From an uncultured Pelagibacteraceae bacterium (lineage in GTDB: Bacteria; Pseudomonadota; Alphaproteobacteria; Pelagibacterales; Pelagibacteraceae): a DNA stretch of 64,000 nucleotides. Under the pieces are notes generated by a model. It had not been told where the DNA came from. It was given only the letters and a program-made list of their open reading frames with translations, and ran no database searches. Each line of letters begins with the position of its first letter. Positions within the stretch are counted from its first letter, which is position 1. The DNA lies in contig CACNXC010000005.1 in assembly GCA_902624315.1 (NCBI GenBank), positions 1-64,000 of the forward strand. Reading direction: 5' to 3'. A program made the translations under genes and the position numbers. This document shows, piece after piece, positions 1 to 64,000 of the stretch.

Positions 1-1
1 A

Positions 2-100
2 GAAATTATCTCAAATTTTAATTCAAATAGTAAAAAATTCTTTAATAAAGTAACTTTTAAAAATTTTGTTAATGATCTTTTAGTAGCTTATTTTGGATAA
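2..100 (+). CDS. C-terminal end of an unidentified protein (partial)
   Basis: An open frame enters from the left edge and ends at a TAA at 98-100, giving 32 residues ending LLVAYFG. Its last 13 bases overlap the end of the convergent fumarase gene, an arrangement common in this compact sequence. There is too little protein to recognise a family. The call rests only on the open frame and the lysine/asparagine-rich composition typical of the neighbours, so it could be chance. Confidence 0.35.
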
Positions 101-1476
101 ATCATTTTTTTTGGATTCACTATTCTATCAAAATCTTTTTCATTAATTAATTTTGTTTTTAAAGCTTCCTCCTTAAGGGTTGTGCCTTTTTTATGTGCTG
201 TCTTAGCTATTTTGGCAGAATTATCGTATCCAATATGAGGGGCCAATGCAGTTACTAGCATTAATGAGTTGTCTAAAAATTTTTTAATTTTTACTTTATC
301 TGCTTTAATTCCTTTGACGCAATATAAAGCAAAATTTTTAGTACTATCTGCAAGAAGATCAATAGATTGTAAAATGTTGTGAGCAATTAAAGGTTTAAAA
401 ACATTAAGTTCAAAATGTCCATGAGAACCAGCCATTGTTATTCCATTATGATTACCAATTACTTTAACACAAACCATTGTCACTGCTTCTGATTGTGTTG
501 GGTTTACTTTTCCTGGCATAATTGATGAACCTGGTTCATTTGCAGGTAAAATTATTTCACCATATCCAGCTCTGGGCCCCGATCCTAAAAATCTAATATC
601 GTTTGCAATTTTCATTAAACTAACAGCAGTTGTATTTAAGGTTCCAGAAAAATTTACTATTTCATCATGAGCTGCTAGTGCAGCAAATTTATTCTTGGTT
701 GGTTTAAAAGGTAGTTTAGTTATTTTTTTTATTTCATTTATTACTTTTTTATCAAAACCTTTTTTACTATTGATACCTGTGCCAACTGCAGTTCCACCTT
801 GGGCTAGATAATAAATTTCATTTAAAGCATTTTTAATTCTTACAATACAATCCTCTAATTGAGATTGGTATCCTGAAAACTCTTGTCCTAATGATAATGG
901 AGTTGCATCCTGAAGATGAGTTCTTCCAACTTTTACAATATTTTTAAATTGGGAAACTTTTTTTTTCAATTCTCTATTTAAAAGCTCAAGAGATGGTAGC
1001 AACTTATTTTTAGTTTCCATAGCTATAGCTATATGCATTGCTGTAGGAAATACATCATTAGTAGATTGAGATTTATTTACATGATCATTTGGATGAACTG
1101 GTTTTTTTGTACCTTTTCTTCCACCTAAAATTTCGATTGCTCTATTCGCAATTACTTCATTTACATTCATATTAGTCTGGGTACCAGAGCCAGTTTGCCA
1201 AACTTTTAGTGGAAAGTGTTCGTCTAATTTACCACTGATTACTTCATTAGATGCTTTTACAATCGCATTAGAAATTTTTGGGACTATCTGTTTTTCTTTT
1301 CTATGAACAATAGCAGCAGCTTTTTTAATTATTGCGATAGATTTTATTAAAACTGGTCTAACTAAAAACTCACCAATATCAAAATATTTTTTTGATCTTT
1401 GAGTAGAAGCTCCCCAATATTTATCATTAGGAACATTAATTGTTCCAATACTATCGAATTCTTTTCTTAATTTCAT
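88..1476 (-). CDS. fumC: Fumarate hydratase, class II
   Basis: Catalyses the reversible hydration of fumarate to L-malate in the TCA cycle, in the cytoplasm; the class II enzyme is an iron-free homotetramer. The 462-residue length is normal. The superfamily signature [11 protein letters not shown] is at residues 316-326 and carries the mobile-loop serine. [10 protein letters not shown] at 184-193 supplies the substrate-binding histidine, and [14 protein letters not shown] near 95-108 is also typical. The start ATG is followed by the expected [12 protein letters not shown] opening. It stands alone, divergent from the next gene across a 66-base gap. Class II enzymes are oxygen-stable, which suits surface seawater. 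Confidence 0.97.
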
Positions 1477-1542
1477 TGATTAATAGGCAAATATTAAATT
1501 ACTATAAATATACATTAATTTTATAAAACTTACAGGAGCATT

Positions 1543-1914
1543 ATGTCAAATTTTAGTAAGGTTGGAACTTTTATGAAAACCTTTGGTCAAGAGGTTAAAA
1601 ATAAACCTTCATTTAGCACAGATAAAATCAATAAACTGCGATTAGATCTTATAAAAGAAGAATTGAGTGAGTTAACAGATGCAATGAATAATAAGGATTT
1701 ATTAGAGGTTGCTGATGCTTTAACAGATATCTTGTATGTTACTTATGGGGCAGGACATGCTTTTGGAATTGATTTAGATAAGTGTTTTGATGAAGTTCAA
1801 AATTCTAACATGAGCAAGTTAGACGAGAATGGAAAACCAATTTATAATGAACACGGCAAAGTAATGAAAGGTCCAAATTACTTTAAACCAGATCTTTCAA
1901 AATTTGTTAATTAA
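1543..1914 (+). CDS. MazG/HisE-like nucleoside triphosphate pyrophosphohydrolase
   Basis: A 123-residue all-alpha protein with the metal-binding pattern of the MazG-like NTP pyrophosphatase superfamily. KEELSEL near residues 38-44 and EVADALTDILYV near 55-66 supply the acidic residues that bind Mg2+. Relatives are annotated as phosphoribosyl-ATP pyrophosphohydrolase-like, but this is not the histidine-pathway HisE proper. The C-terminal half (DENGKPIYNEHGKVMKGPNY) is typical of the DR2231/phage-like subgroup, which hydrolyses dNTPs such as dUTP. A housekeeping role in nucleotide-pool cleaning is inferred. A possible SD (caggag) lies 6 bases upstream. It overlaps the convergent nadC by 4 bases. 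Confidence 0.75.
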   Translation: MSNFSKVGTFMKTFGQEVKNKPSFSTDKINKLRLDLIKEELSELTDAMNNKDLLEVADALTDILYVTYGAGHAFGIDLDKCFDEVQNSNMSKLDENGKPIYNEHGKVMKGPNYFKPDLSKFVN

Positions 1915-2744
1915 ATTTCTAATTTAAAATCAATTGCTGGTGCACTATGGGTTATGCCACCAACAGAAATTCTATTTACACCAGTTTTTGCAACCGATTT
2001 AACTTTTTTTAAATCTATATTTCCTGAAGCTTCAGTTTGATAATATTTTTTTGCAAGCTTAACTCCTAATTTTAAATTTTTAACACTCATATTATCAAAT
2101 AAAACACGATCAAATTTTAATCCGATTATTTTCTTCAGCTGTTTAATTGTATCTACTTCCACAGTTATTTTTTTTCGTTTTTTATTTTTGATTGCCAAAC
2201 TTACTAATTCCCTTATGTTTGAATTTGCAATATGATTGTCTTTTATCAAAAATTCATCACTTAAGTTAAATCTATGATTAGTTCCTCCACCTAATTTTAC
2301 TGCATATTTTTGTATAACTCTTAAATTAGGAATAGTTTTCCTAGTGCAACAAATTTTACATTTTTTTCCTGCCAATTTTACAAATTGATCAGTTTTTGTA
2401 GCAATACCTGAAATATGAGATAAAAAATTTAGTGCAACTCTTTCTGCAATCAAAATATTTTTTTTATTTCCTTTAATAATTGCGATTATTGAATTTCTTT
2501 TTACAAAAGACCCATCTTTAGTTTTTGTAATGAATTTAATTTTTTTATCTATAAGTACAAAAGCATATTTTACAAATAGTAGCCCGCCAATCACAGCATC
2601 CTGATTAGATACTAATTTTGCCTCAATTATTTTATTATTTTTAATTAAACTAGAAGTAATATCACCTGAAGGATATAAATCTTCATTGAGTGCAAGTTTA
2701 ACGTTACTTTTTATAAAATTTTCACTAAGTTTAATTTGAGACAC
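1911..2744 (-). CDS. nadC: Nicotinate-nucleotide pyrophosphorylase (carboxylating)
   Basis: Quinolinate phosphoribosyltransferase converts quinolinate and PRPP to nicotinate mononucleotide, CO2 and PPi in de novo NAD synthesis. The 277-residue length is normal. Family landmarks are the N-terminal NEDLYPSGDITS, ERVALNFLSHISGIAT, the TRKTIPNLR substrate-binding stretch, KLGGGTNHRFNLSDE, and a C-terminal barrel with VEVDT and FDNMS motifs. It sits 6 bases downstream of nadA on the same strand, so the two are almost certainly cotranscribed. The gene for the upstream step (nadB or aspartate dehydrogenase) is not adjacent. Confidence 0.96.
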   Translation of the reverse strand: MSQIKLSENFIKSNVKLALNEDLYPSGDITSSLIKNNKIIEAKLVSNQDAVIGGLLFVKYAFVLIDKKIKFITKTKDGSFVKRNSIIAIIKGNKKNILIAERVALNFLSHISGIATKTDQFVKLAGKKCKICCTRKTIPNLRVIQKYAVKLGGGTNHRFNLSDEFLIKDNHIANSNIRELVSLAIKNKKRKKITVEVDTIKQLKKIIGLKFDRVLFDNMSVKNLKLGVKLAKKYYQTEASGNIDLKKVKSVAKTGVNRISVGGITHSAPAIDFKLEI

Positions 2745-2750
2745 AAAAAG

Positions 2751-3740
2751 TTATCTGCCGATAGAAACCATTTTTTCAACTGACATTCTTGCTTTATCGA
2801 TTGTTTCTTGATCCATAATAATTTCACCAGTTTCATTCTCTAAACAATCTAAAATTTTTGGCAATGTTATTTTCTTCATGTGCGGACACATGTTACATGG
2901 CCTGATAAATTCTACATTTGGATTTTCGACTTGAATGTTATCGCTCATTGAACATTCAGTTACCATCATAACTTTTTTTGGTTGATTATCTTTAACATAG
3001 TTTATCATTCCTGAGGTTGATCCTGCAAAATCACTTGCCTTTATTACATCTGGTGGACACTCAGGGTGAGCTATGATTTTAATCCCTGGGTTGCTCTTTC
3101 TAATATTTTGAATTTCTTTTTCGTTAAATTGGTCATGAACAATACAAATTCCTTTCCAAGAAATAATCTTAACATCTGTTTGAGAAGCAACATATTTTGC
3201 AAGATAATCATCTGGTAAAAAAATTACTTTTTTAACCCCTAAAGATTTTACAATCTTAATAGCATTTGCAGATGTACAACATACATCTGTTTCTGCTTTT
3301 ACATCTGCAGAAGTGTTGACATAAGAAACTACAGGCACACCAGGATATTTTTCTTTTAATAATCTGACATCTTTTCCGGTAATTGAAGATGAAAGAGAAC
3401 AACCTGCTTTCATATCTGGTAGTAAAACTTTTTTATTTGGGCTCATTAACTTTGCAGTTTCAGCCATGAAATGTACACCAGCCATAACAATTATATCTGC
3501 TGAAGTTTTTGAAGCTTCCACAGCAAGAGCGAGAGAGTCTGCTGAAAAATCTGCGATACCATGATAAATTTCTGGGGTTTGATAATTGTGAGCTAAAATT
3601 ACTGCATTTTTTTCTTTTTTAAGTTTATTTATTTTATGAATAAAGGGAGCATGCACTGACCATTCAATTTCAGGCATAACCTTGGAGATCTTTTTATAAA
3701 TAGGATCAGTTGCTTGTTTTACTTCCTGATTAAATTCCAT
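2751..3740 (-). CDS. nadA: Quinolinate synthase A
   Basis: Condenses iminoaspartate with dihydroxyacetone phosphate to form quinolinate, using a [4Fe-4S] cluster. The 329-residue length fits the standard bacterial form. Landmarks are the ILAHNYQTPEIY opening of the first domain, MAETAKLMSPNKKVLLPD, the cluster cysteines in KAGCSLSSS and in the C-terminal RPCNMCPHM, and AHPECPPDV in between. It is the first gene of the nadA-nadC pair. The oxygen-labile cluster makes it a natural point of sensitivity to photo-oxidative stress, although nothing in the sequence shows special regulation. Confidence 0.97.
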   Translation of the reverse strand: MEFNQEVKQATDPIYKKISKVMPEIEWSVHAPFIHKINKLKKEKNAVILAHNYQTPEIYHGIADFSADSLALAVEASKTSADIIVMAGVHFMAETAKLMSPNKKVLLPDMKAGCSLSSSITGKDVRLLKEKYPGVPVVSYVNTSADVKAETDVCCTSANAIKIVKSLGVKKVIFLPDDYLAKYVASQTDVKIISWKGICIVHDQFNEKEIQNIRKSNPGIKIIAHPECPPDVIKASDFAGSTSGMINYVKDNQPKKVMMVTECSMSDNIQVENPNVEFIRPCNMCPHMKKITLPKILDCLENETGEIIMDQETIDKARMSVEKMVSIGR

Positions 3741-3797
3741 AATAAAAATTTATCAATTTGAAACCTACTTGTCATTGATTTAATGTGGGTCAAATTT

Positions 3798-3883
3798 GCG
3801 GCTATGCTGAAATTGGTAGACAGGCACGGTTGAGGGCCGTGTGGACCTAGTCCATGAGAGTTCGAGTCTCTCTAGCCGCACCA
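3798..3883 (+). tRNA. tRNA-Leu (anticodon GAG)
   Basis: A cloverleaf can be drawn by hand. The acceptor stem GCGGCTA pairs with TAGCCGC. The anticodon stem CACGG/CCGTG encloses the loop TTGAGGG with anticodon GAG, which reads CUC and CUU leucine codons. A long variable arm typical of type II tRNAs follows, then the TTCGAGTCT T-arm. The 3' CCA is encoded in the DNA (3881-3883). It lies alone in a gap of about 290 bases between nadA and a DUF1330 gene. Confidence 0.97.
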
Positions 3884-3913
3884 AAATGAATTTTTTACGG
3901 GGACTTTTTAATC

Positions 3914-3957
3914 AAAAATTTCAAATTTTTAAGCTAAGTGTGCTCAGATTGTGCTCA
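3914..3957. repeat. Small inverted repeat and twin GTGCTCA direct repeats beside tRNA-Leu
   Basis: Just downstream of the tRNA is an AT-only near-palindrome, AAAAATTTCAAATTTTT (about 3914-3930), which could end the tRNA transcript. It is followed by two copies of GTGCTCA at 3940-3946 and 3951-3957, spaced exactly 11 bases apart. No integrase gene is present in the window. Short direct repeats beside a tRNA 3' end could be remains of phage integrase sites, but this is only a suggestion. Confidence 0.35.
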
Positions 3958-4031
3958 TTATTTTTTTCAATTTAAAACAATTTAGACTCTTGGTTCAGGA
4001 TTTGTTACATTAGAACATAAAGGAGAAAATT

Positions 4032-4319
4032 ATGAGCAAAGGATATTTGATAGCACATCTTAAAGAACACGATAAAGAAGGTATGGAAAAGTTTAAACAA
4101 ATGTCCGGACCAACTATTGGAGAGCACGGTGGCAAAGTTCTTGTTCGTGAACCCAGTCCTGACATAAGAGAAGGTGAAAATTTAGGTACTGTTGTATTAA
4201 TTGAATTTGAAAGCATTGATGCTGCTCGTAAATTCTATGAGTCAGATAAATATCAAGCGGCTAAAGCGGTTAGAGAATTAGCGGCCAAAGCTCATCTAGT
4301 TTTAGTTGAGGGGAATTAA
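4032..4319 (+). CDS. DUF1330 domain protein
   Basis: A 95-residue cytoplasmic protein of the DUF1330 family, a small ferredoxin-like alpha/beta barrel fold. The pattern YLIAHLKEHD, then IGEHGGKVLVREPSP, IEFESIDAARKFYESDKYQ and a C-terminal LVLVEG strand is the family layout. Its biochemical role is unknown; related folds act in small oxygenases and dimeric barrels. The start is well set by aaaggag 6 bases upstream of the ATG. It appears to be a single-gene unit following the tRNA. Confidence 0.85.
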   Translation: MSKGYLIAHLKEHDKEGMEKFKQMSGPTIGEHGGKVLVREPSPDIREGENLGTVVLIEFESIDAARKFYESDKYQAAKAVRELAAKAHLVLVEGN

Positions 4320-4379
4320 AACTCAGCTAATTAAAAAAGGGATTGATTATCAAATTGGTTTTAATCCTAATTGTATTAA

Positions 4380-5795
4380 ATGAAAAAAATTATATTAGTC
4401 ATTTTATTTAGTTATTTATTTCCACATGCGCTATTAGCCGATCAGCTTGAACGAAAAATACGTGATTTTTCCAAATGGCTTAACTTAAATGGTTATGATC
4501 AGTATTTAGATAAAACAGGTGATCCTCTTGATATGGTGTTGGACAGATCGCTTTGTACATCTGAGTCATATTGGGATGATTGTGTTGGAGCTGATGGAAA
4601 ATTAATACCAACCAAAGATCGTAAATACACTTTAATTTATCCTAGTAATTTAAAACTAAAATTAAATAAAAAAAAAAATAATCTTGGATTTAAATCAAAC
4701 CCAAATAGAGACACACTTATTTATTATTTATGGAGATACGCATTTAGAAAGACGGATAATTATGAGATTAAACCCTCTAAAAAGCCATATGAATTTGAAT
4801 TCAATTTAATTGATGATCAATTTGTAAAAAAACAAATGAAAACAAAAGGTATATTAAGTTATTTATACTTTCAAGAAGGACAAATTTTAATTGATGAAAT
4901 TTCTCCCAAAGAACAATTTGGTGAATTTATAAATGATGAAACAAAATTTTATTCAATGTCAATGGGGAAGTCTATAACTTCTTATATTTTAGGTCATGCT
5001 ATTTGCGGTGGATATATTGACGGAGTTGACGCTAGAATTAATGATTGGCCTCCAATTGAAAATACTCTCTATCACAATCAAAAGTTAATTGATTTTTTGA
5101 ACATGAGTACAGGAGACCAAAAATATATAGATGAATATTTAAAAAATGATGGAACTTTTTTGGGAGATCCATATTATTTTTATGAAGATAACAGTATTAA
5201 CACAACTACCCGCCGTTTTTTAAAAGGCTCAGTAAAATCAAAAAGTAAATATTATTATAATGGATTTATGACACAAATTATAACTAATTACACAAAGTAT
5301 AAAACAGGTGATGATTATAAAAAACTTTTGAATGAAATTTTTGTGGATAAGGTAAAAATTAAATATAGTATTTTTCCTACATTTTCTAATTCCGATGAAC
5401 CAGAAGAGAATGGAAACTTGCACCCAAATTTACGTATTAGCAGATATGATTGGTTAAGAATTGCAAAAGCTATTATGGATGATTATCAGAATGACACCTG
5501 TGTTGGTAAATATTTAAAAGAAATTCACAAAAGAAGGGTGCCTAAAAAAAGTACTAAACACATGGATGAACCACATTTTAATCGAACAAAATCTTACGGT
5601 GGTCAATTCCATATGGATTATCCAGGTTTAAAAGACAAAGTTATTTTTGGAATGGGAGGTTATGGAGGACGAGCAATTTTAATTGATATGGAAAATTCAA
5701 GAATAGTTGTTCTTAATTCACTTCACTATAATTATGATAGGTTTAAATATAATCATAAAAAACTTTTAATAGATCCAATTAAAAACGGTAAATAA
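4380..5795 (+). CDS. Secreted beta-lactamase-fold serine hydrolase
   Basis: A 471-residue protein beginning with a signal peptide (about residues 1-20, ending HALLA). The family's nucleophile motif SxxK appears as SMGK at 194-197. A YxN-like element (YYYNGF) lies in the middle, and a glycine-rich GMGGYGGRA near the C-terminus takes the place of the KTG motif. This matches the class C beta-lactamase / 6-aminohexanoate-dimer hydrolase superfamily, whose members cleave amides, esters or peptides. The substrate is unknown, and a periplasmic peptidase or esterase role is as likely as antibiotic resistance. It has no operon partner, since the next gene is convergent. Confidence 0.7.
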   Translation: MKKIILVILFSYLFPHALLADQLERKIRDFSKWLNLNGYDQYLDKTGDPLDMVLDRSLCTSESYWDDCVGADGKLIPTKDRKYTLIYPSNLKLKLNKKKNNLGFKSNPNRDTLIYYLWRYAFRKTDNYEIKPSKKPYEFEFNLIDDQFVKKQMKTKGILSYLYFQEGQILIDEISPKEQFGEFINDETKFYSMSMGKSITSYILGHAICGGYIDGVDARINDWPPIENTLYHNQKLIDFLNMSTGDQKYIDEYLKNDGTFLGDPYYFYEDNSINTTTRRFLKGSVKSKSKYYYNGFMTQIITNYTKYKTGDDYKKLLNEIFVDKVKIKYSIFPTFSNSDEPEENGNLHPNLRISRYDWLRIAKAIMDDYQNDTCVGKYLKEIHKRRVPKKSTKHMDEPHFNRTKSYGGQFHMDYPGLKDKVIFGMGGYGGRAILIDMENSRIVVLNSLHYNYDRFKYNHKKLLIDPIKNGK

Positions 5796-5861
5796 AATAA
5801 AAAAAATTTTCTTATTCATCTTGTTCAATGATGAATATTAGCATAAACACTCCATAACAAA

Positions 5862-6755
5862 CTAAGAGGGTATTTCAAGCCATTCTGGGATTAATACCTT
5901 TATTGATCCATTTTTACATTTAAAAATTTTATTTTTATCGAAGTTTTTGTCTAAGAATTTAATTAAAGCAAAGGGATAATCATCATTAATCAGAACTTTT
6001 CCAATTTCGGTATCATTAGCAAAAATTGCATCATTCTCACTCAATTTTCCATCAATAATCTCTATTGGGAATAGTCTTTTTGAAAGTTTATTTTTTAATT
6101 TAATTCTTGCAGTATTTTCTTGACCTACATAGCAACCTTTTTTGAAGTCGATTCCATTCAATTCTTCATAATTACACTCAATACCAAATAATCTATTTTT
6201 TAATTTATTTAAATTTTTAGGTACAATTCCCAGCTTATAACTTTTGATATGATAATTATTTATTTTAGAGTCCTTTAAATCGAGTTTCTTCAAAGATAAA
6301 TATAGCTTCTCTAAATTGATGATAAGTCTAGCACCTAAGAGTTTATTCCTTGGATCTAAAAATATTGGGTCTTCTCTATATTTAAAAGTGAATCCCAACA
6401 TATCTTTTGAACCTTCAATTGATAAATATTTTTCATATCCGAAACAAGCAACCACAAATTCGTTACTTAAATTAAGAATTTCTACTTTTGATCTTATTTT
6501 ATAAAGATTTAGTTGTTTAAAAATTTCCTCATATTGTGATTTTTCACAATCAATAAAAAAACCTGACTTATGTTTAACAACCATAAATTCAAAGAGAAAT
6601 TTACCTTGAGGGGTAAATAATGATGCAAAACAACTTGAATTATCTGTGACCTTATTAATATCGTTGCTGATAAGATTTTGTAAAAAATCTTTCGCATCAG
6701 TGCCATTTATATAAAGTATGGCTCTATCATCTAATATATAAACATCATTATTCAT
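5862..6755 (-). CDS. ygfZ: Folate-binding Fe-S maturation protein YgfZ/CAF17-like
   Basis: A 297-residue GcvT-related protein. The diagnostic signature KGCYVGQENTAR (near residue 205) carries the conserved cysteine of the YgfZ/IBA57/CAF17 family. The N-terminus YINGTDAKDFLQNLISNDI is also typical. Members use tetrahydrofolate to help assemble or repair iron-sulfur clusters, notably in MiaB-type radical SAM enzymes. It is divergent from pyrC across 43 bases. It is not a glycine-cleavage T protein: it is shorter and has the CAF17 signature. The true gcvT lies at 45113. Confidence 0.88.
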   Translation of the reverse strand: MNNDVYILDDRAILYINGTDAKDFLQNLISNDINKVTDNSSCFASLFTPQGKFLFEFMVVKHKSGFFIDCEKSQYEEIFKQLNLYKIRSKVEILNLSNEFVVACFGYEKYLSIEGSKDMLGFTFKYREDPIFLDPRNKLLGARLIINLEKLYLSLKKLDLKDSKINNYHIKSYKLGIVPKNLNKLKNRLFGIECNYEELNGIDFKKGCYVGQENTARIKLKNKLSKRLFPIEIIDGKLSENDAIFANDTEIGKVLINDDYPFALIKFLDKNFDKNKIFKCKNGSIKVLIPEWLEIPS

Positions 6756-6798
6756 ATTTGATTAGTATTTGATTTTAATATAATTACTTTTTGCACAA

Positions 6799-8106
6799 AT
6801 GTTAGATCTAATAATCAAAAATGGAAAATGCTATATTGATGGTGATCTCAAAGAAGTAAGTGTAGGTGTTAAGGGTGGTAAAATTGATAAGATTGGTGAA
6901 ATCTCATCTGATGCTAAAGAGACTATTAATGCTAAAGATTTGTTAGTTTTACCAGGATGTATAGATACCCAAACTCATTTTAGAGAACCTGGCTCAACAG
7001 ATACAGAAGATCTTCATTCTGGAAGTAGAGCTGCAGTTGCGGGAGGTATTACTGCAGTATTTGAAATGCCAAATACTAACCCACCTACATCAAACATAAA
7101 AGAATTTCAAAGAAAATTAGATCTTGCAAAAAATAGAATGTATTGCAATTACGCTTTCTATTTTGGTGCAACAGCCGAGAACGTTAATCAGTTAGCAGAG
7201 CTAAAAGATTTGGAAGGATGTTGTGGTATTAAATTATTTGTAGGTTCATCAACTGGTAATCTTTTAGTAGCTCTTGAAGAGGACATCGATAAAGTCTTTC
7301 AACACTGTTCTAAAATAGTTGCAGTGCATTCAGAAGATGAGGAAATTTTGAATAGGAATAAAAAATTAATTAAAAATGGTGATGTGCATTCACACCCTGT
7401 TTGGCGGAGTGAGGAGTGTGCCATTTCTTCAACTAGAAGGATTGTTAGAATTGCTAAAAAGTATAATAAGAAAGCTCATATTCTTCATATTACTACTAAG
7501 CAAGAGATAGATTTTTTATCTCAACACAAAGGTAATATTACTTTCGAAATTACACCACAGCATTTAACGATCTATGCTCCAGATTGTTATGACAAACTTG
7601 GAACCTTTGCACAAATGAATCCGCCCATTAGAGATAAATCTCATTATGATCGATTATGGTATGCAGTTAAAAATAATATCAATGACACAATTGGCTCAGA
7701 CCACGCCCCACATTTAAAAGCAAACAAAGATAAAGAATATCCCAACTCACCCTCTGGTATGCCAGGTGTTCAAACATTAATGCCAGTGATGTTAAACCAT
7801 GTGAATGATGGAAAATTATCACTTAATCAATTAATGAATTTAGTTTGTGAAAATCCTATTAAAATTTTTGGCATTCAGAATAAAGGATTTATTAAAGAGG
7901 GTTATGATGCTGATTTCACGATTGTTGATATGAATAAAAAGATTGTGATTAAAAATGAGAATATTGAAAGTAAATGTGGTTGGTCACCTTTTAATAATGT
8001 TGAGTTTAAAGGAACACCTGTAGCTACTATTATTGCTGGAAAAACAAAAATGAAAGATGGAAAAATTATAGGAAATCCAGAAGGAACCCCATTAGAGTTT
8101 AATTAA
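6799..8106 (+). CDS. pyrC: Dihydroorotase (class I type)
   Basis: Interconverts carbamoyl-aspartate and dihydroorotate in pyrimidine synthesis. The 435-residue amidohydrolase has the metal-site motif DTQTHFREPG near residues 54-63, MPNTNPPT, GIKLFVGSSTG, later metal histidines (AVHSEDE, HILHITT) and GSDHAPH near the C-terminus. SGMPGVQT is typical of the dihydroorotase/allantoinase/hydantoinase group. Dihydroorotase is preferred because this form is common in alphaproteobacteria and no hydantoin or allantoin pathway genes are nearby. The end overlaps the convergent SMR gene by 8 bases. Confidence 0.88.
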   Translation: MLDLIIKNGKCYIDGDLKEVSVGVKGGKIDKIGEISSDAKETINAKDLLVLPGCIDTQTHFREPGSTDTEDLHSGSRAAVAGGITAVFEMPNTNPPTSNIKEFQRKLDLAKNRMYCNYAFYFGATAENVNQLAELKDLEGCCGIKLFVGSSTGNLLVALEEDIDKVFQHCSKIVAVHSEDEEILNRNKKLIKNGDVHSHPVWRSEECAISSTRRIVRIAKKYNKKAHILHITTKQEIDFLSQHKGNITFEITPQHLTIYAPDCYDKLGTFAQMNPPIRDKSHYDRLWYAVKNNINDTIGSDHAPHLKANKDKEYPNSPSGMPGVQTLMPVMLNHVNDGKLSLNQLMNLVCENPIKIFGIQNKGFIKEGYDADFTIVDMNKKIVIKNENIESKCGWSPFNNVEFKGTPVATIIAGKTKMKDGKIIGNPEGTPLEFN

Positions 8107-8431
8107 GTTTTATTGTAAAACTATTTACTAACACTACGCCGATTACAATTAAAAATAATCCTAGTATTGCTTGCCAAGCTAAAGTTTGTTTAAAAAAGAT
8201 GTAACCTAATATTGCAATGGTAAATATGCCAAGACCACTCCATGTAGCATAAACAATTGCTATTGGAAGCTTGTTCACCACAAAAGTTAGTAGATAAAAA
8301 GCAGTTAAATAGAATATAGCAAGAAAACTTGTAGGGACAAGTTTGGTGAAGTTTTGTGAAACCGGTAGTAACATAGTTCCTGCTACCTCACAAAAAATTG
8401 CACCTATTAGAAATAAATATGTTTTAAGCAC
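8099..8431 (-). CDS. SMR-family small multidrug/quaternary-compound transporter
   Basis: A 110-residue protein with four predicted membrane helices, matching the small multidrug resistance (EmrE/SugE) family. The conserved membrane glutamate lies in helix 1 (IFCEVAGTMLLP), and AIVYATWSGLGIF gives the family's YxxWxGxG element. SMR proteins work as dimers and exchange cations, guanidinium or quaternary ammonium compounds for protons. It overlaps prpE by 8 bases upstream (same strand) and pyrC downstream. The substrate cannot be told from sequence alone. Guanidinium exporters of this family are a possibility, given the guanidino enzymes near 61-63 kb. Confidence 0.88.
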   Translation of the reverse strand: MLKTYLFLIGAIFCEVAGTMLLPVSQNFTKLVPTSFLAIFYLTAFYLLTFVVNKLPIAIVYATWSGLGIFTIAILGYIFFKQTLAWQAILGLFLIVIGVVLVNSFTIKLN

Positions 8432-10325
8432 TTTTGAGAATATTATTTTTGATTAAATCCTCTTTGATCTCATCTAAAATGGCTGGATCATCAATAGTTG
8501 GAGGCGTTTTATATTCAACACTATCAGCGATTTTTCTTATTGTTCCTCTTAAAATTTTACCTGATCTTGTTTTTGGTAATCTTTTAATAACAATTGCAAC
8601 TTTAAATGCAGCCACTGGTCCAATTTTATCTCGTACCATTTGAATACATTCTTTAGAAATAGTCTCATTATCTTTATCCACTCCTGCTTTTAAAACAATT
8701 AATCCAATTGGTAATTGACCTTTTAATTTATCAGCTATTCCAAGCACTGCACATTCAGCAACTGATTGATGTTCTGATAAGACTTCTTCTATTGCGCCTG
8801 TTGACAATCTGTGACCGGCAACATTGATAATGTCATCAGTTCTAGACATAATCCAGATGTAACCATCTTCATCAATGTGACCTGCATCGTAAGTTTGATA
8901 ATACCCCTCATAATTTGACATATAATTTTCTTTATATCTTTGATCTGCATTCCATAGAGTTGGAAAAGTTCCTGGAGGCAAAGGTAATTTTACTACAATG
9001 TCTCCCATCTCATTTGGTTTAGCTAAACTTTGGTCTGATTTTATAATTTTAACATCATAACCTGGTACAGCTTTACAAGCTGAGCCATATTTTGTTTTCA
9101 TCATTTCTATACCAGTACAATTTGAACTGATCGCCCAACTTGTTTCAGTTTGCCACCAATGATCAATTACTGGAACTTTCAATAAATTCTCTGCCCATTT
9201 AATTGTATCTGGGTCAGCACGTTCTCCCGCAAGAAAGAGGCTTTCAAATTTACTTAAATCATATTTAGAAAAGAATTTTCCCTCAGGATCTTCTTTTTTA
9301 ATTGCTCTAAAAGCTGTTGGCGCAGTGAATAAAGATTTTACTTTATAGTCAGAAATTATTTTCCAGAATGCTCCTGCATCAGGTGTGCCGACAGGTTTAC
9401 CTTCAAACAAGACTGTAGTGCATCCTTTAAATAATGGAGCATAAACGATATAGGAGTGACCGACGATCCAACCAATATCACTTGCTGACCACCAAATATC
9501 ATCTGCATCAATGTTATAAATATTTTTCATCGTCCATTTTAATGCAACGACATGGCCACCAATGTCTCTGACGATCCCTTTTGGAGTTCCAGTAGTTCCT
9601 GATGTGTAAAGTATATAAGCAAATTCATTTGAATTCATTTCAACACAATCAGTATCTTTAGCATTAGCATGTGCCTCATCCCAACTGATCTCCATTGGAG
9701 CGTTTAATTTAACTTCGTGACCTTTTCTTTGAAATAAAATCATCTTACTAATTTTATGTTGAGCTTGTTTGATTGCTTCATCTACCAAAGGTTTGTATTC
9801 AACAGTTCGTCCTGGTTCAAAACCACATGATGCGGTCACTAAAAGTTTGGCTTTACTATCATCAATTCTGCTCGCAAGTTCGTTTGATGCAAACCCACCA
9901 AAGACAACTGAGTGTATGGCGCCAATTCTCGCACAAGCTAGCATTGCAACAACCGCCTCAGGGATCATCGGCATATAAATTATTACTCGATCCCCTTTGT
10001 TGATACCTTGATCCTTAAGTACGCCAGCAAACTTTGAAACTTTTGATCTTAATTCCTCGTAAGTGAACTTACTTTTGTTTCCTGTAATGGGACTATCGTA
10101 AATTAAAGCAGTTTTACTACCTTTTCCTTGGTCAATATGAAAATCTAGAGCGTTATAACATGTATTGGTCACTCCATCTTCGTACCATTTGTAAAAAGGG
10201 GGATTTGATTTATTTAAAATTTTTGTTGGTTTCTTAAACCAGAAGATGTCATTAGCAGCCTCTTGCCAAAATTTTTCTGGATCTTTGATAGAAAGATCGT
10301 AAATTTTGCTAAATTTGTCTGACAT
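8424..10325 (-). CDS. prpE: Propionyl-CoA synthetase (acyl-CoA synthetase)
   Basis: A 633-residue AMP-forming acyl-CoA synthetase that activates propionate (or acetate) with ATP and CoA. It has the AMP-binding loop YTSGTTGTPKGIVRD, WWQTETSW, and the C-terminal TRSGKILRGTIRKIAD with the acetylatable catalytic lysine. The N-terminal FWQEAANDIFWFKKPTKILN resembles PrpE more than Acs. The acetate role cannot be excluded. It is divergent from proteorhodopsin, and the two share a 210-base upstream region. It overlaps the SMR gene by 8 bases. Confidence 0.9.
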   Translation of the reverse strand: MSDKFSKIYDLSIKDPEKFWQEAANDIFWFKKPTKILNKSNPPFYKWYEDGVTNTCYNALDFHIDQGKGSKTALIYDSPITGNKSKFTYEELRSKVSKFAGVLKDQGINKGDRVIIYMPMIPEAVVAMLACARIGAIHSVVFGGFASNELASRIDDSKAKLLVTASCGFEPGRTVEYKPLVDEAIKQAQHKISKMILFQRKGHEVKLNAPMEISWDEAHANAKDTDCVEMNSNEFAYILYTSGTTGTPKGIVRDIGGHVVALKWTMKNIYNIDADDIWWSASDIGWIVGHSYIVYAPLFKGCTTVLFEGKPVGTPDAGAFWKIISDYKVKSLFTAPTAFRAIKKEDPEGKFFSKYDLSKFESLFLAGERADPDTIKWAENLLKVPVIDHWWQTETSWAISSNCTGIEMMKTKYGSACKAVPGYDVKIIKSDQSLAKPNEMGDIVVKLPLPPGTFPTLWNADQRYKENYMSNYEGYYQTYDAGHIDEDGYIWIMSRTDDIINVAGHRLSTGAIEEVLSEHQSVAECAVLGIADKLKGQLPIGLIVLKAGVDKDNETISKECIQMVRDKIGPVAAFKVAIVIKRLPKTRSGKILRGTIRKIADSVEYKTPPTIDDPAILDEIKEDLIKNNILKSA

Positions 10326-10469
10326 CGTTATTTTGATTCGTTGTTATAATTTGTTGTGGTTTTTAAATCACAAATTGTATTTAATTTTAAAAAACAAGTA
10401 AAATCAATGTAAATTAATGACAATTAAGTCTTCAATAAAGCCTTTTAATTTGGTATTTAACCACAACTT

Positions 10470-10529
10470 TTGCTTGGGGAAACCTAAGCTTAGTTTATAT
10501 AAACTAATAAAAACTAACTAAAGAGGGAG
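10470..10529 (+). promoter_or_regulatory. Proteorhodopsin leader: perfect 18-base palindrome and strong ribosome site
   Basis: Upstream of proteorhodopsin lies TTGCTT at 10470-10475 as a possible -35. The perfect palindrome TTAGTTTATATAAACTAA at 10490-10507 covers where a -10 would fall. The purine-rich site agagggag (about 10522-10529) is 6 bases before the ATG and is much stronger than most ribosome sites in the window. The palindrome could be an operator for a dimeric regulator. The promoter positions are inferred by eye. Confidence 0.5.
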
Positions 10530-10535
10530 TTTTTT

Positions 10536-11306
10536 ATGAAAAAACTTAAAATGTTTGCATTAGCAGCTGTTGCCCTTATCGGTATTACAGGTGTTGCAAA
10601 CGCAGCGACCACTATGTTAGCTCAAGATGACTTTGTTGGGATATCTTTCTGGATAATCTCAATGGGTATGTTGGCTGCTACTGCTTTCTTCTTCATGGAA
10701 AGAGGAACTGTGGCTCCTGGCTGGAAAACGTCAGTAACTGTTGCTGGTCTTGTAACTGGTATTGCATTCATCCATTACATGTACATGAGAGATGTATGGG
10801 TGACTACTGGTGATTCACCTACAGTGTATAGATATATTGACTGGTTAATTACTGTGCCATTACAGATGATAGAGTTCTACTTAATTCTAGCAGCTGTAAG
10901 AAAAGCAAACTCTGGAATGTTCTGGAGATTGTTAATTGGTTCATTGGTAATGTTAATCGGTGGATATTTAGGAGAAGCTGGATATATCAACGCTACACTT
11001 GGTTTTGTAATCGGTATGGCAGGTTGGATATACATTCTATATGAAATATTCTCAGGAGAAGCTGGAAAAGCTGCTGCTAAGAGTGGAAACAAAGCACTTG
11101 TTACTGCTTTTGGTGCAATGAGAATGATCGTAACAGTAGGATGGGCTATTTACCCATTAGGTTACATTTTTGGTTACCTAACAGGTGGAGTAGACGCTGA
11201 CTCACTAAACGTGATTTACAACTTAGCTGACTTTATTAACAAAATTGCATTTGGTCTAGTAATCTGGGCTGCTGCAGTAAGTTCAGCTGGTGCAAGAGCA
11301 AGATAA
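10536..11306 (+). CDS. Blue-absorbing proteorhodopsin
   Basis: Light-driven outward proton pump of the inner membrane: seven helices plus a cleaved N-terminal signal (MKKLKMFALAAVALIGITGVANA). Key residues are present: proton acceptor D102 with H80 partner, proton donor E113, and retinal Schiff-base lysine K236. These match D97, H75, E108 and K231 of the founding green protein. Q110 occupies the spectral-tuning site (residue 105 in that numbering); glutamine there gives blue absorption. It has its own strong ribosome site and is followed by a terminator, so it is probably transcribed largely alone. Retinal synthesis genes are not in this window. Confidence 0.98.
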   Translation: MKKLKMFALAAVALIGITGVANAATTMLAQDDFVGISFWIISMGMLAATAFFFMERGTVAPGWKTSVTVAGLVTGIAFIHYMYMRDVWVTTGDSPTVYRYIDWLITVPLQMIEFYLILAAVRKANSGMFWRLLIGSLVMLIGGYLGEAGYINATLGFVIGMAGWIYILYEIFSGEAGKAAAKSGNKALVTAFGAMRMIVTVGWAIYPLGYIFGYLTGGVDADSLNVIYNLADFINKIAFGLVIWAAAVSSAGARAR

Positions 11307-11326
11307 TTACGCTTTAAAATAAATTT

Positions 11327-11366
11327 ATAGGGCGAGTATGTTTTCACATACTTGCCCTATTTTTTT
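11327..11366 (+). terminator. Intrinsic terminator after proteorhodopsin
   Basis: ATAGGGCGAGTATG (11327-11340) pairs with CATACTTGCCCTAT (11347-11360) around a six-base loop, with one G-U pair, and a run of T follows (11361-11366). This is the clearest rho-independent terminator in the window. It separates the highly expressed rhodopsin from the ferredoxin gene. It also argues against starting the ferredoxin upstream at the GTG/ATG inside the stem. Confidence 0.9.
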
Positions 11367-11385
11367 GCATAACTATATAATACTT

Positions 11386-11706
11386 ATGGCAAAAATAACC
11401 TTCATTACACACGATAATAAAAATCATACTGTTGATGTTCAAAATGGATTGACTGTGATGGAAGGTGCAGTACAGAATGACATTCCTGGAATTGATGCAG
11501 ATTGTGGAGGTGGTATGGCCTGTGCGACATGTCATGTGTATGTAAAAGATGATTGGTTTGATAAACTTCCAGCTAAAGAGGATGGAGAAGAAGATATGTT
11601 GGATATGGCATTTGAACCAAAAAAAAATAGCAGATTGAGTTGTCAAATAATTGTGTCTGATGATTTAGATGGACTTGAAGTTAACATACCTTCCAAACAG
11701 TCATAA
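11386..11706 (+). CDS. [2Fe-2S] ferredoxin
   Basis: A 106-residue electron carrier of the adrenodoxin/isc-ferredoxin type. Cluster cysteines appear in [17 protein letters not shown] (C-x5-C-x2-C), and the fourth lies in RLSCQI about 37 residues later. The start is placed at the ATG giving [11 protein letters not shown], because any earlier start lies in the rhodopsin terminator and adds a stretch foreign to ferredoxins. It sits 0 bases from the reductase gene that follows, so this is probably an electron-transfer pair. Proteorhodopsin-ferredoxin-reductase order is known in SAR11 genomes. Confidence 0.94.
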
Positions 11707-12726
11707 ATGAATAAAACTGATGCATTAATAATTGGAGCAGGACCTACCGGACTATTTACAGCTCATCAATTAAAATTAATTGGACTTAATTGTGAAATAG
11801 TCGACAACTTAGATAAAATAGGTGGACAATGTATAGAACTTTATCCTGATAAACCAATATACGATATTCCAGCAGTTCCAGAATGCACTGGTGAAGAATT
11901 AACTAATAATTTAATAAATCAAATAAAACCCTTCGATATTAAAATACATTTAAGTGAAAGAGTAGATGAAGTAAAAAAAGAAGGTAACAATTGGATTGTT
12001 AAAACAAATAATGATAAAAAATTTTCAACCCCAAATGTAATAATTGCAGGAGGTGTAGGCTCTTTTGAACCTAGAAAATTTCCAGTAAAGGAATGTGAAA
12101 AATTTGAAAATAATTCATTATTTTACTCAATTAGAGATAAAAAAATATTTGAAGGTAAAACTGTATCTATTTTTGGAGGAGGGGATAGTGCTTTAGATTG
12201 GGCTGTTGAATTATCAAAAAATTCTAAAGTAAATTTAGTTCATAGAAGAGACGATTTTAGAGGTGCGCAAGCGACTGTAGATAAAGTAAATGAACTTGCT
12301 AAAGAGGGAAAAATAAATCTTTATACAAAATATCAAATGAGCTCGATTGAGGGAGACGATCATGTAAAGAGTATTGATATTAAAAATGACAATAATGAAA
12401 CTAAAAATCTCAAAACAGATTATGTTTTAGGGTTCTTCGGATTAATTATGCAACTAGGACCAATTGCTAATTGGGGTCTAAATATTGATAAAAAAACAAT
12501 TGAAGTAGATACAGAAAAATTTGAAACCAACCAAAAAGGAATTTATGCAGTAGGGGATATTTGTAATTACCCTGGCAAATTAAAATTAATCTTATCTGGT
12601 TTTCACGAAGGTGCTTTAGCTGCAAGAGCTTGTTTTAAATTAGCAAGACCTAATGAAAAATATCGATTTGAATTTACCACTTCATCAAAAACTATTAAAG
12701 AGCGTCTTGGTGTAAAAGGTGATTAA
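11707..12726 (+). CDS. Ferredoxin--NADP reductase, thioredoxin-reductase-like
   Basis: A 339-residue two-dinucleotide-domain flavoprotein. The FAD site is IIGAGPTGLF at the N-terminus, the NADPH site is SIFGGGDSALDWA, and the second FAD motif is YAVGDICNYPGK. The redox-active CxxC of true thioredoxin reductase is absent, which points to the YumC-type ferredoxin:NADP+ oxidoreductase. The gene starts directly after the ferredoxin stop codon, supporting that partner. It probably moves electrons between NADPH and the ferredoxin for Fe-S or redox metabolism. Confidence 0.92.
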   Translation: MNKTDALIIGAGPTGLFTAHQLKLIGLNCEIVDNLDKIGGQCIELYPDKPIYDIPAVPECTGEELTNNLINQIKPFDIKIHLSERVDEVKKEGNNWIVKTNNDKKFSTPNVIIAGGVGSFEPRKFPVKECEKFENNSLFYSIRDKKIFEGKTVSIFGGGDSALDWAVELSKNSKVNLVHRRDDFRGAQATVDKVNELAKEGKINLYTKYQMSSIEGDDHVKSIDIKNDNNETKNLKTDYVLGFFGLIMQLGPIANWGLNIDKKTIEVDTEKFETNQKGIYAVGDICNYPGKLKLILSGFHEGALAARACFKLARPNEKYRFEFTTSSKTIKERLGVKGD

Positions 12727-13345
12727 ACTTTACTCCGCTAATACTCCTAACGGAAAAAAAATAAGTATCATGCTTGAGGAGATTGGCTATGAGTACAAAG
12801 TAATTAATATAGATCTCAACAAAGGTGATCAATTTAAACCTGAATTTAAAAAGATAAGTCCATTAAGTAAAATACCAGTGATCATTGATCAGGATAATAA
12901 TAAGAATATTTTCGAGTCAGGTGCAATTTTAATGTATTTAGCCGAACAAAGTGGAAAATTTTATGACACCAAAGATCGATTAGAGATAAATCAATGGTTG
13001 ATGGCGCAGATGGGTTATGTTGGACCCATGTTAGGACAACATCATCAATTTCATCATTACAATCCTGGTAAAAGTCAGTTTGGCGAAGAAAGATATTTCA
13101 AGATATCTAAAAGAATATATGAGGAATTAGACGAAAGATTATCTCAATCAAGATTTCTAGCTGGAAAAAATTACACAATCGCTGACATAGGAACTTTTCC
13201 TTGGATAGCACGACATGAGTGGCATGACATTGGTCTTAAAAATTATAAAAATCTTACTAGATGGTATGTTGAGATATCTGAAAGAGAAGCGGTGAAGAAG
13301 GGTTTTAAATTTATGAATACAGATGAAGTTCCACCGAAGCCCTAG
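12719..13345 (+). CDS. Glutathione S-transferase family protein
   Basis: A 208-residue GST with the N-terminal thioredoxin fold (LYSANTPNGKKISIMLEE, SKIPVII, ESGAILMYLAE) and the C-terminal helical domain (FLAGKNYTIADIGTFPWI). It resembles the bacterial YghU/YfcG-like nu class, which have disulfide-reductase activity on small thiols. It starts with GTG and overlaps the reductase by 8 bases, so it is translationally coupled to the redox pair. A role in peroxide or electrophile defence fits a light-exposed cell but is inferred. Confidence 0.9.
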   Translation: MIKLYSANTPNGKKISIMLEEIGYEYKVINIDLNKGDQFKPEFKKISPLSKIPVIIDQDNNKNIFESGAILMYLAEQSGKFYDTKDRLEINQWLMAQMGYVGPMLGQHHQFHHYNPGKSQFGEERYFKISKRIYEELDERLSQSRFLAGKNYTIADIGTFPWIARHEWHDIGLKNYKNLTRWYVEISEREAVKKGFKFMNTDEVPPKP

Positions 13346-13446
13346 TTCATTGAGCTAATTAACCTAAATAGTGAAGCAAAAATTCCGTGACCAGACAATT
13401 CTATAGCTACGATTGCAATAATTATTAAAATTAATTTTTGGTTCAT
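13342..13446 (-). CDS. Predicted 34-residue hydrophobic microprotein
   Basis: A short frame starting ATG at 13446 encodes MNQKLILIIIAIVAIELSG and a further 15 residues: a single membrane helix with a short tail. The ATG directly abuts the stop codon of the microprotein upstream (13447-13572), which itself overlaps dksA, suggesting a coupled dksA-micro1-micro2 unit. Its stop overlaps the end of the convergent GST gene by 4 bases. There is no recognisable family. The tight spacing and membrane-like composition are the only evidence. Confidence 0.45.
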   Translation of the reverse strand: MNQKLILIIIAIVAIELSGHGIFASLFRLISSMN

Positions 13447-13572
13447 CTAATTAATGAATACGAATAACAATAACAGAACCCAAAAAAAACCATAATAATA
13501 GTAAATATATTTTTTGGTAAAATTATAGGTAATTGGGTTATGAACTTTTTTACTTTTCTTTTTTTTAGTCAT
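13447..13572 (-). CDS. Predicted 41-residue microprotein with C-terminal membrane helix
   Basis: Starts at an ATG at 13572 that overlaps the dksA stop by 8 bases (out of frame). It encodes a lysine-rich head (MTKKKKSKKVHNPITYNFTK) and an aromatic/leucine-rich tail (YIYYYYGFFWVLLLLFVFIN), the pattern of a small tail-anchored membrane protein. Coupling to dksA and to the next microprotein supports it as a gene. Function is unknown. Confidence 0.5.
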   Translation of the reverse strand: MTKKKKSKKVHNPITYNFTKKYIYYYYGFFWVLLLLFVFIN

Positions 13573-14089
13573 CGGCGTGAACTTTTTCGTCCTTTTCATG
13601 TTTTTCTTGTGCAGCTATAGTATATTTTGCAACAGGTCTTGCCATGAGTCTTTTTAGCCCTATTGGTTCTGCAGTATCTAGACAAAATCCATAGGTATCT
13701 TCTCTTATTCTAGCTAAAGCTTTATCAATTTCTGAAATCAGCTTGATTTGTCTATTGATTGCTTTCATTTCAACATTTTTATCTGTGTATGAACTTGCTT
13801 GATCGACAATATCGGCTGAAATACTATTATCATCCATACTGCCGTTATACAGAGCTTCATTATTTGCTCTAACCAGCTCTTTTTTCCACTCTTGTAATTT
13901 CATTCTAAAGAAAACCTTATGTTTTTCGCACATATATTTTTCAGTTTCCTTTGGAATGTAGGTTTTAGAAATTTTGATAGGCCCTTTGTTAATTTCTTTT
14001 GGTTTACTAATAGTCTTGGGTTTTGCTTTAATTATAGTTTTAGTTTTAGCTTTAGTAACTTTTTTTTTTACTTTACTAGTTTTAGGCAT
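13565..14089 (-). CDS. dksA: DksA/TraR-family transcription regulator, zinc-poor form
   Basis: A 174-residue protein with a lysine/threonine-rich N-terminal extension (about 55 residues) followed by the DksA coiled coil and globular C-terminus. DksA binds the RNA polymerase secondary channel and works with ppGpp to adjust stable RNA and amino-acid promoters. In the C-terminal finger only one of the four zinc cysteines remains (YGFCLDTAEPIGLKRLMARPV); the others are replaced, as in other alphaproteobacterial DksA proteins that fold without zinc. The basic extension is unusual and could bind nucleic acid. Confidence 0.88.
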   Translation of the reverse strand: MPKTSKVKKKVTKAKTKTIIKAKPKTISKPKEINKGPIKISKTYIPKETEKYMCEKHKVFFRMKLQEWKKELVRANNEALYNGSMDDNSISADIVDQASSYTDKNVEMKAINRQIKLISEIDKALARIREDTYGFCLDTAEPIGLKRLMARPVAKYTIAAQEKHEKDEKVHADD

Positions 14090-14167
14090 TTTTCAATTTG
14101 AATTCGAGGGAGTATATTCAGCAAATTAGGGGTGTCAAGCAACGTTAATTATTGTAAATATTTACTT

Positions 14168-15490
14168 ATGAATGTCTTAAATAGAAATATTAATAATATA
14201 TTTTTTATTTTTGCATTATCGCATTTAATAATTTGGACACTGATTCCTTCATTAACAAATAAAAATTTACCACTAGATACAATTGAAGCTTTAGCATGGG
14301 GAAGTAATTTAGATTGGGGTTTTAATAAACATCCACCCGTAAGTGCTTTTTTTCCTGAAGTATTTTTTCAAATTTTTGGTTCTCAAGACTGGGTTTATTA
14401 TTTATTAAGTCAAATATTCGTGATAATTGCTTTTTATTACGTATTTAAATTTGCTTTTGAAATTTTTAAAGATTTAAAATTAAGTTTAATTTCAGTTTTA
14501 TTATTAGTTTCTATCTATTTCTACAATTTCACTACTCCTGAATTTAATGTAAATGTTTGCCAATTACCATTTTGGTCATTAGTTGTTTATTATTCATGGA
14601 AAATTTATTCGTCACAGGAAATAAAATTTTCAGATTGTTTTCTAGTTGGCTTATTTGCTGCGGTTGGCTTTTTATCTAAATACTTGTTTCTCTACCTTTT
14701 AATATCAATCGATTTATTGTTTATTTATCTAATTTTTTTTAAAAAAACTAAAAAATTTGATTTTAAATATTTGATAACAATTGAGGTCTTTTTAGTTTTA
14801 TTAGTTCCTCATTTAATTTGGCTCTTTGATAATGATTTTATAACTATCACGTATGGATTAAACCGAACAGGATTAGAAAGTTCTGGTATTTTAGATCACA
14901 TTATTAATCCAGTATTATTTTTATCAAAACAAATTGGTATACTGGTTCCCTTCTTCTTTTTGATCTGGTTACTCACTAAAAAGATAAAATTTAAGCTAAA
15001 TGTAAAAGATAAAAAATTAATATTTCTACTATTTATAAACTTTATGCCTATTGTTTTGATGTTTTTAACATCATTGATTACTGGTTCAAAAATTAGAACG
15101 ATGTGGATGACGCCCTTTTATTTATTTTTTGGGGTGTTATTTTTATATCTTCTAAAATCACAAATTAATTTAAAAAAAATAAATTCATTTCTTTATGGGT
15201 TTCTATTTTTATTTTTTCTATCTCCAGTTCTTTATTCTTATGTCTCATTATCACAAACTGATAAAAGAACAGATTATCCTGGAAAAGAAATTGCAATGAA
15301 AATTCAATATGTTTGGAATCAAGATTTTGATAAAGAAATTCAATTTGTAACTGGCGATGAGTGGAAAGCTGGTAATCTCTCATATCACTTAAAATCTAGA
15401 CCAAAGTGGGAGGGATTAAATAATAAAGAAATACTCAATAACTCATCACAATTTATTTGTGTAGGTGACGTTTGTTTGGGAAGGTATTAA
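14168..15490 (+). CDS. Membrane glycosyltransferase, ArnT/PMT (GT39) type
   Basis: A polytopic inner-membrane protein of about 440 residues. The acidic motif DTIEALAWG and NKHPPVSAFF in the first periplasmic loop are characteristic of the GT39/GT83 superfamily, which transfers sugars from polyprenyl-phosphate donors to lipid A, protein or glycan. About 9-11 hydrophobic segments follow, then a soluble C-terminal domain. A GTG at 14132 would add 12 residues; the ATG at 14168 gives a more natural start. It is 8 bases before a GT2 gene likely to supply the polyprenyl-linked sugar. The acceptor is unknown. Confidence 0.85.
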   Translation: MNVLNRNINNIFFIFALSHLIIWTLIPSLTNKNLPLDTIEALAWGSNLDWGFNKHPPVSAFFPEVFFQIFGSQDWVYYLLSQIFVIIAFYYVFKFAFEIFKDLKLSLISVLLLVSIYFYNFTTPEFNVNVCQLPFWSLVVYYSWKIYSSQEIKFSDCFLVGLFAAVGFLSKYLFLYLLISIDLLFIYLIFFKKTKKFDFKYLITIEVFLVLLVPHLIWLFDNDFITITYGLNRTGLESSGILDHIINPVLFLSKQIGILVPFFFLIWLLTKKIKFKLNVKDKKLIFLLFINFMPIVLMFLTSLITGSKIRTMWMTPFYLFFGVLFLYLLKSQINLKKINSFLYGFLFLFFLSPVLYSYVSLSQTDKRTDYPGKEIAMKIQYVWNQDFDKEIQFVTGDEWKAGNLSYHLKSRPKWEGLNNKEILNNSSQFICVGDVCLGRY

Positions 15491-15498
15491 TATTTTAA

Positions 15499-16368
15499 AT
15501 GAAAATTAAGATTTTAGTACCTATTTATAATGACTGGCAATCAGCTAATAAATTACTGGATGAAATTGATTATAATGTTTCAGACTTGGATCATGAAATC
15601 TCTGTGATTATTGTCAATGATGCTTCAACGCATGATCGTCAAGAGGAGCAAAAGAATTTTAATAATATCCAATCAATTAAGATTCTAAATATGAAAATTA
15701 ATCAAGGTCACGCTAGATGTATTGCAACTGGATTAAAATATATCTTTGAAAAAGAAGACTTTGATTATGTAATTCCAATGGATGGAGATGGAGAAGACAG
15801 ACCAGAAGAAATTAAAGAATTCGTCAATCAAATTAATAACTCAAATAATAATCCAATAGTCGGTGAAAGAGTGAAAAGATCAGAAAAATTAATTTTTAAA
15901 ATTTGCTATCAATTACATAAATTAATCACACTAACTTTTACCGGTAAATCAATCAAATTTGGAAACTATACATGCCTACCAAAAAGCACAGTTGAAAAAA
16001 TGATCAAAGAAAAAGCTACTTGGAATAGTTTTTCTGGAGCATTAAAAAAAGTTGAAAAGAATTTATTTCCTATTCCATCTTCTAGAGGCAGTAGATATTT
16101 TGGTCCATCGAAAATGAGTTTTTTTAATTTGATAGAACATTCGCTTTCAATAATGAGTGTCTTTAGAAAAACATTTTTAATTCGTTCAGCTCTATTTATT
16201 ATTTTGTATATTTTACTTATTAAAAGTAATGCTTCAGTGGTAACAGCATTGCCTTTGGTATTTTTATTGATAGCTGTTTACTCAATTTCTAATTTATCAT
16301 TAAGAGAAAATTTAGATGAATTTAAAGACTCTTTAACTCAAATAAAGGATATTGTTAAAATTAAATGA
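15499..16368 (+). CDS. Glycosyltransferase family 2, dolichyl/polyprenyl-phosphate sugar synthase-like
   Basis: A 289-residue GT-A fold enzyme. It has the N-terminal nucleotide-sugar site ILVPIYNDWQSA, VIIVNDASTHDR, and the catalytic acidic motif PMDGDGEDRPEEI in place of DxD. Two hydrophobic segments lie at the C-terminus (about residues 230-265). The layout resembles polyprenyl-phosphate mannose/glucose synthases (DPM1/GtrB-like), which load sugars onto a lipid carrier for GT39-type enzymes such as the one encoded just upstream. The gene overlaps the ppc start by 4 bases. Donor sugar unknown. Confidence 0.87.
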   Translation: MKIKILVPIYNDWQSANKLLDEIDYNVSDLDHEISVIIVNDASTHDRQEEQKNFNNIQSIKILNMKINQGHARCIATGLKYIFEKEDFDYVIPMDGDGEDRPEEIKEFVNQINNSNNNPIVGERVKRSEKLIFKICYQLHKLITLTFTGKSIKFGNYTCLPKSTVEKMIKEKATWNSFSGALKKVEKNLFPIPSSRGSRYFGPSKMSFFNLIEHSLSIMSVFRKTFLIRSALFIILYILLIKSNASVVTALPLVFLLIAVYSISNLSLRENLDEFKDSLTQIKDIVKIK

Positions 16369-19052
16369 AAAAAAAAGATCTTTATTATGAGAGAATACCG
16401 ACAAAACTTTTTAGAGAAGATGTAAGATATCTGGGCAATGTTCTAGGTAAAGTCATTAAAATACAAGAAGGTCAAAAGTTTTTTGATTTAGTAGAAAAAA
16501 TTAGAAAATTATCAAAATCAAATAAATCAAGTCAAAATCAAAAAAAGTCTAATAAGAAAGTCATAAATGCTATTAAAAATCTTAGTCCAATTAATACATT
16601 TAAACTAACTAGGGCATTTTCACATTTTATGAATTTTATTAATTTAGCTGAGTTAGTAGATACTTCGAGAAGCTTGAATGAATATGAAAATAAAAAACAA
16701 AAAATACATAAAACAAATATTTTTATAGAGGAAATTTTTGAAAATTTGTTCAAAAAAAAGAATATCCCAAACAACAAAATATACGATTTAGCAAAAAATT
16801 TAGATATTGGTATAGTTTTAACAGCTCATCCAACAGAAGTAAAAAGAAGAACCTTGATACAGAAATATCATAGCATCATTGAGATTCTTGAGGAGAGAGA
16901 GTTATTTAAAAATAATTCTTTGCAATTAAAAAATCTTGATAAAAAACTTTATAATGAATTGACAATTATTTGGAATACTGATGATTTAAAAAGATTTAAA
17001 CCTTCACCTTATGATGAAGCGCGATGGGGACTTGCGATAATTGAAGATAGTTTGTGGGATACTATTCCAAAAGTTTATAGAAAGTTAAACTCGATATTTG
17101 TAAAAAATATGGGTAAGCGTTTGCCAAAAAATTTTAACCCAATTGTGTTTGGGTCATGGATGGGAGGTGATCGTGATGGAAACCCTAATGTTACTGCAAA
17201 AGTTACTAGAGAAGTAATTTTATTATCTAGATGGGAAGCGGCAAAATTATATGAAAAGGCTCTTACCAAAATAATCAGATCCTATTCTATGAAAAAGTGT
17301 TCGAAAAAAATTTTGAAAAAAGTTGGTAAATCTTTTGAACCTTATAGAGTTTTTTTGAGACCTTTAAGAGACAAAATGAGGATTACTCATCGATTAATAG
17401 AACAACATTTGGTTCATAAAAAGCCATTAGACCAAAATCAATTATTAAGCTCCAGAGAAGAAATATTAAAACCCCTTAGAGTTGTTAGAGAATCCTTAGA
17501 ACAAAATCAAAATGAAAATATAGCAAGCGGAGATTTATTAGATTTAATGAGAAGGGCTAAATGTTTTGGAATTAACCTTGCAAGATTAGACATTAGACAA
17601 GAGTCTTCAAGACATAACCAATTAATAGCTGAATTTGTTAGGGGTAAGTTTAATAAAGATTATGTAAAATTTAGCGAAAAGCAAAAATTAAATTTTTTGA
17701 AATTACAAATTAAATCTAAGACAAATAGAATAAAGAATTTTCAATTTAAAAATAGAGAAAATAAAGAAGTCTGGTCAACTTTTAAAGCTTTGTCTCAAGA
17801 GCCATCAGAATGTTTAGGTGCTTATGTAATTTCTATGACAACATCTGCTTCAGATATTTTATCCATCTCATTTTTGCAAAAAGAGGCCAATATAAAAAAC
17901 AAGCTTAGAGTAGTTCCATTGTTTGAGACATTAGATGATCTTATTAATGCAAAACCTATAATGGAAACTTTATTTTCACAAAGCTGGTATAGAAAATTAA
18001 TAAATTTTGAACAAGAAGTTATGATTGGATATTCAGATTCAAGTAAAGATGCTGGAAAAATTTGTGCTAGTTGGCATCAGTATAAAGCTCAGGAAGAGAT
18101 TATTAAATTAGCAAAAAAATATAAAATTAAAGTAACTTTTTTCCATGGTAGAGGTGGATCAGCCGGAAGAGGTGGAGGACCAATACAAGCTACATTAAGA
18201 TCTCAACCTCCAAATTCAGTAAATGGCAAAATTAGAATTACTGATCAAGGTGAAGTAATTCAACAAAAGTATGGTTACGAACCTTTAGCTAATTATAACT
18301 TATGTAGTTATATTGGTGCAGTAACTGAAGCAACATTAAATCCTCCACCTGTTCCAAAAAATAATTGGAGAAGTTTAATTGAAAAAATTTCTGATATTTC
18401 AAAAAATTCTTATCGAAAAAATATTAATCAAAGTTCGGACTTTATTAAGTATTTTAAAACAGTTACGCCCCATAAAGCACTTGGTAAATTATCAATTGGT
18501 TCAAGACCCTCAAAAAGAAAAAATGTTGATAATATAAAGAGTCTAAGAGCGATACCTTGGGTTTTTGCTTGGACACAGATTAGATTAATGCTCCCTGCCT
18601 GGTTAGGAAGTGCAGAGGCTTTAAGGTACTCTTATATTAAGAAATTTAGAAAAACTCTATACGACATGGAAAAAAATTGGCCTTTTTTTAATTCTATGCT
18701 TGATATGCTCGATATGGTAATTTCAAAAGCTGATCCCAAGATATCAATAATTTATGAAGAATTTCTTGCTGATAAAAAACTTCAAAGAGTGGGAAAAAAA
18801 TTAAGATTTCAATTTGAAACAATTCAAAAATTGAATAAAAAAATTACACCTAAAGAAATTCTCAAAGTAAGAAAAGAATTTAGGTCTTCAGTTTTAGTAA
18901 GAAATATTTATTCAGAAGTTTTGAATATTATACAGCCAATAGTAATTTATAAGTTAAAAAAAAATAAGAATAAAAGAGATGCAAAATATTTAAATGATGC
19001 TTTATTGACTTCTATAGCTGGAATTTCTGCAGCAATGAAAAATACAGGGTAA
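16365..19052 (+). CDS. ppc: Phosphoenolpyruvate carboxylase
   Basis: Fixes bicarbonate onto PEP to form oxaloacetate, the anaplerotic step that refills the TCA cycle. The 895-residue length is typical. Landmarks are the catalytic-histidine motif VLTAHPTEVKRRT near residue 150, GSWMGGDRDGNPNVT, the GYSDSSKDAG segment, and FHGRGGSAGRGGGP with the second catalytic region; a C-terminal effector-binding end (DALLTSIAGISAAMKNTG) is present. It overlaps the upstream glycosyltransferase by 4 bases. The functional link to those genes is unclear and may reflect packing only. Confidence 0.97.
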   Translation: MKKKDLYYERIPTKLFREDVRYLGNVLGKVIKIQEGQKFFDLVEKIRKLSKSNKSSQNQKKSNKKVINAIKNLSPINTFKLTRAFSHFMNFINLAELVDTSRSLNEYENKKQKIHKTNIFIEEIFENLFKKKNIPNNKIYDLAKNLDIGIVLTAHPTEVKRRTLIQKYHSIIEILEERELFKNNSLQLKNLDKKLYNELTIIWNTDDLKRFKPSPYDEARWGLAIIEDSLWDTIPKVYRKLNSIFVKNMGKRLPKNFNPIVFGSWMGGDRDGNPNVTAKVTREVILLSRWEAAKLYEKALTKIIRSYSMKKCSKKILKKVGKSFEPYRVFLRPLRDKMRITHRLIEQHLVHKKPLDQNQLLSSREEILKPLRVVRESLEQNQNENIASGDLLDLMRRAKCFGINLARLDIRQESSRHNQLIAEFVRGKFNKDYVKFSEKQKLNFLKLQIKSKTNRIKNFQFKNRENKEVWSTFKALSQEPSECLGAYVISMTTSASDILSISFLQKEANIKNKLRVVPLFETLDDLINAKPIMETLFSQSWYRKLINFEQEVMIGYSDSSKDAGKICASWHQYKAQEEIIKLAKKYKIKVTFFHGRGGSAGRGGGPIQATLRSQPPNSVNGKIRITDQGEVIQQKYGYEPLANYNLCSYIGAVTEATLNPPPVPKNNWRSLIEKISDISKNSYRKNINQSSDFIKYFKTVTPHKALGKLSIGSRPSKRKNVDNIKSLRAIPWVFAWTQIRLMLPAWLGSAEALRYSYIKKFRKTLYDMEKNWPFFNSMLDMLDMVISKADPKISIIYEEFLADKKLQRVGKKLRFQFETIQKLNKKITPKEILKVRKEFRSSVLVRNIYSEVLNIIQPIVIYKLKKNKNKRDAKYLNDALLTSIAGISAAMKNTG

Positions 19053-19061
19053 TTATAAATT

Positions 19062-19892
19062 ATGAGAGAAATTTTATTAATATTATTTTTTATTGTAGTA
19101 ATTGTTGGAGGTCTTAATTTATCAAAAGAAGTTAATGCAAAAGAAATTACCAACCTTCAGTGGAAAAAAAGTGTAGCTACAGGTAAGAAGCTATCTAAAT
19201 TTAGAGAAACTGTTACCTCTCCAGCTTTAGGTGAAAAAGCCTGGAAGATAACTTTATTACCGAGAGATTGTGGTAGGGATCAGGATGGTGACTATTCTGA
19301 TTGTACGAATAATGGCAAAGATGCTGTAGTTGGACATGGAGGAGGAGATCGAGCTAGGAGTGAGTATTCTGCAAAACCAAGATATACAGGAGAGAAGTGG
19401 ATATCGGTAAGTATTTATATACCTAATGACTTTAAATCTGTTGAGCCAGTCAGTACCTCTCTTTTTCAAATATATGAATGGGGAAATACCAATCAACAAA
19501 GACATCCAAGGATGATGCTTAGAGTTAAAAGAGGTAATTTAGAGCCCAGATATTTTGCTGTAAATGGAATGGACTCTCAAGGACTGATATATAAACATCT
19601 TAAAATCGATGACATGAGAGATAAGTGGACTACGATTATATTTCATACCAAAATGTCTAAAGATCCGAGCAAAGGGTTTATTAAGATGTATGTCAATGAT
19701 GTTCTTTATAACGACTACAAAGGAAGAACCGGTTATGGTGGAAAATTTTTTAACAAATTTGGGATTTATCATAGTTGGATTAGTAGATGGAAAAATGAAG
19801 TTCATGGCGAATATCCAATACAAGTTGTTTACTATGACAATCTTTTTAGGACTAGCAGTAAAGAAAAACTTTTAAAATTAATTCAAAATTAA
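19062..19892 (+). CDS. Secreted polysaccharide-lyase-like (jelly-roll) protein
   Basis: A 276-residue protein with an N-terminal hydrophobic signal (about residues 3-25) and a beta-rich body. The pattern RSEYSAKPRYTGEKWISVSIYIP, LFQIYEWG, RMMLRVKRGN, GFIKMYVND and FGIYHSWISRW looks like the PF14099 polysaccharide lyase family (PL20/heparin-lyase-like concanavalin fold). If so, it would cut uronate-containing glycans outside the inner membrane. No carbohydrate importer or further lyase is nearby, so a structural or glycan-binding role is possible. Family assignment is by eye. Confidence 0.6.
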   Translation: MREILLILFFIVVIVGGLNLSKEVNAKEITNLQWKKSVATGKKLSKFRETVTSPALGEKAWKITLLPRDCGRDQDGDYSDCTNNGKDAVVGHGGGDRARSEYSAKPRYTGEKWISVSIYIPNDFKSVEPVSTSLFQIYEWGNTNQQRHPRMMLRVKRGNLEPRYFAVNGMDSQGLIYKHLKIDDMRDKWTTIIFHTKMSKDPSKGFIKMYVNDVLYNDYKGRTGYGGKFFNKFGIYHSWISRWKNEVHGEYPIQVVYYDNLFRTSSKEKLLKLIQN

Positions 19893-19895
19893 TTG

Positions 19896-21173
19896 TTAAG
19901 CTCTTATCTTTGGTAAACAATAAAAATCAGCTGTATCTATTTTAGAAGAATATTGTCTTCGCATATTCCATTTTTTGTGAACCCCAGCACTTGCAAGACT
20001 TAAAGTGGATCTGCCATATCTATAATTAGTATTATCTATTGATTGCATTAAACTTTTTATTTTTTCATCTTTTTCAGATGAAAATAAATTTTTTCTACCA
20101 TCGTCATTATGCAGTCCTGTCAGCATCACCCCTGCTTTTTGATAACGATAACCATTTTTGAATATGTTTTCTAGTATTACAATTGCGGTCTTAACAGTTT
20201 CAATACTATTATTTGTTGCGATAGGAAAATCAACTGTTTTAGCATTTGAGTAATAACCATAGTCTCTTTGAAAAGGACTGGTTCGAACAAAAACTGTAAT
20301 TGCTTTTGCAACTAAAGATTCTGATCTTATTTTTTCAGAGGCATTCAAGCAGTAATTGGCAACTGCTTCTTTTAGTTCTTGAAATTTTTCAATTCTTTTA
20401 CCAAATGACCTTGAAACTACACAACTTTTTCTTTTGGTTTGTGTAGTCTCTAAGTTTATACAAGGTATTCCTCTAAGTTCCATTGCAGTTCTAGAACTTA
20501 AAACATTAGAACATTTTTTGATCCAGGTATTAGATTTACTCTTAAGTTGTTTAGCGTTATAGATACCATTTTTTTGATAGAATTTTGTTAGCTGCCTACC
20601 AACACCCCATATATCATTTATTTCAACTTTTTCTAAAATGGGGTCTAAATTTTCTATTCCAATTAAACTAGTTACGCCTGATTGTTTTTTCTTTGCAATA
20701 TGATTTGCAACTTTGCTTAAAGTTTTAGTTTTAGCAATACCAATACTAGTTGGAATACCAGTCCATTGCAAAACTGTTTCTCTAATTTCTCTACCAACTT
20801 TTTCAACTTCAGAGTCTGGAAAATTGGATAAATCTATAAATGCTTCATCAATAGAATATACCTCTATTTCAGTATTAAATCTTTTAAGTGTTCTCATTAC
20901 TCTTCTAGATAAATCGCCATACAAAGAATAATTTGACGAAAAAACTTCAACTTTATTTTTAACAATAATATCTTTTGCTTTAAAATAAGGTTCACCCATT
21001 TTAATCCCTAAAGCTTTTGCTTCATTGGATCTAGAAATAATACAACCATCATTATTTGATAGTACAACTACAGGTTTTTTTCTTATTCTTGGATTGAATA
21101 ATCTTTCACATGAAACATAGAAAGAATTACAATCAACTAAGCCTATTTTTTTAGTACGTTGAATGGATGACAT
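19896..21173 (-). CDS. umuC: Translesion DNA polymerase V catalytic subunit
   Basis: A Y-family polymerase of 425 residues that copies past damaged bases. The active-site acidic residues lie in GLVDCNSFYVSCERLF (D14) and VYSIDEAFIDLS; palm and finger motifs VVVLSNNDGCIISRSNEAK are UmuC-specific, and the little-finger domain follows (KRKSCVVSRSFGKRI). The C-terminus is complete. It overlaps umuD by 23 bases and is under the same SOS operator. Strong UV exposure in surface water is a plausible reason for keeping it in such a small genome. Confidence 0.96.
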   Translation of the reverse strand: MSSIQRTKKIGLVDCNSFYVSCERLFNPRIRKKPVVVLSNNDGCIISRSNEAKALGIKMGEPYFKAKDIIVKNKVEVFSSNYSLYGDLSRRVMRTLKRFNTEIEVYSIDEAFIDLSNFPDSEVEKVGREIRETVLQWTGIPTSIGIAKTKTLSKVANHIAKKKQSGVTSLIGIENLDPILEKVEINDIWGVGRQLTKFYQKNGIYNAKQLKSKSNTWIKKCSNVLSSRTAMELRGIPCINLETTQTKRKSCVVSRSFGKRIEKFQELKEAVANYCLNASEKIRSESLVAKAITVFVRTSPFQRDYGYYSNAKTVDFPIATNNSIETVKTAIVILENIFKNGYRYQKAGVMLTGLHNDDGRKNLFSSEKDEKIKSLMQSIDNTNYRYGRSTLSLASAGVHKKWNMRRQYSSKIDTADFYCLPKIRA

Positions 21174-21546
21174 AAGTCACAACCCCCCAAATAAAGACAT
21201 CCTCTTCTTCGTTAATCAAAATTCTATTAGAAAAATCTTTAGAGCCTGAGGATAGAAATTTTTTATCCCTTTCTTGAACTAAAGTTTTAACTACAAGCTC
21301 ATCATGAACATTGGCAATAACAGTTGAAAAGTTTTTTGGTTTTAAACTTTTGTCGACAACTAATAAATCCCCATCATTAATCCCAACATCGACCATAGAT
21401 TTTCCCTGCACTCGGATGATGAAAGTGGCAGGAACATTTTTGATTAAATGCATGTTCAGATCGATATCTTCTTCGATATAATCAGTGGCAGGCGATGGAA
21501 AACCAGCGCCAGCTTTATGCAGATAATAGGGAATAGTCAGCTTCAT
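21151..21546 (-). CDS. umuD: Translesion polymerase V subunit, LexA-like self-cleaving peptidase
   Basis: A 131-residue S24-family protein. After RecA-stimulated self-cleavage it forms UmuD', the partner of UmuC. The scissile bond is A14-G15 in KAGAGFPSPATDY; the catalytic serine is S50 (QGKSMVD) and the lysine is K87 (LVVKTL). The start ATG fits the E. coli UmuD alignment but has no Shine-Dalgarno site: the bases before it are the LexA operator itself. It is the first gene of umuDC. Confidence 0.96.
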   Translation of the reverse strand: MKLTIPYYLHKAGAGFPSPATDYIEEDIDLNMHLIKNVPATFIIRVQGKSMVDVGINDGDLLVVDKSLKPKNFSTVIANVHDELVVKTLVQERDKKFLSSGSKDFSNRILINEEEDVFIWGVVTYVIHSTY

Positions 21547-21593
21547 GTTCTTGTTTTGTTCTTATTTGTAGCGTAGTTATACAATGCAGTCAA
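21547..21593 (-). promoter_or_regulatory. SOS promoter and LexA operator of umuDC
   Basis: The plus strand reads GTTC-TTGTTTT-GTTC at 21547-21561, an exact GTTC-N7-GTTC alphaproteobacterial LexA box (GAAC-N7-GAAC in the gene direction). Upstream, TTGACT (21593-21588) and TACAAA (21570-21565) are spaced by 17 bases. Transcription would therefore start within the operator, about 12 bases before the umuD ATG, giving an almost leaderless mRNA. The operator match is seen directly; the start site is inferred from -10 spacing. Confidence 0.85.
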
Positions 21594-21667
21594 TAGGTTG
21601 TATTTTGAGTCTGTAACTGAATCAAAAGTGAATCAAAACGTGAACATCAAAACTATATTTTGTATGC

Positions 21668-21677
21668 TTGTGGATAA
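21668..21677 (-). other. Isolated DnaA-box-like sequence
   Basis: TTGTGGATAA is the reverse complement of TTATCCACAA and contains an exact consensus DnaA box. It lies in the 163-base gap between umuD and the SOUL gene. No second clear box or clustered array was seen, so this is not evidence of an origin; it could be a titration or regulatory site, or chance. Confidence 0.4.
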
Positions 21678-21709
21678 CTTCAACCAGAGATAGTTTAATT
21701 AGATATCAA

Positions 21710-22258
21710 ATGAAAAGAATTTTAGTAATTTTAATTTCAATATTAACTTTAAGTTCTCAAGCTATGGCATACGAAGAAGCAAATTACGAAATAGTAAAAG
21801 AAAATAAAGAGTATGAAATCAGAAAATACGCTGATCGTTTAGTCATTGAAACGAATTCCACACGAGGTAATGGTTTTAGAAAACTATTTAATTATATTTC
21901 GGGAAACAATGAGGAAAAAAAAGAAATTAAGATGACAGTTCCCGTTACTCAAGAAGTTAAAAATGGAAATATGACAATGCAATTTTATCTACCTTCAAAA
22001 TTTAGCAAAGATAATGCGCCAAAGCCATCCAATCCAGAAATAAAGGTTTTGACAATAGAGGGTGGTTACTATGCTGTTATTAAATATTCTGGACGATCTT
22101 CAGATCAAAACTTTTTAAAGAATAAAGACATCTTAGAAAAACGGCTTAAACAAGATAATATTACTATTTTAAGTCCTCCGATAAGAGCATCCTATAATTC
22201 GCCATTTACTTTACCAATGTTAAAAAGAAATGAAGTAATGTATAGGATAGATTTATAA
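21710..22258 (+). CDS. SOUL heme-binding family protein, exported
   Basis: A 182-residue protein with a signal peptide (MKRILVILISILTLSSQAMA) followed by a SOUL/HEBP domain. Landmarks are YEIVKENKEYEIRKYADRLVIET, IKMTVPVTQEV, MQFYLPSKFS and the C-terminal NSPFTLPMLKRNEVMYRI. SOUL proteins bind heme or tetrapyrroles; here it would act in the periplasm. A TTG at 21668 would add 14 residues, but that leader destroys the signal peptide and overlaps the DnaA-like box, so the ATG at 21710 is preferred. It ends 1 base before the GFA gene. Confidence 0.88.
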   Translation: MKRILVILISILTLSSQAMAYEEANYEIVKENKEYEIRKYADRLVIETNSTRGNGFRKLFNYISGNNEEKKEIKMTVPVTQEVKNGNMTMQFYLPSKFSKDNAPKPSNPEIKVLTIEGGYYAVIKYSGRSSDQNFLKNKDILEKRLKQDNITILSPPIRASYNSPFTLPMLKRNEVMYRIDL

Positions 22259-22259
22259 A

Positions 22260-22622
22260 ATGAAAAAATTAGTTTGCCATTGTGGTGCTGTAGAAGCAGA
22301 AATTAATTTAGATGGGGATTTAGCTAAAGTAATAAAATGTAATTGTTCTATTTGTAAAAGAAAAGGAGCAATCATGTCGATGGTAAAAAATGAAGATTTT
22401 AGAATTACTAAAGGTGAAGATAAATTAAAACTTTATCAATTTCATTCAAAAGTAGCGAAACATTATTTTTGCTCTGAATGTGGAATTTATACACATCACA
22501 ATCCAAGGATTAATCCGGCAATGACAGGATTTAATGTTGGTTGTATTGATGAAATAAATACTTTCGATATGAAAGAAGTTCCAGTAAACGATGGTCAAAA
22601 TCATCCTTTAGATAAAAAATAA
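22260..22622 (+). CDS. GFA-family (CENP-V/GFA domain) zinc protein
   Basis: A 120-residue protein with the glutathione-dependent formaldehyde-activating fold. The zinc ligands are CHCGAVEAE at residues 5-7, CNCSICKRKGA, and HYFCSECGIYTHHNP. The family was named for S-hydroxymethylglutathione formation, but many members have unproven activity. Given the C1 metabolism in the window (formate dehydrogenase, gcvTHP), formaldehyde handling is a reasonable idea. It is 1 base after the SOUL gene and 5 bases before glycerate kinase, probably one transcript. Confidence 0.88.
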   Translation: MKKLVCHCGAVEAEINLDGDLAKVIKCNCSICKRKGAIMSMVKNEDFRITKGEDKLKLYQFHSKVAKHYFCSECGIYTHHNPRINPAMTGFNVGCIDEINTFDMKEVPVNDGQNHPLDKK

Positions 22623-22627
22623 TTTTC

Positions 22628-23557
22628 ATGCAACAATTTAGTTTATGCTTTAGAAAAGTAAAAAAAGATTGTTTAAAGTTTATTAAATCTCAAGAAACAA
22701 AAGTAGATAAATTTAAAAACAAGGAAAGAATGATAAAGTCTTTCTTAATTCCATTATGTTTTTGGATTAGTAAAAAAGCTGATAAAAAAAAACCATATTT
22801 TGTTGGTTTAGCAGGAGGTCAAGGCACAGGCAAAACCACCATTAGTTCACTTATTAAGATTATTCTTACAAAGTACTTCAAATTGAAAGTTTTTAGAATT
22901 TCTATAGATGATTTTTATAAAACAAGAAAAGAAAGAATAAATTTATCTAATAAAGTTCACCCAATGCTTTTAACTAGAGGAGTACCAGGAACACATGATA
23001 TTAATATGATGTTAAGTTTTTTTAGAAAAGCAAAAAGTAGAAAATTTAGAAGGCTTAGATTGCCAACATTTAACAAAGCAATAGATGACCGATTTCACAA
23101 AAAGAATTGGTATGATTTAAAAGTAAGACCTGATGTAATTATTTTTGAAGGTTGGTGTGTTGGTGCAAAATCTGAAAAAAATAATACTTTAAAGAAAAAT
23201 ATCAATTCTCTAGAAAAAGTAAAAGATCAAAAGCAAATTTGGAGAAAATACGTTAACCAGCAATTGAAATCAAAATACAAAAACTTATATTCCCAACTTA
23301 ATTGCTTAATTTATTTAAAAGCGAAAAATTTTAGTTTGCTTCAGAAATGGAGATTAAAACAAGAAAGAAAACTTTGGGTGAAAAGTAAAGTAAAATCGAA
23401 TTCAAAAATAATGAGTAGAGGAGATGTCATCAACTTTATGCAGACATATCAAAGAATAACCCAGAATATGTTTAAAAATATGCCTAAATATGCATCTATA
23501 ATTTTTAATCTAAATAGTAACCATCAGATCAAATCTGCAGTATATAAAAGTAAATGA
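22628..23557 (+). CDS. D-glycerate 3-kinase-like P-loop kinase
   Basis: A 309-residue kinase of the GLYK/YggC-type P-loop family. The Walker A is GLAGGQGTGKTT (near residue 58), the acidic segment is FRISIDDFYKTRKER, and RGVPGTHDINMM and IIFEGWCVGAK are characteristic of plant-type glycerate kinase. It would phosphorylate D-glycerate to 3-phosphoglycerate, as in photorespiratory or glycolate/glyoxylate salvage. SAR11 cells use glycolate, so a role there is plausible. It overlaps the tolC-like gene by 4 bases. Confidence 0.82.
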   Translation: MQQFSLCFRKVKKDCLKFIKSQETKVDKFKNKERMIKSFLIPLCFWISKKADKKKPYFVGLAGGQGTGKTTISSLIKIILTKYFKLKVFRISIDDFYKTRKERINLSNKVHPMLLTRGVPGTHDINMMLSFFRKAKSRKFRRLRLPTFNKAIDDRFHKKNWYDLKVRPDVIIFEGWCVGAKSEKNNTLKKNINSLEKVKDQKQIWRKYVNQQLKSKYKNLYSQLNCLIYLKAKNFSLLQKWRLKQERKLWVKSKVKSNSKIMSRGDVINFMQTYQRITQNMFKNMPKYASIIFNLNSNHQIKSAVYKSK

Positions 23558-24849
23558 AAAAAATAATTTTAATTTTTTTTGGAACATTCTTTTTATCTTC
23601 TCAAGTAAATGCAGAGACCTTTTCTAGTGCTTTATCAAAAGCATATAAAAATAATTCAGAGCTTAACGCGGAAAGAGAAAATATTAATGTTTCTGAACAA
23701 GATCTAAATATTGCAAGAGGATCTTATTTACCAACGATTACTCTTGAGGGTACTGAAAGTCAGGAAGATACTAATAAACTTACTAATCAAGGTGGGGGAG
23801 ATGCCACAATTAGTGATGTGGATCCTTCAACAAGATCAGTCTCAATTACTCAAACTTTAATAGATTTTGGTAGAGGTGCAGATCTTGCAAAAAATAAGAT
23901 AGGTATTGATCTTGCAAAAGCGAAATTATTAAAAAAAGAACAAGACATCTTATATAAAACTACAGAGGCTTATACGGGGCTAATTTCAGCAAATGAAAAG
24001 TTAGAAATTAATAGAGCAAACGTTGAGCTTTTAAGCAGACAAGTTGAAACTGATAGAATTAGACTTAGTAGAGGTCAAATTTCTTTATCAGATGTTTCTC
24101 AATCAGAGTCCTCTTTAGCAGGCGCTGAGGCACAATTTATTAAAGCACAAAATGATCTATTAACCAGTAAATTAAATTATGAAAATATTATAGGCAGTAT
24201 TAATGATGTGCAATTATTGGATAAAAGTTCAATTATTAATTACGAACTTCCAGGAGATCTTAATTCAGCAATTGAGCTTTCAAAGAAAAATAATCCTGAT
24301 TTAATAATCGCAAAGTTAGAGTACGAACAATCTATTAAAGATAAATCAATAGCTAAATCGGATTTAGCACCTACTGCGAAATTGTCTTTTGAAAGATCAT
24401 ATACTGAAGATTTAAATACAACATATGATGAGAGAGAAAGAGATACAGTTACAGCAACTGTTTCGTGGCCTTTTTTTTCAGGTGGGAAAAACATTGCTAA
24501 ATATAAAAAAAATCAAAGTTTAGAAAATAGAAAAAGATTGATTTTAGATAGTGCCGTAAAACAAAATCAAACCGATGTAGCTAGCGCATGGTCTAATTAT
24601 CAATCTAATAGAAGTTTACTTAATTCTGTTCAATCCCAAGTTAAAGCTGCTGAAATTGCCAATGAGGGAATTGCTGCAGAATATAATAGCGGGGCAGGAA
24701 GAACAACTTTAGAGGTCATTCAATCCAACTCATTACTTTTGAATGCTCAAATTTCTTTGGCAGATTCTGAGAGAAATTACATTTTATCTCAGTTTAATTT
24801 GTTAAAGTCCTTAGGATTGCTAAACAGCGATTACCTAAAAATAAGATAA
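23554..24849 (+). CDS. tolC: TolC-family outer membrane efflux protein
   Basis: A 431-residue outer membrane channel component. A signal peptide (MKKIILIFFGTFFLSSQVNA) is followed by two internally homologous halves of helical coiled coil and beta strands. The first half includes ALSKAYKNNSELNAERENI and IARGSYLPTITLEG; the second includes AIELSKKNNPDLIIAKLEYE. TolC trimers form the exit duct for RND, ABC or type I secretion systems; no cognate pump is in this window. GRTTLEVIQSNSLLLNAQ near the end is typical of the proteobacterial TolC branch. It is the last gene before recA. Confidence 0.93.
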   Translation: MKKIILIFFGTFFLSSQVNAETFSSALSKAYKNNSELNAERENINVSEQDLNIARGSYLPTITLEGTESQEDTNKLTNQGGGDATISDVDPSTRSVSITQTLIDFGRGADLAKNKIGIDLAKAKLLKKEQDILYKTTEAYTGLISANEKLEINRANVELLSRQVETDRIRLSRGQISLSDVSQSESSLAGAEAQFIKAQNDLLTSKLNYENIIGSINDVQLLDKSSIINYELPGDLNSAIELSKKNNPDLIIAKLEYEQSIKDKSIAKSDLAPTAKLSFERSYTEDLNTTYDERERDTVTATVSWPFFSGGKNIAKYKKNQSLENRKRLILDSAVKQNQTDVASAWSNYQSNRSLLNSVQSQVKAAEIANEGIAAEYNSGAGRTTLEVIQSNSLLLNAQISLADSERNYILSQFNLLKSLGLLNSDYLKIR

Positions 24850-24881
24850 TTATTGGTTTTTTTAAGGAAACATAAAATATC

Positions 24882-24909
24882 TTGCTAATGAGAACAAAAT
24901 GTGTACATT
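24882..24909 (+). promoter_or_regulatory. Putative recA promoter with variant SOS box
   Basis: GAAC-AAAATGT-GTAC at 24892-24906 differs by one base from the GAAC-N7-GAAC form of the alphaproteobacterial LexA box found exactly at umuDC. It lies between TTGCTA (24882-24887) and TACATT (24904-24909), a plausible -35/-10 pair with 16-base spacing. This placement would block polymerase. One mismatch could mean weaker repression, which is usual for recA. Assignment by eye. Confidence 0.6.
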
Positions 24910-24955
24910 TATTATATGATTCGAGTGTTAAAAAAAGCAAGAAAAGAGGCAAAAA

Positions 24956-26104
24956 ATGACAAAAAATAACTTAAAAGTAGTTAAATCTACGAAAGATCAA
25001 GAATTGGATATTAAAGAAAAAAACAAAGCATTAGATGCTGCGATTAGCCAGATAACTGACAATTTTGGAAAAGGTTCAGTTATGAAGTTGGGCGAAAAAA
25101 GAGCGATGGATATCGAGTCGATATCTACAGGTTCTTTAAGTTTAGATTTAGCTTTAGGAATAGGTGGTTTACCTAAAGGAAGAATTATTGAAGTTTATGG
25201 ACCAGAGAGTTCTGGAAAAACAACATTAGCATTACAAGTAGTTGCTGAAGCTCAAAAGGCGGGTGGAATTTGTGCATTCGTTGATGCAGAGCATGCTTTA
25301 GATCCAGTCTATGCGAAAAAATTAGGAGTAAATACTGAAGAGCTTTTAATTTCTCAACCAGATGCAGGTGAGCAAGCTTTAGAAATCGCTGATACGCTAG
25401 TTAAATCAGGCTCTATTTCAGTTATCGTAATTGACTCTGTTGCAGCTTTAACTCCAAAAGCTGAAATTGAAGGTGAGATGGGTGATCATCATGTTGGTCT
25501 TCAATCAAGATTAATGAGTCAGGCTTTAAGAAAATTAACTGGTTCAATTTCAAATACAAACACAATGATGATTTTCATTAACCAAATTAGAATGAAAATT
25601 GGAGTTATGTTTGGAAGTCCAGAAACAACATCAGGTGGAAATGCGTTGAAGTTTTATTCATCTGTAAGAATGGATATTAGAAGAATTGGCGCTATCAAAG
25701 ATAAAGATGAAATTATCGGCAATACTACAAGGGTGAAAGTAGTTAAGAATAAAGTTGCACCACCATTTAAAGTTGTTGAGTTTGACTTAATGTACGGCAG
25801 AGGAATTAGTAAAATGGGTGAGTTAGTTGACCTAGGTGCTAAAGCTGACATTATTGAAAAATCAGGAGCATGGTATGCTTATAAGGGTGAAAAAATAGGT
25901 CAGGGTAGAGAAAACGCAAAAACCTACCTTGCTCAAAATCCTAAAGTTGCTGCAGAAATAGAAATGGCAATTAGAGAAAAAGCAGGTGTGATTTCAAAGA
26001 AAATTGAGGGAAATCCATTAAGTCCTGAAAAAATTGAAAAAGAGAAGAAAGTAGCTGAAAAAGAAGAGGCTGCAAAAGAAGCTACTCCTTCTAAAAAGAA
26101 CTAA
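24956..26104 (+). CDS. recA: Recombinase RecA
   Basis: A 382-residue homologous recombination ATPase and LexA/UmuD coprotease. Walker A is [12 protein letters not shown] near residues 82-93. Other landmarks are [13 protein letters not shown], the [22 protein letters not shown] stretch with Walker B and loop L1, and [13 protein letters not shown] before L2. The C-terminus is a lysine/glutamate-rich tail. The start ATG has the purine-rich leader aagaggcaaaaa. It is monocistronic between a variant SOS promoter and a hairpin. Confidence 0.98.
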
Positions 26105-26129
26105 AATTAAAGGTCATCTTTAAATTATA

Positions 26130-26154
26130 AAAGGCGCTTGTTATAAGCGCCTTT
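26130..26154 (+). terminator. Hairpin after recA
   Basis: AAAGGCGCTT (26130-26139) and AAGCGCCTTT (26145-26154) form a perfect 10-base-pair stem with a five-base loop. It is followed by CCCCCTTT rather than a clean T-run, so termination may be partial or use the stem's own T's. It is placed 26 bases after the recA stop and before alaS. Confidence 0.75.
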
Positions 26155-26204
26155 CCCCCTTTATCCCTAACTAGACATAGAATAAAAAAGCTGTATTTTA
26201 AAGT

Positions 26205-28871
26205 ATGGCGGATAAATCATTAAATGAAATAAGAAGTACGTTCTTAAAATATTTTGAAAAGAATGATCATAAGATTGTTGAGTCTAGTAATTTAGTTCCA
26301 AATAATGATCCGACATTAATGTTTGCTAATTCTGGAATGGTTCAGTTCAAGAACGTATTTACTGGTTTAGAAAAAAGAGATTATCAAAGAGCAACTACTT
26401 CTCAAAAATGTGTCAGAGCAGGAGGTAAACATAATGATTTAGAAAATGTTGGTTACACTCCAAGACATCATACTTTTTTTGAAATGTTGGGAAATTTTTC
26501 TTTCGGGGACTATTTTAAAGAAAGAGGAATTGAACTTGCATGGAATTTAATCACTAAAGATTTTGGTTTAGATAAAAAAAGACTTTACGTAACAGTTTTT
26601 CATGAAGATGATGAAGCCTTCAATTTTTGGAAGAAAATAGCGGGTTTTAGTGATGATAGAATTATCAGAATTTCGACATCAGATAATTTTTGGTCAATGG
26701 GTGAAACAGGTCCTTGTGGACCTTGCTCAGAAATATTTTACGATCATGGTGATCATTTAAAAGGTGGTTTACCCGGAACAAAGGATCAAGATGGAGATCG
26801 TTTTATTGAAATTTGGAACTTGGTATTTATGCAATATGAACAAGTTTCAAAAGATAAAAGAGTAGATTTACCAAAGCCATCCGTAGATACTGGAATGGGA
26901 TTGGAGAGAATAGCTGCTCTTTTACAAGGCACACACGACAATTATCAAACTGATCATTTTAAGAAATTAATAAGTTCGATATCAGGTGTTACTAAAGTTA
27001 AACAAGCTAATAATAACATATCAAGTTTCAGAGTAATTGCTGATCACTTAAGAGCAAGTTCATTTCTTTTAGCTGAAGGTGTTCTACCATCTAATGAGGG
27101 TCGTGGATATGTCTTAAGAAGAATTATGAGAAGAGGTATGAGGCATTCTCATTTATTAGGATCAAAAGAACCTATTTTTTACAAAATTTTTGAATCTTTA
27201 AAAAATGAAATGTCTGGAAATTATCCAGAGTTAGAGCGATCCGAATCTTTGATAACCGAAACATTAAAAATGGAAGAAGAAAAATTTTTAGTTTTACTTG
27301 ATCGAGGAATTAAAATTCTGAATGATGAAATTTCCAAAATTGATAAAGTGTTATCAGGTGAAGTAGCATTTAAATTATATGACACTTATGGTTTTCCACT
27401 AGATCTCACAGAAGATATTTTAAAAAATAAATCATTAAAAGTTGATCATCAAAAATTTGATGAGTTGATGAAAAAGAGCAAAGAACTTGCAAAAAAGAAT
27501 TGGAAAGGATCTGGTGACAGCTCAGAAGAAGCAATTTGGTTTTCAATTAAAGATAAAACTGGTCCTACAGAATTTTTGGGTTACGAGTCCAATCAATCTG
27601 AGGGGGTAGTGTTAAATTTAATTAAAAACAATCAGGAGTCAAAATCATTATCTACTGGAGAAGAAGGAATGATTATAACTAACCAAACTCCTTTTTATGG
27701 TGAGTCAGGAGGACAACTCGGGGATAAAGGCACAATAGTTTCTGGCAATTCAGTTTTTGAAGTTGAGGATACACAAAAAAAACTTGGAGATTTATTTGTT
27801 CATTATGGATCGGTAAAAACTGGTGAAATTAAAATTAATGATGTAGTTGAAATGAAAATTGATGTTGAAAGAAGAAACAATTTAAAAGCTTATCATTCTG
27901 CAACTCACTTACTTCATGAGTCTTTAAGAAGAACTTTAGGTAAGCACGTGATGCAAAAAGGATCATTAGTTGCGCCGGATCGTTTGAGGTTTGACTTTAG
28001 TCACATGAAACCGATTACTAATGAGGAATTAGAGACAATAGATAAATTAGTTAACGAATACGTTAAAAATGGTTCTGAAGTGACCACAAGAATTATGACA
28101 CCTAAAGCTGCAATAGAAAAGGGAGCGCTAGCTTTTTTTGGTGAAAAATATGGTGAAGAAGTTCGTGTCGTTTCAATGGGTAAGGAAAAAGACGCATATT
28201 TTTCAACAGAATTATGCGGTGGAACACATGTTAAAAACACCGGAGATATTGGAAAATTTAAAACAGTTAGTCAATCATCTATTGCTGCAGGAGTAAGAAG
28301 AGTTGAAGCTTTAAGAGATAAACAACTTGAGGATTTTATTAAGAATAAAGAAAAGCTATCAACATTATCTGTACAAAAAGATGAGGACACCATCAAAGAT
28401 CTGTCATCACAAATAATCAAACTTGGAGGTAAACCGAAAGTTGATAACAAAGATTTAAAAGAAATAATAAAAAATCTTTCAAAACAACTTGAACAATTAA
28501 ATGTTAATTCAGTTCTTCAAGATAAAACAAAAAATATTATTAATGATCAAAAAATAAAGGATATAAAAGTCCGATTTCAAAAAGTTCAAGATTTACCTCC
28601 TAAAGATCTGAGAAAATTAGTTGATAGTGGAAAAAAAGAACTTGGTGATGGGATCGTAATTGTCTTTGCAAGTAGTGAAGATAAAGTTGGTTTAGGAGTT
28701 GGAGTTACTAAAAAGCTGGTTGATAAATATGATGCTGTAAAATTTGCAAAATTAGGTTCAGAAATTATCGGTGGTAAAGGTGGTGGAGGCCGAAAAGATT
28801 TTGCCCAAGCAGGGGGACAAGATAAAAACAAAATTGAAGAGGCTTTTGAAAAACTAAAGGCTTTAATTTAG
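26205..28871 (+). CDS. alaS: Alanyl-tRNA synthetase
   Basis: An 888-residue class II synthetase that charges tRNA-Ala. The N-terminal catalytic core includes [20 protein letters not shown] and [18 protein letters not shown], with motif 3 at GMGLERIA. The editing domain has zinc ligands in [11 protein letters not shown] and CGGTH. The C-terminal oligomerisation/C-Ala domain ends [13 protein letters not shown]. Length is normal. It ends 9 bases inside the convergent icd gene. Confidence 0.98.
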
Positions 28872-30077
28872 CTTCTGTTTAAGATTTTTATCAATTACAT
28901 CCAGAAATTGATTAGTAGTTAAATATTTGCTTGAAGGTCCAACCAATATTGCAAGATCTTTTGTCATGGAACCATTTTCAACACTTTCAATACAAACTTT
29001 TTCAATTGTATTTGCAAATTTGATAAGTTCGTCATTACCATCAAGTTTTCCTCTATGTGCCAATCCTCTTGTCCATGCAAAAATCGAGGCAATTGGATTT
29101 GTGGAAGTTTCTTTACCTTGTTGGTGCATTCTATAATGTCTAGTTACTGTTCCGTGAGCTGCTTCTGCCTCCATTATTTTTCCATCAGGTGTAAGCAGTG
29201 TACTGGTCATTAAACCAAGTGAGCCATATCCTTGAGCCATGGTATCTGATTGAACATCACCATCATAATTTTTACATGCCCATATATACTTTCCGCTCCA
29301 TTTCATTGCACATGCTACCATGTCGTCAATTAATCTGTGTTCATAAGTAATTTTTGCATCCTCAAATTTTTTCTTGAATTCTTTATTATAGACCTCTTCA
29401 AATATATCTTTAAATCTTCCATCATATTTTTTTAAAATTGTATTTTTAGTTGATAAGTAAACTGGCCAATTCTTAATTAATCCATAACTAAAACAGGATC
29501 TTGCGAAATCCTCAATTGATTTATCTAAATTATACATTGAGAGTGCAACCCCTGGTCCTGTAAAATTAAATACTTCATATTTTATTTCATCTTTACCATC
29601 TTCAGACGTCCATTTTACTTCCATCTTACCTTTACCAGGTACTTTGAAATCTGTTGCTCTATATTGATCTCCAAATGCATGTCTCCCGATCACTACTGGG
29701 TCAGACCAAGAGGGTACGAGTTTTGGAATATTAGAACAAATTATGGGTTCTCTAAATACAGTTCCTCCAATGATATTTCTGATAGTTCCGTTTGGAGATC
29801 TCCACATTTTCTTTAATTTAAACTCTTCAACTCTTGCTTCATCTGGAGTAATGGTTGCACATTTGATACCGACACCAACTTTTTTAATTGCATTAGCAGA
29901 GTCGATAGTGATTTGATCATCAGAGTCATCTCTACTTTTCATTCCTAAATCGTAATATTCGATGCCAAGATCTAAATACGGAAGTATTAATTTTTTCTTG
30001 ATAAATTCCCAGATTATTCTGGTCATTTCATCGCCATCTAACTCTACAATTGGGTTTTTAACGCTAATTTTGCTCAC
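28863..30077 (-). CDS. icd: NADP-dependent isocitrate dehydrogenase (eukaryote-like dimeric type)
   Basis: Converts isocitrate to 2-oxoglutarate and CO2, producing NADPH. The 404-residue sequence begins [20 protein letters not shown], with [19 protein letters not shown], the Mg/isocitrate-binding [12 protein letters not shown], and [20 protein letters not shown] near the C-terminus. These mark the type II (mitochondrial-like) dimeric enzyme common in alphaproteobacteria, not the E. coli form. It is divergent from psd across 74 bases that hold promoters for both. Confidence 0.97.
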
Positions 30078-30151
30078 TTATATTTTTATCTTAATAATTG
30101 AATTTCGCGATTTTATATACATATTAATGACAAATTATCAAATAGAAGAAT

Positions 30152-30799
30152 ATGTTTAGTAAGATATTTCCAAAAATTCACGCTGAAGGTTATAAATTTT
30201 TAGTTATAGCCGGAATAATCACAATAGTATTTTATATTTTTAGTAATTTCTTAGGTCTTATTGGTTTAGTCTTAACTATTTGGGTTTATTATTTTTTTAG
30301 AGATCCAGAGAGAGTTATTATAGATGATGATAATTATCTTGTTAGTCCAGCAGATGGTGAGGTGATTAAAGTTGAAGAAGTTGATGGGCCTAAAGAACTT
30401 GGTCTAGAGAATAAAAAATTTAAAAAGATTAGTGTTTTTATGAATGTTTTTGATTGTCACGTAAATAGAACTCCATGTGCAGGGAAGATTGAGGAAATTT
30501 TATATAAGCCAGGCAAGTTTGTAAATGCTTCATTAGATAAAGCAAGTGAGGATAATGAAAGAAATTACTTTAAAATTAAAGATCCTCACAATAATGATAT
30601 TATAGTTGTTCAGATAGCTGGACTGGTTGCACGAAGAATAGTTTGTGAGTCAAACAAAGATCAAGAGTTGAAACAAGGAGATCGTATTGGCATGATACGA
30701 TTTGGTAGTAGAGCTGATATATATTATGAAAATTATGAGCCACTTGTAAAAGTTGGTCAAAAATCTATTTCAGGTGAGACACTACTTGCAAAAAAATAA
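30152..30799 (+). CDS. psd: Phosphatidylserine decarboxylase proenzyme, short form
   Basis: Makes phosphatidylethanolamine from phosphatidylserine. The 215-residue short (Psd-B/archaeal-like) form has an N-terminal pair of membrane segments (about residues 16-48), VSPADGEVIKVEE, NVFDCHVNRTPCAG and the self-cleavage site FGS at 184-186. Cleavage before S186 yields the pyruvoyl cofactor. It sits directly before pssA, which makes its substrate, with only 1 base between stop and start. Confidence 0.96.
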   Translation: MFSKIFPKIHAEGYKFLVIAGIITIVFYIFSNFLGLIGLVLTIWVYYFFRDPERVIIDDDNYLVSPADGEVIKVEEVDGPKELGLENKKFKKISVFMNVFDCHVNRTPCAGKIEEILYKPGKFVNASLDKASEDNERNYFKIKDPHNNDIIVVQIAGLVARRIVCESNKDQELKQGDRIGMIRFGSRADIYYENYEPLVKVGQKSISGETLLAKK

Positions 30800-30800
30800 T

Positions 30801-31604
30801 ATGGAACAAAAAAAACCAAATCTTAAAATTGTAGCAGATAAAAAAAGCGCAAGAATGATTTTACCAAATATGCTAACCCTGATGGGTGTATGTATTGGTT
30901 TAAGTTCAATTCGATTTGCTTTGGATGAAAGATTTGAAATAGCAATTATTGCAATAATTTTTGCTGCTTTGATTGATGGCTTAGATGGAAGAATAGCAAG
31001 ACTTATAAAGGGAACCTCAAAAGTTGGAAAAGAATTAGATTCTTTAACGGATGTAATAAGTTTTGGGGTTGCTCCAGCATTCATTATGTATTTCTGGAAA
31101 TTAAATACCCTAGGTCGATTTGGATGGTTACTATGTTTAGTTTACGTAATTTGTGTTGCTTTAAGATTAGCAAGGTTTAATGTTAATTCTAATCAGGAAC
31201 CTTCCTGGAAAGATAACTTTTTTGAAGGAGTGCCATCTCCAGCTGGTGCAATATTATTGTTAACTCCATTAATAATAAGCCTGAGTGGTTTTGATTATAT
31301 TCAACTAAATTTTAATATCATTGTTCCAATATTTTTTGTGGCAACATCATTGCTTCTGATTAGTAAATTTCCGAGTTATTCATTTAAAAAAATTGTCATA
31401 CCAAGAAGAACAACAATATTTTTATTATTTGGTATAGTTCTATTTTTTGGACTGTTGTTAGTTTATACATTTAATGTAATTGCAATAAGTTCTTTAGTTT
31501 ATGTGCTTTTATTACCAATTAGCTTTTTTCATTTTCAAAAATTAAAAAAACAACATGAAAATGACAAAATTCAAGAGGATGATGATCTTGAAGACATACT
31601 TTAA
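30801..31604 (+). CDS. pssA: CDP-diacylglycerol--serine O-phosphatidyltransferase
   Basis: Condenses CDP-diacylglycerol and serine to phosphatidylserine. It is a 267-residue integral membrane protein of the CDP-alcohol phosphatidyltransferase family. The catalytic motif DG(x)2AR(x)8G(x)3D(x)3D appears as DGLDGRIARLIKGTSKVGKE followed by LDSLTD. About 7-8 membrane segments follow, with a charged C-terminal tail. An upstream TTG at 30753 would add 16 residues inside psd; the ATG at 30801 fits the family start. It overlaps the next gene by 1 base. Confidence 0.96.
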   Translation: MEQKKPNLKIVADKKSARMILPNMLTLMGVCIGLSSIRFALDERFEIAIIAIIFAALIDGLDGRIARLIKGTSKVGKELDSLTDVISFGVAPAFIMYFWKLNTLGRFGWLLCLVYVICVALRLARFNVNSNQEPSWKDNFFEGVPSPAGAILLLTPLIISLSGFDYIQLNFNIIVPIFFVATSLLLISKFPSYSFKKIVIPRRTTIFLLFGIVLFFGLLLVYTFNVIAISSLVYVLLLPISFFHFQKLKKQHENDKIQEDDDLEDIL

Positions 31605-32515
31605 TGAAAAAAAACACAATAGTTTCTCTTGCTGATGCTAACTATTTTCCTTTATTAGAGGAATTAATTGATTCTATAAAAAGATTTAAAGAAAGTGAGA
31701 ATATTGCGATCTGTATTTTAGATGCAGGCTTAAAAAAAGATCAAAAAGAAAAATTATCTACTAAAGTAGATGAAATTAAACCTGCAGAGTGGGATATTGA
31801 AGTTCCTCAATCTAAAGTTAAAGAAAAGGAATGGCTTAAAAGCCAAGTATCAAGAGCATTTTTACCTAAATATTTTCCAAACTATGAAAAATATTTGTGG
31901 ATTGATTGCGATGCTTGGGTAAATGATTGGAGTTCTGTTGAGCTTTATTTTCAAGCTTGCGACAATGGTAAGTTGGGTATTACACAAACAATAGGGCCTG
32001 GTTACAAAATCACCTCAAAAGTAAATTGGTTATTTGGAAAATTAGCGATAATCAAATCCCAGAATTTTAAACATGCAATAAAATCAAAAATTGGTACTGA
32101 CAAAGCTAGAAAACTTGCTTTTGCTCCACATATTAATATCGGCGTTTTCTCCCTAGAAAAAAACTCAAAAGGATGGAGTTTGTGGCAAAATAATTTGTTA
32201 GAAACACTAAAGGCTGGGAATATTTTTGGTTCTGAAGGATTAGCGATTAATATGTCAGTCTATATTGATGATCTTGAAACAGAATTTTTACCCTTAAATT
32301 GTAACTGGATCACTAGTAATCTTTTACCAAAATATGATGAAAATCAAAAAACATTTGTAGAACCTTATCTTCCCAATTACAAAATAGGTATAATGCATCT
32401 TGCAGCTGGAATATGGAAAGATGGTAAAGATATGCGAGTAGACAAAAGTATAAAGATAGAATTAGAAACTTTAGATAATAAAAAGATTAATAAAAGTTTA
32501 AGATTTGATATTTAG
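31604..32515 (+). CDS. Predicted glycosyltransferase (GT8-like/GT-A fold)
   Basis: A 303-residue soluble protein. The N-terminus NTIVSLADANYFPLLEELIDSIK and the acidic core KYLWIDCDAWVNDW (DxDxW in place of DxD, near residue 103) resemble GT-A glycosyltransferases of the GT8 type. MHLAAGIWKDGKD near the end gives a GT8-like metal-binding histidine. The donor and acceptor are unknown; lipid or surface-glycan modification would fit its position after psd-pssA. It is directly adjacent to rlmE with a 0-base gap. Confidence 0.65.
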   Translation: MKKNTIVSLADANYFPLLEELIDSIKRFKESENIAICILDAGLKKDQKEKLSTKVDEIKPAEWDIEVPQSKVKEKEWLKSQVSRAFLPKYFPNYEKYLWIDCDAWVNDWSSVELYFQACDNGKLGITQTIGPGYKITSKVNWLFGKLAIIKSQNFKHAIKSKIGTDKARKLAFAPHINIGVFSLEKNSKGWSLWQNNLLETLKAGNIFGSEGLAINMSVYIDDLETEFLPLNCNWITSNLLPKYDENQKTFVEPYLPNYKIGIMHLAAGIWKDGKDMRVDKSIKIELETLDNKKINKSLRFDI

Positions 32516-33127
32516 TTGAAAAAAAATAAAATTTCAAAAAATTGGATCAATAAACAAAGAAGAGATACTTATGTTCGTCAATCTAAAGTTGATGGTTATA
32601 GAGCTAGATCTGCATATAAATTAATTGAAATTGATGAAAAGTTTAAAGTTTTTAAGGGTGGAATTTCTGTAATAGATATTGGTGCTGCACCAGGAAGTTG
32701 GTCTCAATATGCTTCAAAGGTTGTAAAAAATGGGACTATTATTTCAATAGATTTAAAAAAAATGGAAAAAATTAATAAAACTATTCAAATTGAGGGTGAT
32801 TTCACAGAGCCCGATATTCAAGCGAAAATAAAAAATAATCTTCACAATCCAGTTGATGTGGTTATGTCTGATATGGCAGTAAATACGACTGGAATAAAAG
32901 ATGTTGATGCAATTCAAACTGGAGAGTTGTGTAAAGAGGCAATGGTATTTTCAAAAGATGTAATATCTGAAAAGGGCATTTTTATAGCTAAAATCTTTAT
33001 GGGTAGATCTTTTAATGAAATTGTCGCACTAGGAAAAAAAATTTTTAAAGAAGTAAAGGTTTTTAAACCTAAGTCGAGTCGCAAAGATTCTAAAGAGAGT
33101 TTTATTATTTGTAAAAATCTTAGATAG
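32516..33127 (+). CDS. rlmE: 23S rRNA (uridine-2'-O) methyltransferase
   Basis: FtsJ/RrmJ methylates U2552 of 23S rRNA in the 50S A-loop using S-adenosylmethionine. The 203-residue sequence shows GYRARSAYKLIEIDEKF (catalytic lysine), VIDIGAAPGSWSQYA (SAM site), VMSDMAVNTTG (catalytic aspartate) and KIFMGRSF, consistent with the K-D-K-E tetrad, then KPKSSRKDSKESFII. It starts with TTG immediately after the previous TAG; no nearer ATG keeps the N-terminal motif. Confidence 0.95.
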   Translation: MKKNKISKNWINKQRRDTYVRQSKVDGYRARSAYKLIEIDEKFKVFKGGISVIDIGAAPGSWSQYASKVVKNGTIISIDLKKMEKINKTIQIEGDFTEPDIQAKIKNNLHNPVDVVMSDMAVNTTGIKDVDAIQTGELCKEAMVFSKDVISEKGIFIAKIFMGRSFNEIVALGKKIFKEVKVFKPKSSRKDSKESFIICKNLR

Positions 33128-33164
33128 ACACTTTTAATTTAAAAGGAATCATATATAAAAGATT

Positions 33165-34241
33165 ATGGTTCCTATAAAAGAAGCACTTACCTTTGATGAC
33201 GTTACTTTAGTTCCTAAGTACTCTGAAATATTACCTTCAGAGGTTGATACGAGTATAAAATTAACCGACTCATTAAAACTTAAAATCCCACTTTTATCAT
33301 CAGCAATGGATACAGTAACCGAAAGCAAAATGGCTATTGCTATTGCAAAATCTGGTGGACTAGGAATAATTCACAGAAATTTAGATATTAAAAAACAAGT
33401 TCTCGAAGTTAAGAAAGTAAAAAAACAAAAATTACTAGTAGGTGCAGCTGTGGGAGCGGGACCCAACGAATTCAAAAGAGCTGAAGCACTATTAAAAGAA
33501 AAATTGGATATGATTGTTGTGGACACTGCTCATGGACATACCAAAAAAGTTTCTGAAATAATTAGATTTATCAAAAAAATTAAAAGTAAAAAAACAGCTC
33601 TATGTGCTGGAAATATAGCAACACTAGATGCAGCTAAATTTTTACTTAAATTAGGCGTTGATGTAATTAAGGTTGGGATTGGTCCCGGTTCTATCTGCAC
33701 AACTAGGTTGGTTGCGGGTATTGGAGTTCCTCAATTAAGCGCAATATTAAATGTGAGAGACGGCATAAAGAATAAAAATGTAAAAATTATTTCTGATGGA
33801 GGGATAAAATACTCAGGTGACCTCGCTAAAGCTTTTGCTGCTGGCGCTGATGCAGTCATGATAGGTTCATTGTTTGCAGGAACTGATGAAACGCCGGGTA
33901 AACTCATAAAAAAAAATGGTAAACTATTTAAAAGTTTTAGAGGCATGGGCTCGGTAGGAGCGATGAACAAAGGCTCGGCTGATCGATATTTTCAAAAAAA
34001 ACAAAAAGACAGTTCAAAGTATGTGCCCGAGGGAGTAGAAGGATTAGCAAAATACAAAGGTAAAGTTGATAAAGTTGTTTTTAAATTAGTTGGTGGATTA
34101 AGATCATCTATGGGTTATCTTGGTTCCAAACAGATAAAATATTTAAGATATAAACCGCAATTTGTTAAAATTACAAAAGCTGGATTTTATGAAAGTATGG
34201 TCCATAATGTCGATATCGTTAAAAGTGATAGTAAATACTGA
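33165..34241 (+). CDS. guaB: IMP dehydrogenase lacking the CBS (Bateman) module
   Basis: Oxidises IMP to XMP in guanine nucleotide synthesis. The barrel is complete: [19 protein letters not shown], the active-site loop GPGSICTTR with C178, [10 protein letters not shown], and the flap [16 protein letters not shown]. The protein is 358 residues, whereas most bacterial enzymes have about 490. The missing part is the two-CBS domain normally inserted after HRNLDI: only about 15 residues connect it to LLVGAAVG. Activity does not need CBS, but allosteric control by purine nucleotides would be lost. It is in a run with a TPR gene and guaA. Confidence 0.95.
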
Positions 34242-34681
34242 TGACAAAAATATTTAAATTAATTTCTTTATTATATTTAATAATCAATAGCTTAAGTATC
34301 TCTATAGCAGATGAAAATTTTTTTAATAAAGGTTTAAAATTATTTCAAGATAAAAAATATGAGGATGCTAGGTTTATGTTTGAAAGAGGTATAGTGTTTA
34401 ATCCGAAAGATTCAAATTCTTATCTTTATTTAGCAAAAATTTACAACATTCAAGAAGATCAAGGTAAAGAAGAAAAAAATTTGGAAGCAACATTATTAAT
34501 TGAACCTGATAACGAGGAAGCAATATTAATGTCTATGAAAATAGCTTTAGAGAGATCTAATTATTCAAAAGTAAAAGACTTATCTAATACTTTTTCTAAG
34601 GTTTGCAAAAAACTCTGTAATGAAAATAAAGAAATTTTAGACACCCTTGCAAATATAGAACCCAAAAAAAATGAGTCTTGA
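34241..34681 (+). CDS. Small exported TPR-repeat protein
   Basis: A 146-residue protein with a signal peptide (about residues 1-23) and two or three tetratricopeptide-like helices: [24 protein letters not shown] and [24 protein letters not shown] repeats mediate protein binding; no partner can be named. It lies between guaB (1-base overlap) and guaA (11-base overlap), but a role in purine synthesis is unlikely given its export signal. A similar architecture is seen at 40.5-41.6 kb. Confidence 0.7.
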
Positions 34682-36233
34682 TAAGAATTTGAACAAAATC
34701 TTAATAATAGATTTTGGTTCACAATTTACTCAGTTAATAGCCAGGCGAATAAGAGAGTCAGGAGTTTATTCCAAAATTATAAGTCATAAAAAGGTTAAAA
34801 ATAAAAATATTGATAATTCTATTAAAGGAATAATTTTATCAGGTGGACCATTGAATGTTTACCAAATTAATAAATATTCTTTCGATAAAAGGATTATCGA
34901 AAATCAAATACCAGTCTTAGGTATTTGTTTTGGTCATCAAATTTTATCAAAACTTAATGGTGGCAGAGTTAAACAATCAAAATATAGAGAGTTTGGATTA
35001 GCAAATATTCGCAAAAAGAGGGAAAGTATTTTGACAAAAAACTTCTTTAATAAAAAAAATATTAATAAAGTTTGGATGAGTCATGCTGATCAAGTTTCGA
35101 AACTTCCCAAAAATTTTAACGTTATTGCCTCAAGTCAAAACTCGAAATTTGCTATTATCGAAAATAAGAAAAAAAATTTTTATGGTGTCCAGTTTCATCC
35201 CGAAGTTACCCATACAGAAAATGGGAAAAAATTAATAAATAATTTTATATTCTTGATATGTAAAATTAAAAGAAATTGGTCTTCAAAAGATCAGAAGATT
35301 AAATTGATAAAAGATGTTCAAAATTTAGTCGGTAAAAATAAAGTAATATGTGCATTATCAGGTGGAGTTGATAGCAGTGTTGTCGCTCAACTATTGAATA
35401 AAGCAATTGGTAAAAAATTATTTTGTATCTTTGTTAACACGGGTCTTCTTAGAAAAAATGAGGAGATACAAGTAGTTAAAACTTTTAAAAAAAAATTGAA
35501 AATAAATCTAATTTATGTGAATGCAGAGAATGAATTTTTGAGAAAGCTCAACAATGTTTCTGACCCAGAGAAAAAAAGAAAAATAATTGGAAATTTATTT
35601 ATCAAAATTTTTGAAAGATACGCTAAAAGAATAAAAAATGTAAAATTTTTAGCACAAGGAACGCTCTATCCAGATCTTATTGAAAGTAAGTCAGTGACTG
35701 GAAGCCAAACCTCAAAAATCAAATCTCATCATAATGTAGGTGGTTTACCAAAGAAAATGAAACTTAAATTGGTAGAACCATTGAAATTTTTATTTAAAGA
35801 TGAGGTAAGAAAATTAGGATTAGAATTAAAACTTAGTAAAGAAATTATTTCAAGACATCCGTTTCCAGGTCCTGGACTAGCGATCAGAATGCCTGGCATT
35901 ATTACTAAAGAAAAAATCAAAATTTTAAAAGAAGCTGACAATTATTTTATTCAAGCTTTAAGAGAGCACAATCTATATAATAAGATTTGGCAAGCCTATG
36001 CTGCATTGCTTCCAGTCAAAACAGTAGGTGTCATGGGTGATAATCGAACTTATGAATATTTGTGTTTACTAAGAGCAATTACATCTGAGGATGGAATGAC
36101 AGCTGATTTTTATGACTTCAAAAAATCATTTATTCAAATGATTTCAAATAAAATTGTAAATAGCATAAGAGGAGTAAATAGAGTAGTTTATGATGTTACA
36201 TCTAAACCGCCGAGCACCATTGAGCTTGAATGA
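34671..36233 (+). CDS. guaA: GMP synthase (glutamine-hydrolysing)
   Basis: Converts XMP to GMP with ATP and glutamine. The 520-residue enzyme has an N-terminal class I glutamine amidotransferase (nucleophile in GICFGHQ, then [11 protein letters not shown] with catalytic His/Glu), the ATP pyrophosphatase P-loop [13 protein letters not shown], and the C-terminal dimerisation domain ending [15 protein letters not shown], the invariant GuaA terminus. It works directly after guaB, two genes upstream. It overlaps panB by 4 bases. Confidence 0.98.
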
Positions 36234-37003
36234 AAAAAATAAAAAAAATAATAAATAAAAAAAATAAATCTAAAATTGTTTGTCTTACAGCTTACTCAAA
36301 AAATATTGCTGAAGAAGTTGACAAACATGTTGATATTATCTTGGTTGGAGATTCGCTAGGTTCAGTATTGTACAATTATTCAACTACTAGAAAAGTTACT
36401 CTTACAGAAATGATTAATCATTCTAAGAGCGTAAGACTTGGGGTAAAAAAAAGTTTAATGGTTGTTGATATGCCATTTAACACCTATTCAACATCAAACG
36501 CTGCTTTAAAGAATGCTAAAAAAATAATTAAGGAAACCAAATGTGATGCAGTGAAGTTAGAAGGTGGAAAAAAAATAATCCATCAAATTAAACTATTAAC
36601 TAAAAACAAGGTTCCTGTGATGGGACATCTTGGATTATTACCCCAATCGACCAAAGGCAAGTTTAAATCTAAAGGAAAGACCACTAAAGAGATCAATCAA
36701 TTAATTAATGATGCTTTATTACTTCAAAATAATGGAGTTTTTGCAATTGTCCTGGAGTGTATAAAAACACCAATAGCAAAACAAATTACAAAAAATTTAG
36801 ATATCCCTACAATTGGAATTGGCTCATCTGTTCATTGCGATGGTCAGGTTCTTGTTACGGATGATTTAATTGGTCTAAACCAAACAAAAATAAAATTTGT
36901 TAAACAATTTCTCAACGTAAAAAAATATATCAATGCTGGACTAAGAAAATATGCTTCAGAGGTAAGATCTAAGAAATATCCAACTAAAAAACACTCGTAT
37001 TAA
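36230..37003 (+). CDS. panB: 3-methyl-2-oxobutanoate hydroxymethyltransferase
   Basis: Adds the methylene-THF one-carbon unit to ketoisovalerate to form ketopantoate, the first step of pantothenate/CoA synthesis. The 257-residue barrel has [27 protein letters not shown] (Mg-binding Asp), [17 protein letters not shown], and GHLGLLPQS with the [16 protein letters not shown] substrate loop. panC, panD and panE are not adjacent. It could draw on the C1 pool served by gcvTHP. It overlaps the guaA end and the convergent terC end. Confidence 0.94.
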
Positions 37004-37611
37004 AAATATTTCTTAAATTGCTCGTTGATCGATAAAATTTCTAAGTCTACTAAACCTCCAATTACTAATTGCAGGGCTACTAAAACAATAAAAACTAAAC
37101 CGACATAAGCAATCCACAAATGTTTTTGTATATAGTTGGCAAGGTATGTTGCTAACGCTCCCGTCAGAACAACTGAAAGTATAAGACCAAAAATCATAAA
37201 ACCAAAATTTCCTTTTGCTGCTCCAACAACTCCAATTACGTTATCAAAGCTAAGAGTTATATCTGCAAATAAAATTTTATAAACACTCTGTATGTAAGAT
37301 GGTTCTTTAGATTTTTTTGTTGGTGATTTTACTTTCTTTATCTCAAAAAGATCTTTTCTTAAATCATTGACAATCCAGATTAAAAGTAAGCCACCTAAAA
37401 TTTTAATAAAATAAAATTTAAATAAATAAGTAGCAAAAACAGCAAAAATTATTTTAAAAATAAATGCTCCTGAAACACCCCATAAAATAATTTGTTTTTT
37501 ATTTTTTGGAATAAAATTAGCTGAAATAACACCAATAATAATTGCGTTATCTGCAGTTAAGATAATAGTTATAAAAATAATTTGAGATAATATAAAAGCT
37601 TCTTCTAACAA
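37000..37611 (-). CDS. TerC/YjbE-family integral membrane protein
   Basis: A 203-residue protein with seven hydrophobic segments. It carries the family hallmark of acidic membrane residues: LTADNAIIIGVI near the N-terminus and ADITLSFDNVIGVVGAA in the second half. TerC/YjbE/Alx-type proteins are implicated in manganese efflux or metal loading of exported enzymes. The function here is inferred from family only. The coding start is divergent from the TRAP transporter gene with a 113-base gap. Confidence 0.9.
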   Translation of the reverse strand: MLEEAFILSQIIFITIILTADNAIIIGVISANFIPKNKKQIILWGVSGAFIFKIIFAVFATYLFKFYFIKILGGLLLIWIVNDLRKDLFEIKKVKSPTKKSKEPSYIQSVYKILFADITLSFDNVIGVVGAAKGNFGFMIFGLILSVVLTGALATYLANYIQKHLWIAYVGLVFIVLVALQLVIGGLVDLEILSINEQFKKYF

Positions 37612-37724
37612 AATAAAATACTTATAATCTAAAATACTATTAATTCAATCAAAAGTAGAAATATTTTTTTATTGATAATTATCTTAATACATAATGAAAT
37701 AGTCTTAATAAAAATGGAGGACAA

Positions 37725-38696
37725 ATGAAATTCTTAAAATATTTATCAACTATTTTAGTTTCATTAATTTTGTCAATTAATCTTGCAGTTGCAGAGAAAT
37801 GGGACATGGCTCTAGCTTATGGAGCGGGGAACTTTCATTCTGCAAACGCAGCTGAATTCGCAAAAAATGTTACTGAAAAAAGTGGTGGCAAGTTAACAAT
37901 TGTAACACACCCTGGTGGTTCATTGTTTAAGGGTGGAGAAATTTTTAGAGCAGTAAGAACAGGTCAAGCTCAAATTGGTGAGAGATTTATGTCAGCTTTA
38001 GGAAAAGAGGATCCACTCTTAGAAGTAGACTCTCAACCATTCTTAGCAACGTCTTACGCTGATGCAATGAAGTTATATAAAGCGTCAAAAGATGAAATCG
38101 TTAAAGGATTAGACGAGAAAGGCTTAGTATTTCTTTATGCTGTGCCGTGGCCAGCACAAGGCTTGTATAGTAAGAAGGAAATTAACTCTGTCGAGGATTT
38201 AAAAGGTCTTAAATTTAGAGCTTATAATTCTGCTACTATTAGAATTGCCGAGCTAACAGGAATGGCTCCTACAAAAATAGAGGCTGCTGAAATTAGTCAG
38301 GCGTTTTCTACAGGTGCTGTAGAAAGTATGATCACTTCACCAACTACGGGTAAAAACTCTAAAATTTGGGAGAATGGTGTGAAATATTTTTATGATATTG
38401 CAGCTTGGTTTCCAAAAAACATGATAATTGTGAATAAAGATGCTTGGAATAAATTAGATCAGGCAACTAAAGATCTTGTTATGAAACAAGCAGCTTTAGC
38501 TGAAAGAAAAGGCTGGCAATTATCAAAACAAGGGAACGTTGGTGATAAAAAAGCTTTAGCTGATGCTGGTATGGTAGTCGGTAAAGTAAATGCACCACTA
38601 CAAGCTCATTTTGAAAAAGTTGGAGAGACTATGGCTAAGGAATGGTCTCAAAAAGCTGGTTCAAGAGGAGCTGCTGTTTTATCAAGTTATAAATAA
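37725..38696 (+). CDS. dctP: TRAP transporter solute-binding protein (DctP family)
   Basis: A 323-residue periplasmic binding protein with signal peptide (residues 1-23, ending NLAVA). The DctP family core includes GKLTIVTHPGGSLFKGGEI, AVPWPAQGLYSKKEI, LKGLKFRAYNSATIRIAE (the ligand carboxylate-binding arginine) and FSTGAVESMITSP. Likely ligands are small organic acids; the exact one cannot be read. It has a good ribosome site (ggagg) and possible promoter TTGATA at 37672. A hairpin follows, then the permease genes, consistent with excess binding protein. Confidence 0.95.
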   Translation: MKFLKYLSTILVSLILSINLAVAEKWDMALAYGAGNFHSANAAEFAKNVTEKSGGKLTIVTHPGGSLFKGGEIFRAVRTGQAQIGERFMSALGKEDPLLEVDSQPFLATSYADAMKLYKASKDEIVKGLDEKGLVFLYAVPWPAQGLYSKKEINSVEDLKGLKFRAYNSATIRIAELTGMAPTKIEAAEISQAFSTGAVESMITSPTTGKNSKIWENGVKYFYDIAAWFPKNMIIVNKDAWNKLDQATKDLVMKQAALAERKGWQLSKQGNVGDKKALADAGMVVGKVNAPLQAHFEKVGETMAKEWSQKAGSRGAAVLSSYK

Positions 38697-38710
38697 TTCA
38701 ATTCTTAAAA

Positions 38711-38741
38711 TTAAGGCCACTTAAAATTTGAGTGGCCTTAA
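38711..38741 (+). terminator. Hairpin between TRAP binding protein and permease genes
   Basis: TTAAGGCCACT (38711-38721) and AGTGGCCTTAA (38731-38741) form a perfect 11-base-pair stem with a nine-base loop and only a few following T's. It sits 7 bases before the dctQ ATG. It may act as a partial terminator, a 3' mRNA stabiliser for the dctP message, or a structure restricting dctQ translation. Confidence 0.8.
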
Positions 38742-38747
38742 ATTGTT

Positions 38748-39230
38748 ATGTTAAAATCACTAGATAGAAATTTAAATAAACTCTATAAATTTTCAGGTTA
38801 TGTTGCTGCTTTTTTCTTAATTTTAGTAGCAGTTTTTATTCTTATTGGTATCTCATCAAGAATATTTGGTTTTTATATAAGAGGTCTTGCTGAGTATTCA
38901 GGTTATTGTATGGCTGCTGCATCTTTTTTTGCGTTAGCGTACACATTTGTAGAAGGTGGACATATTAGGATTACGCTTTTCTTGGAAAAATTATCAGGTG
39001 TAAAGAAAAGATTTATTGAGATTTGGTGTTTAAGTGTGGCGAGTTTCTTTTCGGGATATTTAGCTTTTTACTTTATTAAAATGCTAATTATTTCCTATAA
39101 ATTTCAAGAACGAAGTGAGGGTGCAGATGAAATATTAATTTGGATTCCTCAATCAAGCGTAGCTATCGGATCAACAATATTTTTTATAAGCGTTTTTCAT
39201 CAATTTATTTTAACAATCAAAAAGCATTAA
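38748..39230 (+). CDS. dctQ: TRAP transporter small permease subunit (DctQ)
   Basis: A 160-residue protein with four hydrophobic helices. The DctQ pattern is seen in FSGYVAAFFLILVAVFILIGISSR, LAEYSGYCMAAASFFALAYTFVEGGHIRI and the terminal helix FISVFHQFIL. DctQ pairs with DctM to form the sodium-driven membrane unit that takes substrate from DctP. It is directly followed by dctM with no gap. The hairpin upstream leaves little room for a ribosome site. Confidence 0.93.
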   Translation: MLKSLDRNLNKLYKFSGYVAAFFLILVAVFILIGISSRIFGFYIRGLAEYSGYCMAAASFFALAYTFVEGGHIRITLFLEKLSGVKKRFIEIWCLSVASFFSGYLAFYFIKMLIISYKFQERSEGADEILIWIPQSSVAIGSTIFFISVFHQFILTIKKH

Positions 39231-40541
39231 ATGACCGAAATACTTTTAACAATCTTCTTTATCAGTGTTTTACTATTTTTTTTAGGATCTGGAATTTGGG
39301 TTGCTTTAAGTATGATTGGTGTATCAGCTATTGGTATGATGTTATTTACCTCAAGGCCAGTTGGTGATGCAATGGCTACAACGATATGGGGCACATCATC
39401 TTCATGGACACTTACCGCATTACCACTATTCGTCTGGATGGGTGAGATTTTATTTAGGACAAAGCTTTCTGAAAATTTATTCAAAGGATTATCTCCTTGG
39501 ATGCAAAAATTACCAGGTGGTTTAATCCATGTTAATGTTGTTGGATGTGCATTATTTGCAGCAATTTCTGGCTCTTCAGCAGCAACTGTTGCAACAGTGG
39601 GCAAGATGTCTATTCCTGAATTAAGAAAAAGAAATTATCCAGAAAAAATCTTACTAGGTAGTTTGGCAGGTTCAGGAACATTGGGTTTGCTGATACCACC
39701 GTCAATTATATTGATTATTTATGGAGTTGCTGTCCAAGAGTCTATAGCAAAATTATTTATTGCTGGGATTATTCCTGGGATAATGATTGCATTAATATTT
39801 ATGTCTTACGTAATTATCTGGTCTTTGATTAATAAAAAATCTATGCCAAAAATTCTTGAGGAATACTCAATTTTGGAAAAAATAAAAAGATCAAAACAAC
39901 TTTTGCCAGTTATTATTCTAATATTAGCCGTTATTGGATCGATATATACAGGGATTGCAACAGCTACTGAAGCAGCTTCATTAGGAGTAGTTGGGGCATT
40001 GATATTATCTTACTTTCAAAAAAGTTTAACATTAAAAACTTTTAAATCCTCTTTACTTGGAGCAACTAAAACCTCTTGTATGATCGCTTTTATTTTAGCA
40101 GGTTCAACATTTTTATCTTTAGCAATGGGATTCACTGGATTACCAAGAAATCTAGCTCTCTGGATCCAAAATATGGAATTATCTCCATATGTTTTGATTT
40201 TTGTTTTAATGATCTTCTATATAATTTTAGGAATGTTTCTTGATGGAATTTCAGCAGTTGTTTTAACAATGGCAATCATCGAGCCCATGATTAGACAAGC
40301 AGGTTTTGATATGATTTGGTTTGGTATTTTTTTAGTCATTGTTGTTGAGATGGCACAAATTACTCCACCTGTTGGTTTTAATCTATTTGTACTTCAAGGT
40401 ATGGCAAAAAAAGATATGGGATATATTGCCCGAAGTGCATTCCCATTATTTCTACTGATGGTCCTAGCAGTTATTTTAGTCGTAATCTTTCCAGAAATAG
40501 CTTTATGGATGCCAGAACAGATGATTAAAAATATAAATTAA
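39231..40541 (+). CDS. dctM: TRAP transporter large permease subunit (DctM)
   Basis: A 436-residue, about 12-helix permease. Family signatures are SGSSAATVATVGKMSIPELRK, GSLAGSGTLGLLIPPSI, the second hairpin ATATEAASLGVVGALILS, and ITPPVGFNLFVLQGM. It moves the substrate by sodium symport. It is fused in transcription to dctQ, with the ATG immediately after the dctQ stop. It overlaps the end of the convergent TPR gene by 4 bases. Confidence 0.96.
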   Translation: MTEILLTIFFISVLLFFLGSGIWVALSMIGVSAIGMMLFTSRPVGDAMATTIWGTSSSWTLTALPLFVWMGEILFRTKLSENLFKGLSPWMQKLPGGLIHVNVVGCALFAAISGSSAATVATVGKMSIPELRKRNYPEKILLGSLAGSGTLGLLIPPSIILIIYGVAVQESIAKLFIAGIIPGIMIALIFMSYVIIWSLINKKSMPKILEEYSILEKIKRSKQLLPVIILILAVIGSIYTGIATATEAASLGVVGALILSYFQKSLTLKTFKSSLLGATKTSCMIAFILAGSTFLSLAMGFTGLPRNLALWIQNMELSPYVLIFVLMIFYIILGMFLDGISAVVLTMAIIEPMIRQAGFDMIWFGIFLVIVVEMAQITPPVGFNLFVLQGMAKKDMGYIARSAFPLFLLMVLAVILVVIFPEIALWMPEQMIKNIN

Positions 40542-41125
40542 TATTTTGATTTTTCTCCAGCTATGACAGCTTTTAACTGATCGTATTCTTTACACTTACA
40601 GCTTTTTAAAACCTCAAGTCTTTCAACTGCAAGATTATGTCTGTTAGTTGCAACATAGAGCTCACCAAGATACTCATTTATACCTATATGCTCCGGATCA
40701 ATAGCTAGACCTTGAAGGTAATACTTCTCACCATTTTCAAAATCGCCCAACTTTCTAGTTGTGAAACCTAAATAGTTCAGAGTATCAGGTTTATTAGGTT
40801 TTCTTTTATTTGATTTAATTAAAAGTTTTTGTGCTTTTGCATACTTTTTTTTTGCTTTTTTCAATTTACCTTTTTTCTCAAAATATTTTGCTGACCTTAT
40901 AGCGGTAACCGCTCTATCATAACTCGTTCTAATTTTAGTTGGACCATCATCCGCACCAGATTGTCCTCCTGATCCTCCACTGCTAGACGATTCGCCTCCG
41001 CCGCCGCCGCCTCCGCCGCCGCCGCCTCCGCCGCCGCCGCCGCCTCCGCCGCCGCCGCCTCCTGCAGCTAAAAGATTTCCTGTTACAAGAAATATTACAG
41101 ATAAAACTAAGATTATTTTTTTCAG
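40538..41125 (-). CDS. Exported TPR protein with polyglycine linker; apparent CTG start
   Basis: The frame is open from CTG at 41123-41125. That codon gives (L/M)KKIILVLSVIFLVTGNLLA, a good signal peptide like that of the paralogue just upstream. It continues with 23 consecutive glycines, a Ser/Gly linker, and a TPR body nearly identical to the paralogue (YLQGLAIDPEHIGINEYLGE). The full product is 195 residues. No ATG, GTG or TTG in this frame allows the signal peptide; the first TTG is internal at 40864. CTG or another non-standard start is therefore inferred, or the ATG was lost and the gene is decaying. Export and protein binding are likely; the partner is unknown. Confidence 0.7.
   Translation of the reverse strand: MKKIILVLSVIFLVTGNLLAAGGGGGGGGGGGGGGGGGGGGGGGESSSSGGSGGQSGADDGPTKIRTSYDRAVTAIRSAKYFEKKGKLKKAKKKYAKAQKLLIKSNKRKPNKPDTLNYLGFTTRKLGDFENGEKYYLQGLAIDPEHIGINEYLGELYVATNRHNLAVERLEVLKSCKCKEYDQLKAVIAGEKSKY
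40994..41062 (-). repeat. GGA/GGC polyglycine tract, 15-base period
   Basis: Sixty-nine bases of G/C-rich repeat, read in the gene direction as GGA followed by four (once five) GGC codons, repeated. It encodes 23 glycines and is a striking GC-rich island in a roughly 30% GC background. The period-15 pattern suggests growth by slippage of a 15-base unit. Length may vary among cells or strains. Confidence 0.95.
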
Positions 41126-41138
41126 ACTAAATGAAAGA

Positions 41139-41630
41139 TTAATATTTTGATTTCTCGCCAGCTATAACAGCTTTTAATTGATCATACTCTTTGCAATTAC
41201 AACTTTTTAAAACCTGAAGTCTTTCGACTGCAAGATTATGCCTGTTTGTAGCTACGTACAACTCACCAAGATATTCATTAATACCTTTGTGTGTTGGATC
41301 AACAGCTAAACCTTGAAGGTAGTACTTCTCACCATTCTCAAAATCCCCAAGTTTTCTAGTTGTAAAACCTAGATAGTTTAAAGTGTCAGCTTTATTAGGT
41401 TTTTTTTTATTAGATTTAATTAAAAGTTTTTGCGCTTTTGCATAACTTTTTTGTGCTTTTTCTAGCTTTCCCTTTTTTTCATATCTTTTAGCGCTCTTTA
41501 TATATGTAACAGCTTTCTCATAATTTGTTTTAGTTGATGATGACCCACCATCACCACCAGATGAACCTGCTGCAATGGCATTTGTGGAGATAAAAAATAG
41601 GATTGATAAAGACAAGATAATTTTTTTCAT
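41139..41630 (-). CDS. Exported TPR protein, paralogue of the polyglycine protein
   Basis: A 163-residue protein with signal peptide (residues 1-20, ending TNAIA) and a short Gly/Ser linker (AGSSGGDGGSSSTKTN). Two or three tetratricopeptide-like units follow: AQKSYAKAQKLLIKS, DTLNYLGFTTRKLGDFENGE and NEYLGELYVATNRHNLAVER. The body is about 85-90% identical to the downstream copy, a tandem duplication. Two cysteines (SCNCKEYDQ) near the end are conserved in both. It is probably periplasmic; function unknown. Confidence 0.85.
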   Translation of the reverse strand: MKKIILSLSILFFISTNAIAAGSSGGDGGSSSTKTNYEKAVTYIKSAKRYEKKGKLEKAQKSYAKAQKLLIKSNKKKPNKADTLNYLGFTTRKLGDFENGEKYYLQGLAVDPTHKGINEYLGELYVATNRHNLAVERLQVLKSCNCKEYDQLKAVIAGEKSKY

Positions 41631-41631
41631 A

Positions 41632-42411
41632 TTAAATAAATTTTTTCATTTTGTTTAAAGTTTTTAATTCTAAGCCATTTTCAACTAAATTTTCTCTTAT
41701 TGACTTAGCTGTTGCTAATGAACTTAGATTGTCTCCATGTATACAAACAGAATCGATTTCACAAGGTATTTGCTTCCCACTGTGACAATTAAGCGACTGA
41801 GTTTGAACCATTTTTAATACGTGTTTTTTTGCTTGTTCGGGGTCAGTTATTAGCGCATGAGACTTCTTTCTTGATACAAGATTGCCATCATCCTCATAAT
41901 TTCTATCAGCAAAAATTTCACAGGCAAATTTCATGCCTAATTTCTTTGCTGCTTCTTGCATTTTTGATCCAGTAGGCACGAGATATATTATGTCTTTGTT
42001 AATATCCTTAATAGTTTTAGCTAAAATTGTAGCCAACTCAATATCCTCACATGCCATATTATTTAAGGCTCCATGAGGTTTTACATGAGATACACTTTCC
42101 CCATGAGAAGAAGCTATTTTTTGAAGAATTTCATATTGATCGATTATAAGTTTTTTTATTTCACTTTCAGAAAGATTCATTCTTTCTCTGCCAAAATTTT
42201 CTGGATCATTAAAGGAAGGATGTGCGCCAATACTCACTCCATTTTTTTTCGAAATTTTTACTACTTGATTCATGGTTTGCTCATCTCCGGCGTGATAGCC
42301 ACAAGCAACATTGGCTGAATTTACGATTTCTAATAAATCTGGATCATACTTATTTGAGTGATGTTTTGATTTTTCACCTAAATCACAATTTATATTAATT
42401 TCCATACTCAT
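41632..42411 (-). CDS. pxpA: 5-oxoprolinase subunit A (LamB/YcsF family)
   Basis: With PxpB and PxpC it forms the prokaryotic ATP-dependent 5-oxoprolinase, turning pyroglutamate into glutamate. About 259 residues; the family signature is NINCDLGE at the N-terminus, with NVACGYHAGD, SIGAHPSFNDPENFGRE, VKPHGALNN and VCIHGDN. The ATG at 42411 (or 42405) puts the family start correctly; the upstream ATG at 42429 would add residues that do not fit. It diverges from pxpBC with almost no intergenic DNA, an unusual split for this complex. Confidence 0.93.
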   Translation of the reverse strand: MSMEININCDLGEKSKHHSNKYDPDLLEIVNSANVACGYHAGDEQTMNQVVKISKKNGVSIGAHPSFNDPENFGRERMNLSESEIKKLIIDQYEILQKIASSHGESVSHVKPHGALNNMACEDIELATILAKTIKDINKDIIYLVPTGSKMQEAAKKLGMKFACEIFADRNYEDDGNLVSRKKSHALITDPEQAKKHVLKMVQTQSLNCHSGKQIPCEIDSVCIHGDNLSSLATAKSIRENLVENGLELKTLNKMKKFI

Positions 42412-42427
42412 AATTTGTAAGTATAAC
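42399..42427. promoter_or_regulatory. Overlapping divergent promoters of pxpA and pxpB
   Basis: TATAAC at 42422-42427 with TTTCCA at 42399-42404 is a plausible rightward promoter. Its start would fall on the pxpB ATG (42433). On the other strand TATACT (42425-42420) would start transcription close to the pxpA ATG at 42411. The two -10 elements overlap, implying leaderless mRNAs and mutual exclusion. These are inferred by eye; -35 matches are weak. Confidence 0.4.
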
Positions 42428-42432
42428 ATGGC

Positions 42433-43107
42433 ATGATTAAAAATATATCAAATCTTGGTGACGCAGCTTTGTATTGTGATTTTGGGACTGAGGTAAACAA
42501 AGAAATAAATAGTAAGGTAATACGATATTTTAAAAGTATTCAAAAAGAAAATATTGATGGGATAAATAACTTAACCCCCTCATATAATAAATTAATTATT
42601 TCATTCGATCTACGAAAAAAGAATTTTCAAACAATCAAAAAATTAATTGAAAATTTAAATGTTACTAATGATGATAAGTTAGAGACAAATAGAATTAAGA
42701 TACCTGTTTGTTGTGATGAAAATTTTTCATTAGATATAAAAAGATTAGAGGAAAAGTTACAAATAAATCGTGATAAAATTTATGAGAAATTTTTTGGTAA
42801 AGAATTTTTTTGCTACATGACTGGTTTTATTGCAGGTATGCCTTTTCTGGGTGATCTAGAAAATGAGCTGCAGGCAAAACGTTTGGAAACACCTAGAGTA
42901 AAAGTGCCCAAGGGTTCAGTTGGATTAACAGAACAATTTGCTAATGTTTATACATTCGAAAGTCCTGGTGGGTGGAATATTATTGGAAATACACCACAAG
43001 TTATTTTTGATAGCACTAAAGAGAAAAATCCAAATTTAATTAATCCAGGTGATGTAGTTACTTTTGAGCAAATTACTAAAGATCAATATTACAATAACAA
43101 TGAATAA
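42433..43107 (+). CDS. pxpB: 5-oxoprolinase subunit B (KipI-like)
   Basis: A 224-residue allophanate-hydrolase-subunit-1-type protein. The pattern includes NNLTPSYNKLIISFD, the strongly conserved GFIAGMPFLGDL, LETPRVKVPKGSVGLTEQFANVYTFESPGGWNIIG and NLINPGDVVTF. PxpB and PxpC form a complex that phosphorylates or hydrolyses pyroglutamate together with PxpA. It overlaps pxpC by 8 bases. It is apparently translated from a leaderless start. Confidence 0.94.
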   Translation: MIKNISNLGDAALYCDFGTEVNKEINSKVIRYFKSIQKENIDGINNLTPSYNKLIISFDLRKKNFQTIKKLIENLNVTNDDKLETNRIKIPVCCDENFSLDIKRLEEKLQINRDKIYEKFFGKEFFCYMTGFIAGMPFLGDLENELQAKRLETPRVKVPKGSVGLTEQFANVYTFESPGGWNIIGNTPQVIFDSTKEKNPNLINPGDVVTFEQITKDQYYNNNE

Positions 43108-44044
43108 AAATTATTTTGAAATAAAAAGAGCAGGAATAAACACAACATTTCAAGATCAAGGTAGAGGCAATCTTTATCATATTGGTATTCCATTTAGTGG
43201 AGCAATGGATAATAGAAACTTTCAAATTTCTAACAAACTTGTTGGTAATGAAGTAAATTTTCCAATAATTGAATTTGCCTATCAAGGTCCTTTGTTAAAA
43301 TATTTTGGTGAAAATATTAATTTTGCAATTACTGGAGATGTAAAATTTATAATTAGAAAAAAAAATAATGCTATAGAAGGAAATTGTTATCAATCTTTCA
43401 CTTTAGAAAATGGTGATGAATTAGATATTATAAGCACCAATAAATCTGTTTATGGATATTTAGCAGTAAGTGGTAAATTTGATGTAAATTATCAATGGTC
43501 GAGTTGTTCAGTTAACACAAAAGCAAACATAGGTGCAAATAATGGAAAAAAAATAGAAGATGGACAAAATATTTATATTTCAAATATTAATAAAAATTTA
43601 AGTGATAAAAAATTAAATTACATTAATACAAAAATTGAAAATATCAGAGTTATTCAAGGAACAAATTTTGACTATTTTTCTGATGAGGGAAAAAAAATTT
43701 TTTTTGAGAAAGAATTTGTAATATCAAAATTATCAGATCGTATGGGTATGAGATTAGAGGGGCCAAAAATAGAAAATATTGTTGATACCAATATTAAATC
43801 AGAAGGTTTATTAAAAGGTGTTATCCAAATACCTGCAGATGGAAATCCGATTATTATGCTTTCAGATCACGGCACTATTGGGGGTTATCCTAAAATAGGA
43901 GTTGTTATCAGTGCAGATTATGACAAGTTAGTTCAATTAACCCCAGGTTCAAAGATTAAATTTAAAAAAGTAGAATTAGCTGATGCAGAAACATTATTTA
44001 AACTATATGACTTGGAGACACAAAATTTAATTTCACAAATTTAA
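43100..44044 (+). CDS. pxpC: 5-oxoprolinase subunit C (KipA/biotin-dependent carboxyltransferase-like)
   Basis: A 314-residue allophanate-hydrolase-subunit-2-type protein. Landmarks are RAGINTTFQDQGRGN, the SGAMDNRNFQISNKLVGN stretch, LSDRMGMRLEGP, SEGLLKGVIQIPADGNPIIMLSDHGTIGGYPK. The start is put at the ATG at 43100, overlapping the pxpB stop; the earlier frame opening at 43064 is inside pxpB. It overlaps the EamA gene by 1 base, so uptake of substrate or export of product may be cotranscribed. Confidence 0.94.
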   Translation: MNKNYFEIKRAGINTTFQDQGRGNLYHIGIPFSGAMDNRNFQISNKLVGNEVNFPIIEFAYQGPLLKYFGENINFAITGDVKFIIRKKNNAIEGNCYQSFTLENGDELDIISTNKSVYGYLAVSGKFDVNYQWSSCSVNTKANIGANNGKKIEDGQNIYISNINKNLSDKKLNYINTKIENIRVIQGTNFDYFSDEGKKIFFEKEFVISKLSDRMGMRLEGPKIENIVDTNIKSEGLLKGVIQIPADGNPIIMLSDHGTIGGYPKIGVVISADYDKLVQLTPGSKIKFKKVELADAETLFKLYDLETQNLISQI

Positions 44045-44922
44045 TGACTTTTATAAGAAACTTACCCGGACCACTATTAATTTTTTTAGGTGCATTAAGT
44101 TTAAGTTTTGGTGGATTGATTGTAAAATCTTTTGAGGGAGCCACATTATGGCAAATTCTATTTTGGCGATCTTTATTTTTTTCTTTAACAGTTCTAGCTT
44201 TCTTAATTATTAGTTATAAAGGAAAAACAATTGAATCGTTTTATAAATCCGGATTACCAGGATTTGTTGGTGGAATTATTTTATCTTTTGGTTTTTGTGG
44301 ATATGTGTTTGCTATGTACAATACCACTGTTGCCAATACTAATTTTATTATTTCACTTCAAATACTATTTCTTGCAATATTCGGGTATTTTTTCCTAAAG
44401 GAAAAAATAAATTTAATTACTCTGTTTTCAATCTGTCTGGCGATGACAGGCGTTTTATTAATGGTTGGCAACTCATTATCTCCTGGAGAATTATCTGGAA
44501 ACCTTGCAGCTTTTACAATGCCAATTACTTTTGCAGTTTTAATAATGATTGTGAGAAAATTTCCCTCTGTGGATATGGTCCCAGCCCAGTTCGTTGCCGG
44601 CGTGAGTTCATGTTTAATTGGTTTTTTGCTTTCTACTAAAATTATGATTTCTCCTCATGATATCTTTTTGGGTTTTCTCGCAGGTTTTTTTCAAGTTGGT
44701 TTTGGTTTTATATTTATAACTATTGGTGCAAGAACAACACCATCTGCCATGGTAGGAATCATAATGTTATCCGAATCTGTCCTAGGACCGATATGGGCAT
44801 TCCTTTTTGTAAGTGAAAGACCCTCTGTATTTGGATTAATTGGTGGCGCAATTATACTTTCTGCAGTTTTATTACAATTTTATTCGCTTTTAAGTAAACA
44901 AAAAAAAATTGTTTCTGATTGA
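44044..44922 (+). CDS. EamA/DMT-family transporter
   Basis: A 292-residue, ten-helix drug/metabolite transporter. Two EamA repeats are visible: LGALSLSFGGLIVKSFEG with IISLQILFLAIFGYFFLKEKI, then GELSGNLAAFTMPITFAVLIMIVRK with the final conserved MLSESVLGPIWAFLFVSERPS. Such carriers move amino acids, nucleotides or other metabolites, usually as efflux. It follows pxpBC with a 1-base overlap. The possible promoter and leader of gcvT overlap its end. Confidence 0.9.
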   Translation: MTFIRNLPGPLLIFLGALSLSFGGLIVKSFEGATLWQILFWRSLFFSLTVLAFLIISYKGKTIESFYKSGLPGFVGGIILSFGFCGYVFAMYNTTVANTNFIISLQILFLAIFGYFFLKEKINLITLFSICLAMTGVLLMVGNSLSPGELSGNLAAFTMPITFAVLIMIVRKFPSVDMVPAQFVAGVSSCLIGFLLSTKIMISPHDIFLGFLAGFFQVGFGFIFITIGARTTPSAMVGIIMLSESVLGPIWAFLFVSERPSVFGLIGGAIILSAVLLQFYSLLSKQKKIVSD

Positions 44923-44947
44923 CTTTTTTCCATACATGTAAGAGTAT
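44919..44947 (+). promoter_or_regulatory. Possible gcv operon promoter
   Basis: TTGACT at 44919-44924 and GAGTAT at 44942-44947, separated by 17 bases, lie immediately before the first glycine aptamer. The -35 overlaps the stop codon of the transporter gene. The -10 match is only partial (three of six), so the exact start is uncertain. Confidence 0.4.
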
Positions 44948-44949
44948 CC

Positions 44950-45112
44950 TGCAACGGGAGAGACTACAGAATACCGTAGCGCCGAAGGAGCAACCACCCA
45001 GGAATCTCTCAGGCAAAAAGGACCGTAACATATTAACTCTGGAAAGAGATTTAATTCTCGCCGAAGGAGCAAAACTCTCAGGCAAATATACAGATGGGTA
45101 CAAAGAGTTAAT
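44950..45112 (+). promoter_or_regulatory. Tandem glycine riboswitch controlling gcvTHP
   Basis: Two glycine aptamers in series are recognised from their conserved cores. The first has GGGAGAGAC, CGCCGAAGGAGCAA and ATCTCTCAGGCAAAAAGGACCG (split: CTCTCAGGCAAAAAGGAC); its P1 is formed by ACGG (44954) and CCGT (45023). The second has CTGGAAAGAG, CGCCGAAGGAGCAA, CTCTCAGGCAAA and GATGGG. P1 of the second pairs ATTAACTCT (45032-45040) with AGAGTTAAT (45104-45112), ending exactly at the gcvT ATG. No terminator follows, so control would be translational. Glycine riboswitches on gcvT are known in SAR11. Confidence 0.95.
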
Positions 45113-46216
45113 ATGGAAACAAAAAAAACATCGCTGTACCAATTACACCAAGATTGTAATGCAAAATTTGTTGAATTTGCGGGCTATCAGATGCCGATTC
45201 AATATTCGGAAGGTATTGTAGAAGAACACAAATTCACAAGAAATCACTCAGGTATCTTTGACGTTTCCCATATGGGTCAGCTATTTATTTATGGTGGTGA
45301 AGACTTAATTAAAGATTTAGAAAAAATTTTTCCCCTAGATCTTAAAAATTTGAAATTAAATCATTCAAAATACAGTTTCTTAATGGACAAAGATGCTGGG
45401 ATACATGATGATTTAATTATCACAAAAACTAATGAAGGCTTTTTGATAATCCTCAATGCAGCATGTAAAGATAATGACTTTAAAATTTTAAAAGAACTTC
45501 TTGAGGAGAAGTACAGAATGGTTCTGGATGAAAATAGATCTCTAATTGCCATTCAGGGTCCTAAATCATCAGAAATTCTAAATGATGTTATTAATGGTGT
45601 AAAAGATCTTAACTTTATGTCTGGAAACTGGTTTACATTTGAAAATCAGAAAGTTTATATTACGCGATCTGGTTATACGGGTGAAGACGGTTTTGAGATA
45701 TCTATCGCAAATGATTTTGTAGACAAATTAACTAGAGAATTAATCAACAAAGGATCTAAATTGATAGGTCTTGGAGCAAGAGATACACTAAGATTAGAAG
45801 CTGGATTATGTCTTTATGGTCATGATCTTGATAAAGATAAAACTCCAGTGGAAGCAAATTTAAAGTGGGCTATTTCAAAAGAAAGAATCTCTAAAGGAGA
45901 TTTTATTGGCTCTGACATAATTATTAAACAATTAAATGATGGTGTCAGCAAAATAAGAGTTGGAATTAAACCTGAGGGAAGAATTATTGCTAGAGAAAAG
46001 ACAAAAATATTTAATCAATCAGATGATCATATTGGAGAAATTACTAGTGGTACATTTGGACCAAGTGTTAATGGACCTGTTGCAATGGGTTATGTGGAAA
46101 ATGAATTCTCAAAAAAAGATACTAAAGTATTTTTAGAAGTCAGAGGTAAAAAACATCCTGCAAGTATTTGCAGCTTACCATTTTATAAAAAAAGTTACGT
46201 CAAAGGAGTAAATTAA
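45113..46216 (+). CDS. gcvT: Glycine cleavage system T protein (aminomethyltransferase)
   Basis: Transfers the methylene carbon of the glycine-derived aminomethyl group to tetrahydrofolate, releasing ammonia. The 367-residue protein starts [24 protein letters not shown], with [16 protein letters not shown]-type [15 protein letters not shown] and [20 protein letters not shown], all typical GcvT. The ATG directly follows the riboswitch P1 stem, with only weak SD-like aaagag. The stop/start with gcvH overlaps by 1 base. Confidence 0.97.
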
Positions 46217-46596
46217 TGAGTGAAGTAAAATATTCTAAAGAACACGAATGGATTAAATTAGATGGAGATGTTGCAACAATTGGAATTACAAAACATGCTA
46301 CGGAGATGTTAGGTGATATAGTTTTTGCAGAACTCCCAGAAAAAGGATCCAGCGTAGAGAAAGATGGTACTGCTGGTGTTGTGGAGTCGACCAAAGCTGC
46401 TAGTGATGTATATACCCCTGTGAGTGGTGAAGTAGTTGATACAAATCAAGCTATAGTAGATGATCCATCAAAGATTAATCAAGACCCAGAGGATTCAGCG
46501 TGGTTTTTTAAACTGAAAATAAAAGATCCATCGGAAATGGATACTTTGATGAATAAAGACGATTACGATAAATTTGCAAAGGAGACTTCAGCATAA
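46216..46596 (+). CDS. gcvH: Glycine cleavage system H protein
   Basis: A 126-residue lipoyl carrier that shuttles the aminomethyl group between P and T proteins and the dihydrolipoamide dehydrogenase (L). The lipoylation lysine is K60 in [12 protein letters not shown], and the start [21 protein letters not shown] is the family's. Cotranscribed with gcvT and gcvP, with single-base overlaps on both sides. The L protein is not in this window and is likely shared with other complexes. Confidence 0.98.
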
Positions 46597-49466
46597 TGTT
46601 ACCTAATTCAGAAAAAGATTTTTTAAAAAGACATATTGGTCCTTCTAAAGAAGACCAATCAAAAATGTTAAAAGAATTAAACTATAAGTCACTAGATGAT
46701 TTAATTGACAATACTGTTCCAGAAAAGATAAAGTTTAAAGGTGAACTAAATATTGGTGATTCAAATTCAGAGTACGAAGCGTTAAGAAAGTTAAGAGCAA
46801 TTTCGAAAAAAAATCAAGTTTACTCGAATTTTATTGGTATGGGTTATTATGGAACTTATACACCTTACGTAATTTTGAGAAATATTCTAGAAAATCCAGG
46901 TTGGTACACTTCATATACACCTTATCAGCCTGAAGTTGCCCAAGGAAGACTTGAGATGTTATTGAACTTTCAACAAATGATTGTTGACTTTACAGGGATG
47001 GATATTGCCAATGCATCTTTATTAGATGAAGGCACAGCAGCAGCAGAGGCCATGGGTCTAAGTCACAGATTAAATAAAAAAGATAGTAATTTAGTTTTTG
47101 TTTCTGAAGATTGTCACCCTCAAACAATAAATGTAATTCAAACAAGAGCTGAACCTATGGGTTTAAAGGTTTTAGTCGGTAAAGAAGATGAAGTTTTAGA
47201 TCAACTAAAAGAGGATTTAGTTTGTGGAATTTTACAATACCCAGGAACTTTAGGAGACATTAAAGATCCAAGTGAAGCAATTAGCAAAATTCACAAAAAG
47301 AATGGGAAGGCGGTGTTAGCTTGTGATCTGTTAGCCCTAGCAAAATTAAAAACGCCGAGAGAACTTGGTGCCGACATTGCAGTTGGAAGCTCTCAAAGAT
47401 TTGGTATCCCAATGGGATATGGAGGTCCACATGCAGCTTTTTTTGCTACGAAAGATGAGTTTAAAAGATCAATGCCTGGAAGGATTGTCGGGGTATCAGT
47501 TGATAGACATGGTAACAAAGCATATAGATTATCATTACAAACTAGAGAGCAACATATTAGAAGAGATAAGGCGACGAGTAATATTTGTACTGCCCAAGCT
47601 TTATTAGCAATTGTGTCAGCAGCGTATGCTATTTATCATGGCCCGGATGGAATTAAAAATATTTCGGAAAGAGTGTCTCAATTAGCAAAAAGTTTTGCTG
47701 ATAAAATAAAACAATCTGGATACGAGCTTTATTCGAATAATTTTTTTGACACTGTAACGATTATTACCAAAGAAAAGACTGATCAAATTTATAAGAATGC
47801 TCTGAATCAGAGAGTAAATATTCGAAAAGTAAATTCTGAAATGCTTGCTGTTTCATTTGATGAGAGAAAAAATGTATATAGAGTAAATCAACTATTAAAA
47901 ATTTTTAATGCAGCAGAATCAATCAAAAAAGAAGATCCATCGGTAAGTTTACCTAATCTTCCAAAAAATTTATTAAGAACTTCAAAATATTTAGAACATC
48001 CAGTTTTTAACTCATATCATTCCGAAACCGAAATGCTTAGATATTTAAAAAGATTAGAAGATAAAGATATAGCATTGAATAGAACTATGATTGCACTTGG
48101 TTCTTGTACGATGAAATTAAATGCTGCTGCCGAAATGATCCCAATATCATGGAAAGAATTTGCAGAACCTCATCCGTTTGTCCCAATTGAACAAATGGAA
48201 GGTTTTAGAGATTTATTTACTGATCTAAAAAATTGGTTGCGTTCTATAACTGGTTTTTCAGGTGTTTCTTTGCAACCTAATGCAGGTGCTCAAGGTGAGT
48301 ATGCGGGCTTAATGGTTATCAGAAAGTATCATTTAGATAGAGGTGAGGCTAATCGGAATATATGTTTAATTCCAAGTTCAGCACATGGTACTAACCCAGC
48401 AAGTGCACAAATGGTTGGAATGAAGGTGGTAGTTGTTAATTGTGATAAAGAGGGAAATGTTGATTTTGATGATTTAAAGAAAAAAGCTGAACAACATTCG
48501 GAAAATCTTGGGGCACTAATGGTAACTTATCCATCTACCCATGGAGTATTTGAAGAAAAAATAACTGACATCTGTGAGTTAGTTCACAAACATGGTGGAC
48601 AAGTGTATATGGATGGAGCAAATTTAAACGCATTAGTTGGAGTTGCAAAGCCTGGAAATTTTGGTCCAGATGTCTGTCATATTAATTTACATAAAACATT
48701 TTGTATTCCACATGGCGGGGGAGGACCAGGTATGGGACCAATTGCTTGTAAAAGACATTTACAAGTTTATCTACCTAATCATCCAGTGATTAAAGATTGT
48801 GGACCAACATCTGGCATTGGAGCAGTCTCGGCAGCTCCTTGGGGTAGTTCAAGTATTCTATCAATCTCTTGGATGTACATTAAAATGATGGGATCAGCAG
48901 GGTTAAAACTTGCTACTGAAGTAGCAATATTAAATGCAAATTATATTGCTCATAGACTAAAAGATCACTTTCCAATTTTGTATAAAGGATCAAATGGAAA
49001 TGTTGCTCATGAATGTATTATTGATATTAGAAATATTAAATCAGAGACAGGAGTAACCGAAGAAGATATTGCAAAAAGATTAATAGATTATGGGTTTCAT
49101 GCACCAACTATGTCATGGCCAGTAGCTGGTACAATGATGATAGAGCCAACTGAAAGTGAGGGCTTGTCAGAACTTGATAGATTTTGTGACACTTTAATTA
49201 AGATTAAAGAAGAAATTGAAAAAATTAAATCAGGTGAATTTGATAAAATAGACAATCCAATAAAAAATGCTCCTCATACAGACAGCGAACTAGCTTCTGA
49301 TGATTGGACACATAAATACTCAAGAACAGAAGCTGCTTATCCAGCAAAATTCTTAAGAGCTAATAAATTTTGGCCTCCAGTTGCAAGAGTTGATAATGTT
49401 TATGGTGACAAGAATATATTCTGTACTTGTCCAAGCATAGATGAATTTAAAGAAGATGCAGCTTAA
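46596..49466 (+). CDS. gcvP: Glycine cleavage system P protein (glycine dehydrogenase, decarboxylating)
   Basis: A PLP enzyme of 956 residues that decarboxylates glycine and loads the H protein. It is the fused single-chain form of the two P subunits. The N-terminal half has FIGMGYYGTYTPYVILRNILENPGWYT and DEGTAAAEAM. The C-terminal half has the SCTMKLNAAAEM element, and the PLP lysine is in CHINLHKTFCIPHGGGGPG. Release of CO2, NH3 and methylene-THF from glycine supplies C1 units and energy. The next gene begins 6 bases after its stop. Confidence 0.98.
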   Translation: MLPNSEKDFLKRHIGPSKEDQSKMLKELNYKSLDDLIDNTVPEKIKFKGELNIGDSNSEYEALRKLRAISKKNQVYSNFIGMGYYGTYTPYVILRNILENPGWYTSYTPYQPEVAQGRLEMLLNFQQMIVDFTGMDIANASLLDEGTAAAEAMGLSHRLNKKDSNLVFVSEDCHPQTINVIQTRAEPMGLKVLVGKEDEVLDQLKEDLVCGILQYPGTLGDIKDPSEAISKIHKKNGKAVLACDLLALAKLKTPRELGADIAVGSSQRFGIPMGYGGPHAAFFATKDEFKRSMPGRIVGVSVDRHGNKAYRLSLQTREQHIRRDKATSNICTAQALLAIVSAAYAIYHGPDGIKNISERVSQLAKSFADKIKQSGYELYSNNFFDTVTIITKEKTDQIYKNALNQRVNIRKVNSEMLAVSFDERKNVYRVNQLLKIFNAAESIKKEDPSVSLPNLPKNLLRTSKYLEHPVFNSYHSETEMLRYLKRLEDKDIALNRTMIALGSCTMKLNAAAEMIPISWKEFAEPHPFVPIEQMEGFRDLFTDLKNWLRSITGFSGVSLQPNAGAQGEYAGLMVIRKYHLDRGEANRNICLIPSSAHGTNPASAQMVGMKVVVVNCDKEGNVDFDDLKKKAEQHSENLGALMVTYPSTHGVFEEKITDICELVHKHGGQVYMDGANLNALVGVAKPGNFGPDVCHINLHKTFCIPHGGGGPGMGPIACKRHLQVYLPNHPVIKDCGPTSGIGAVSAAPWGSSSILSISWMYIKMMGSAGLKLATEVAILNANYIAHRLKDHFPILYKGSNGNVAHECIIDIRNIKSETGVTEEDIAKRLIDYGFHAPTMSWPVAGTMMIEPTESEGLSELDRFCDTLIKIKEEIEKIKSGEFDKIDNPIKNAPHTDSELASDDWTHKYSRTEAAYPAKFLRANKFWPPVARVDNVYGDKNIFCTCPSIDEFKEDAA

Positions 49467-49472
49467 CAATTA

Positions 49473-50711
49473 ATGAAGATTGCTGTTGTCGGCTCAGGCA
49501 TATCAGGATTAAGCGCTGCATATTACTTATCAAAAAAACATCATGTAGATCTTTTCGAGAAGGAAGATCGTTTCGGTGGTCACTCTCATACTATTGATTT
49601 ACCGTTTGGTACAAAAAAAGTTCCTGTTGATATAGGTTTTATTGTTTTTAATTACGCAACTTACCCAAATTTAATAAATTTTTTCGAAGAGAATAATATT
49701 GCAATTGAAAAAAGCGATATGTCTTTTTCTGTATCAGTTGAAAAATCTTCATTCGAATATTGCGGTCGAGGATTAAATGGAATTTTTTCAAATAAGACCA
49801 ATCTGTTTAATCTAAGATTCCTCAAAATGTTTTTTGATATAATAAAGTTTTACAAAAAATGTGATAACATAAAAAAAATTGATCAAGAGACTACACTTGG
49901 TGATTATTTGAGAAAGGAAAATCTTTCAAAAGAGTTTATCAACTTTCATTTGATACCGATGGTCTCAGCCATATGGTCAATGCCACCAAGTGCTGCAAGT
50001 CAAATGCCGTTAAGATTTTTCTTAAATTTTTTCCAAAATCATGGTTTGTTTAAATTAAAAAATAGACCCCAATGGTACACAGTATCAAATCGGAGCAGAA
50101 CTTATGTTCAAAACATTATTTCAAAAATCAGCGGTGAACATTTCAAAAATTATCCAATCAAAAAAATTAAAACAAAAACAACAGGTATAGATTTATATTA
50201 TGGAGGAGAAAGTGAATATTTTGGATACGACAAAGTTGTTTTAGCAACACATGCAGATGAAGCTTTATCAATGATTGATAATCCAACCGACCAGGAAAAG
50301 AATGTACTTTCAAATTATAAGTATAAGGAAAATATTGCTTATATTCATACCGATGAACAGGCTATGCCAAAAAATAAAAAAGCTTGGTGCTCATGGAATT
50401 CATCAATGAAAAAGGATGAAATAGAAAAAAATTCAATTACATATTGGTTAAATTTATTACAAAACCTCAAATGTGATGAAAATATTTTTCTTACTCTAAA
50501 TCCTTATTTTAAAATTGATGAGAAGAAAATTTTAAAAAAAGTAAGATTTACACATCCATATTTTGATCAATCTGCACTTAATTTTCAAAGTCAGCTAAAA
50601 AATTTACAAAATAAAAGAAATATTCTTTATTGTGGTAGTTATTTTGGTTACGGTTTTCATGAAGATGGAATAAAATCATCTATTGAAATGCTCAAAACCC
50701 TAAATGACTAG
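49473..50711 (+). CDS. FAD-dependent amine-oxidase-like protein (COG2907 type)
   Basis: A 412-residue flavoprotein. The N-terminal dinucleotide fold is AVVGSGISGLSAAYYLSK, followed by FEKEDRFGGHSHTIDLPFG. The C-terminal FAD-binding GSYFGYGFHEDGIKSS closes the fold. This is the family that lies beside DUF1365 and CFA-like methyltransferases in many proteobacteria, where it is thought to desaturate or oxidise membrane fatty acids. It is encoded 6 bases after gcvP and overlaps DUF1365 by 8 bases. The exact reaction is not established from sequence. Confidence 0.88.
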   Translation: MKIAVVGSGISGLSAAYYLSKKHHVDLFEKEDRFGGHSHTIDLPFGTKKVPVDIGFIVFNYATYPNLINFFEENNIAIEKSDMSFSVSVEKSSFEYCGRGLNGIFSNKTNLFNLRFLKMFFDIIKFYKKCDNIKKIDQETTLGDYLRKENLSKEFINFHLIPMVSAIWSMPPSAASQMPLRFFLNFFQNHGLFKLKNRPQWYTVSNRSRTYVQNIISKISGEHFKNYPIKKIKTKTTGIDLYYGGESEYFGYDKVVLATHADEALSMIDNPTDQEKNVLSNYKYKENIAYIHTDEQAMPKNKKAWCSWNSSMKKDEIEKNSITYWLNLLQNLKCDENIFLTLNPYFKIDEKKILKKVRFTHPYFDQSALNFQSQLKNLQNKRNILYCGSYFGYGFHEDGIKSSIEMLKTLND

Positions 50712-51462
50712 TTGTATATATAATGGCACTGTAATTCACAAAAGATTTAAACCAAAGATACATTTTTTTAAATATAGGGTATTTTCACTTTTAATTGATC
50801 TTTCTGAATTAGAAAAATTAGATAAAACAATTAGTTTTTTTTCATACAATAAATTTAATTTAGTAAGTTTTTTTGATAAAGACCATGGAGATAGAGATGG
50901 ATCACTATTAATCGATTGGGTTAAAAAAAATCTTAAACAAAATAATATTAGTTGTGAAAATATTAAAATTAAACTTTTATGTTACCCAAGAATCTTTGGA
51001 TATGTTTTTAATCCATTAAGTGTTTTTTATGTGTACAATGATAACAATGATTTGATATCCATATTATATGAAGTCAAAAATACTTTTGGTGAGCAACACA
51101 CTTATGTTTTTAAAGTAAAAAATGACAATTTATTGCAACACAATTGTGAGAAAAAATTTCATGTTTCACCATTCATTGAAATGAATTGTAGTTATTTTTT
51201 TAGAATTTTAAAACCTGCAGATAAGATCTCAGTAATCATAGATCAATATCAATTAAACGAAAAAATATTATATGCCTCTCAAGATGGGAAAAGAAAAGAT
51301 TTTACAACTTCAGAGTTAATTAAATCTTATTTAAAACATCCCCTAATGACGTTTAAAATTATTGCAGCGATACATTTTGAAGCGTTTAAATTATGGACCA
51401 AAGGAATAAAGTTTATTCAAAAAAAATTGAAAATAAGAAATAACATATCTTTTGAAAATTAA
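50704..51462 (+). CDS. DUF1365 family protein
   Basis: A 252-residue protein of the DUF1365 family (COG3496). Recognisable segments are YNGTVIHKRFKPKIHFFKYRVFSLLIDLSELEK in the N-terminus (split: HKRFKPKIHFFKY), RIFGYVFNPLSVFYVY and KKFHVSPFIEMNCSYFFRI. Function is not known biochemically. It is almost always next to the COG2907 flavoprotein and a CFA-like enzyme, as here, suggesting a role in lipid modification. It overlaps both neighbours (8 and 1 bases). Confidence 0.9.
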   Translation: MTSCIYNGTVIHKRFKPKIHFFKYRVFSLLIDLSELEKLDKTISFFSYNKFNLVSFFDKDHGDRDGSLLIDWVKKNLKQNNISCENIKIKLLCYPRIFGYVFNPLSVFYVYNDNNDLISILYEVKNTFGEQHTYVFKVKNDNLLQHNCEKKFHVSPFIEMNCSYFFRILKPADKISVIIDQYQLNEKILYASQDGKRKDFTTSELIKSYLKHPLMTFKIIAAIHFEAFKLWTKGIKFIQKKLKIRNNISFEN

Positions 51463-52640
51463 TGTCCTTAAATAGACTTTCAGACAAACTGGTTTTTAAC
51501 ATATTAGCCGGAATAAATGTTGGATATCTAGAAATTACAAATTATCAAGGAGAAGTTTTTAAATTTGGAAATCCTCAGGATAATTTAAAAGCTAAATTGG
51601 AAATTAAAAAACCAAATTTTTCTTTTAATCTTATAAAGGGTGGCAGCATTGGTTTTGCAGAATCTTATATGAGAGGAGAATTTGAAACTGATAATTTATC
51701 CGATCTAATTGAAATAACAGCTCGAAATATCAAAATCATATACAAGTTTTCAGGCTTACTCGATTTTTCAATCATAAATTTTTTAAAAGGGATCTTTATA
51801 AAAAATACAAAGAATAGAAGTAAAGAAAATATTGCAAAACATTATGACTTAGGAAATGATTTTTTTTCTTTATGGCTTGATGAAACCTTAACTTATTCAA
51901 GCGGAATTTTTAGTGAGACCACTAAAGATCTCTCAGATGCACAAAATAACAAATATCAAAAAATGATAGATTTAATAAAACCTAACAATGGTGATAGGGT
52001 TTTAGAAATCGGATGTGGCTGGGGTGGTTTTGCAGAATATTTAGGAAAAAAATATGATGTAAAATTAGATTGTATTACTATTTCAAAAAAACAATTCGAA
52101 TACGCAAAAAAAAGAATTCATAATTGTGGTTTAAATGAAAAAGTAAATATCGAAATAAAAGATTATAGAGATTTAAAGAATAAATATAATTCAATAGCGT
52201 CCATAGAAATGATTGAGGCAGTAGGGCAAAATTATTTGGAAAGTTATTTTAAAACTATTAAGAAAAACCTTTCTACAGATGGTAGGGCTGCAATTCAAGC
52301 AATTACAATAGATGATAGTTTATTTGATAGGTATAAAACGAAACAAGATTTTATTCAAAAATATATTTTTCCAGGAGGATTTTTGCCAAGTAAAAATAGC
52401 TTAAACAAATATGTTTCAGACAATGGTTTAACAATTAAGTCTTACGACTCATATGCTGATCATTATGCAAATACATTAGCTATTTGGAAAAATGAATTTA
52501 ATAGAAAATGGGATCTCATTAAAAAACAAGGTTTTGATTTAACTTTTAAAAGAATGTGGGAGTTTTACCTATCTTATTGTGAGGCTGGATTTAAATCGAA
52601 AAATATTGATCTGATACAATTTTCAATTCAAAATAAATAA
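51462..52640 (+). CDS. Cyclopropane-fatty-acyl-phospholipid synthase family methyltransferase
   Basis: A 392-residue SAM-dependent enzyme that adds a one-carbon unit to unsaturated acyl chains in phospholipids. The N-terminal accessory domain is followed by NIAKHYDLGNDFFSLWLDETLTYSSG (split: HYDLGNDFFSLWLDETLTYS), the SAM site VLEIGCGWGGFAEY, SIEMIEAVGQNYL and YIFPGGFLPS. It might make cyclopropane, branched or furan-precursor methylated fatty acids. It is the third gene of the lipid cluster after the glycine cleavage genes. Confidence 0.92.
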   Translation: MSLNRLSDKLVFNILAGINVGYLEITNYQGEVFKFGNPQDNLKAKLEIKKPNFSFNLIKGGSIGFAESYMRGEFETDNLSDLIEITARNIKIIYKFSGLLDFSIINFLKGIFIKNTKNRSKENIAKHYDLGNDFFSLWLDETLTYSSGIFSETTKDLSDAQNNKYQKMIDLIKPNNGDRVLEIGCGWGGFAEYLGKKYDVKLDCITISKKQFEYAKKRIHNCGLNEKVNIEIKDYRDLKNKYNSIASIEMIEAVGQNYLESYFKTIKKNLSTDGRAAIQAITIDDSLFDRYKTKQDFIQKYIFPGGFLPSKNSLNKYVSDNGLTIKSYDSYADHYANTLAIWKNEFNRKWDLIKKQGFDLTFKRMWEFYLSYCEAGFKSKNIDLIQFSIQNK

Positions 52641-52653
52641 ATAACGGGGGCTT

Positions 52654-53202
52654 GTGAGCAAAATAATAAACTTAAGATCAATTTTATTGATAATCTCTTT
52701 ATTCTTAATTACAAACTGCTCAAATAATAGCGATATGAAACCAGAAGATTTTAAAGGTAAAGAACCGAGATTAATTATAGAAAATTACTTGTCAGGTAAT
52801 GTTAAAGCTTGGGGAGTTCTTCAGAATAGATCTGGAAAAGTTACTAGACAATTTTCAGCAGATTTAGATGGCAAGTGGGATGGTAAACAATTAATTCTTG
52901 ATGAAAAATTTAATTGGGATGATGGTGAAGTACAAACTAGACAATGGCAAATTACTAAAATAGATGAAAATAATTATGAAGGAACTGCTGGAGACGTAGT
53001 TGGAAAAGCTAAAGGATACTCATATGGTCCCGCATTTAAATTTGAGTATGTTTTATTAGTTCCGGTGAAAGGTAAAGAAATTAAAATTACTTTTGATGAT
53101 TGGATTTTCAAACAGGATGATCGCGTAGCAATTAATAGAGCTACAATGACTAAATTTGGAATTAAGGTTGCGGAGCTCACGGTTGTTTTCATAAAAGAAT
53201 AA
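52654..53202 (+). CDS. DUF3833 lipoprotein
   Basis: A 182-residue protein starting with GTG. It has a lipoprotein signal peptide ending in the lipobox FLITNC, with lipidated C22. The body contains LSGNVKAWGVLQNRSGKVTRQF and GYSYGPAFKFEYVLLVPVKGK, matching DUF3833, a beta-barrel-like lipid-associated family. It sits 13 bases after the CFA-like gene and closes the cluster. It is commonly found with the same neighbours in other proteobacteria. Molecular role unknown; outer-membrane or periplasmic lipid handling is plausible. Confidence 0.85.
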   Translation: MSKIINLRSILLIISLFLITNCSNNSDMKPEDFKGKEPRLIIENYLSGNVKAWGVLQNRSGKVTRQFSADLDGKWDGKQLILDEKFNWDDGEVQTRQWQITKIDENNYEGTAGDVVGKAKGYSYGPAFKFEYVLLVPVKGKEIKITFDDWIFKQDDRVAINRATMTKFGIKVAELTVVFIKE

Positions 53203-53227
53203 TTTTTTTTTCTTTTGAGTTTTTTTA

Positions 53228-53246
53228 GCTAATGATAATCATTCTC
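53228..53246 (+). promoter_or_regulatory. Fur-box-like operator before the Cys-rich small gene
   Basis: GCTAATGATAATCATTCTC matches 17 of 19 positions of the classical Fur consensus GATAATGATAATCATTATC, with the central palindrome AATGATAATCATT exact. A second TAATCATTC lies at 53266-53274, 30 bases on. Between them CTCAAA (53244) and TTTGAG (53255) can form a small stem. This is in the 119-base gap ahead of the 60-residue protein at 53322. Binding by Fur/Mur is inferred from the match. Confidence 0.65.
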
Positions 53247-53321
53247 AAAAAAAGTTTGAGACTAGTAATCATTCGCTAAAATTTTATTTGCATTCAAATT
53301 TAAAATATTTACGATTAATAT

Positions 53322-53504
53322 ATGGAAACACAAAACTATAGTTGTAAAAAGTGCGGACTTACAATTACGTCTATTTGCTCAAAATGTGATAGAGTTGTAG
53401 ATGTGAAAGTTCTTGATAATGGATGCATTGTTCAAAAAACAAAATGTGGAGATTGTGCAAATGTACCTGTTATTAAAGATGTTTGCTCTCAACAAAAAGC
53501 TTAA
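53322..53504 (+). CDS. 60-residue eight-cysteine small protein
   Basis: Cysteines occur as three CxxC pairs (C8/C11, C19/C22, C42/C45) plus C35 and C55. The two N-terminal pairs lie in SCKKCGLTITSICSKC, a zinc-ribbon-like spacing. It could bind zinc, iron or an Fe-S cluster. The Fur-like operator upstream suggests metal or iron control. No family recognised, but a compact Cys-rich protein with such an operator is probably real. A possible TACGAT -10 (53310) would give a nearly leaderless message. Confidence 0.65.
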   Translation: METQNYSCKKCGLTITSICSKCDRVVDVKVLDNGCIVQKTKCGDCANVPVIKDVCSQQKA

Positions 53505-53512
53505 ATATCAGC

Positions 53513-54274
53513 TTAATTTTTTTTTTGGTATTTAGTCATTTTAGTGACCAAGGCAAAGTATATTTTACTAGGTAAGAAACTAAATATCTTAAGCACTAAA
53601 GTCAAAGACTTAGGAAAATGTATTTCAAAAGTTTTTTTATTTACCAAGCCATCATATATTTTTTCAGCCGCATATTCAGTAGTCTTTAAAAAGGGCATTT
53701 TAAAATCATTTTTATCTGTCATTGGAGTTTTGATAAAACCTGGTGAAACTAAACAAACACGAACATTTGATCTTTTGAAGTCAAAATATAAACTTTCAGC
53801 TAAATTATTTAGAGCAGATTTTGAGGGTCCGTACCCGGTCGAATTTGGTAAGCCTCTATAACCAGCAATTGAGGAGACGATAGTAATTGTTCCACTTTTC
53901 TTTTTTTTAAAATATTCTTCAACTGCTTTGATAGCATTCAATGTCCCAAAAAAATTAATTTTAAAGACTTCCTCAATTTGTTCAACATCAATATCCCTCT
54001 CTTTTTTTGGATTCCACGTGCCAGTGGAAAAAAAACAAATGTCTACATTTTCAAATTTATTCTTAATTTTTTCAAAAACCTCTTTACATTTTGATTTATC
54101 AGTCACATCTAATGGAAATGAATTTATATTTTCATGATTGTTTGCAATCTCATTAAGAAGATTCTCACGTCTGGCTGAAATAGCAACATTCCACCCTTCA
54201 TTAGCAAATTTTATTGCAAGAGCTTTGCCGATTCCAGTACTCCCACCAGTTATCCAAATTGTTTTTTTATTCAT
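53513..54274 (-). CDS. SDR-family NAD(P)-dependent oxidoreductase
   Basis: A 253-residue short-chain dehydrogenase. Cofactor motif TGGSTGIGKA at the N-terminus, catalytic serine/tyrosine/lysine in SSIAGYRGLP and GYGPSKSALNN, and a C-terminal hydrophobic region (about residues 225-245) that may attach to the membrane. A member of this family often accompanies the CFA/DUF1365/DUF3833 cluster, where it could act on fatty-acyl or aldehyde groups. The gene is divergent from tspO with only 24 bases between starts, and convergent with the Cys-rich gene. Confidence 0.88.
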   Translation of the reverse strand: MNKKTIWITGGSTGIGKALAIKFANEGWNVAISARRENLLNEIANNHENINSFPLDVTDKSKCKEVFEKIKNKFENVDICFFSTGTWNPKKERDIDVEQIEEVFKINFFGTLNAIKAVEEYFKKKKSGTITIVSSIAGYRGLPNSTGYGPSKSALNNLAESLYFDFKRSNVRVCLVSPGFIKTPMTDKNDFKMPFLKTTEYAAEKIYDGLVNKKTFEIHFPKSLTLVLKIFSFLPSKIYFALVTKMTKYQKKN

Positions 54275-54298
54275 TATCTAAAGATGTATAATACTTTA

Positions 54299-54766
54299 AT
54301 GTTAAAAAATAAATTTTTATCATTCATACTTTTTTTTATTATCACATTTTCAGCCTCATTTATTGGAAGTTTAGTCACAATTAATTTTAAAGATCCTTGG
54401 TATTCTCAATTAGTCAAATCCGATTTTAACCCACCTGATTGGATATTTGCACCTGTTTGGACAACGCTATATCTAATGATGACAGTCGCTATTTGGTTTT
54501 TTTGGCATAGTAAAAGTAGAGACATGAACACGATTTATATTTATTTTATTCATATTATATTTAATACAACTTGGAGTATTGTTTTTTTTGGATTACACCA
54601 AATTTTTTTAGCTTTAGTTGTTTTGGTAATCTTAACTGGTTTAATAATTACTTTAGTAATTAGATATAAGCGTGTCAATTTTGTGAGTTATTATTTAATG
54701 ATTCCCTATTTACTTTGGTGTTGCTATGCATTATTTCTGAATATTAACTTACTGATATTAAATTAA
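54299..54766 (+). CDS. tspO: TspO/MBR-family tryptophan-rich membrane protein
   Basis: A five-helix protein of about 155 residues binding porphyrins or cholesterol-like ligands. Family landmarks are DPWYSQLVKSDFNPPDWIFAPVWTTLY (split: NPPDWIFAPVWTTLY), NTTWSIVFFG and PYLLWCCYALFLNINL. In Rhodobacter TspO affects tetrapyrrole export and oxygen/light regulation. The ATG at 54299 lies 7 bases after a perfect TATAAT (54287-54292), suggesting a leaderless start; an ATG at 54284 would place the -10 within coding sequence. It overlaps the next gene by 1 base. Confidence 0.9.
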   Translation: MLKNKFLSFILFFIITFSASFIGSLVTINFKDPWYSQLVKSDFNPPDWIFAPVWTTLYLMMTVAIWFFWHSKSRDMNTIYIYFIHIIFNTTWSIVFFGLHQIFLALVVLVILTGLIITLVIRYKRVNFVSYYLMIPYLLWCCYALFLNINLLILN

Positions 54767-55869
54767 TGGATGATGTTGTAATAGTTGGTGGTGGAATAAT
54801 TGGAGCCGCGACTGCTTACTTTTTATCAAAAGAGGGCAGAAAAGTTAAAGTTATAGAAAAAGACCCTACTTATAAAACTGCTTCTTTTCCTTTGTCATTA
54901 GGTGGCTTTAGAAGACAATTTTTCCAAAAAGAAAATATTTTATTAGGAAAATTTGCTAGAGAATTTATTTTTCAAATTCCAGATTTATTAAAAACTGAAA
55001 AAAATCCAAAACCCACTGCTAGTATGGTGACCAATGGTTATTTATTAATGTTTGGACCTGAGCATGCAGATGAACAATATAAAGCGCTCGAAAATCATAA
55101 AGCTTGTGATGCAGGAACAAAAAATATCAAAGGCTCTGAGTTGAATAATTTTTTTCCATATATCAATAGTGAGGGAATTGAAACAGCGACTTTTACTGAC
55201 AATCAAAGTGAGGGATGGATTGACCCCTTCATGTTTCATAGTGCTCTAAAAAGTAAAGCGATTGATCTTGGTGCAGAATTTGTTAAGGGTGAAGTTAAAT
55301 CTCTTTCAGAAATTAATGCTAAAACAATCATTTCAGCAGCTGGATGTTGGACTAAAGAGCTTTTAGAAGATATACCTGTTGAACCTCAAAAACATACAGT
55401 TTTCAGAGTAAAGTGCCCAAAACATATTCCTGAAATGCCATTAACGGGAGATCTAACAACAGGAGTTTATTGGAGACCTGAAGGCAAAGAATATTTAGCA
55501 GGTTCACCAAAATCAGTCTTTGATGCCAAAGATCTTGAACCAGCATGGGATGATTTTGAAGAACTGGTTTGGCCAGCATTAGCTCATAGAATACCGGCTA
55601 TGGAAGAATTAAAATTAACTGGTGGATGGGCTGGATATTATGATTGCAATCGACTTGATAACAATGCAGTTGTTGGAAAACATCCAAAATTTGAAAATGT
55701 TTACTTAGCAACAGGTTTCACAGGAAGAGGATTAATGCAGGCTCCGGGAATTGGTAGAGCATTAACAGAGTTGATTATGACGGGTGCTTATCAATCAATT
55801 GATATTTCAAATATGGCTGTAGAGAGAGTTTTAGGTAAACAGGCGAGACATGAGCCATATGTTCTTTAA
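54766..55869 (+). CDS. FAD-dependent oxidoreductase (DAO superfamily, FOXRED1-like)
   Basis: A 367-residue flavoprotein. FAD fold DVVIVGGGIIGAATAYFLSK at the N-terminus, LGGFRRQFFQKENI, and C-terminal YLATGFTGRGLMQAPGIGRAL. This is the D-amino-acid oxidase/sarcosine-oxidase superfamily, most like FOXRED1 proteins. Substrates could be N-methylated amino acids, which would fit sarcosine from the creatinase at 61 kb, but the identification is not specific. It is coupled to tspO by a 1-base overlap and abuts convergent selO. Confidence 0.78.
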   Translation: MDDVVIVGGGIIGAATAYFLSKEGRKVKVIEKDPTYKTASFPLSLGGFRRQFFQKENILLGKFAREFIFQIPDLLKTEKNPKPTASMVTNGYLLMFGPEHADEQYKALENHKACDAGTKNIKGSELNNFFPYINSEGIETATFTDNQSEGWIDPFMFHSALKSKAIDLGAEFVKGEVKSLSEINAKTIISAAGCWTKELLEDIPVEPQKHTVFRVKCPKHIPEMPLTGDLTTGVYWRPEGKEYLAGSPKSVFDAKDLEPAWDDFEELVWPALAHRIPAMEELKLTGGWAGYYDCNRLDNNAVVGKHPKFENVYLATGFTGRGLMQAPGIGRALTELIMTGAYQSIDISNMAVERVLGKQARHEPYVL

Positions 55870-57324
55870 TTAAGTTCCACAAAAAGTTTGATAATTTTCA
55901 TTTGAACTGGATAATATTTGGTATTCACTGATATCTTTTTGATCAATATAGGGGCTATTTAAGATTTTTAAAAAGTTAAGCAAAGGTTCCAAATTTCCTT
56001 GATCTGCATCTCTAAGAGTATTTTCAACTATATGATTTCTTGGAATTAAAAGAGGGTTTGCACTTCTCATCAATTTTTTATGCTTTTCCATTGAATTATG
56101 ATGACTTGATGATCTTTCATGCCACCTTTTTTTCCAGTTAATAAAATCAGCACCTTCATAAATATTATCTTCTTGAATTTTAAAGTTCATCAAATGGCAA
56201 AATGTATTTGTATAATCAACTTTATTTTGATGCATCCAGGTGAGTAAGTCTAAAATTAGGTATTTATCTTTCTCATCCTTACCAAGCAAGCCTAGCTTAG
56301 CCCTCATCATATTTAACCACTTTTCTTCATATGTTTTTTCAAAAGTGTCAATTATTTCAGTTGCTAATTTTACAGCTGTGTCTTGGTCTTTATCAATCAA
56401 AGGTATCAAGCATTCAGCAAATCTCGAAAGATTCCATTTTGTTATAACCGGCTGATTGCAGTAAGCATATCTTCCTAATTTATCAATTGAACTAAATACA
56501 GTTTTTGGATCATAAATATCCATGAAAGCACAGGGTCCGTAGTCAATGGTCTCACCAGCTATACTCATGTTATCCGTATTCATTACACCATGAATAAATC
56601 CAACTCTCATCCAATTGACAACTAAATCAATCTGTTTATCTAAAACAACTTTTAAAAGATCTAAGGCTTTATTTTTTGAATTTTCAATTTCTGGGTAATG
56701 TCTTTTGACAACATAATCAAATAATGTCTCTAACTCACCTTTTTTATTCCTTGCAGCAATATACTGAAAAGTTCCTACTCTAATATGACTTGATGCTACT
56801 CTGGTGAGTATAGCACCTTCTAATGGTGTCTCTCTAATTACATTTTCTCCAGTTTTTGCAACCGCCAGACTTCGCGTCGTTGGTATATTTAAGGCATACA
56901 TTGCTTCACTTATTAAATATTCTCTAAGCATAGGCCCTAAAGCAGCTCTTCCATCTCCATTTCTTGAAAAAGCAGTTTTTCCCGAGCCTTTAAATTGAAT
57001 ATCGTATCTATGATTATTTTTAGATACATGTTCTCCAATCAAAACTGCTCTACCATCACCAAGCATTGTAAAATGTCCAAATTGGTGACCCGCATAAGCT
57101 TGTGCTATTGAATTACTATTTTTTGGTAATTCGTTTCCTGTAAATATAGCCGATAATTCAGACTGACTTATTTCAGAAAAGTCTAAATTTAAATCTTTTG
57201 CCAAAGCCTTATTTAATAAAATCAGTTTAGGATTTTTAACTTTTACTGGATTTATCTTTTCTCTAAATGGCTCAGGCAATTTGGAATATGTGTTATCAAA
57301 ATTCCAATTGATATTATTTTTCAT
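55870..57324 (-). CDS. selO: Protein adenylyltransferase SelO (YdiU)
   Basis: A pseudokinase-fold enzyme that transfers AMP to hydroxyl side chains of redox proteins. The 484-residue sequence has the flipped-ATP motifs GDGRAVLIGE, QFKGSGKTAFSRNGDGRAAL (split: KGSGKTAFSRNGDGRAALGP) and FIHGVMNTDNMSIAGETIDYGP. It ends FCGT with a cysteine three from the end, the position of selenocysteine in eukaryotic SelO. It is 6 bases upstream of msrA on the same strand, so a redox-protection unit is likely. Confidence 0.95.
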   Translation of the reverse strand: MKNNINWNFDNTYSKLPEPFREKINPVKVKNPKLILLNKALAKDLNLDFSEISQSELSAIFTGNELPKNSNSIAQAYAGHQFGHFTMLGDGRAVLIGEHVSKNNHRYDIQFKGSGKTAFSRNGDGRAALGPMLREYLISEAMYALNIPTTRSLAVAKTGENVIRETPLEGAILTRVASSHIRVGTFQYIAARNKKGELETLFDYVVKRHYPEIENSKNKALDLLKVVLDKQIDLVVNWMRVGFIHGVMNTDNMSIAGETIDYGPCAFMDIYDPKTVFSSIDKLGRYAYCNQPVITKWNLSRFAECLIPLIDKDQDTAVKLATEIIDTFEKTYEEKWLNMMRAKLGLLGKDEKDKYLILDLLTWMHQNKVDYTNTFCHLMNFKIQEDNIYEGADFINWKKRWHERSSSHHNSMEKHKKLMRSANPLLIPRNHIVENTLRDADQGNLEPLLNFLKILNSPYIDQKDISEYQILSSSNENYQTFCGT

Positions 57325-57330
57325 AAATAG

Positions 57331-57906
57331 CTACATTTTCCAAATTCGATTTAAAATCTCTTCTCGTCTACAAGCTTTTTTATATTTTAAATAATTCAAA
57401 AAATATACTTGATAATAATCTTGATGACGATCTTCAGCTATATAAAATTTTTCAAATTCTTTAATATAAGTAACAACTTTTTTATTAAATTTTTTTTCTA
57501 GTCTTTTAAAATCTTTTTCAATTAAGTTTTTTTCCTTTTGATTTGTATAAAAAGCTGCAGATCTGTAGCTATAACCTTTGTCACAAAACTGACCATAGGG
57601 ATCAAATGGATCTATATTGAGCCAAAAATTTTTAAGTAATTCTTCGTAAGATATTAAACTTGCATCATAAATTACTTCTACAACTTCAAGGTGACCTGTA
57701 TTTCCATAAGTAACTTCTTCATAGGTTGGATTTTCAGTTTTTCCTCCAGAGTATCCTGAAATTACATTCTCAACACCTGTTAATTTTTCAAAAGACTCTT
57801 CCATGCACCAGAAACAACCACCAGCAAAATATGCTTTACTTTTTTCAGATGCCAATACTGAATTTGTAATTATTAAGTTTAAAAATATAAATAATAAAAA
57901 TCTCAT
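57331..57906 (-). CDS. msrA: Peptide methionine-S-sulfoxide reductase, exported form
   Basis: Repairs methionine-S-sulfoxide using the catalytic cysteine in AGGCFWCMEESFEKL. The 191-residue form starts MRFLLFIFLNLIITNSVLASE, a signal peptide, suggesting periplasmic repair. Other family landmarks are GYSGGKTENPTYEEV, HLEVVEVIYD, DPYGQFCDKGYSYRSAAFY and AEDRHQDYY. A longer start at 57924 puts residues ahead of the signal peptide and is less likely. It lies just after selO in the same direction. Confidence 0.94.
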   Translation of the reverse strand: MRFLLFIFLNLIITNSVLASEKSKAYFAGGCFWCMEESFEKLTGVENVISGYSGGKTENPTYEEVTYGNTGHLEVVEVIYDASLISYEELLKNFWLNIDPFDPYGQFCDKGYSYRSAAFYTNQKEKNLIEKDFKRLEKKFNKKVVTYIKEFEKFYIAEDRHQDYYQVYFLNYLKYKKACRREEILNRIWKM

Positions 57907-57945
57907 GATTAAAAATTTATACAAAAATTGGGAATTGAGTCTAGA

Positions 57946-57985
57946 TTATTAAAGGTAGCTACTTTAAGTAGCTTACCTTTAATAA
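57946..57985 (-). terminator. Terminator-like hairpin downstream of formate dehydrogenase
   Basis: TTATTAAAGGTAGCTACTT (57946-57964) pairs with AAGTAGCTTACCTTTAATAA (57966-57985), a near-perfect stem with one bulge. In the gene direction it follows the formate dehydrogenase stop by 13 bases and precedes msrA, with a short T/A-rich tail. Confidence 0.75.
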
Positions 57986-57998
57986 TTAAAAGAATGAT

Positions 57999-59198
57999 TT
58001 ATTTTTTCTTATATTTAGCTGCCTCTTCAGAACCACCTGTGGCAGATCCTTTACTATATGAGTGAGCACCCATTCCAGCTAATTGTCCATCTTTGACGAT
58101 AAGATATTGATCTCTAATTTCTTTTCCTTCAAAGAAACATTCTAAGATTTCTCTTACACCATCAGCATATCTTGTTTGAGCTGACAAAGATGTTCCAGAA
58201 GTATGAGGTGTCATTCCATGGTTAGGCATTGTTCTCCATACATGATCATTTGGAGCTGGCTGTGGAAACCAAACGTCTCCAGCGTAACCACTTAGTTGAC
58301 CACTCTTCAATGCTTTTGCAATAGCATCACGATTACAAATTTTACCTCTTGCAGTGTTTACAATATAAGCACCTTTTTTCATTTTGCTTATCATTGTATC
58401 GTCAAATAAGTTCTCAGTCTCAGGATGGAGAGGGCAATTTATAGTCACGACATCACAAACTTTTACCATAGACTCTACTGACTCATGAAATGTTAAGTTT
58501 AATTCTTTCTCAACACTATCTGGTAATTTATGTCTATCAAAATAATGTAAGTGTACATCAAATGGTTTCATTTTTCTTAATGCATCTAAACCGATACGGC
58601 CAGCGGCAACAGTTCCAATGTGCATACCTTCAACATCATAAGATCTTTGTACAGCATCTGCTATGTTCCATCCACCTTCATTAACAATTCTATGTTGGTT
58701 GTGATAGTCTCTCACCATTGATACAATCATCATTACAATGTGTTCAGCAACAGATCTTGAATTACAAAAAGTTACTTCAACTACATCAATTTTGTTATCC
58801 ATAGCTGCTTGTAAATCCACGTGATCAGAGCCAATTCCAGCTGTAATAGCCATTTTTAAGTTTTTAGCTTTAGCAATTCTTTCTTTAGTTAAGTAGTAAG
58901 GAAAAAAAGGTTGAGAAATTACTATATCAGCGTCAACGATATGCTTATCAGCCTCACATCCATCTCCATCTTTACTATTAGTAACTACTAACTCATGTCC
59001 ATTACTTTCTAAAAATTTTCTTAATCCTAATTCTCCCGAAACACATCCTAACAATTCTCCTGGATTAAAATCTCTTCCTTTTGGTGAAGGTAAAGTCATC
59101 CCGTCTGGATATTTTTCTAGTTTAGGAAGATCTTTAAGTGGATATGACTTAGGCATTCCTCCTTTTGGATCATCATATAATACACATAATATTTTCAT
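57999..59198 (-). CDS. fdh: NAD-dependent formate dehydrogenase
   Basis: Oxidises formate to CO2 with NAD+, giving NADH without metals. The 399-residue D-2-hydroxyacid dehydrogenase-type protein resembles the Pseudomonas enzyme. Active-site residues are the asparagine in TFCNSRSVAEH, the arginine in NTARGKICNRDA, and Gln/His of FPQPAPNDHVWRTM and MTPHTSGTS. The NAD fold lies in GTVAAGRIGLDALRKM. It takes formate released when C1-THF units are oxidised, e.g. after glycine cleavage. Good SD (aggag) near the start. Confidence 0.96.
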   Translation of the reverse strand: MKILCVLYDDPKGGMPKSYPLKDLPKLEKYPDGMTLPSPKGRDFNPGELLGCVSGELGLRKFLESNGHELVVTNSKDGDGCEADKHIVDADIVISQPFFPYYLTKERIAKAKNLKMAITAGIGSDHVDLQAAMDNKIDVVEVTFCNSRSVAEHIVMMIVSMVRDYHNQHRIVNEGGWNIADAVQRSYDVEGMHIGTVAAGRIGLDALRKMKPFDVHLHYFDRHKLPDSVEKELNLTFHESVESMVKVCDVVTINCPLHPETENLFDDTMISKMKKGAYIVNTARGKICNRDAIAKALKSGQLSGYAGDVWFPQPAPNDHVWRTMPNHGMTPHTSGTSLSAQTRYADGVREILECFFEGKEIRDQYLIVKDGQLAGMGAHSYSKGSATGGSEEAAKYKKK

Positions 59199-59275
59199 TT
59201 ATTCTCCTGCGTTACTTTCAATCATTAATTTATTTTGAGACATCTAACATTATTTTAATGTCGCTAGCAAACAAA

Positions 59276-59740
59276 TTATTTTGTTTTTGGATAACTCTTT
59301 TTAAGTATAAATTTATTAATTATAATAGCAAAAACTAGAATAATTATTGATCCTGAAATTATTGGGCTTAACAAATAGTCTAGTGAGACACTGCCCATAA
59401 TAACTATAATTGGATTTCCACCTGCAGGTGGATGAGTTACATTTAATAATATCATTAGACCCACTCCAAAACCAACTGCTAATGGTATAATTATAAATAA
59501 TGGCAAAGGAATTAAATATAAAAAAAACATTCCTACAATTGCAGTTACCAGATGCCCAAAAAAAACATTTTTGGGTTGGGCAAAAGGGCTTTCAGGATAT
59601 CCATACAATAGAACCATTGATGATCCAAAAGATGCTACAAGGAAAATTCCAAATTCAGTTTTATAAGTTAATAAAGTTAAAATACCTATAGTGATAATTG
59701 AAAATAAACCTGCAATAAAAGATTGTTTTAAATTACCCAT
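59276..59740 (-). CDS. HPP-family integral membrane protein
   Basis: A 154-residue protein with about four or five hydrophobic helices and the family motif THPPAGGNP near residue 107. The first part FGIFLVASFGSSMVLLYGYPESPFAQP is also typical. HPP proteins of plants and cyanobacteria move nitrite; the role here is unproven. It is 4 bases after an IscU-like gene on the same strand. It could be a small anion channel. Confidence 0.87.
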   Translation of the reverse strand: MGNLKQSFIAGLFSIITIGILTLLTYKTEFGIFLVASFGSSMVLLYGYPESPFAQPKNVFFGHLVTAIVGMFFLYLIPLPLFIIIPLAVGFGVGLMILLNVTHPPAGGNPIIVIMGSVSLDYLLSPIISGSIIILVFAIIINKFILKKSYPKTK

Positions 59741-59744
59741 AAAA

Positions 59745-60143
59745 TCATTTTGATACTATTTTTTTTATTGTTTTAAAAGGCAATAAAATACATTCTTTAC
59801 GAGATAAATTTTTATCATTAAATATTTTATTAAGCGATTTCCATTTTTTCTCAATATTTTCAACATTTCCCTCAAAATAATATTTTGCATCGTCGCACAA
59901 TTCATTAATTTTAGACTTATTTTCATTAATTGAAATTTTTGAAAGTAAGCTTGCTGAGGCTTGACAATAAACACAGGACTTACCTTGATAACCAAAGTCA
60001 ACAATTTTATTTTTTTTGATAACTAAATCTATTTGCATCTCATCTCCGCACATTGAATTTTTCAATTTTGAGTGGTGTGTATAGTTTTTGATACTTTTGT
60101 TATTGTTGGTATCAGAGGCTATTTTAAGAATATCCAAATTCAT
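59745..60143 (-). CDS. IscU/NifU-like Fe-S scaffold protein (SufU-type)
   Basis: A 132-residue U-type scaffold. Cysteine ligands lie in NSMCGDEMQIDLVI, GKSCVYCQASASLL and RKECILLPFKTIKK, the pattern of IscU/SufU that holds a nascent Fe-S cluster or zinc. No iscS/sufS gene is adjacent. A SufU-like sulfur acceptor is the alternative role. Encoded 4 bases upstream of the HPP gene. Confidence 0.85.
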   Translation of the reverse strand: MNLDILKIASDTNNNKSIKNYTHHSKLKNSMCGDEMQIDLVIKKNKIVDFGYQGKSCVYCQASASLLSKISINENKSKINELCDDAKYYFEGNVENIEKKWKSLNKIFNDKNLSRKECILLPFKTIKKIVSK

Positions 60144-60229
60144 ATTAATTTATTATACTAGTACCAATACTTTGTATAACAATTTAATTTATGTTGTAGT
60201 GCTAATCAATTAGATCTAAATAGTCGATT

Positions 60230-61135
60230 ATGGTTGAACTTAGAAATGAAAAAATAGCTGTACCGGTAGTTTTATTTGCAGGGATACTTTGGTCGTTTGG
60301 CCCTCTAGTAGTGAGATATATGAATGATCCTCATATGGTTCCTTGGCAATATATTTTTGGTAGAGGTTTAACTATTTTTATTATTTTAAATTTATATTTA
60401 TATTTCGAAGAAGGAATAAATTTTTACAAAAACTACAAAAAAGTAGGTAAATCAGGAGTTGTTGGTGGCATGGGTCTTGGTATTGCAATGATTTCATTTA
60501 TTTATTCAATTACAAATACCACTGCAGCAATTACTTTATTATGTTTAGCTGCAATGCCTTTTTTTACTGCATTATTAGCTTTTTTATTTTTAAAAGAAAA
60601 AATTTCTCTAAATGTTTGGATATCAATGCTTATTGCAACTGTGGGTATTATAATAATGGCTGTTGGTAATACTGAAAAAAATTCTTTAATAGGTTTTGTT
60701 TTTGGTCTCACATCATCAATAGGATTTTCAATTTTTTCTGTCACTTTAAGATGGAGGAAAGAAACTCCAAAATTTACAACAGTCGCTGTAGCCGGCTTAT
60801 TTTGTTTTATAACAGCTACAATTATGATTTTGGTTAATAAACAAACTTTTTTTGCAACTAGTTATAATAGTGCAATGTTTTCTTTACATGGGGTATTAGT
60901 GTGTTTAGGTCTTATTTTATATTCGATAGGATCTAAAGCAATCCAGGCAGCAGAATTAACATTATTATCTCTGACAGAGGTTATTGGAGGAATTTTTTGG
61001 GTATGGTTACCGTTATTTGGGATTAATGAAATTCCATCTACTAACACAATAGTGGGAGGTTTCTTTCTTTTCGTCTCAATTATTTATTATAGCCTTATTA
61101 TGAGATGGAATAAGAGATATATAGCTCTAAATTAA
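60230..61135 (+). CDS. EamA/DMT-family transporter
   Basis: A 301-residue, ten-helix metabolite carrier with two EamA repeats: VVLFAGILWSFGPLVVRYM, and LLCLAAMPFFTALLAFLFLKEKI followed by SLTEVIGGIFWVWLPLFGINEIP. It is 13 bases before the creatinase gene on the same strand, and the three genes to the right form one unit. The likely cargo is a guanidino compound, a product such as an amino acid, or a related solute. Direction of transport is unknown. Confidence 0.88.
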   Translation: MVELRNEKIAVPVVLFAGILWSFGPLVVRYMNDPHMVPWQYIFGRGLTIFIILNLYLYFEEGINFYKNYKKVGKSGVVGGMGLGIAMISFIYSITNTTAAITLLCLAAMPFFTALLAFLFLKEKISLNVWISMLIATVGIIIMAVGNTEKNSLIGFVFGLTSSIGFSIFSVTLRWRKETPKFTTVAVAGLFCFITATIMILVNKQTFFATSYNSAMFSLHGVLVCLGLILYSIGSKAIQAAELTLLSLTEVIGGIFWVWLPLFGINEIPSTNTIVGGFFLFVSIIYYSLIMRWNKRYIALN

Positions 61136-61148
61136 ATTCATAAAATTT

Positions 61149-62366
61149 ATGGAAAGGCCTGATTTTTTTACTTTAAAGAATGGTGAAAAGGCTAAACTAC
61201 CTTTTTCTAATGAGGAATATAATAAAAGATTAATTAAATTAAGATCTATAATGGATAAAGATAATCTTGATATGATTATTTTAACCTCAATGCACAATAT
61301 AGCTTACTACTCTGGTTTTATTTATTGCTCTTTCGGTAGACCATACGGATGTATTATTACTGAAAAAAAAATTGTAACTATTTCAGCTAATATTGATGCA
61401 AGTCAACCCTGGAGGAGATCACATTGTGAAAATATTATTTATACTGATTGGAAAAAAGACAATTTTTTAAAAGCGATCACCTCAATAATTGATGAGAATA
61501 AAATGCCTAAAAATATTGGAATAGAAAATGATCATATTACTTTAGAAATGAATGAAAAAATTCAATCAATTTTTTCAGCCTCTGCTTTTACAGATATTTC
61601 AAAAAAACTGATGAAGTTAAGAATGATAAAATCTAAAGAAGAAATAGAAATTATTAAAAATGGAGCAAGAATTGCTGATATTGGTGGAAAAGAAATTGTT
61701 AAGAATATTAAAGAAGGAGCAACAGAGTTAGAAATTGCAATAACTGGAAGAGATAAAATGGAAAAAGAAATAGCCAAAACATATCCAGATGCTGAATATA
61801 TGGATACGTGGGTATGGTTTCAATCAGGTATCAATACAGATGGCGCACATAATCCAAAAACAAATCGCAAATTAGTCAATGGTGATATTTTATCCTTAAA
61901 CACTTTTCCAATGATTTCTGGATATTATACTGCTTTAGAGAGGACTTTATTTTTAGATAATGTAAATGATGAGTCTTTAAAAGCATGGGAGGCAAATGTG
62001 AAGGTTCACAAAAGGGGGCTTGAGTTAATAAAACCTGGAGTAAAATGTTCTGACATATGTAATGAATTAAATGAACTTTTTGCTGAACTAGGATATTTGC
62101 AATACAGAACGTTTGGGTATGGACATTCATTTGGAGTATTGTCTCATTTTTATGGAAGGGAAGCGGGTCTTGAATTGAGAGAGGATATTGACACTGTTCT
62201 TGAAGAAAATATGGTTATTTCAATGGAGCCTATGATACTTATTCCAGAAGGAAATCCTGGTGCAGGAGGGTATAGAGAACATGATATTTTGGTAATAGGG
62301 AAGAATAGTTCAGAAAATATTACGAAGTTTCCATTTGGCCCAGAGCATAATGTTATAAAAGGTTAA
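61149..62366 (+). CDS. Creatinase (creatine amidinohydrolase)
   Basis: Hydrolyses creatine to sarcosine and urea. The 405-residue M24-fold protein agrees along its length with what I recall of the Pseudomonas putida enzyme: NIAYYSGFIYCSFGRPYG, SANIDASQPWRR, MRMIKSKEE-like LRMIKSKEE, DTWVWFQSGINTDGAHNP with catalytic H234 (His232 in P. putida), GYYTALERTLFLD, GYGHSFGVLSHFYGREAGLE and ISMEPMILIPEGNPGAGGYR (at most twenty). It lacks the metal ligands of aminopeptidases of this fold. Guanidinoacetate could be another substrate. Placed just before the amidinotransferase. Confidence 0.9.
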   Translation: MERPDFFTLKNGEKAKLPFSNEEYNKRLIKLRSIMDKDNLDMIILTSMHNIAYYSGFIYCSFGRPYGCIITEKKIVTISANIDASQPWRRSHCENIIYTDWKKDNFLKAITSIIDENKMPKNIGIENDHITLEMNEKIQSIFSASAFTDISKKLMKLRMIKSKEEIEIIKNGARIADIGGKEIVKNIKEGATELEIAITGRDKMEKEIAKTYPDAEYMDTWVWFQSGINTDGAHNPKTNRKLVNGDILSLNTFPMISGYYTALERTLFLDNVNDESLKAWEANVKVHKRGLELIKPGVKCSDICNELNELFAELGYLQYRTFGYGHSFGVLSHFYGREAGLELREDIDTVLEENMVISMEPMILIPEGNPGAGGYREHDILVIGKNSSENITKFPFGPEHNVIKG

Positions 62367-62367
62367 A

Positions 62368-63483
62368 ATGAAAAAAGGAAAAAGGATTGTAAATAGTTGG
62401 AATGAGTGGGATCCTTTAAAGCATGTTATTGTTGGAAGGGCCGACGGCACATGTATACCAGCACCAGAACCTGCTTTAGATGCAAAAGTTCCTGAAGAGT
62501 CAGATATGAGGGGAAAATTTGGTCCTAGAACAAAAGATACTGTGGATAAAGCAAATCAGTTACTTGATGATTTCTCAAATATTTTGGTTAAAAGAGGAAT
62601 TAAAGTTGATAGACCAACACCTTTAAATTTTAATCAAAAAACTTCAACACCTGATTGGGAATCTGAAACTATGTTTGGCTGCATGCCTCCTAGAGATGTT
62701 TTATTAACAGTTGGAAATGAAATTTTAGAGGCAACTATGAGTTATAGATGTAGATGGTTTGAGTATCTTTGTTATCGTCCGCTTCTTAAAGAATATTATA
62801 ATTTAGATCCAAACATGAGACATGAGTCAGCGCCAAAACCAAGACTAACAGATGCAGATTATAGGAAAGATTATTTATCTGACAAAATCGGAATTCAAAA
62901 AAGATTAAAATGGACTGAAGATAAATTTTTTGTAACAACTGAAGAAGAACCTTTGTTCGATGCAGCTGATGTGTTGAGATTTGGTAAAGACTTAGTAATA
63001 CAACATGGTTTTACGACAAATCTTAAAGGAATTGATTGGTTAAAAAGACATTATAAAGATCATCGAGTTCATGCTGTAAATTTTCCAGGAGATCCATACC
63101 CAATTCATATAGATGCAACCTTCACACCAATAAAAGAAGGATTGATTATTAATAATCCCCAAAGAAGATTACCTAAAGAGCAAAGAAAATTATTTGAAAA
63201 TAATGATTGGGAGATTATAGATGCCGCACAACCTGCTCACAATGAACCACCACCACTTTGCTACTCATCTGTTTGGCTTTCTATGAATGTTTTGGTGCTA
63301 GATCCAAAGACAGTTTGTGTTGAAAAAAGTGAAAAATATCAAGCAGAGCAACTCGATAAACTAGGTATGGAAGTAATTCCAGTAGATTTAAGAGATGCCT
63401 ATGCTTTTGGCGGTGGTCTTCATTGTTGTACTGCTGATGTTTATAGAGAGAGTGAATTTAAAGATTATTTTCCTAAACAATAA
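62368..63483 (+). CDS. Glycine amidinotransferase family protein (AGAT-like)
   Basis: Transfers the amidino group from arginine to an amine such as glycine, making guanidinoacetate and ornithine. The 371-residue protein resembles vertebrate AGAT along its length: VNSWNEWDPLKHVIVGRADG, WESETMFGCMPPRDVLL, EEPLFDAADVLRFGKD with catalytic Asp, HIDATFTPIKEG with catalytic His, SSVWLSMNVLVLD and the nucleophile C353 in GGGLHCCTADV. The acceptor could be glycine or another amine. Its gene begins 1 base after the creatinase stop. Together they would turn over guanidino compounds. Confidence 0.9.
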   Translation: MKKGKRIVNSWNEWDPLKHVIVGRADGTCIPAPEPALDAKVPEESDMRGKFGPRTKDTVDKANQLLDDFSNILVKRGIKVDRPTPLNFNQKTSTPDWESETMFGCMPPRDVLLTVGNEILEATMSYRCRWFEYLCYRPLLKEYYNLDPNMRHESAPKPRLTDADYRKDYLSDKIGIQKRLKWTEDKFFVTTEEEPLFDAADVLRFGKDLVIQHGFTTNLKGIDWLKRHYKDHRVHAVNFPGDPYPIHIDATFTPIKEGLIINNPQRRLPKEQRKLFENNDWEIIDAAQPAHNEPPPLCYSSVWLSMNVLVLDPKTVCVEKSEKYQAEQLDKLGMEVIPVDLRDAYAFGGGLHCCTADVYRESEFKDYFPKQ

Positions 63484-63499
63484 AAAAAATATAATTTAA

Positions 63500-63727
63500 T
63501 TAGTTAGGATTTTTTTTCAAAAAATCAATATATTGCAATACTTCATTTAATTTATCGTCTGGAATATCTTTATAACTTGCATTGAATTTATTTTTTACAC
63601 AAATTGCTACATGAGCATAAGGATTTCTTCCTTTAGGATGATTAGGATGATCAGGTAATTGACCTACCAAATAATCCCCAGCTTCCTGAATCATTTTCCA
63701 GAGTTTACTTGCGTTTTCTTTGTTCAT
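63500..63727 (-). CDS. Small conserved-looking hypothetical protein
   Basis: A 75-residue soluble protein, MNKENASKLWKMIQEAGDYL followed by a His/Pro-rich loop (PDHPNHPKGRNPYAH) and a C-terminal helix (LNEVLQYIDFLKKNP). The histidines in HPNHPKGRNPYAH could bind metal. No family recognised. The start at ATG 63727 gives a clean amphipathic helix; ATG 63733 would add two residues. Ends 17 bases from the convergent amidinotransferase. Confidence 0.6.
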   Translation of the reverse strand: MNKENASKLWKMIQEAGDYLVGQLPDHPNHPKGRNPYAHVAICVKNKFNASYKDIPDDKLNEVLQYIDFLKKNPN

Positions 63728-63800
63728 ACACATCAAGATCTTGATCTATTTAAATCTAGCATAGTCTTTAGACTAAAATAAAAGGAAAGAATTTTTAGAT

Positions 63801-64000
63801 CTAGTTTTCTTTTGATTTATCTATATTAAAATTCTCTAATCCACTTGATGAACTTTTGAGATTTTTATCAATTTCCTCAAATCTCGCTCTTTTTTCGATT
63901 TCTTTTTGAACAAGCCTTTGTTCTCGTCTAATTTCTTCTTGTTCTTTTTGCTTTTGTTCTCTATCGAATTTTTCTTCCCACTCTCTTATTTTGATAAACT
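63801..64000 (-). CDS. C-terminal part of a charged coiled-coil protein (partial)
   Basis: An open frame enters from the right edge and stops at TAG 63801-63803 in the gene direction. The visible 65 residues are rich in Glu, Lys, Arg and Gln, for example EEKFDREQKQKEQEEIRREQ, then a Ser-rich end GLENFNIDKSKEN. This is a long charged helix or coiled coil. No domain is recognisable, because the N-terminus lies outside the window. Confidence 0.6.
   Translation of the reverse strand, partial: FIKIREWEEKFDREQKQKEQEEIRREQRLVQKEIEKRARFEEIDKNLKSSSSGLENFNIDKSKEN

Follow-up and report, generated by a model that had tools for sequence, protein, structure and literature searches.

The window is a stretch of 64,000 nucleotides from an uncultured Pelagibacteraceae bacterium, whose genome (1.13 Mb in 27 contigs) is of the Pelagibacter (SAR11) type; the GC content of the window is about 0.30. 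On its minus strand, two adjacent genes encode secreted TPR proteins, designated copy 1 (TPR1) and copy 2 (TPR2), and the operon order is likely pxpA > TPR1 > TPR2. The features of the locus are:

41632..42429, minus strand: pxpA (LamB/YcsF-type 5-oxoprolinase subunit A), the upstream gene on the same strand, assigned from sequence and conserved context
41628..41630, minus strand: ATG start of copy 1, one base past the pxpA stop (TAA T ATG)
41139..41630, minus strand: copy 1 (TPR1), a secreted TPR protein of 163 aa, assigned from Pfam TPR_12/TPR_2/TPR_8, orthologues, context and AlphaFold2
41126..41138, minus strand: spacer of 13 nt from the copy-1 stop to the CTG
41123..41125, minus strand: proposed start codon CTG of copy 2, from comparison of the homologous position in relatives
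41063..41125, minus strand: copy-2 signal peptide, LKKIILVLSVIFLVTGNLLAA, which aligns with that of copy 1 and is under purifying selection
40994..41062, minus strand: Gly tract of copy 2, 23 codons in GGA-(GGC)4 units
40538..41125, minus strand: copy 2 (TPR2), 195 codons, a secreted TPR paralogue with a Gly-rich N-terminal linker
37725..40541, plus strand: dctPQM-like TRAP transporter, the convergent neighbour of copy 2

The names pxpA and dctPQM are those that we presume from knowledge of these families. Copy 1 ends at TAA 41141-41139 and copy 2 at TAA 40540-40538. On re-reading the sequence, the coordinates given for both copies in a preliminary description of this DNA proved correct, and the tandem secreted pair recognized there is real: the two genes are paralogues, copy 1 with an ATG and copy 2 with a putative start at CTG 41125-41123. 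Copy 1 is the orthologue of the single-copy family member that lies beside pxpA in most Pelagibacter loci examined, and TRAP genes adjoin the TPR gene in many but not all relatives. Elsewhere in the window (36229-36269), a short tandem repeat of A/T only (AATAAAAAA units) lies close to where one ORF ends and the next starts.

Copy 2 has an open frame from TAG 41164 onwards. Only three codons are conceivable starts in this frame, namely CTG 41161, ATT 41143 and CTG 41125. The frame was scanned up to the TAG and, as had been described, no ATG, GTG or TTG lies ahead of CTG 41123-41125; none occurs between TAG 41164 and TTG 40864, the first in-frame TTG, which is past the signal peptide and the Gly tract. 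Because of this, the ORF list, which admits ATG/GTG/TTG starts, gives copy 2 as a stub of 108 aa from TTG 40864, without signal peptide or linker. By inspection, the spacer between the copies contains no Shine-Dalgarno-like motif. RNA structure around the copy 2 start showed nothing beyond shuffled sequences (z 0.42), and the unpaired fraction was unremarkable.

The named relatives are nearly all Pelagibacteraceae. A scan of genome assemblies found the same TPR1/TPR2 pair in four single-cell assemblies of this family, AH-324-B22 (L062), AH-326-O21 (L063), AH-287-F17 (L064) and AH-326-F07 (L065). The pair lies in each between pxpA and dctM, with pxpA>TPR1>TPR2 facing dctPQM, and copy 1 begins with ATG. 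At the start position of copy 2, L063 carries a CTG and, as in the window, no ATG, GTG or TTG ahead of the signal peptide; L062, L064 and L065 carry a TTG. An ATG start for copy 2 in other strains, the counterexample named in the preliminary description, was looked for and was found in none of the five species with the pair. The CTG as putative start is well supported by this comparison. Across 131 complete family sequences, some of which are the same gene counted twice, ATG stands at the start of the signal peptide in 126, the exceptions being the five copy-2 genes; in L153 and L174 a TTG precedes the ATG by a few codons. An ATG start is a common trait of the family and not a defining feature of the protein. 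With CTG or TTG in all five species, copy 2 is therefore a variant member of a known protein family, distinguished by its unusual start codon.

It is hardly credible that an error of sequencing, amplification or assembly produced the CTG or the Gly tract. Assembly is difficult in GC-rich repeats, and the count of 23 glycines is that of the assembly sequence and not of reads. On the other hand, the CTG and TTG codons of the four relatives occupy the same position, and Gly-rich linkers with other lengths and codon mixes are present in all of them.

The pair was found only in a small lineage, and copy 2 is absent from most of the genus. A search of 312 genus genomes at least 82% complete for the copy-2 start pattern, with up to 3 mismatches, so that divergent starts could be missed, recovered the pattern in the window genome only. 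Another tandem layout occurs in L080 (4409-4933), where the family member has directly behind it a distant TPR paralogue (46% identity) that starts at an ATG of its own.

The window has a spacer of 13 nt between the copy-1 stop and the YTG, one more than the 12 nt of the four relatives. The pattern in the pair genomes is TAA-TCT-nnn-nTT-AGT-YTG-ARA, and the four codons between TAA and YTG are variable. In L062-L065 the two copies share a frame that is interrupted by one TAA only; in the window the spacer shifts the frame. Since these codons vary and the frame is not kept, the start would be the YTG and not an earlier codon. A later near-cognate start is disfavoured because the ATA three codons after the YTG is ACA in L064 and L065. 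It is considered unlikely that translation starts at ATT 41143 or CTG 41161, or that readthrough or frameshifting fuses copy 2 to copy 1, even though both codons are in frame in the window (the ATT overlaps the copy-1 stop) and the arrangement after a single TAA in the relatives would suit a fusion. In the relatives the ATT is out of frame and the TAA, 12 nt ahead of the YTG, ends the frame, so that the earlier starts are not conserved, and a fusion with copy 1 would bury the signal peptide. Simple readthrough of the TAA into a fusion was ruled out, since the 13-nt spacer puts the copies of the window genome in different frames.

The TPR part of copy 2 has dN/dS values of 0.03-0.15 (ten pairs, dS 0.14-0.47), about as low as those of copy 1 (0.00-0.09). 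Over the 23 codons of the signal-peptide segment, the proteins of the two CTG species are identical and their DNA differs by synonymous changes only. Copy 2 is under purifying selection and its frame is open in all five pair genomes. Selection on the signal peptide, together with the variable codons between TAA and YTG, indicates that the signal peptide is translated, from the YTG or a codon near it. The notion that copy 2 has lost its ATG and is decaying into a pseudogene draws on the missing ATG/GTG/TTG at the signal-peptide start, on the large simple repeat and on the restricted occurrence of copy 2 within the genus. It is very improbable, given that the non-ATG pair persists in five species with an open frame and low dN/dS, and that copy 2 keeps the conserved residues of the family and its C-x-C motif. 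Because the pair is conserved in relatives and under purifying selection, copy 2 is neither a pseudogene nor an assembly error, and these two possibilities raised in the preliminary description are contradicted.

A tree built from 122 TPR domains unites the five copy-2 sequences in a single clade (100/97) that excludes copy 1; the copy-1 sequences sit among the single-copy orthologues. The tree has 130 columns, so its deeper forks are unresolved. The duplication therefore predates the five species. Within a genome, the divergence between the copies peaks in the first third of the TPR domain (0.62-0.70 nucleotide identity, against about 0.85 later). Copy 2 of the window resembles its own copy 1 in short patches only, which could be gene conversion. 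Between the two CTG species, the signal-peptide DNA is 97% identical and the TPR parts 90.5%. Because of this difference, the CTG may have a single origin, one event spread by descent or recombination and not two.

The Gly tract consists of 18 GGC and 5 GGA codons arranged as GGA-(GGC)4, GGA-(GGC)5, GGA-(GGC)4, GGA-(GGC)4 and GGA-GGC. The length of 69 bases and the background of about 30% GC were described correctly; the tract itself, described as near 100% GC, is 93% (64 of 69 bases). Its reported 15-base periodicity is present, with a self-identity of 0.96 at lag 15 versus 0.86-0.90 at most other triplet lags. In the other ORFs of the window, GGC accounts for 115 of 1103 Gly codons and runs of Gly reach 4 at most; the tract is far outside chance for the DNA of the window. 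The longest uninterrupted Gly run of copy 2 is 8 in L062 and L064, 13 in L065, 14 in L063 and 23 in the window. Codon mixes differ among the species, and every length difference keeps the frame. Slippage or unequal exchange plausibly alters the length of the linker. Of the two effects once proposed for slippage, variable linker length agrees with the runs of 8-23 between species, whereas variable expression is not supported, the units being whole codons: changes in the tract are always in frame, and therefore the linker can change in length with no on/off switch. That the tract is a contingency locus tuning linker length within the population is quite improbable. The near-perfect 15-nt units and the lengths that differ between species would fit such a locus; however, each species is represented by one sequence, the differing codon mixes fit slow drift, and a repeat made of triplets cannot shift the reading frame.

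In bacteria, CUG is an uncommon start, and the initiation complexes that it forms have a lower stability than those with AUG, GUG or UUG (PMC11497404). Reinitiation is steeply dependent on distance; it works at very short range and is almost gone near 20 nt, with a small set of E. coli gene pairs around +10 nt (PMC10666635). Given this steep fall, the spacer of 12-13 nt is at the permissive edge. A YTG at this distance past the copy-1 stop, with no Shine-Dalgarno-like motif, fits a weak translation coupled to that of copy 1. The initiator tRNA was also considered. The tRNA-fMet of the window genome (G000:C4 137-167, L170; also L169 and L171) has A29-U41 where E. coli has G29-C41, the first of three G-C pairs. 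A different anticodon-stem variant of the initiator tRNA relaxes CUG discrimination in E. coli (PMC11497404). Of 58 genomes taken from across the class, 34 have the arm sequence of the window genome, which is apparently a class-wide trait. Being so widespread, A29-U41 cannot explain the CTG of this lineage, and a special initiator tRNA was ruled out as its cause. The literature on initiator tRNA variants and SAR11 start codons gave no direct match.

Taken together, copy 2 is best explained, with a probability of about 0.74, as a functional and selected secreted TPR paralogue with a Gly-rich linker and a weak YTG start, probably coupled by reinitiation. Copy 2 would have arisen beside copy 1 before five known Pelagibacter lineages split, and its start would be the YTG that occupies the position of the ancestral ATG, a CTG in the window and one relative and a TTG in three. 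After terminating on TPR1, ribosomes probably start again at this weak codon 12-13 nt further on, and consequently the level of TPR2 would be below that of TPR1. Both proteins would be exported by their signal peptides, and in TPR2 a long flexible Gly/Ser linker, which may drift in length by whole-codon repeat expansion, would precede the TPR domain.

Good support for CUG starts is rare in bacteria, and CTG-started genes are missed or shortened by gene callers that admit ATG/GTG/TTG only. The start of copy 2, a TTG in some species and a CTG in others, is a natural test of CUG initiation. The locus also shows that a streamlined genome retains a paralogue with a long GC-rich Gly tract. A more speculative and rather doubtful extension is that this SAR11 lineage keeps the weak UUG/CUG start under selection, so that inefficient reinitiation would set the ratio of two secreted scaffold proteins, while the repeat tract would tune the linker within populations. 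In that case, natural CUG initiation would be conserved in a free-living bacterium.

Both copies are above the Pfam TPR gathering cut-offs (TPR_12, 32.3 and 32.9 versus 30.1; TPR_2, 29.3 and 31.3 versus 27). The helix-turn-helix repeat fold was assessed on copy 1, whose AlphaFold2 model is a seven-helix TPR domain (pLDDT above 90) behind a disordered N terminus; copy 2 would presumably have the same fold. Foldseek with the copy 1 model returned generic and designed TPR proteins only, the best matches being consensus TPR proteins, and a sequence search of solved structures returned generic TPR proteins only. A C-x-C near the C terminus is present in all 106 distinct ATG-started members and in all five copy-2 proteins; this invariant motif is a possible disulfide or metal site. 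Copy 2 thus has the signal peptide, TPR domain and C-x-C of the Pelagibacter pxpA-linked secreted TPR family, a SAR11 protein that is widely conserved. Type I signal-peptide cleavage of copy 2 is expected after the AA, as predicted by inspection, and the product is probably periplasmic. The peptide YYLQGLAIDPEHIGINEYLGELYVATNR is unique to copy 2. In L172, L173 and L176, from another SAR11 genus, neither pxpA nor the TRAP genes are neighbours of the TPR gene; its surroundings in L172 include folE- and hisI-like genes, named by eye. Neither pxpA nor TRAP defines the role of the TPR protein, since TRAP genes are often missing and the L172 gene lies elsewhere. The best guess, from the TPR fold, is that both copies may serve as periplasmic scaffolds that bind peptides or proteins.

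Among known systems, TPAT (TatT of Treponema) is likewise an exported TPR protein encoded beside a TRAP transporter (PMC5812351). However, its gene is inside the TRAP operon, whereas the genes here are on the opposite strand after pxpA; TatT has thirteen helices versus seven and is a lipoprotein that binds the TRAP solute-binding protein, whereas neither copy has a lipobox Cys at the end of the signal peptide. A TatT-type TPAT was ruled out by the operon layout and the missing lipobox, and TRAP genes are absent alongside in many relatives. The MamA and PilW proteins of NCBIfam show a weak TPR-level similarity, far under the curated cut-offs (34.2 versus 200 and 24.2 versus 154, respectively). 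The single-copy pxpA-linked TPR protein shares with copy 2 the signal peptide, the Gly/Ser linker, the seven-helix TPR domain, the C-x-C and the locus, and differs in its ATG start, short linker and single copy. One such member, in G212 (L004; 1498-2100, minus strand), has at the same locus a long Gly/Glu/Ser linker (GGGE repeats) after the signal peptide. Unlike copy 2, it is single, its ATG overlaps the pxpA stop, the linker is broken by Glu, and it falls outside the copy-2 group in the tree. This is apparently a separate linker expansion, and it shows that neither a second copy nor a non-ATG start is needed for a long Gly/Glu-rich linker to arise.
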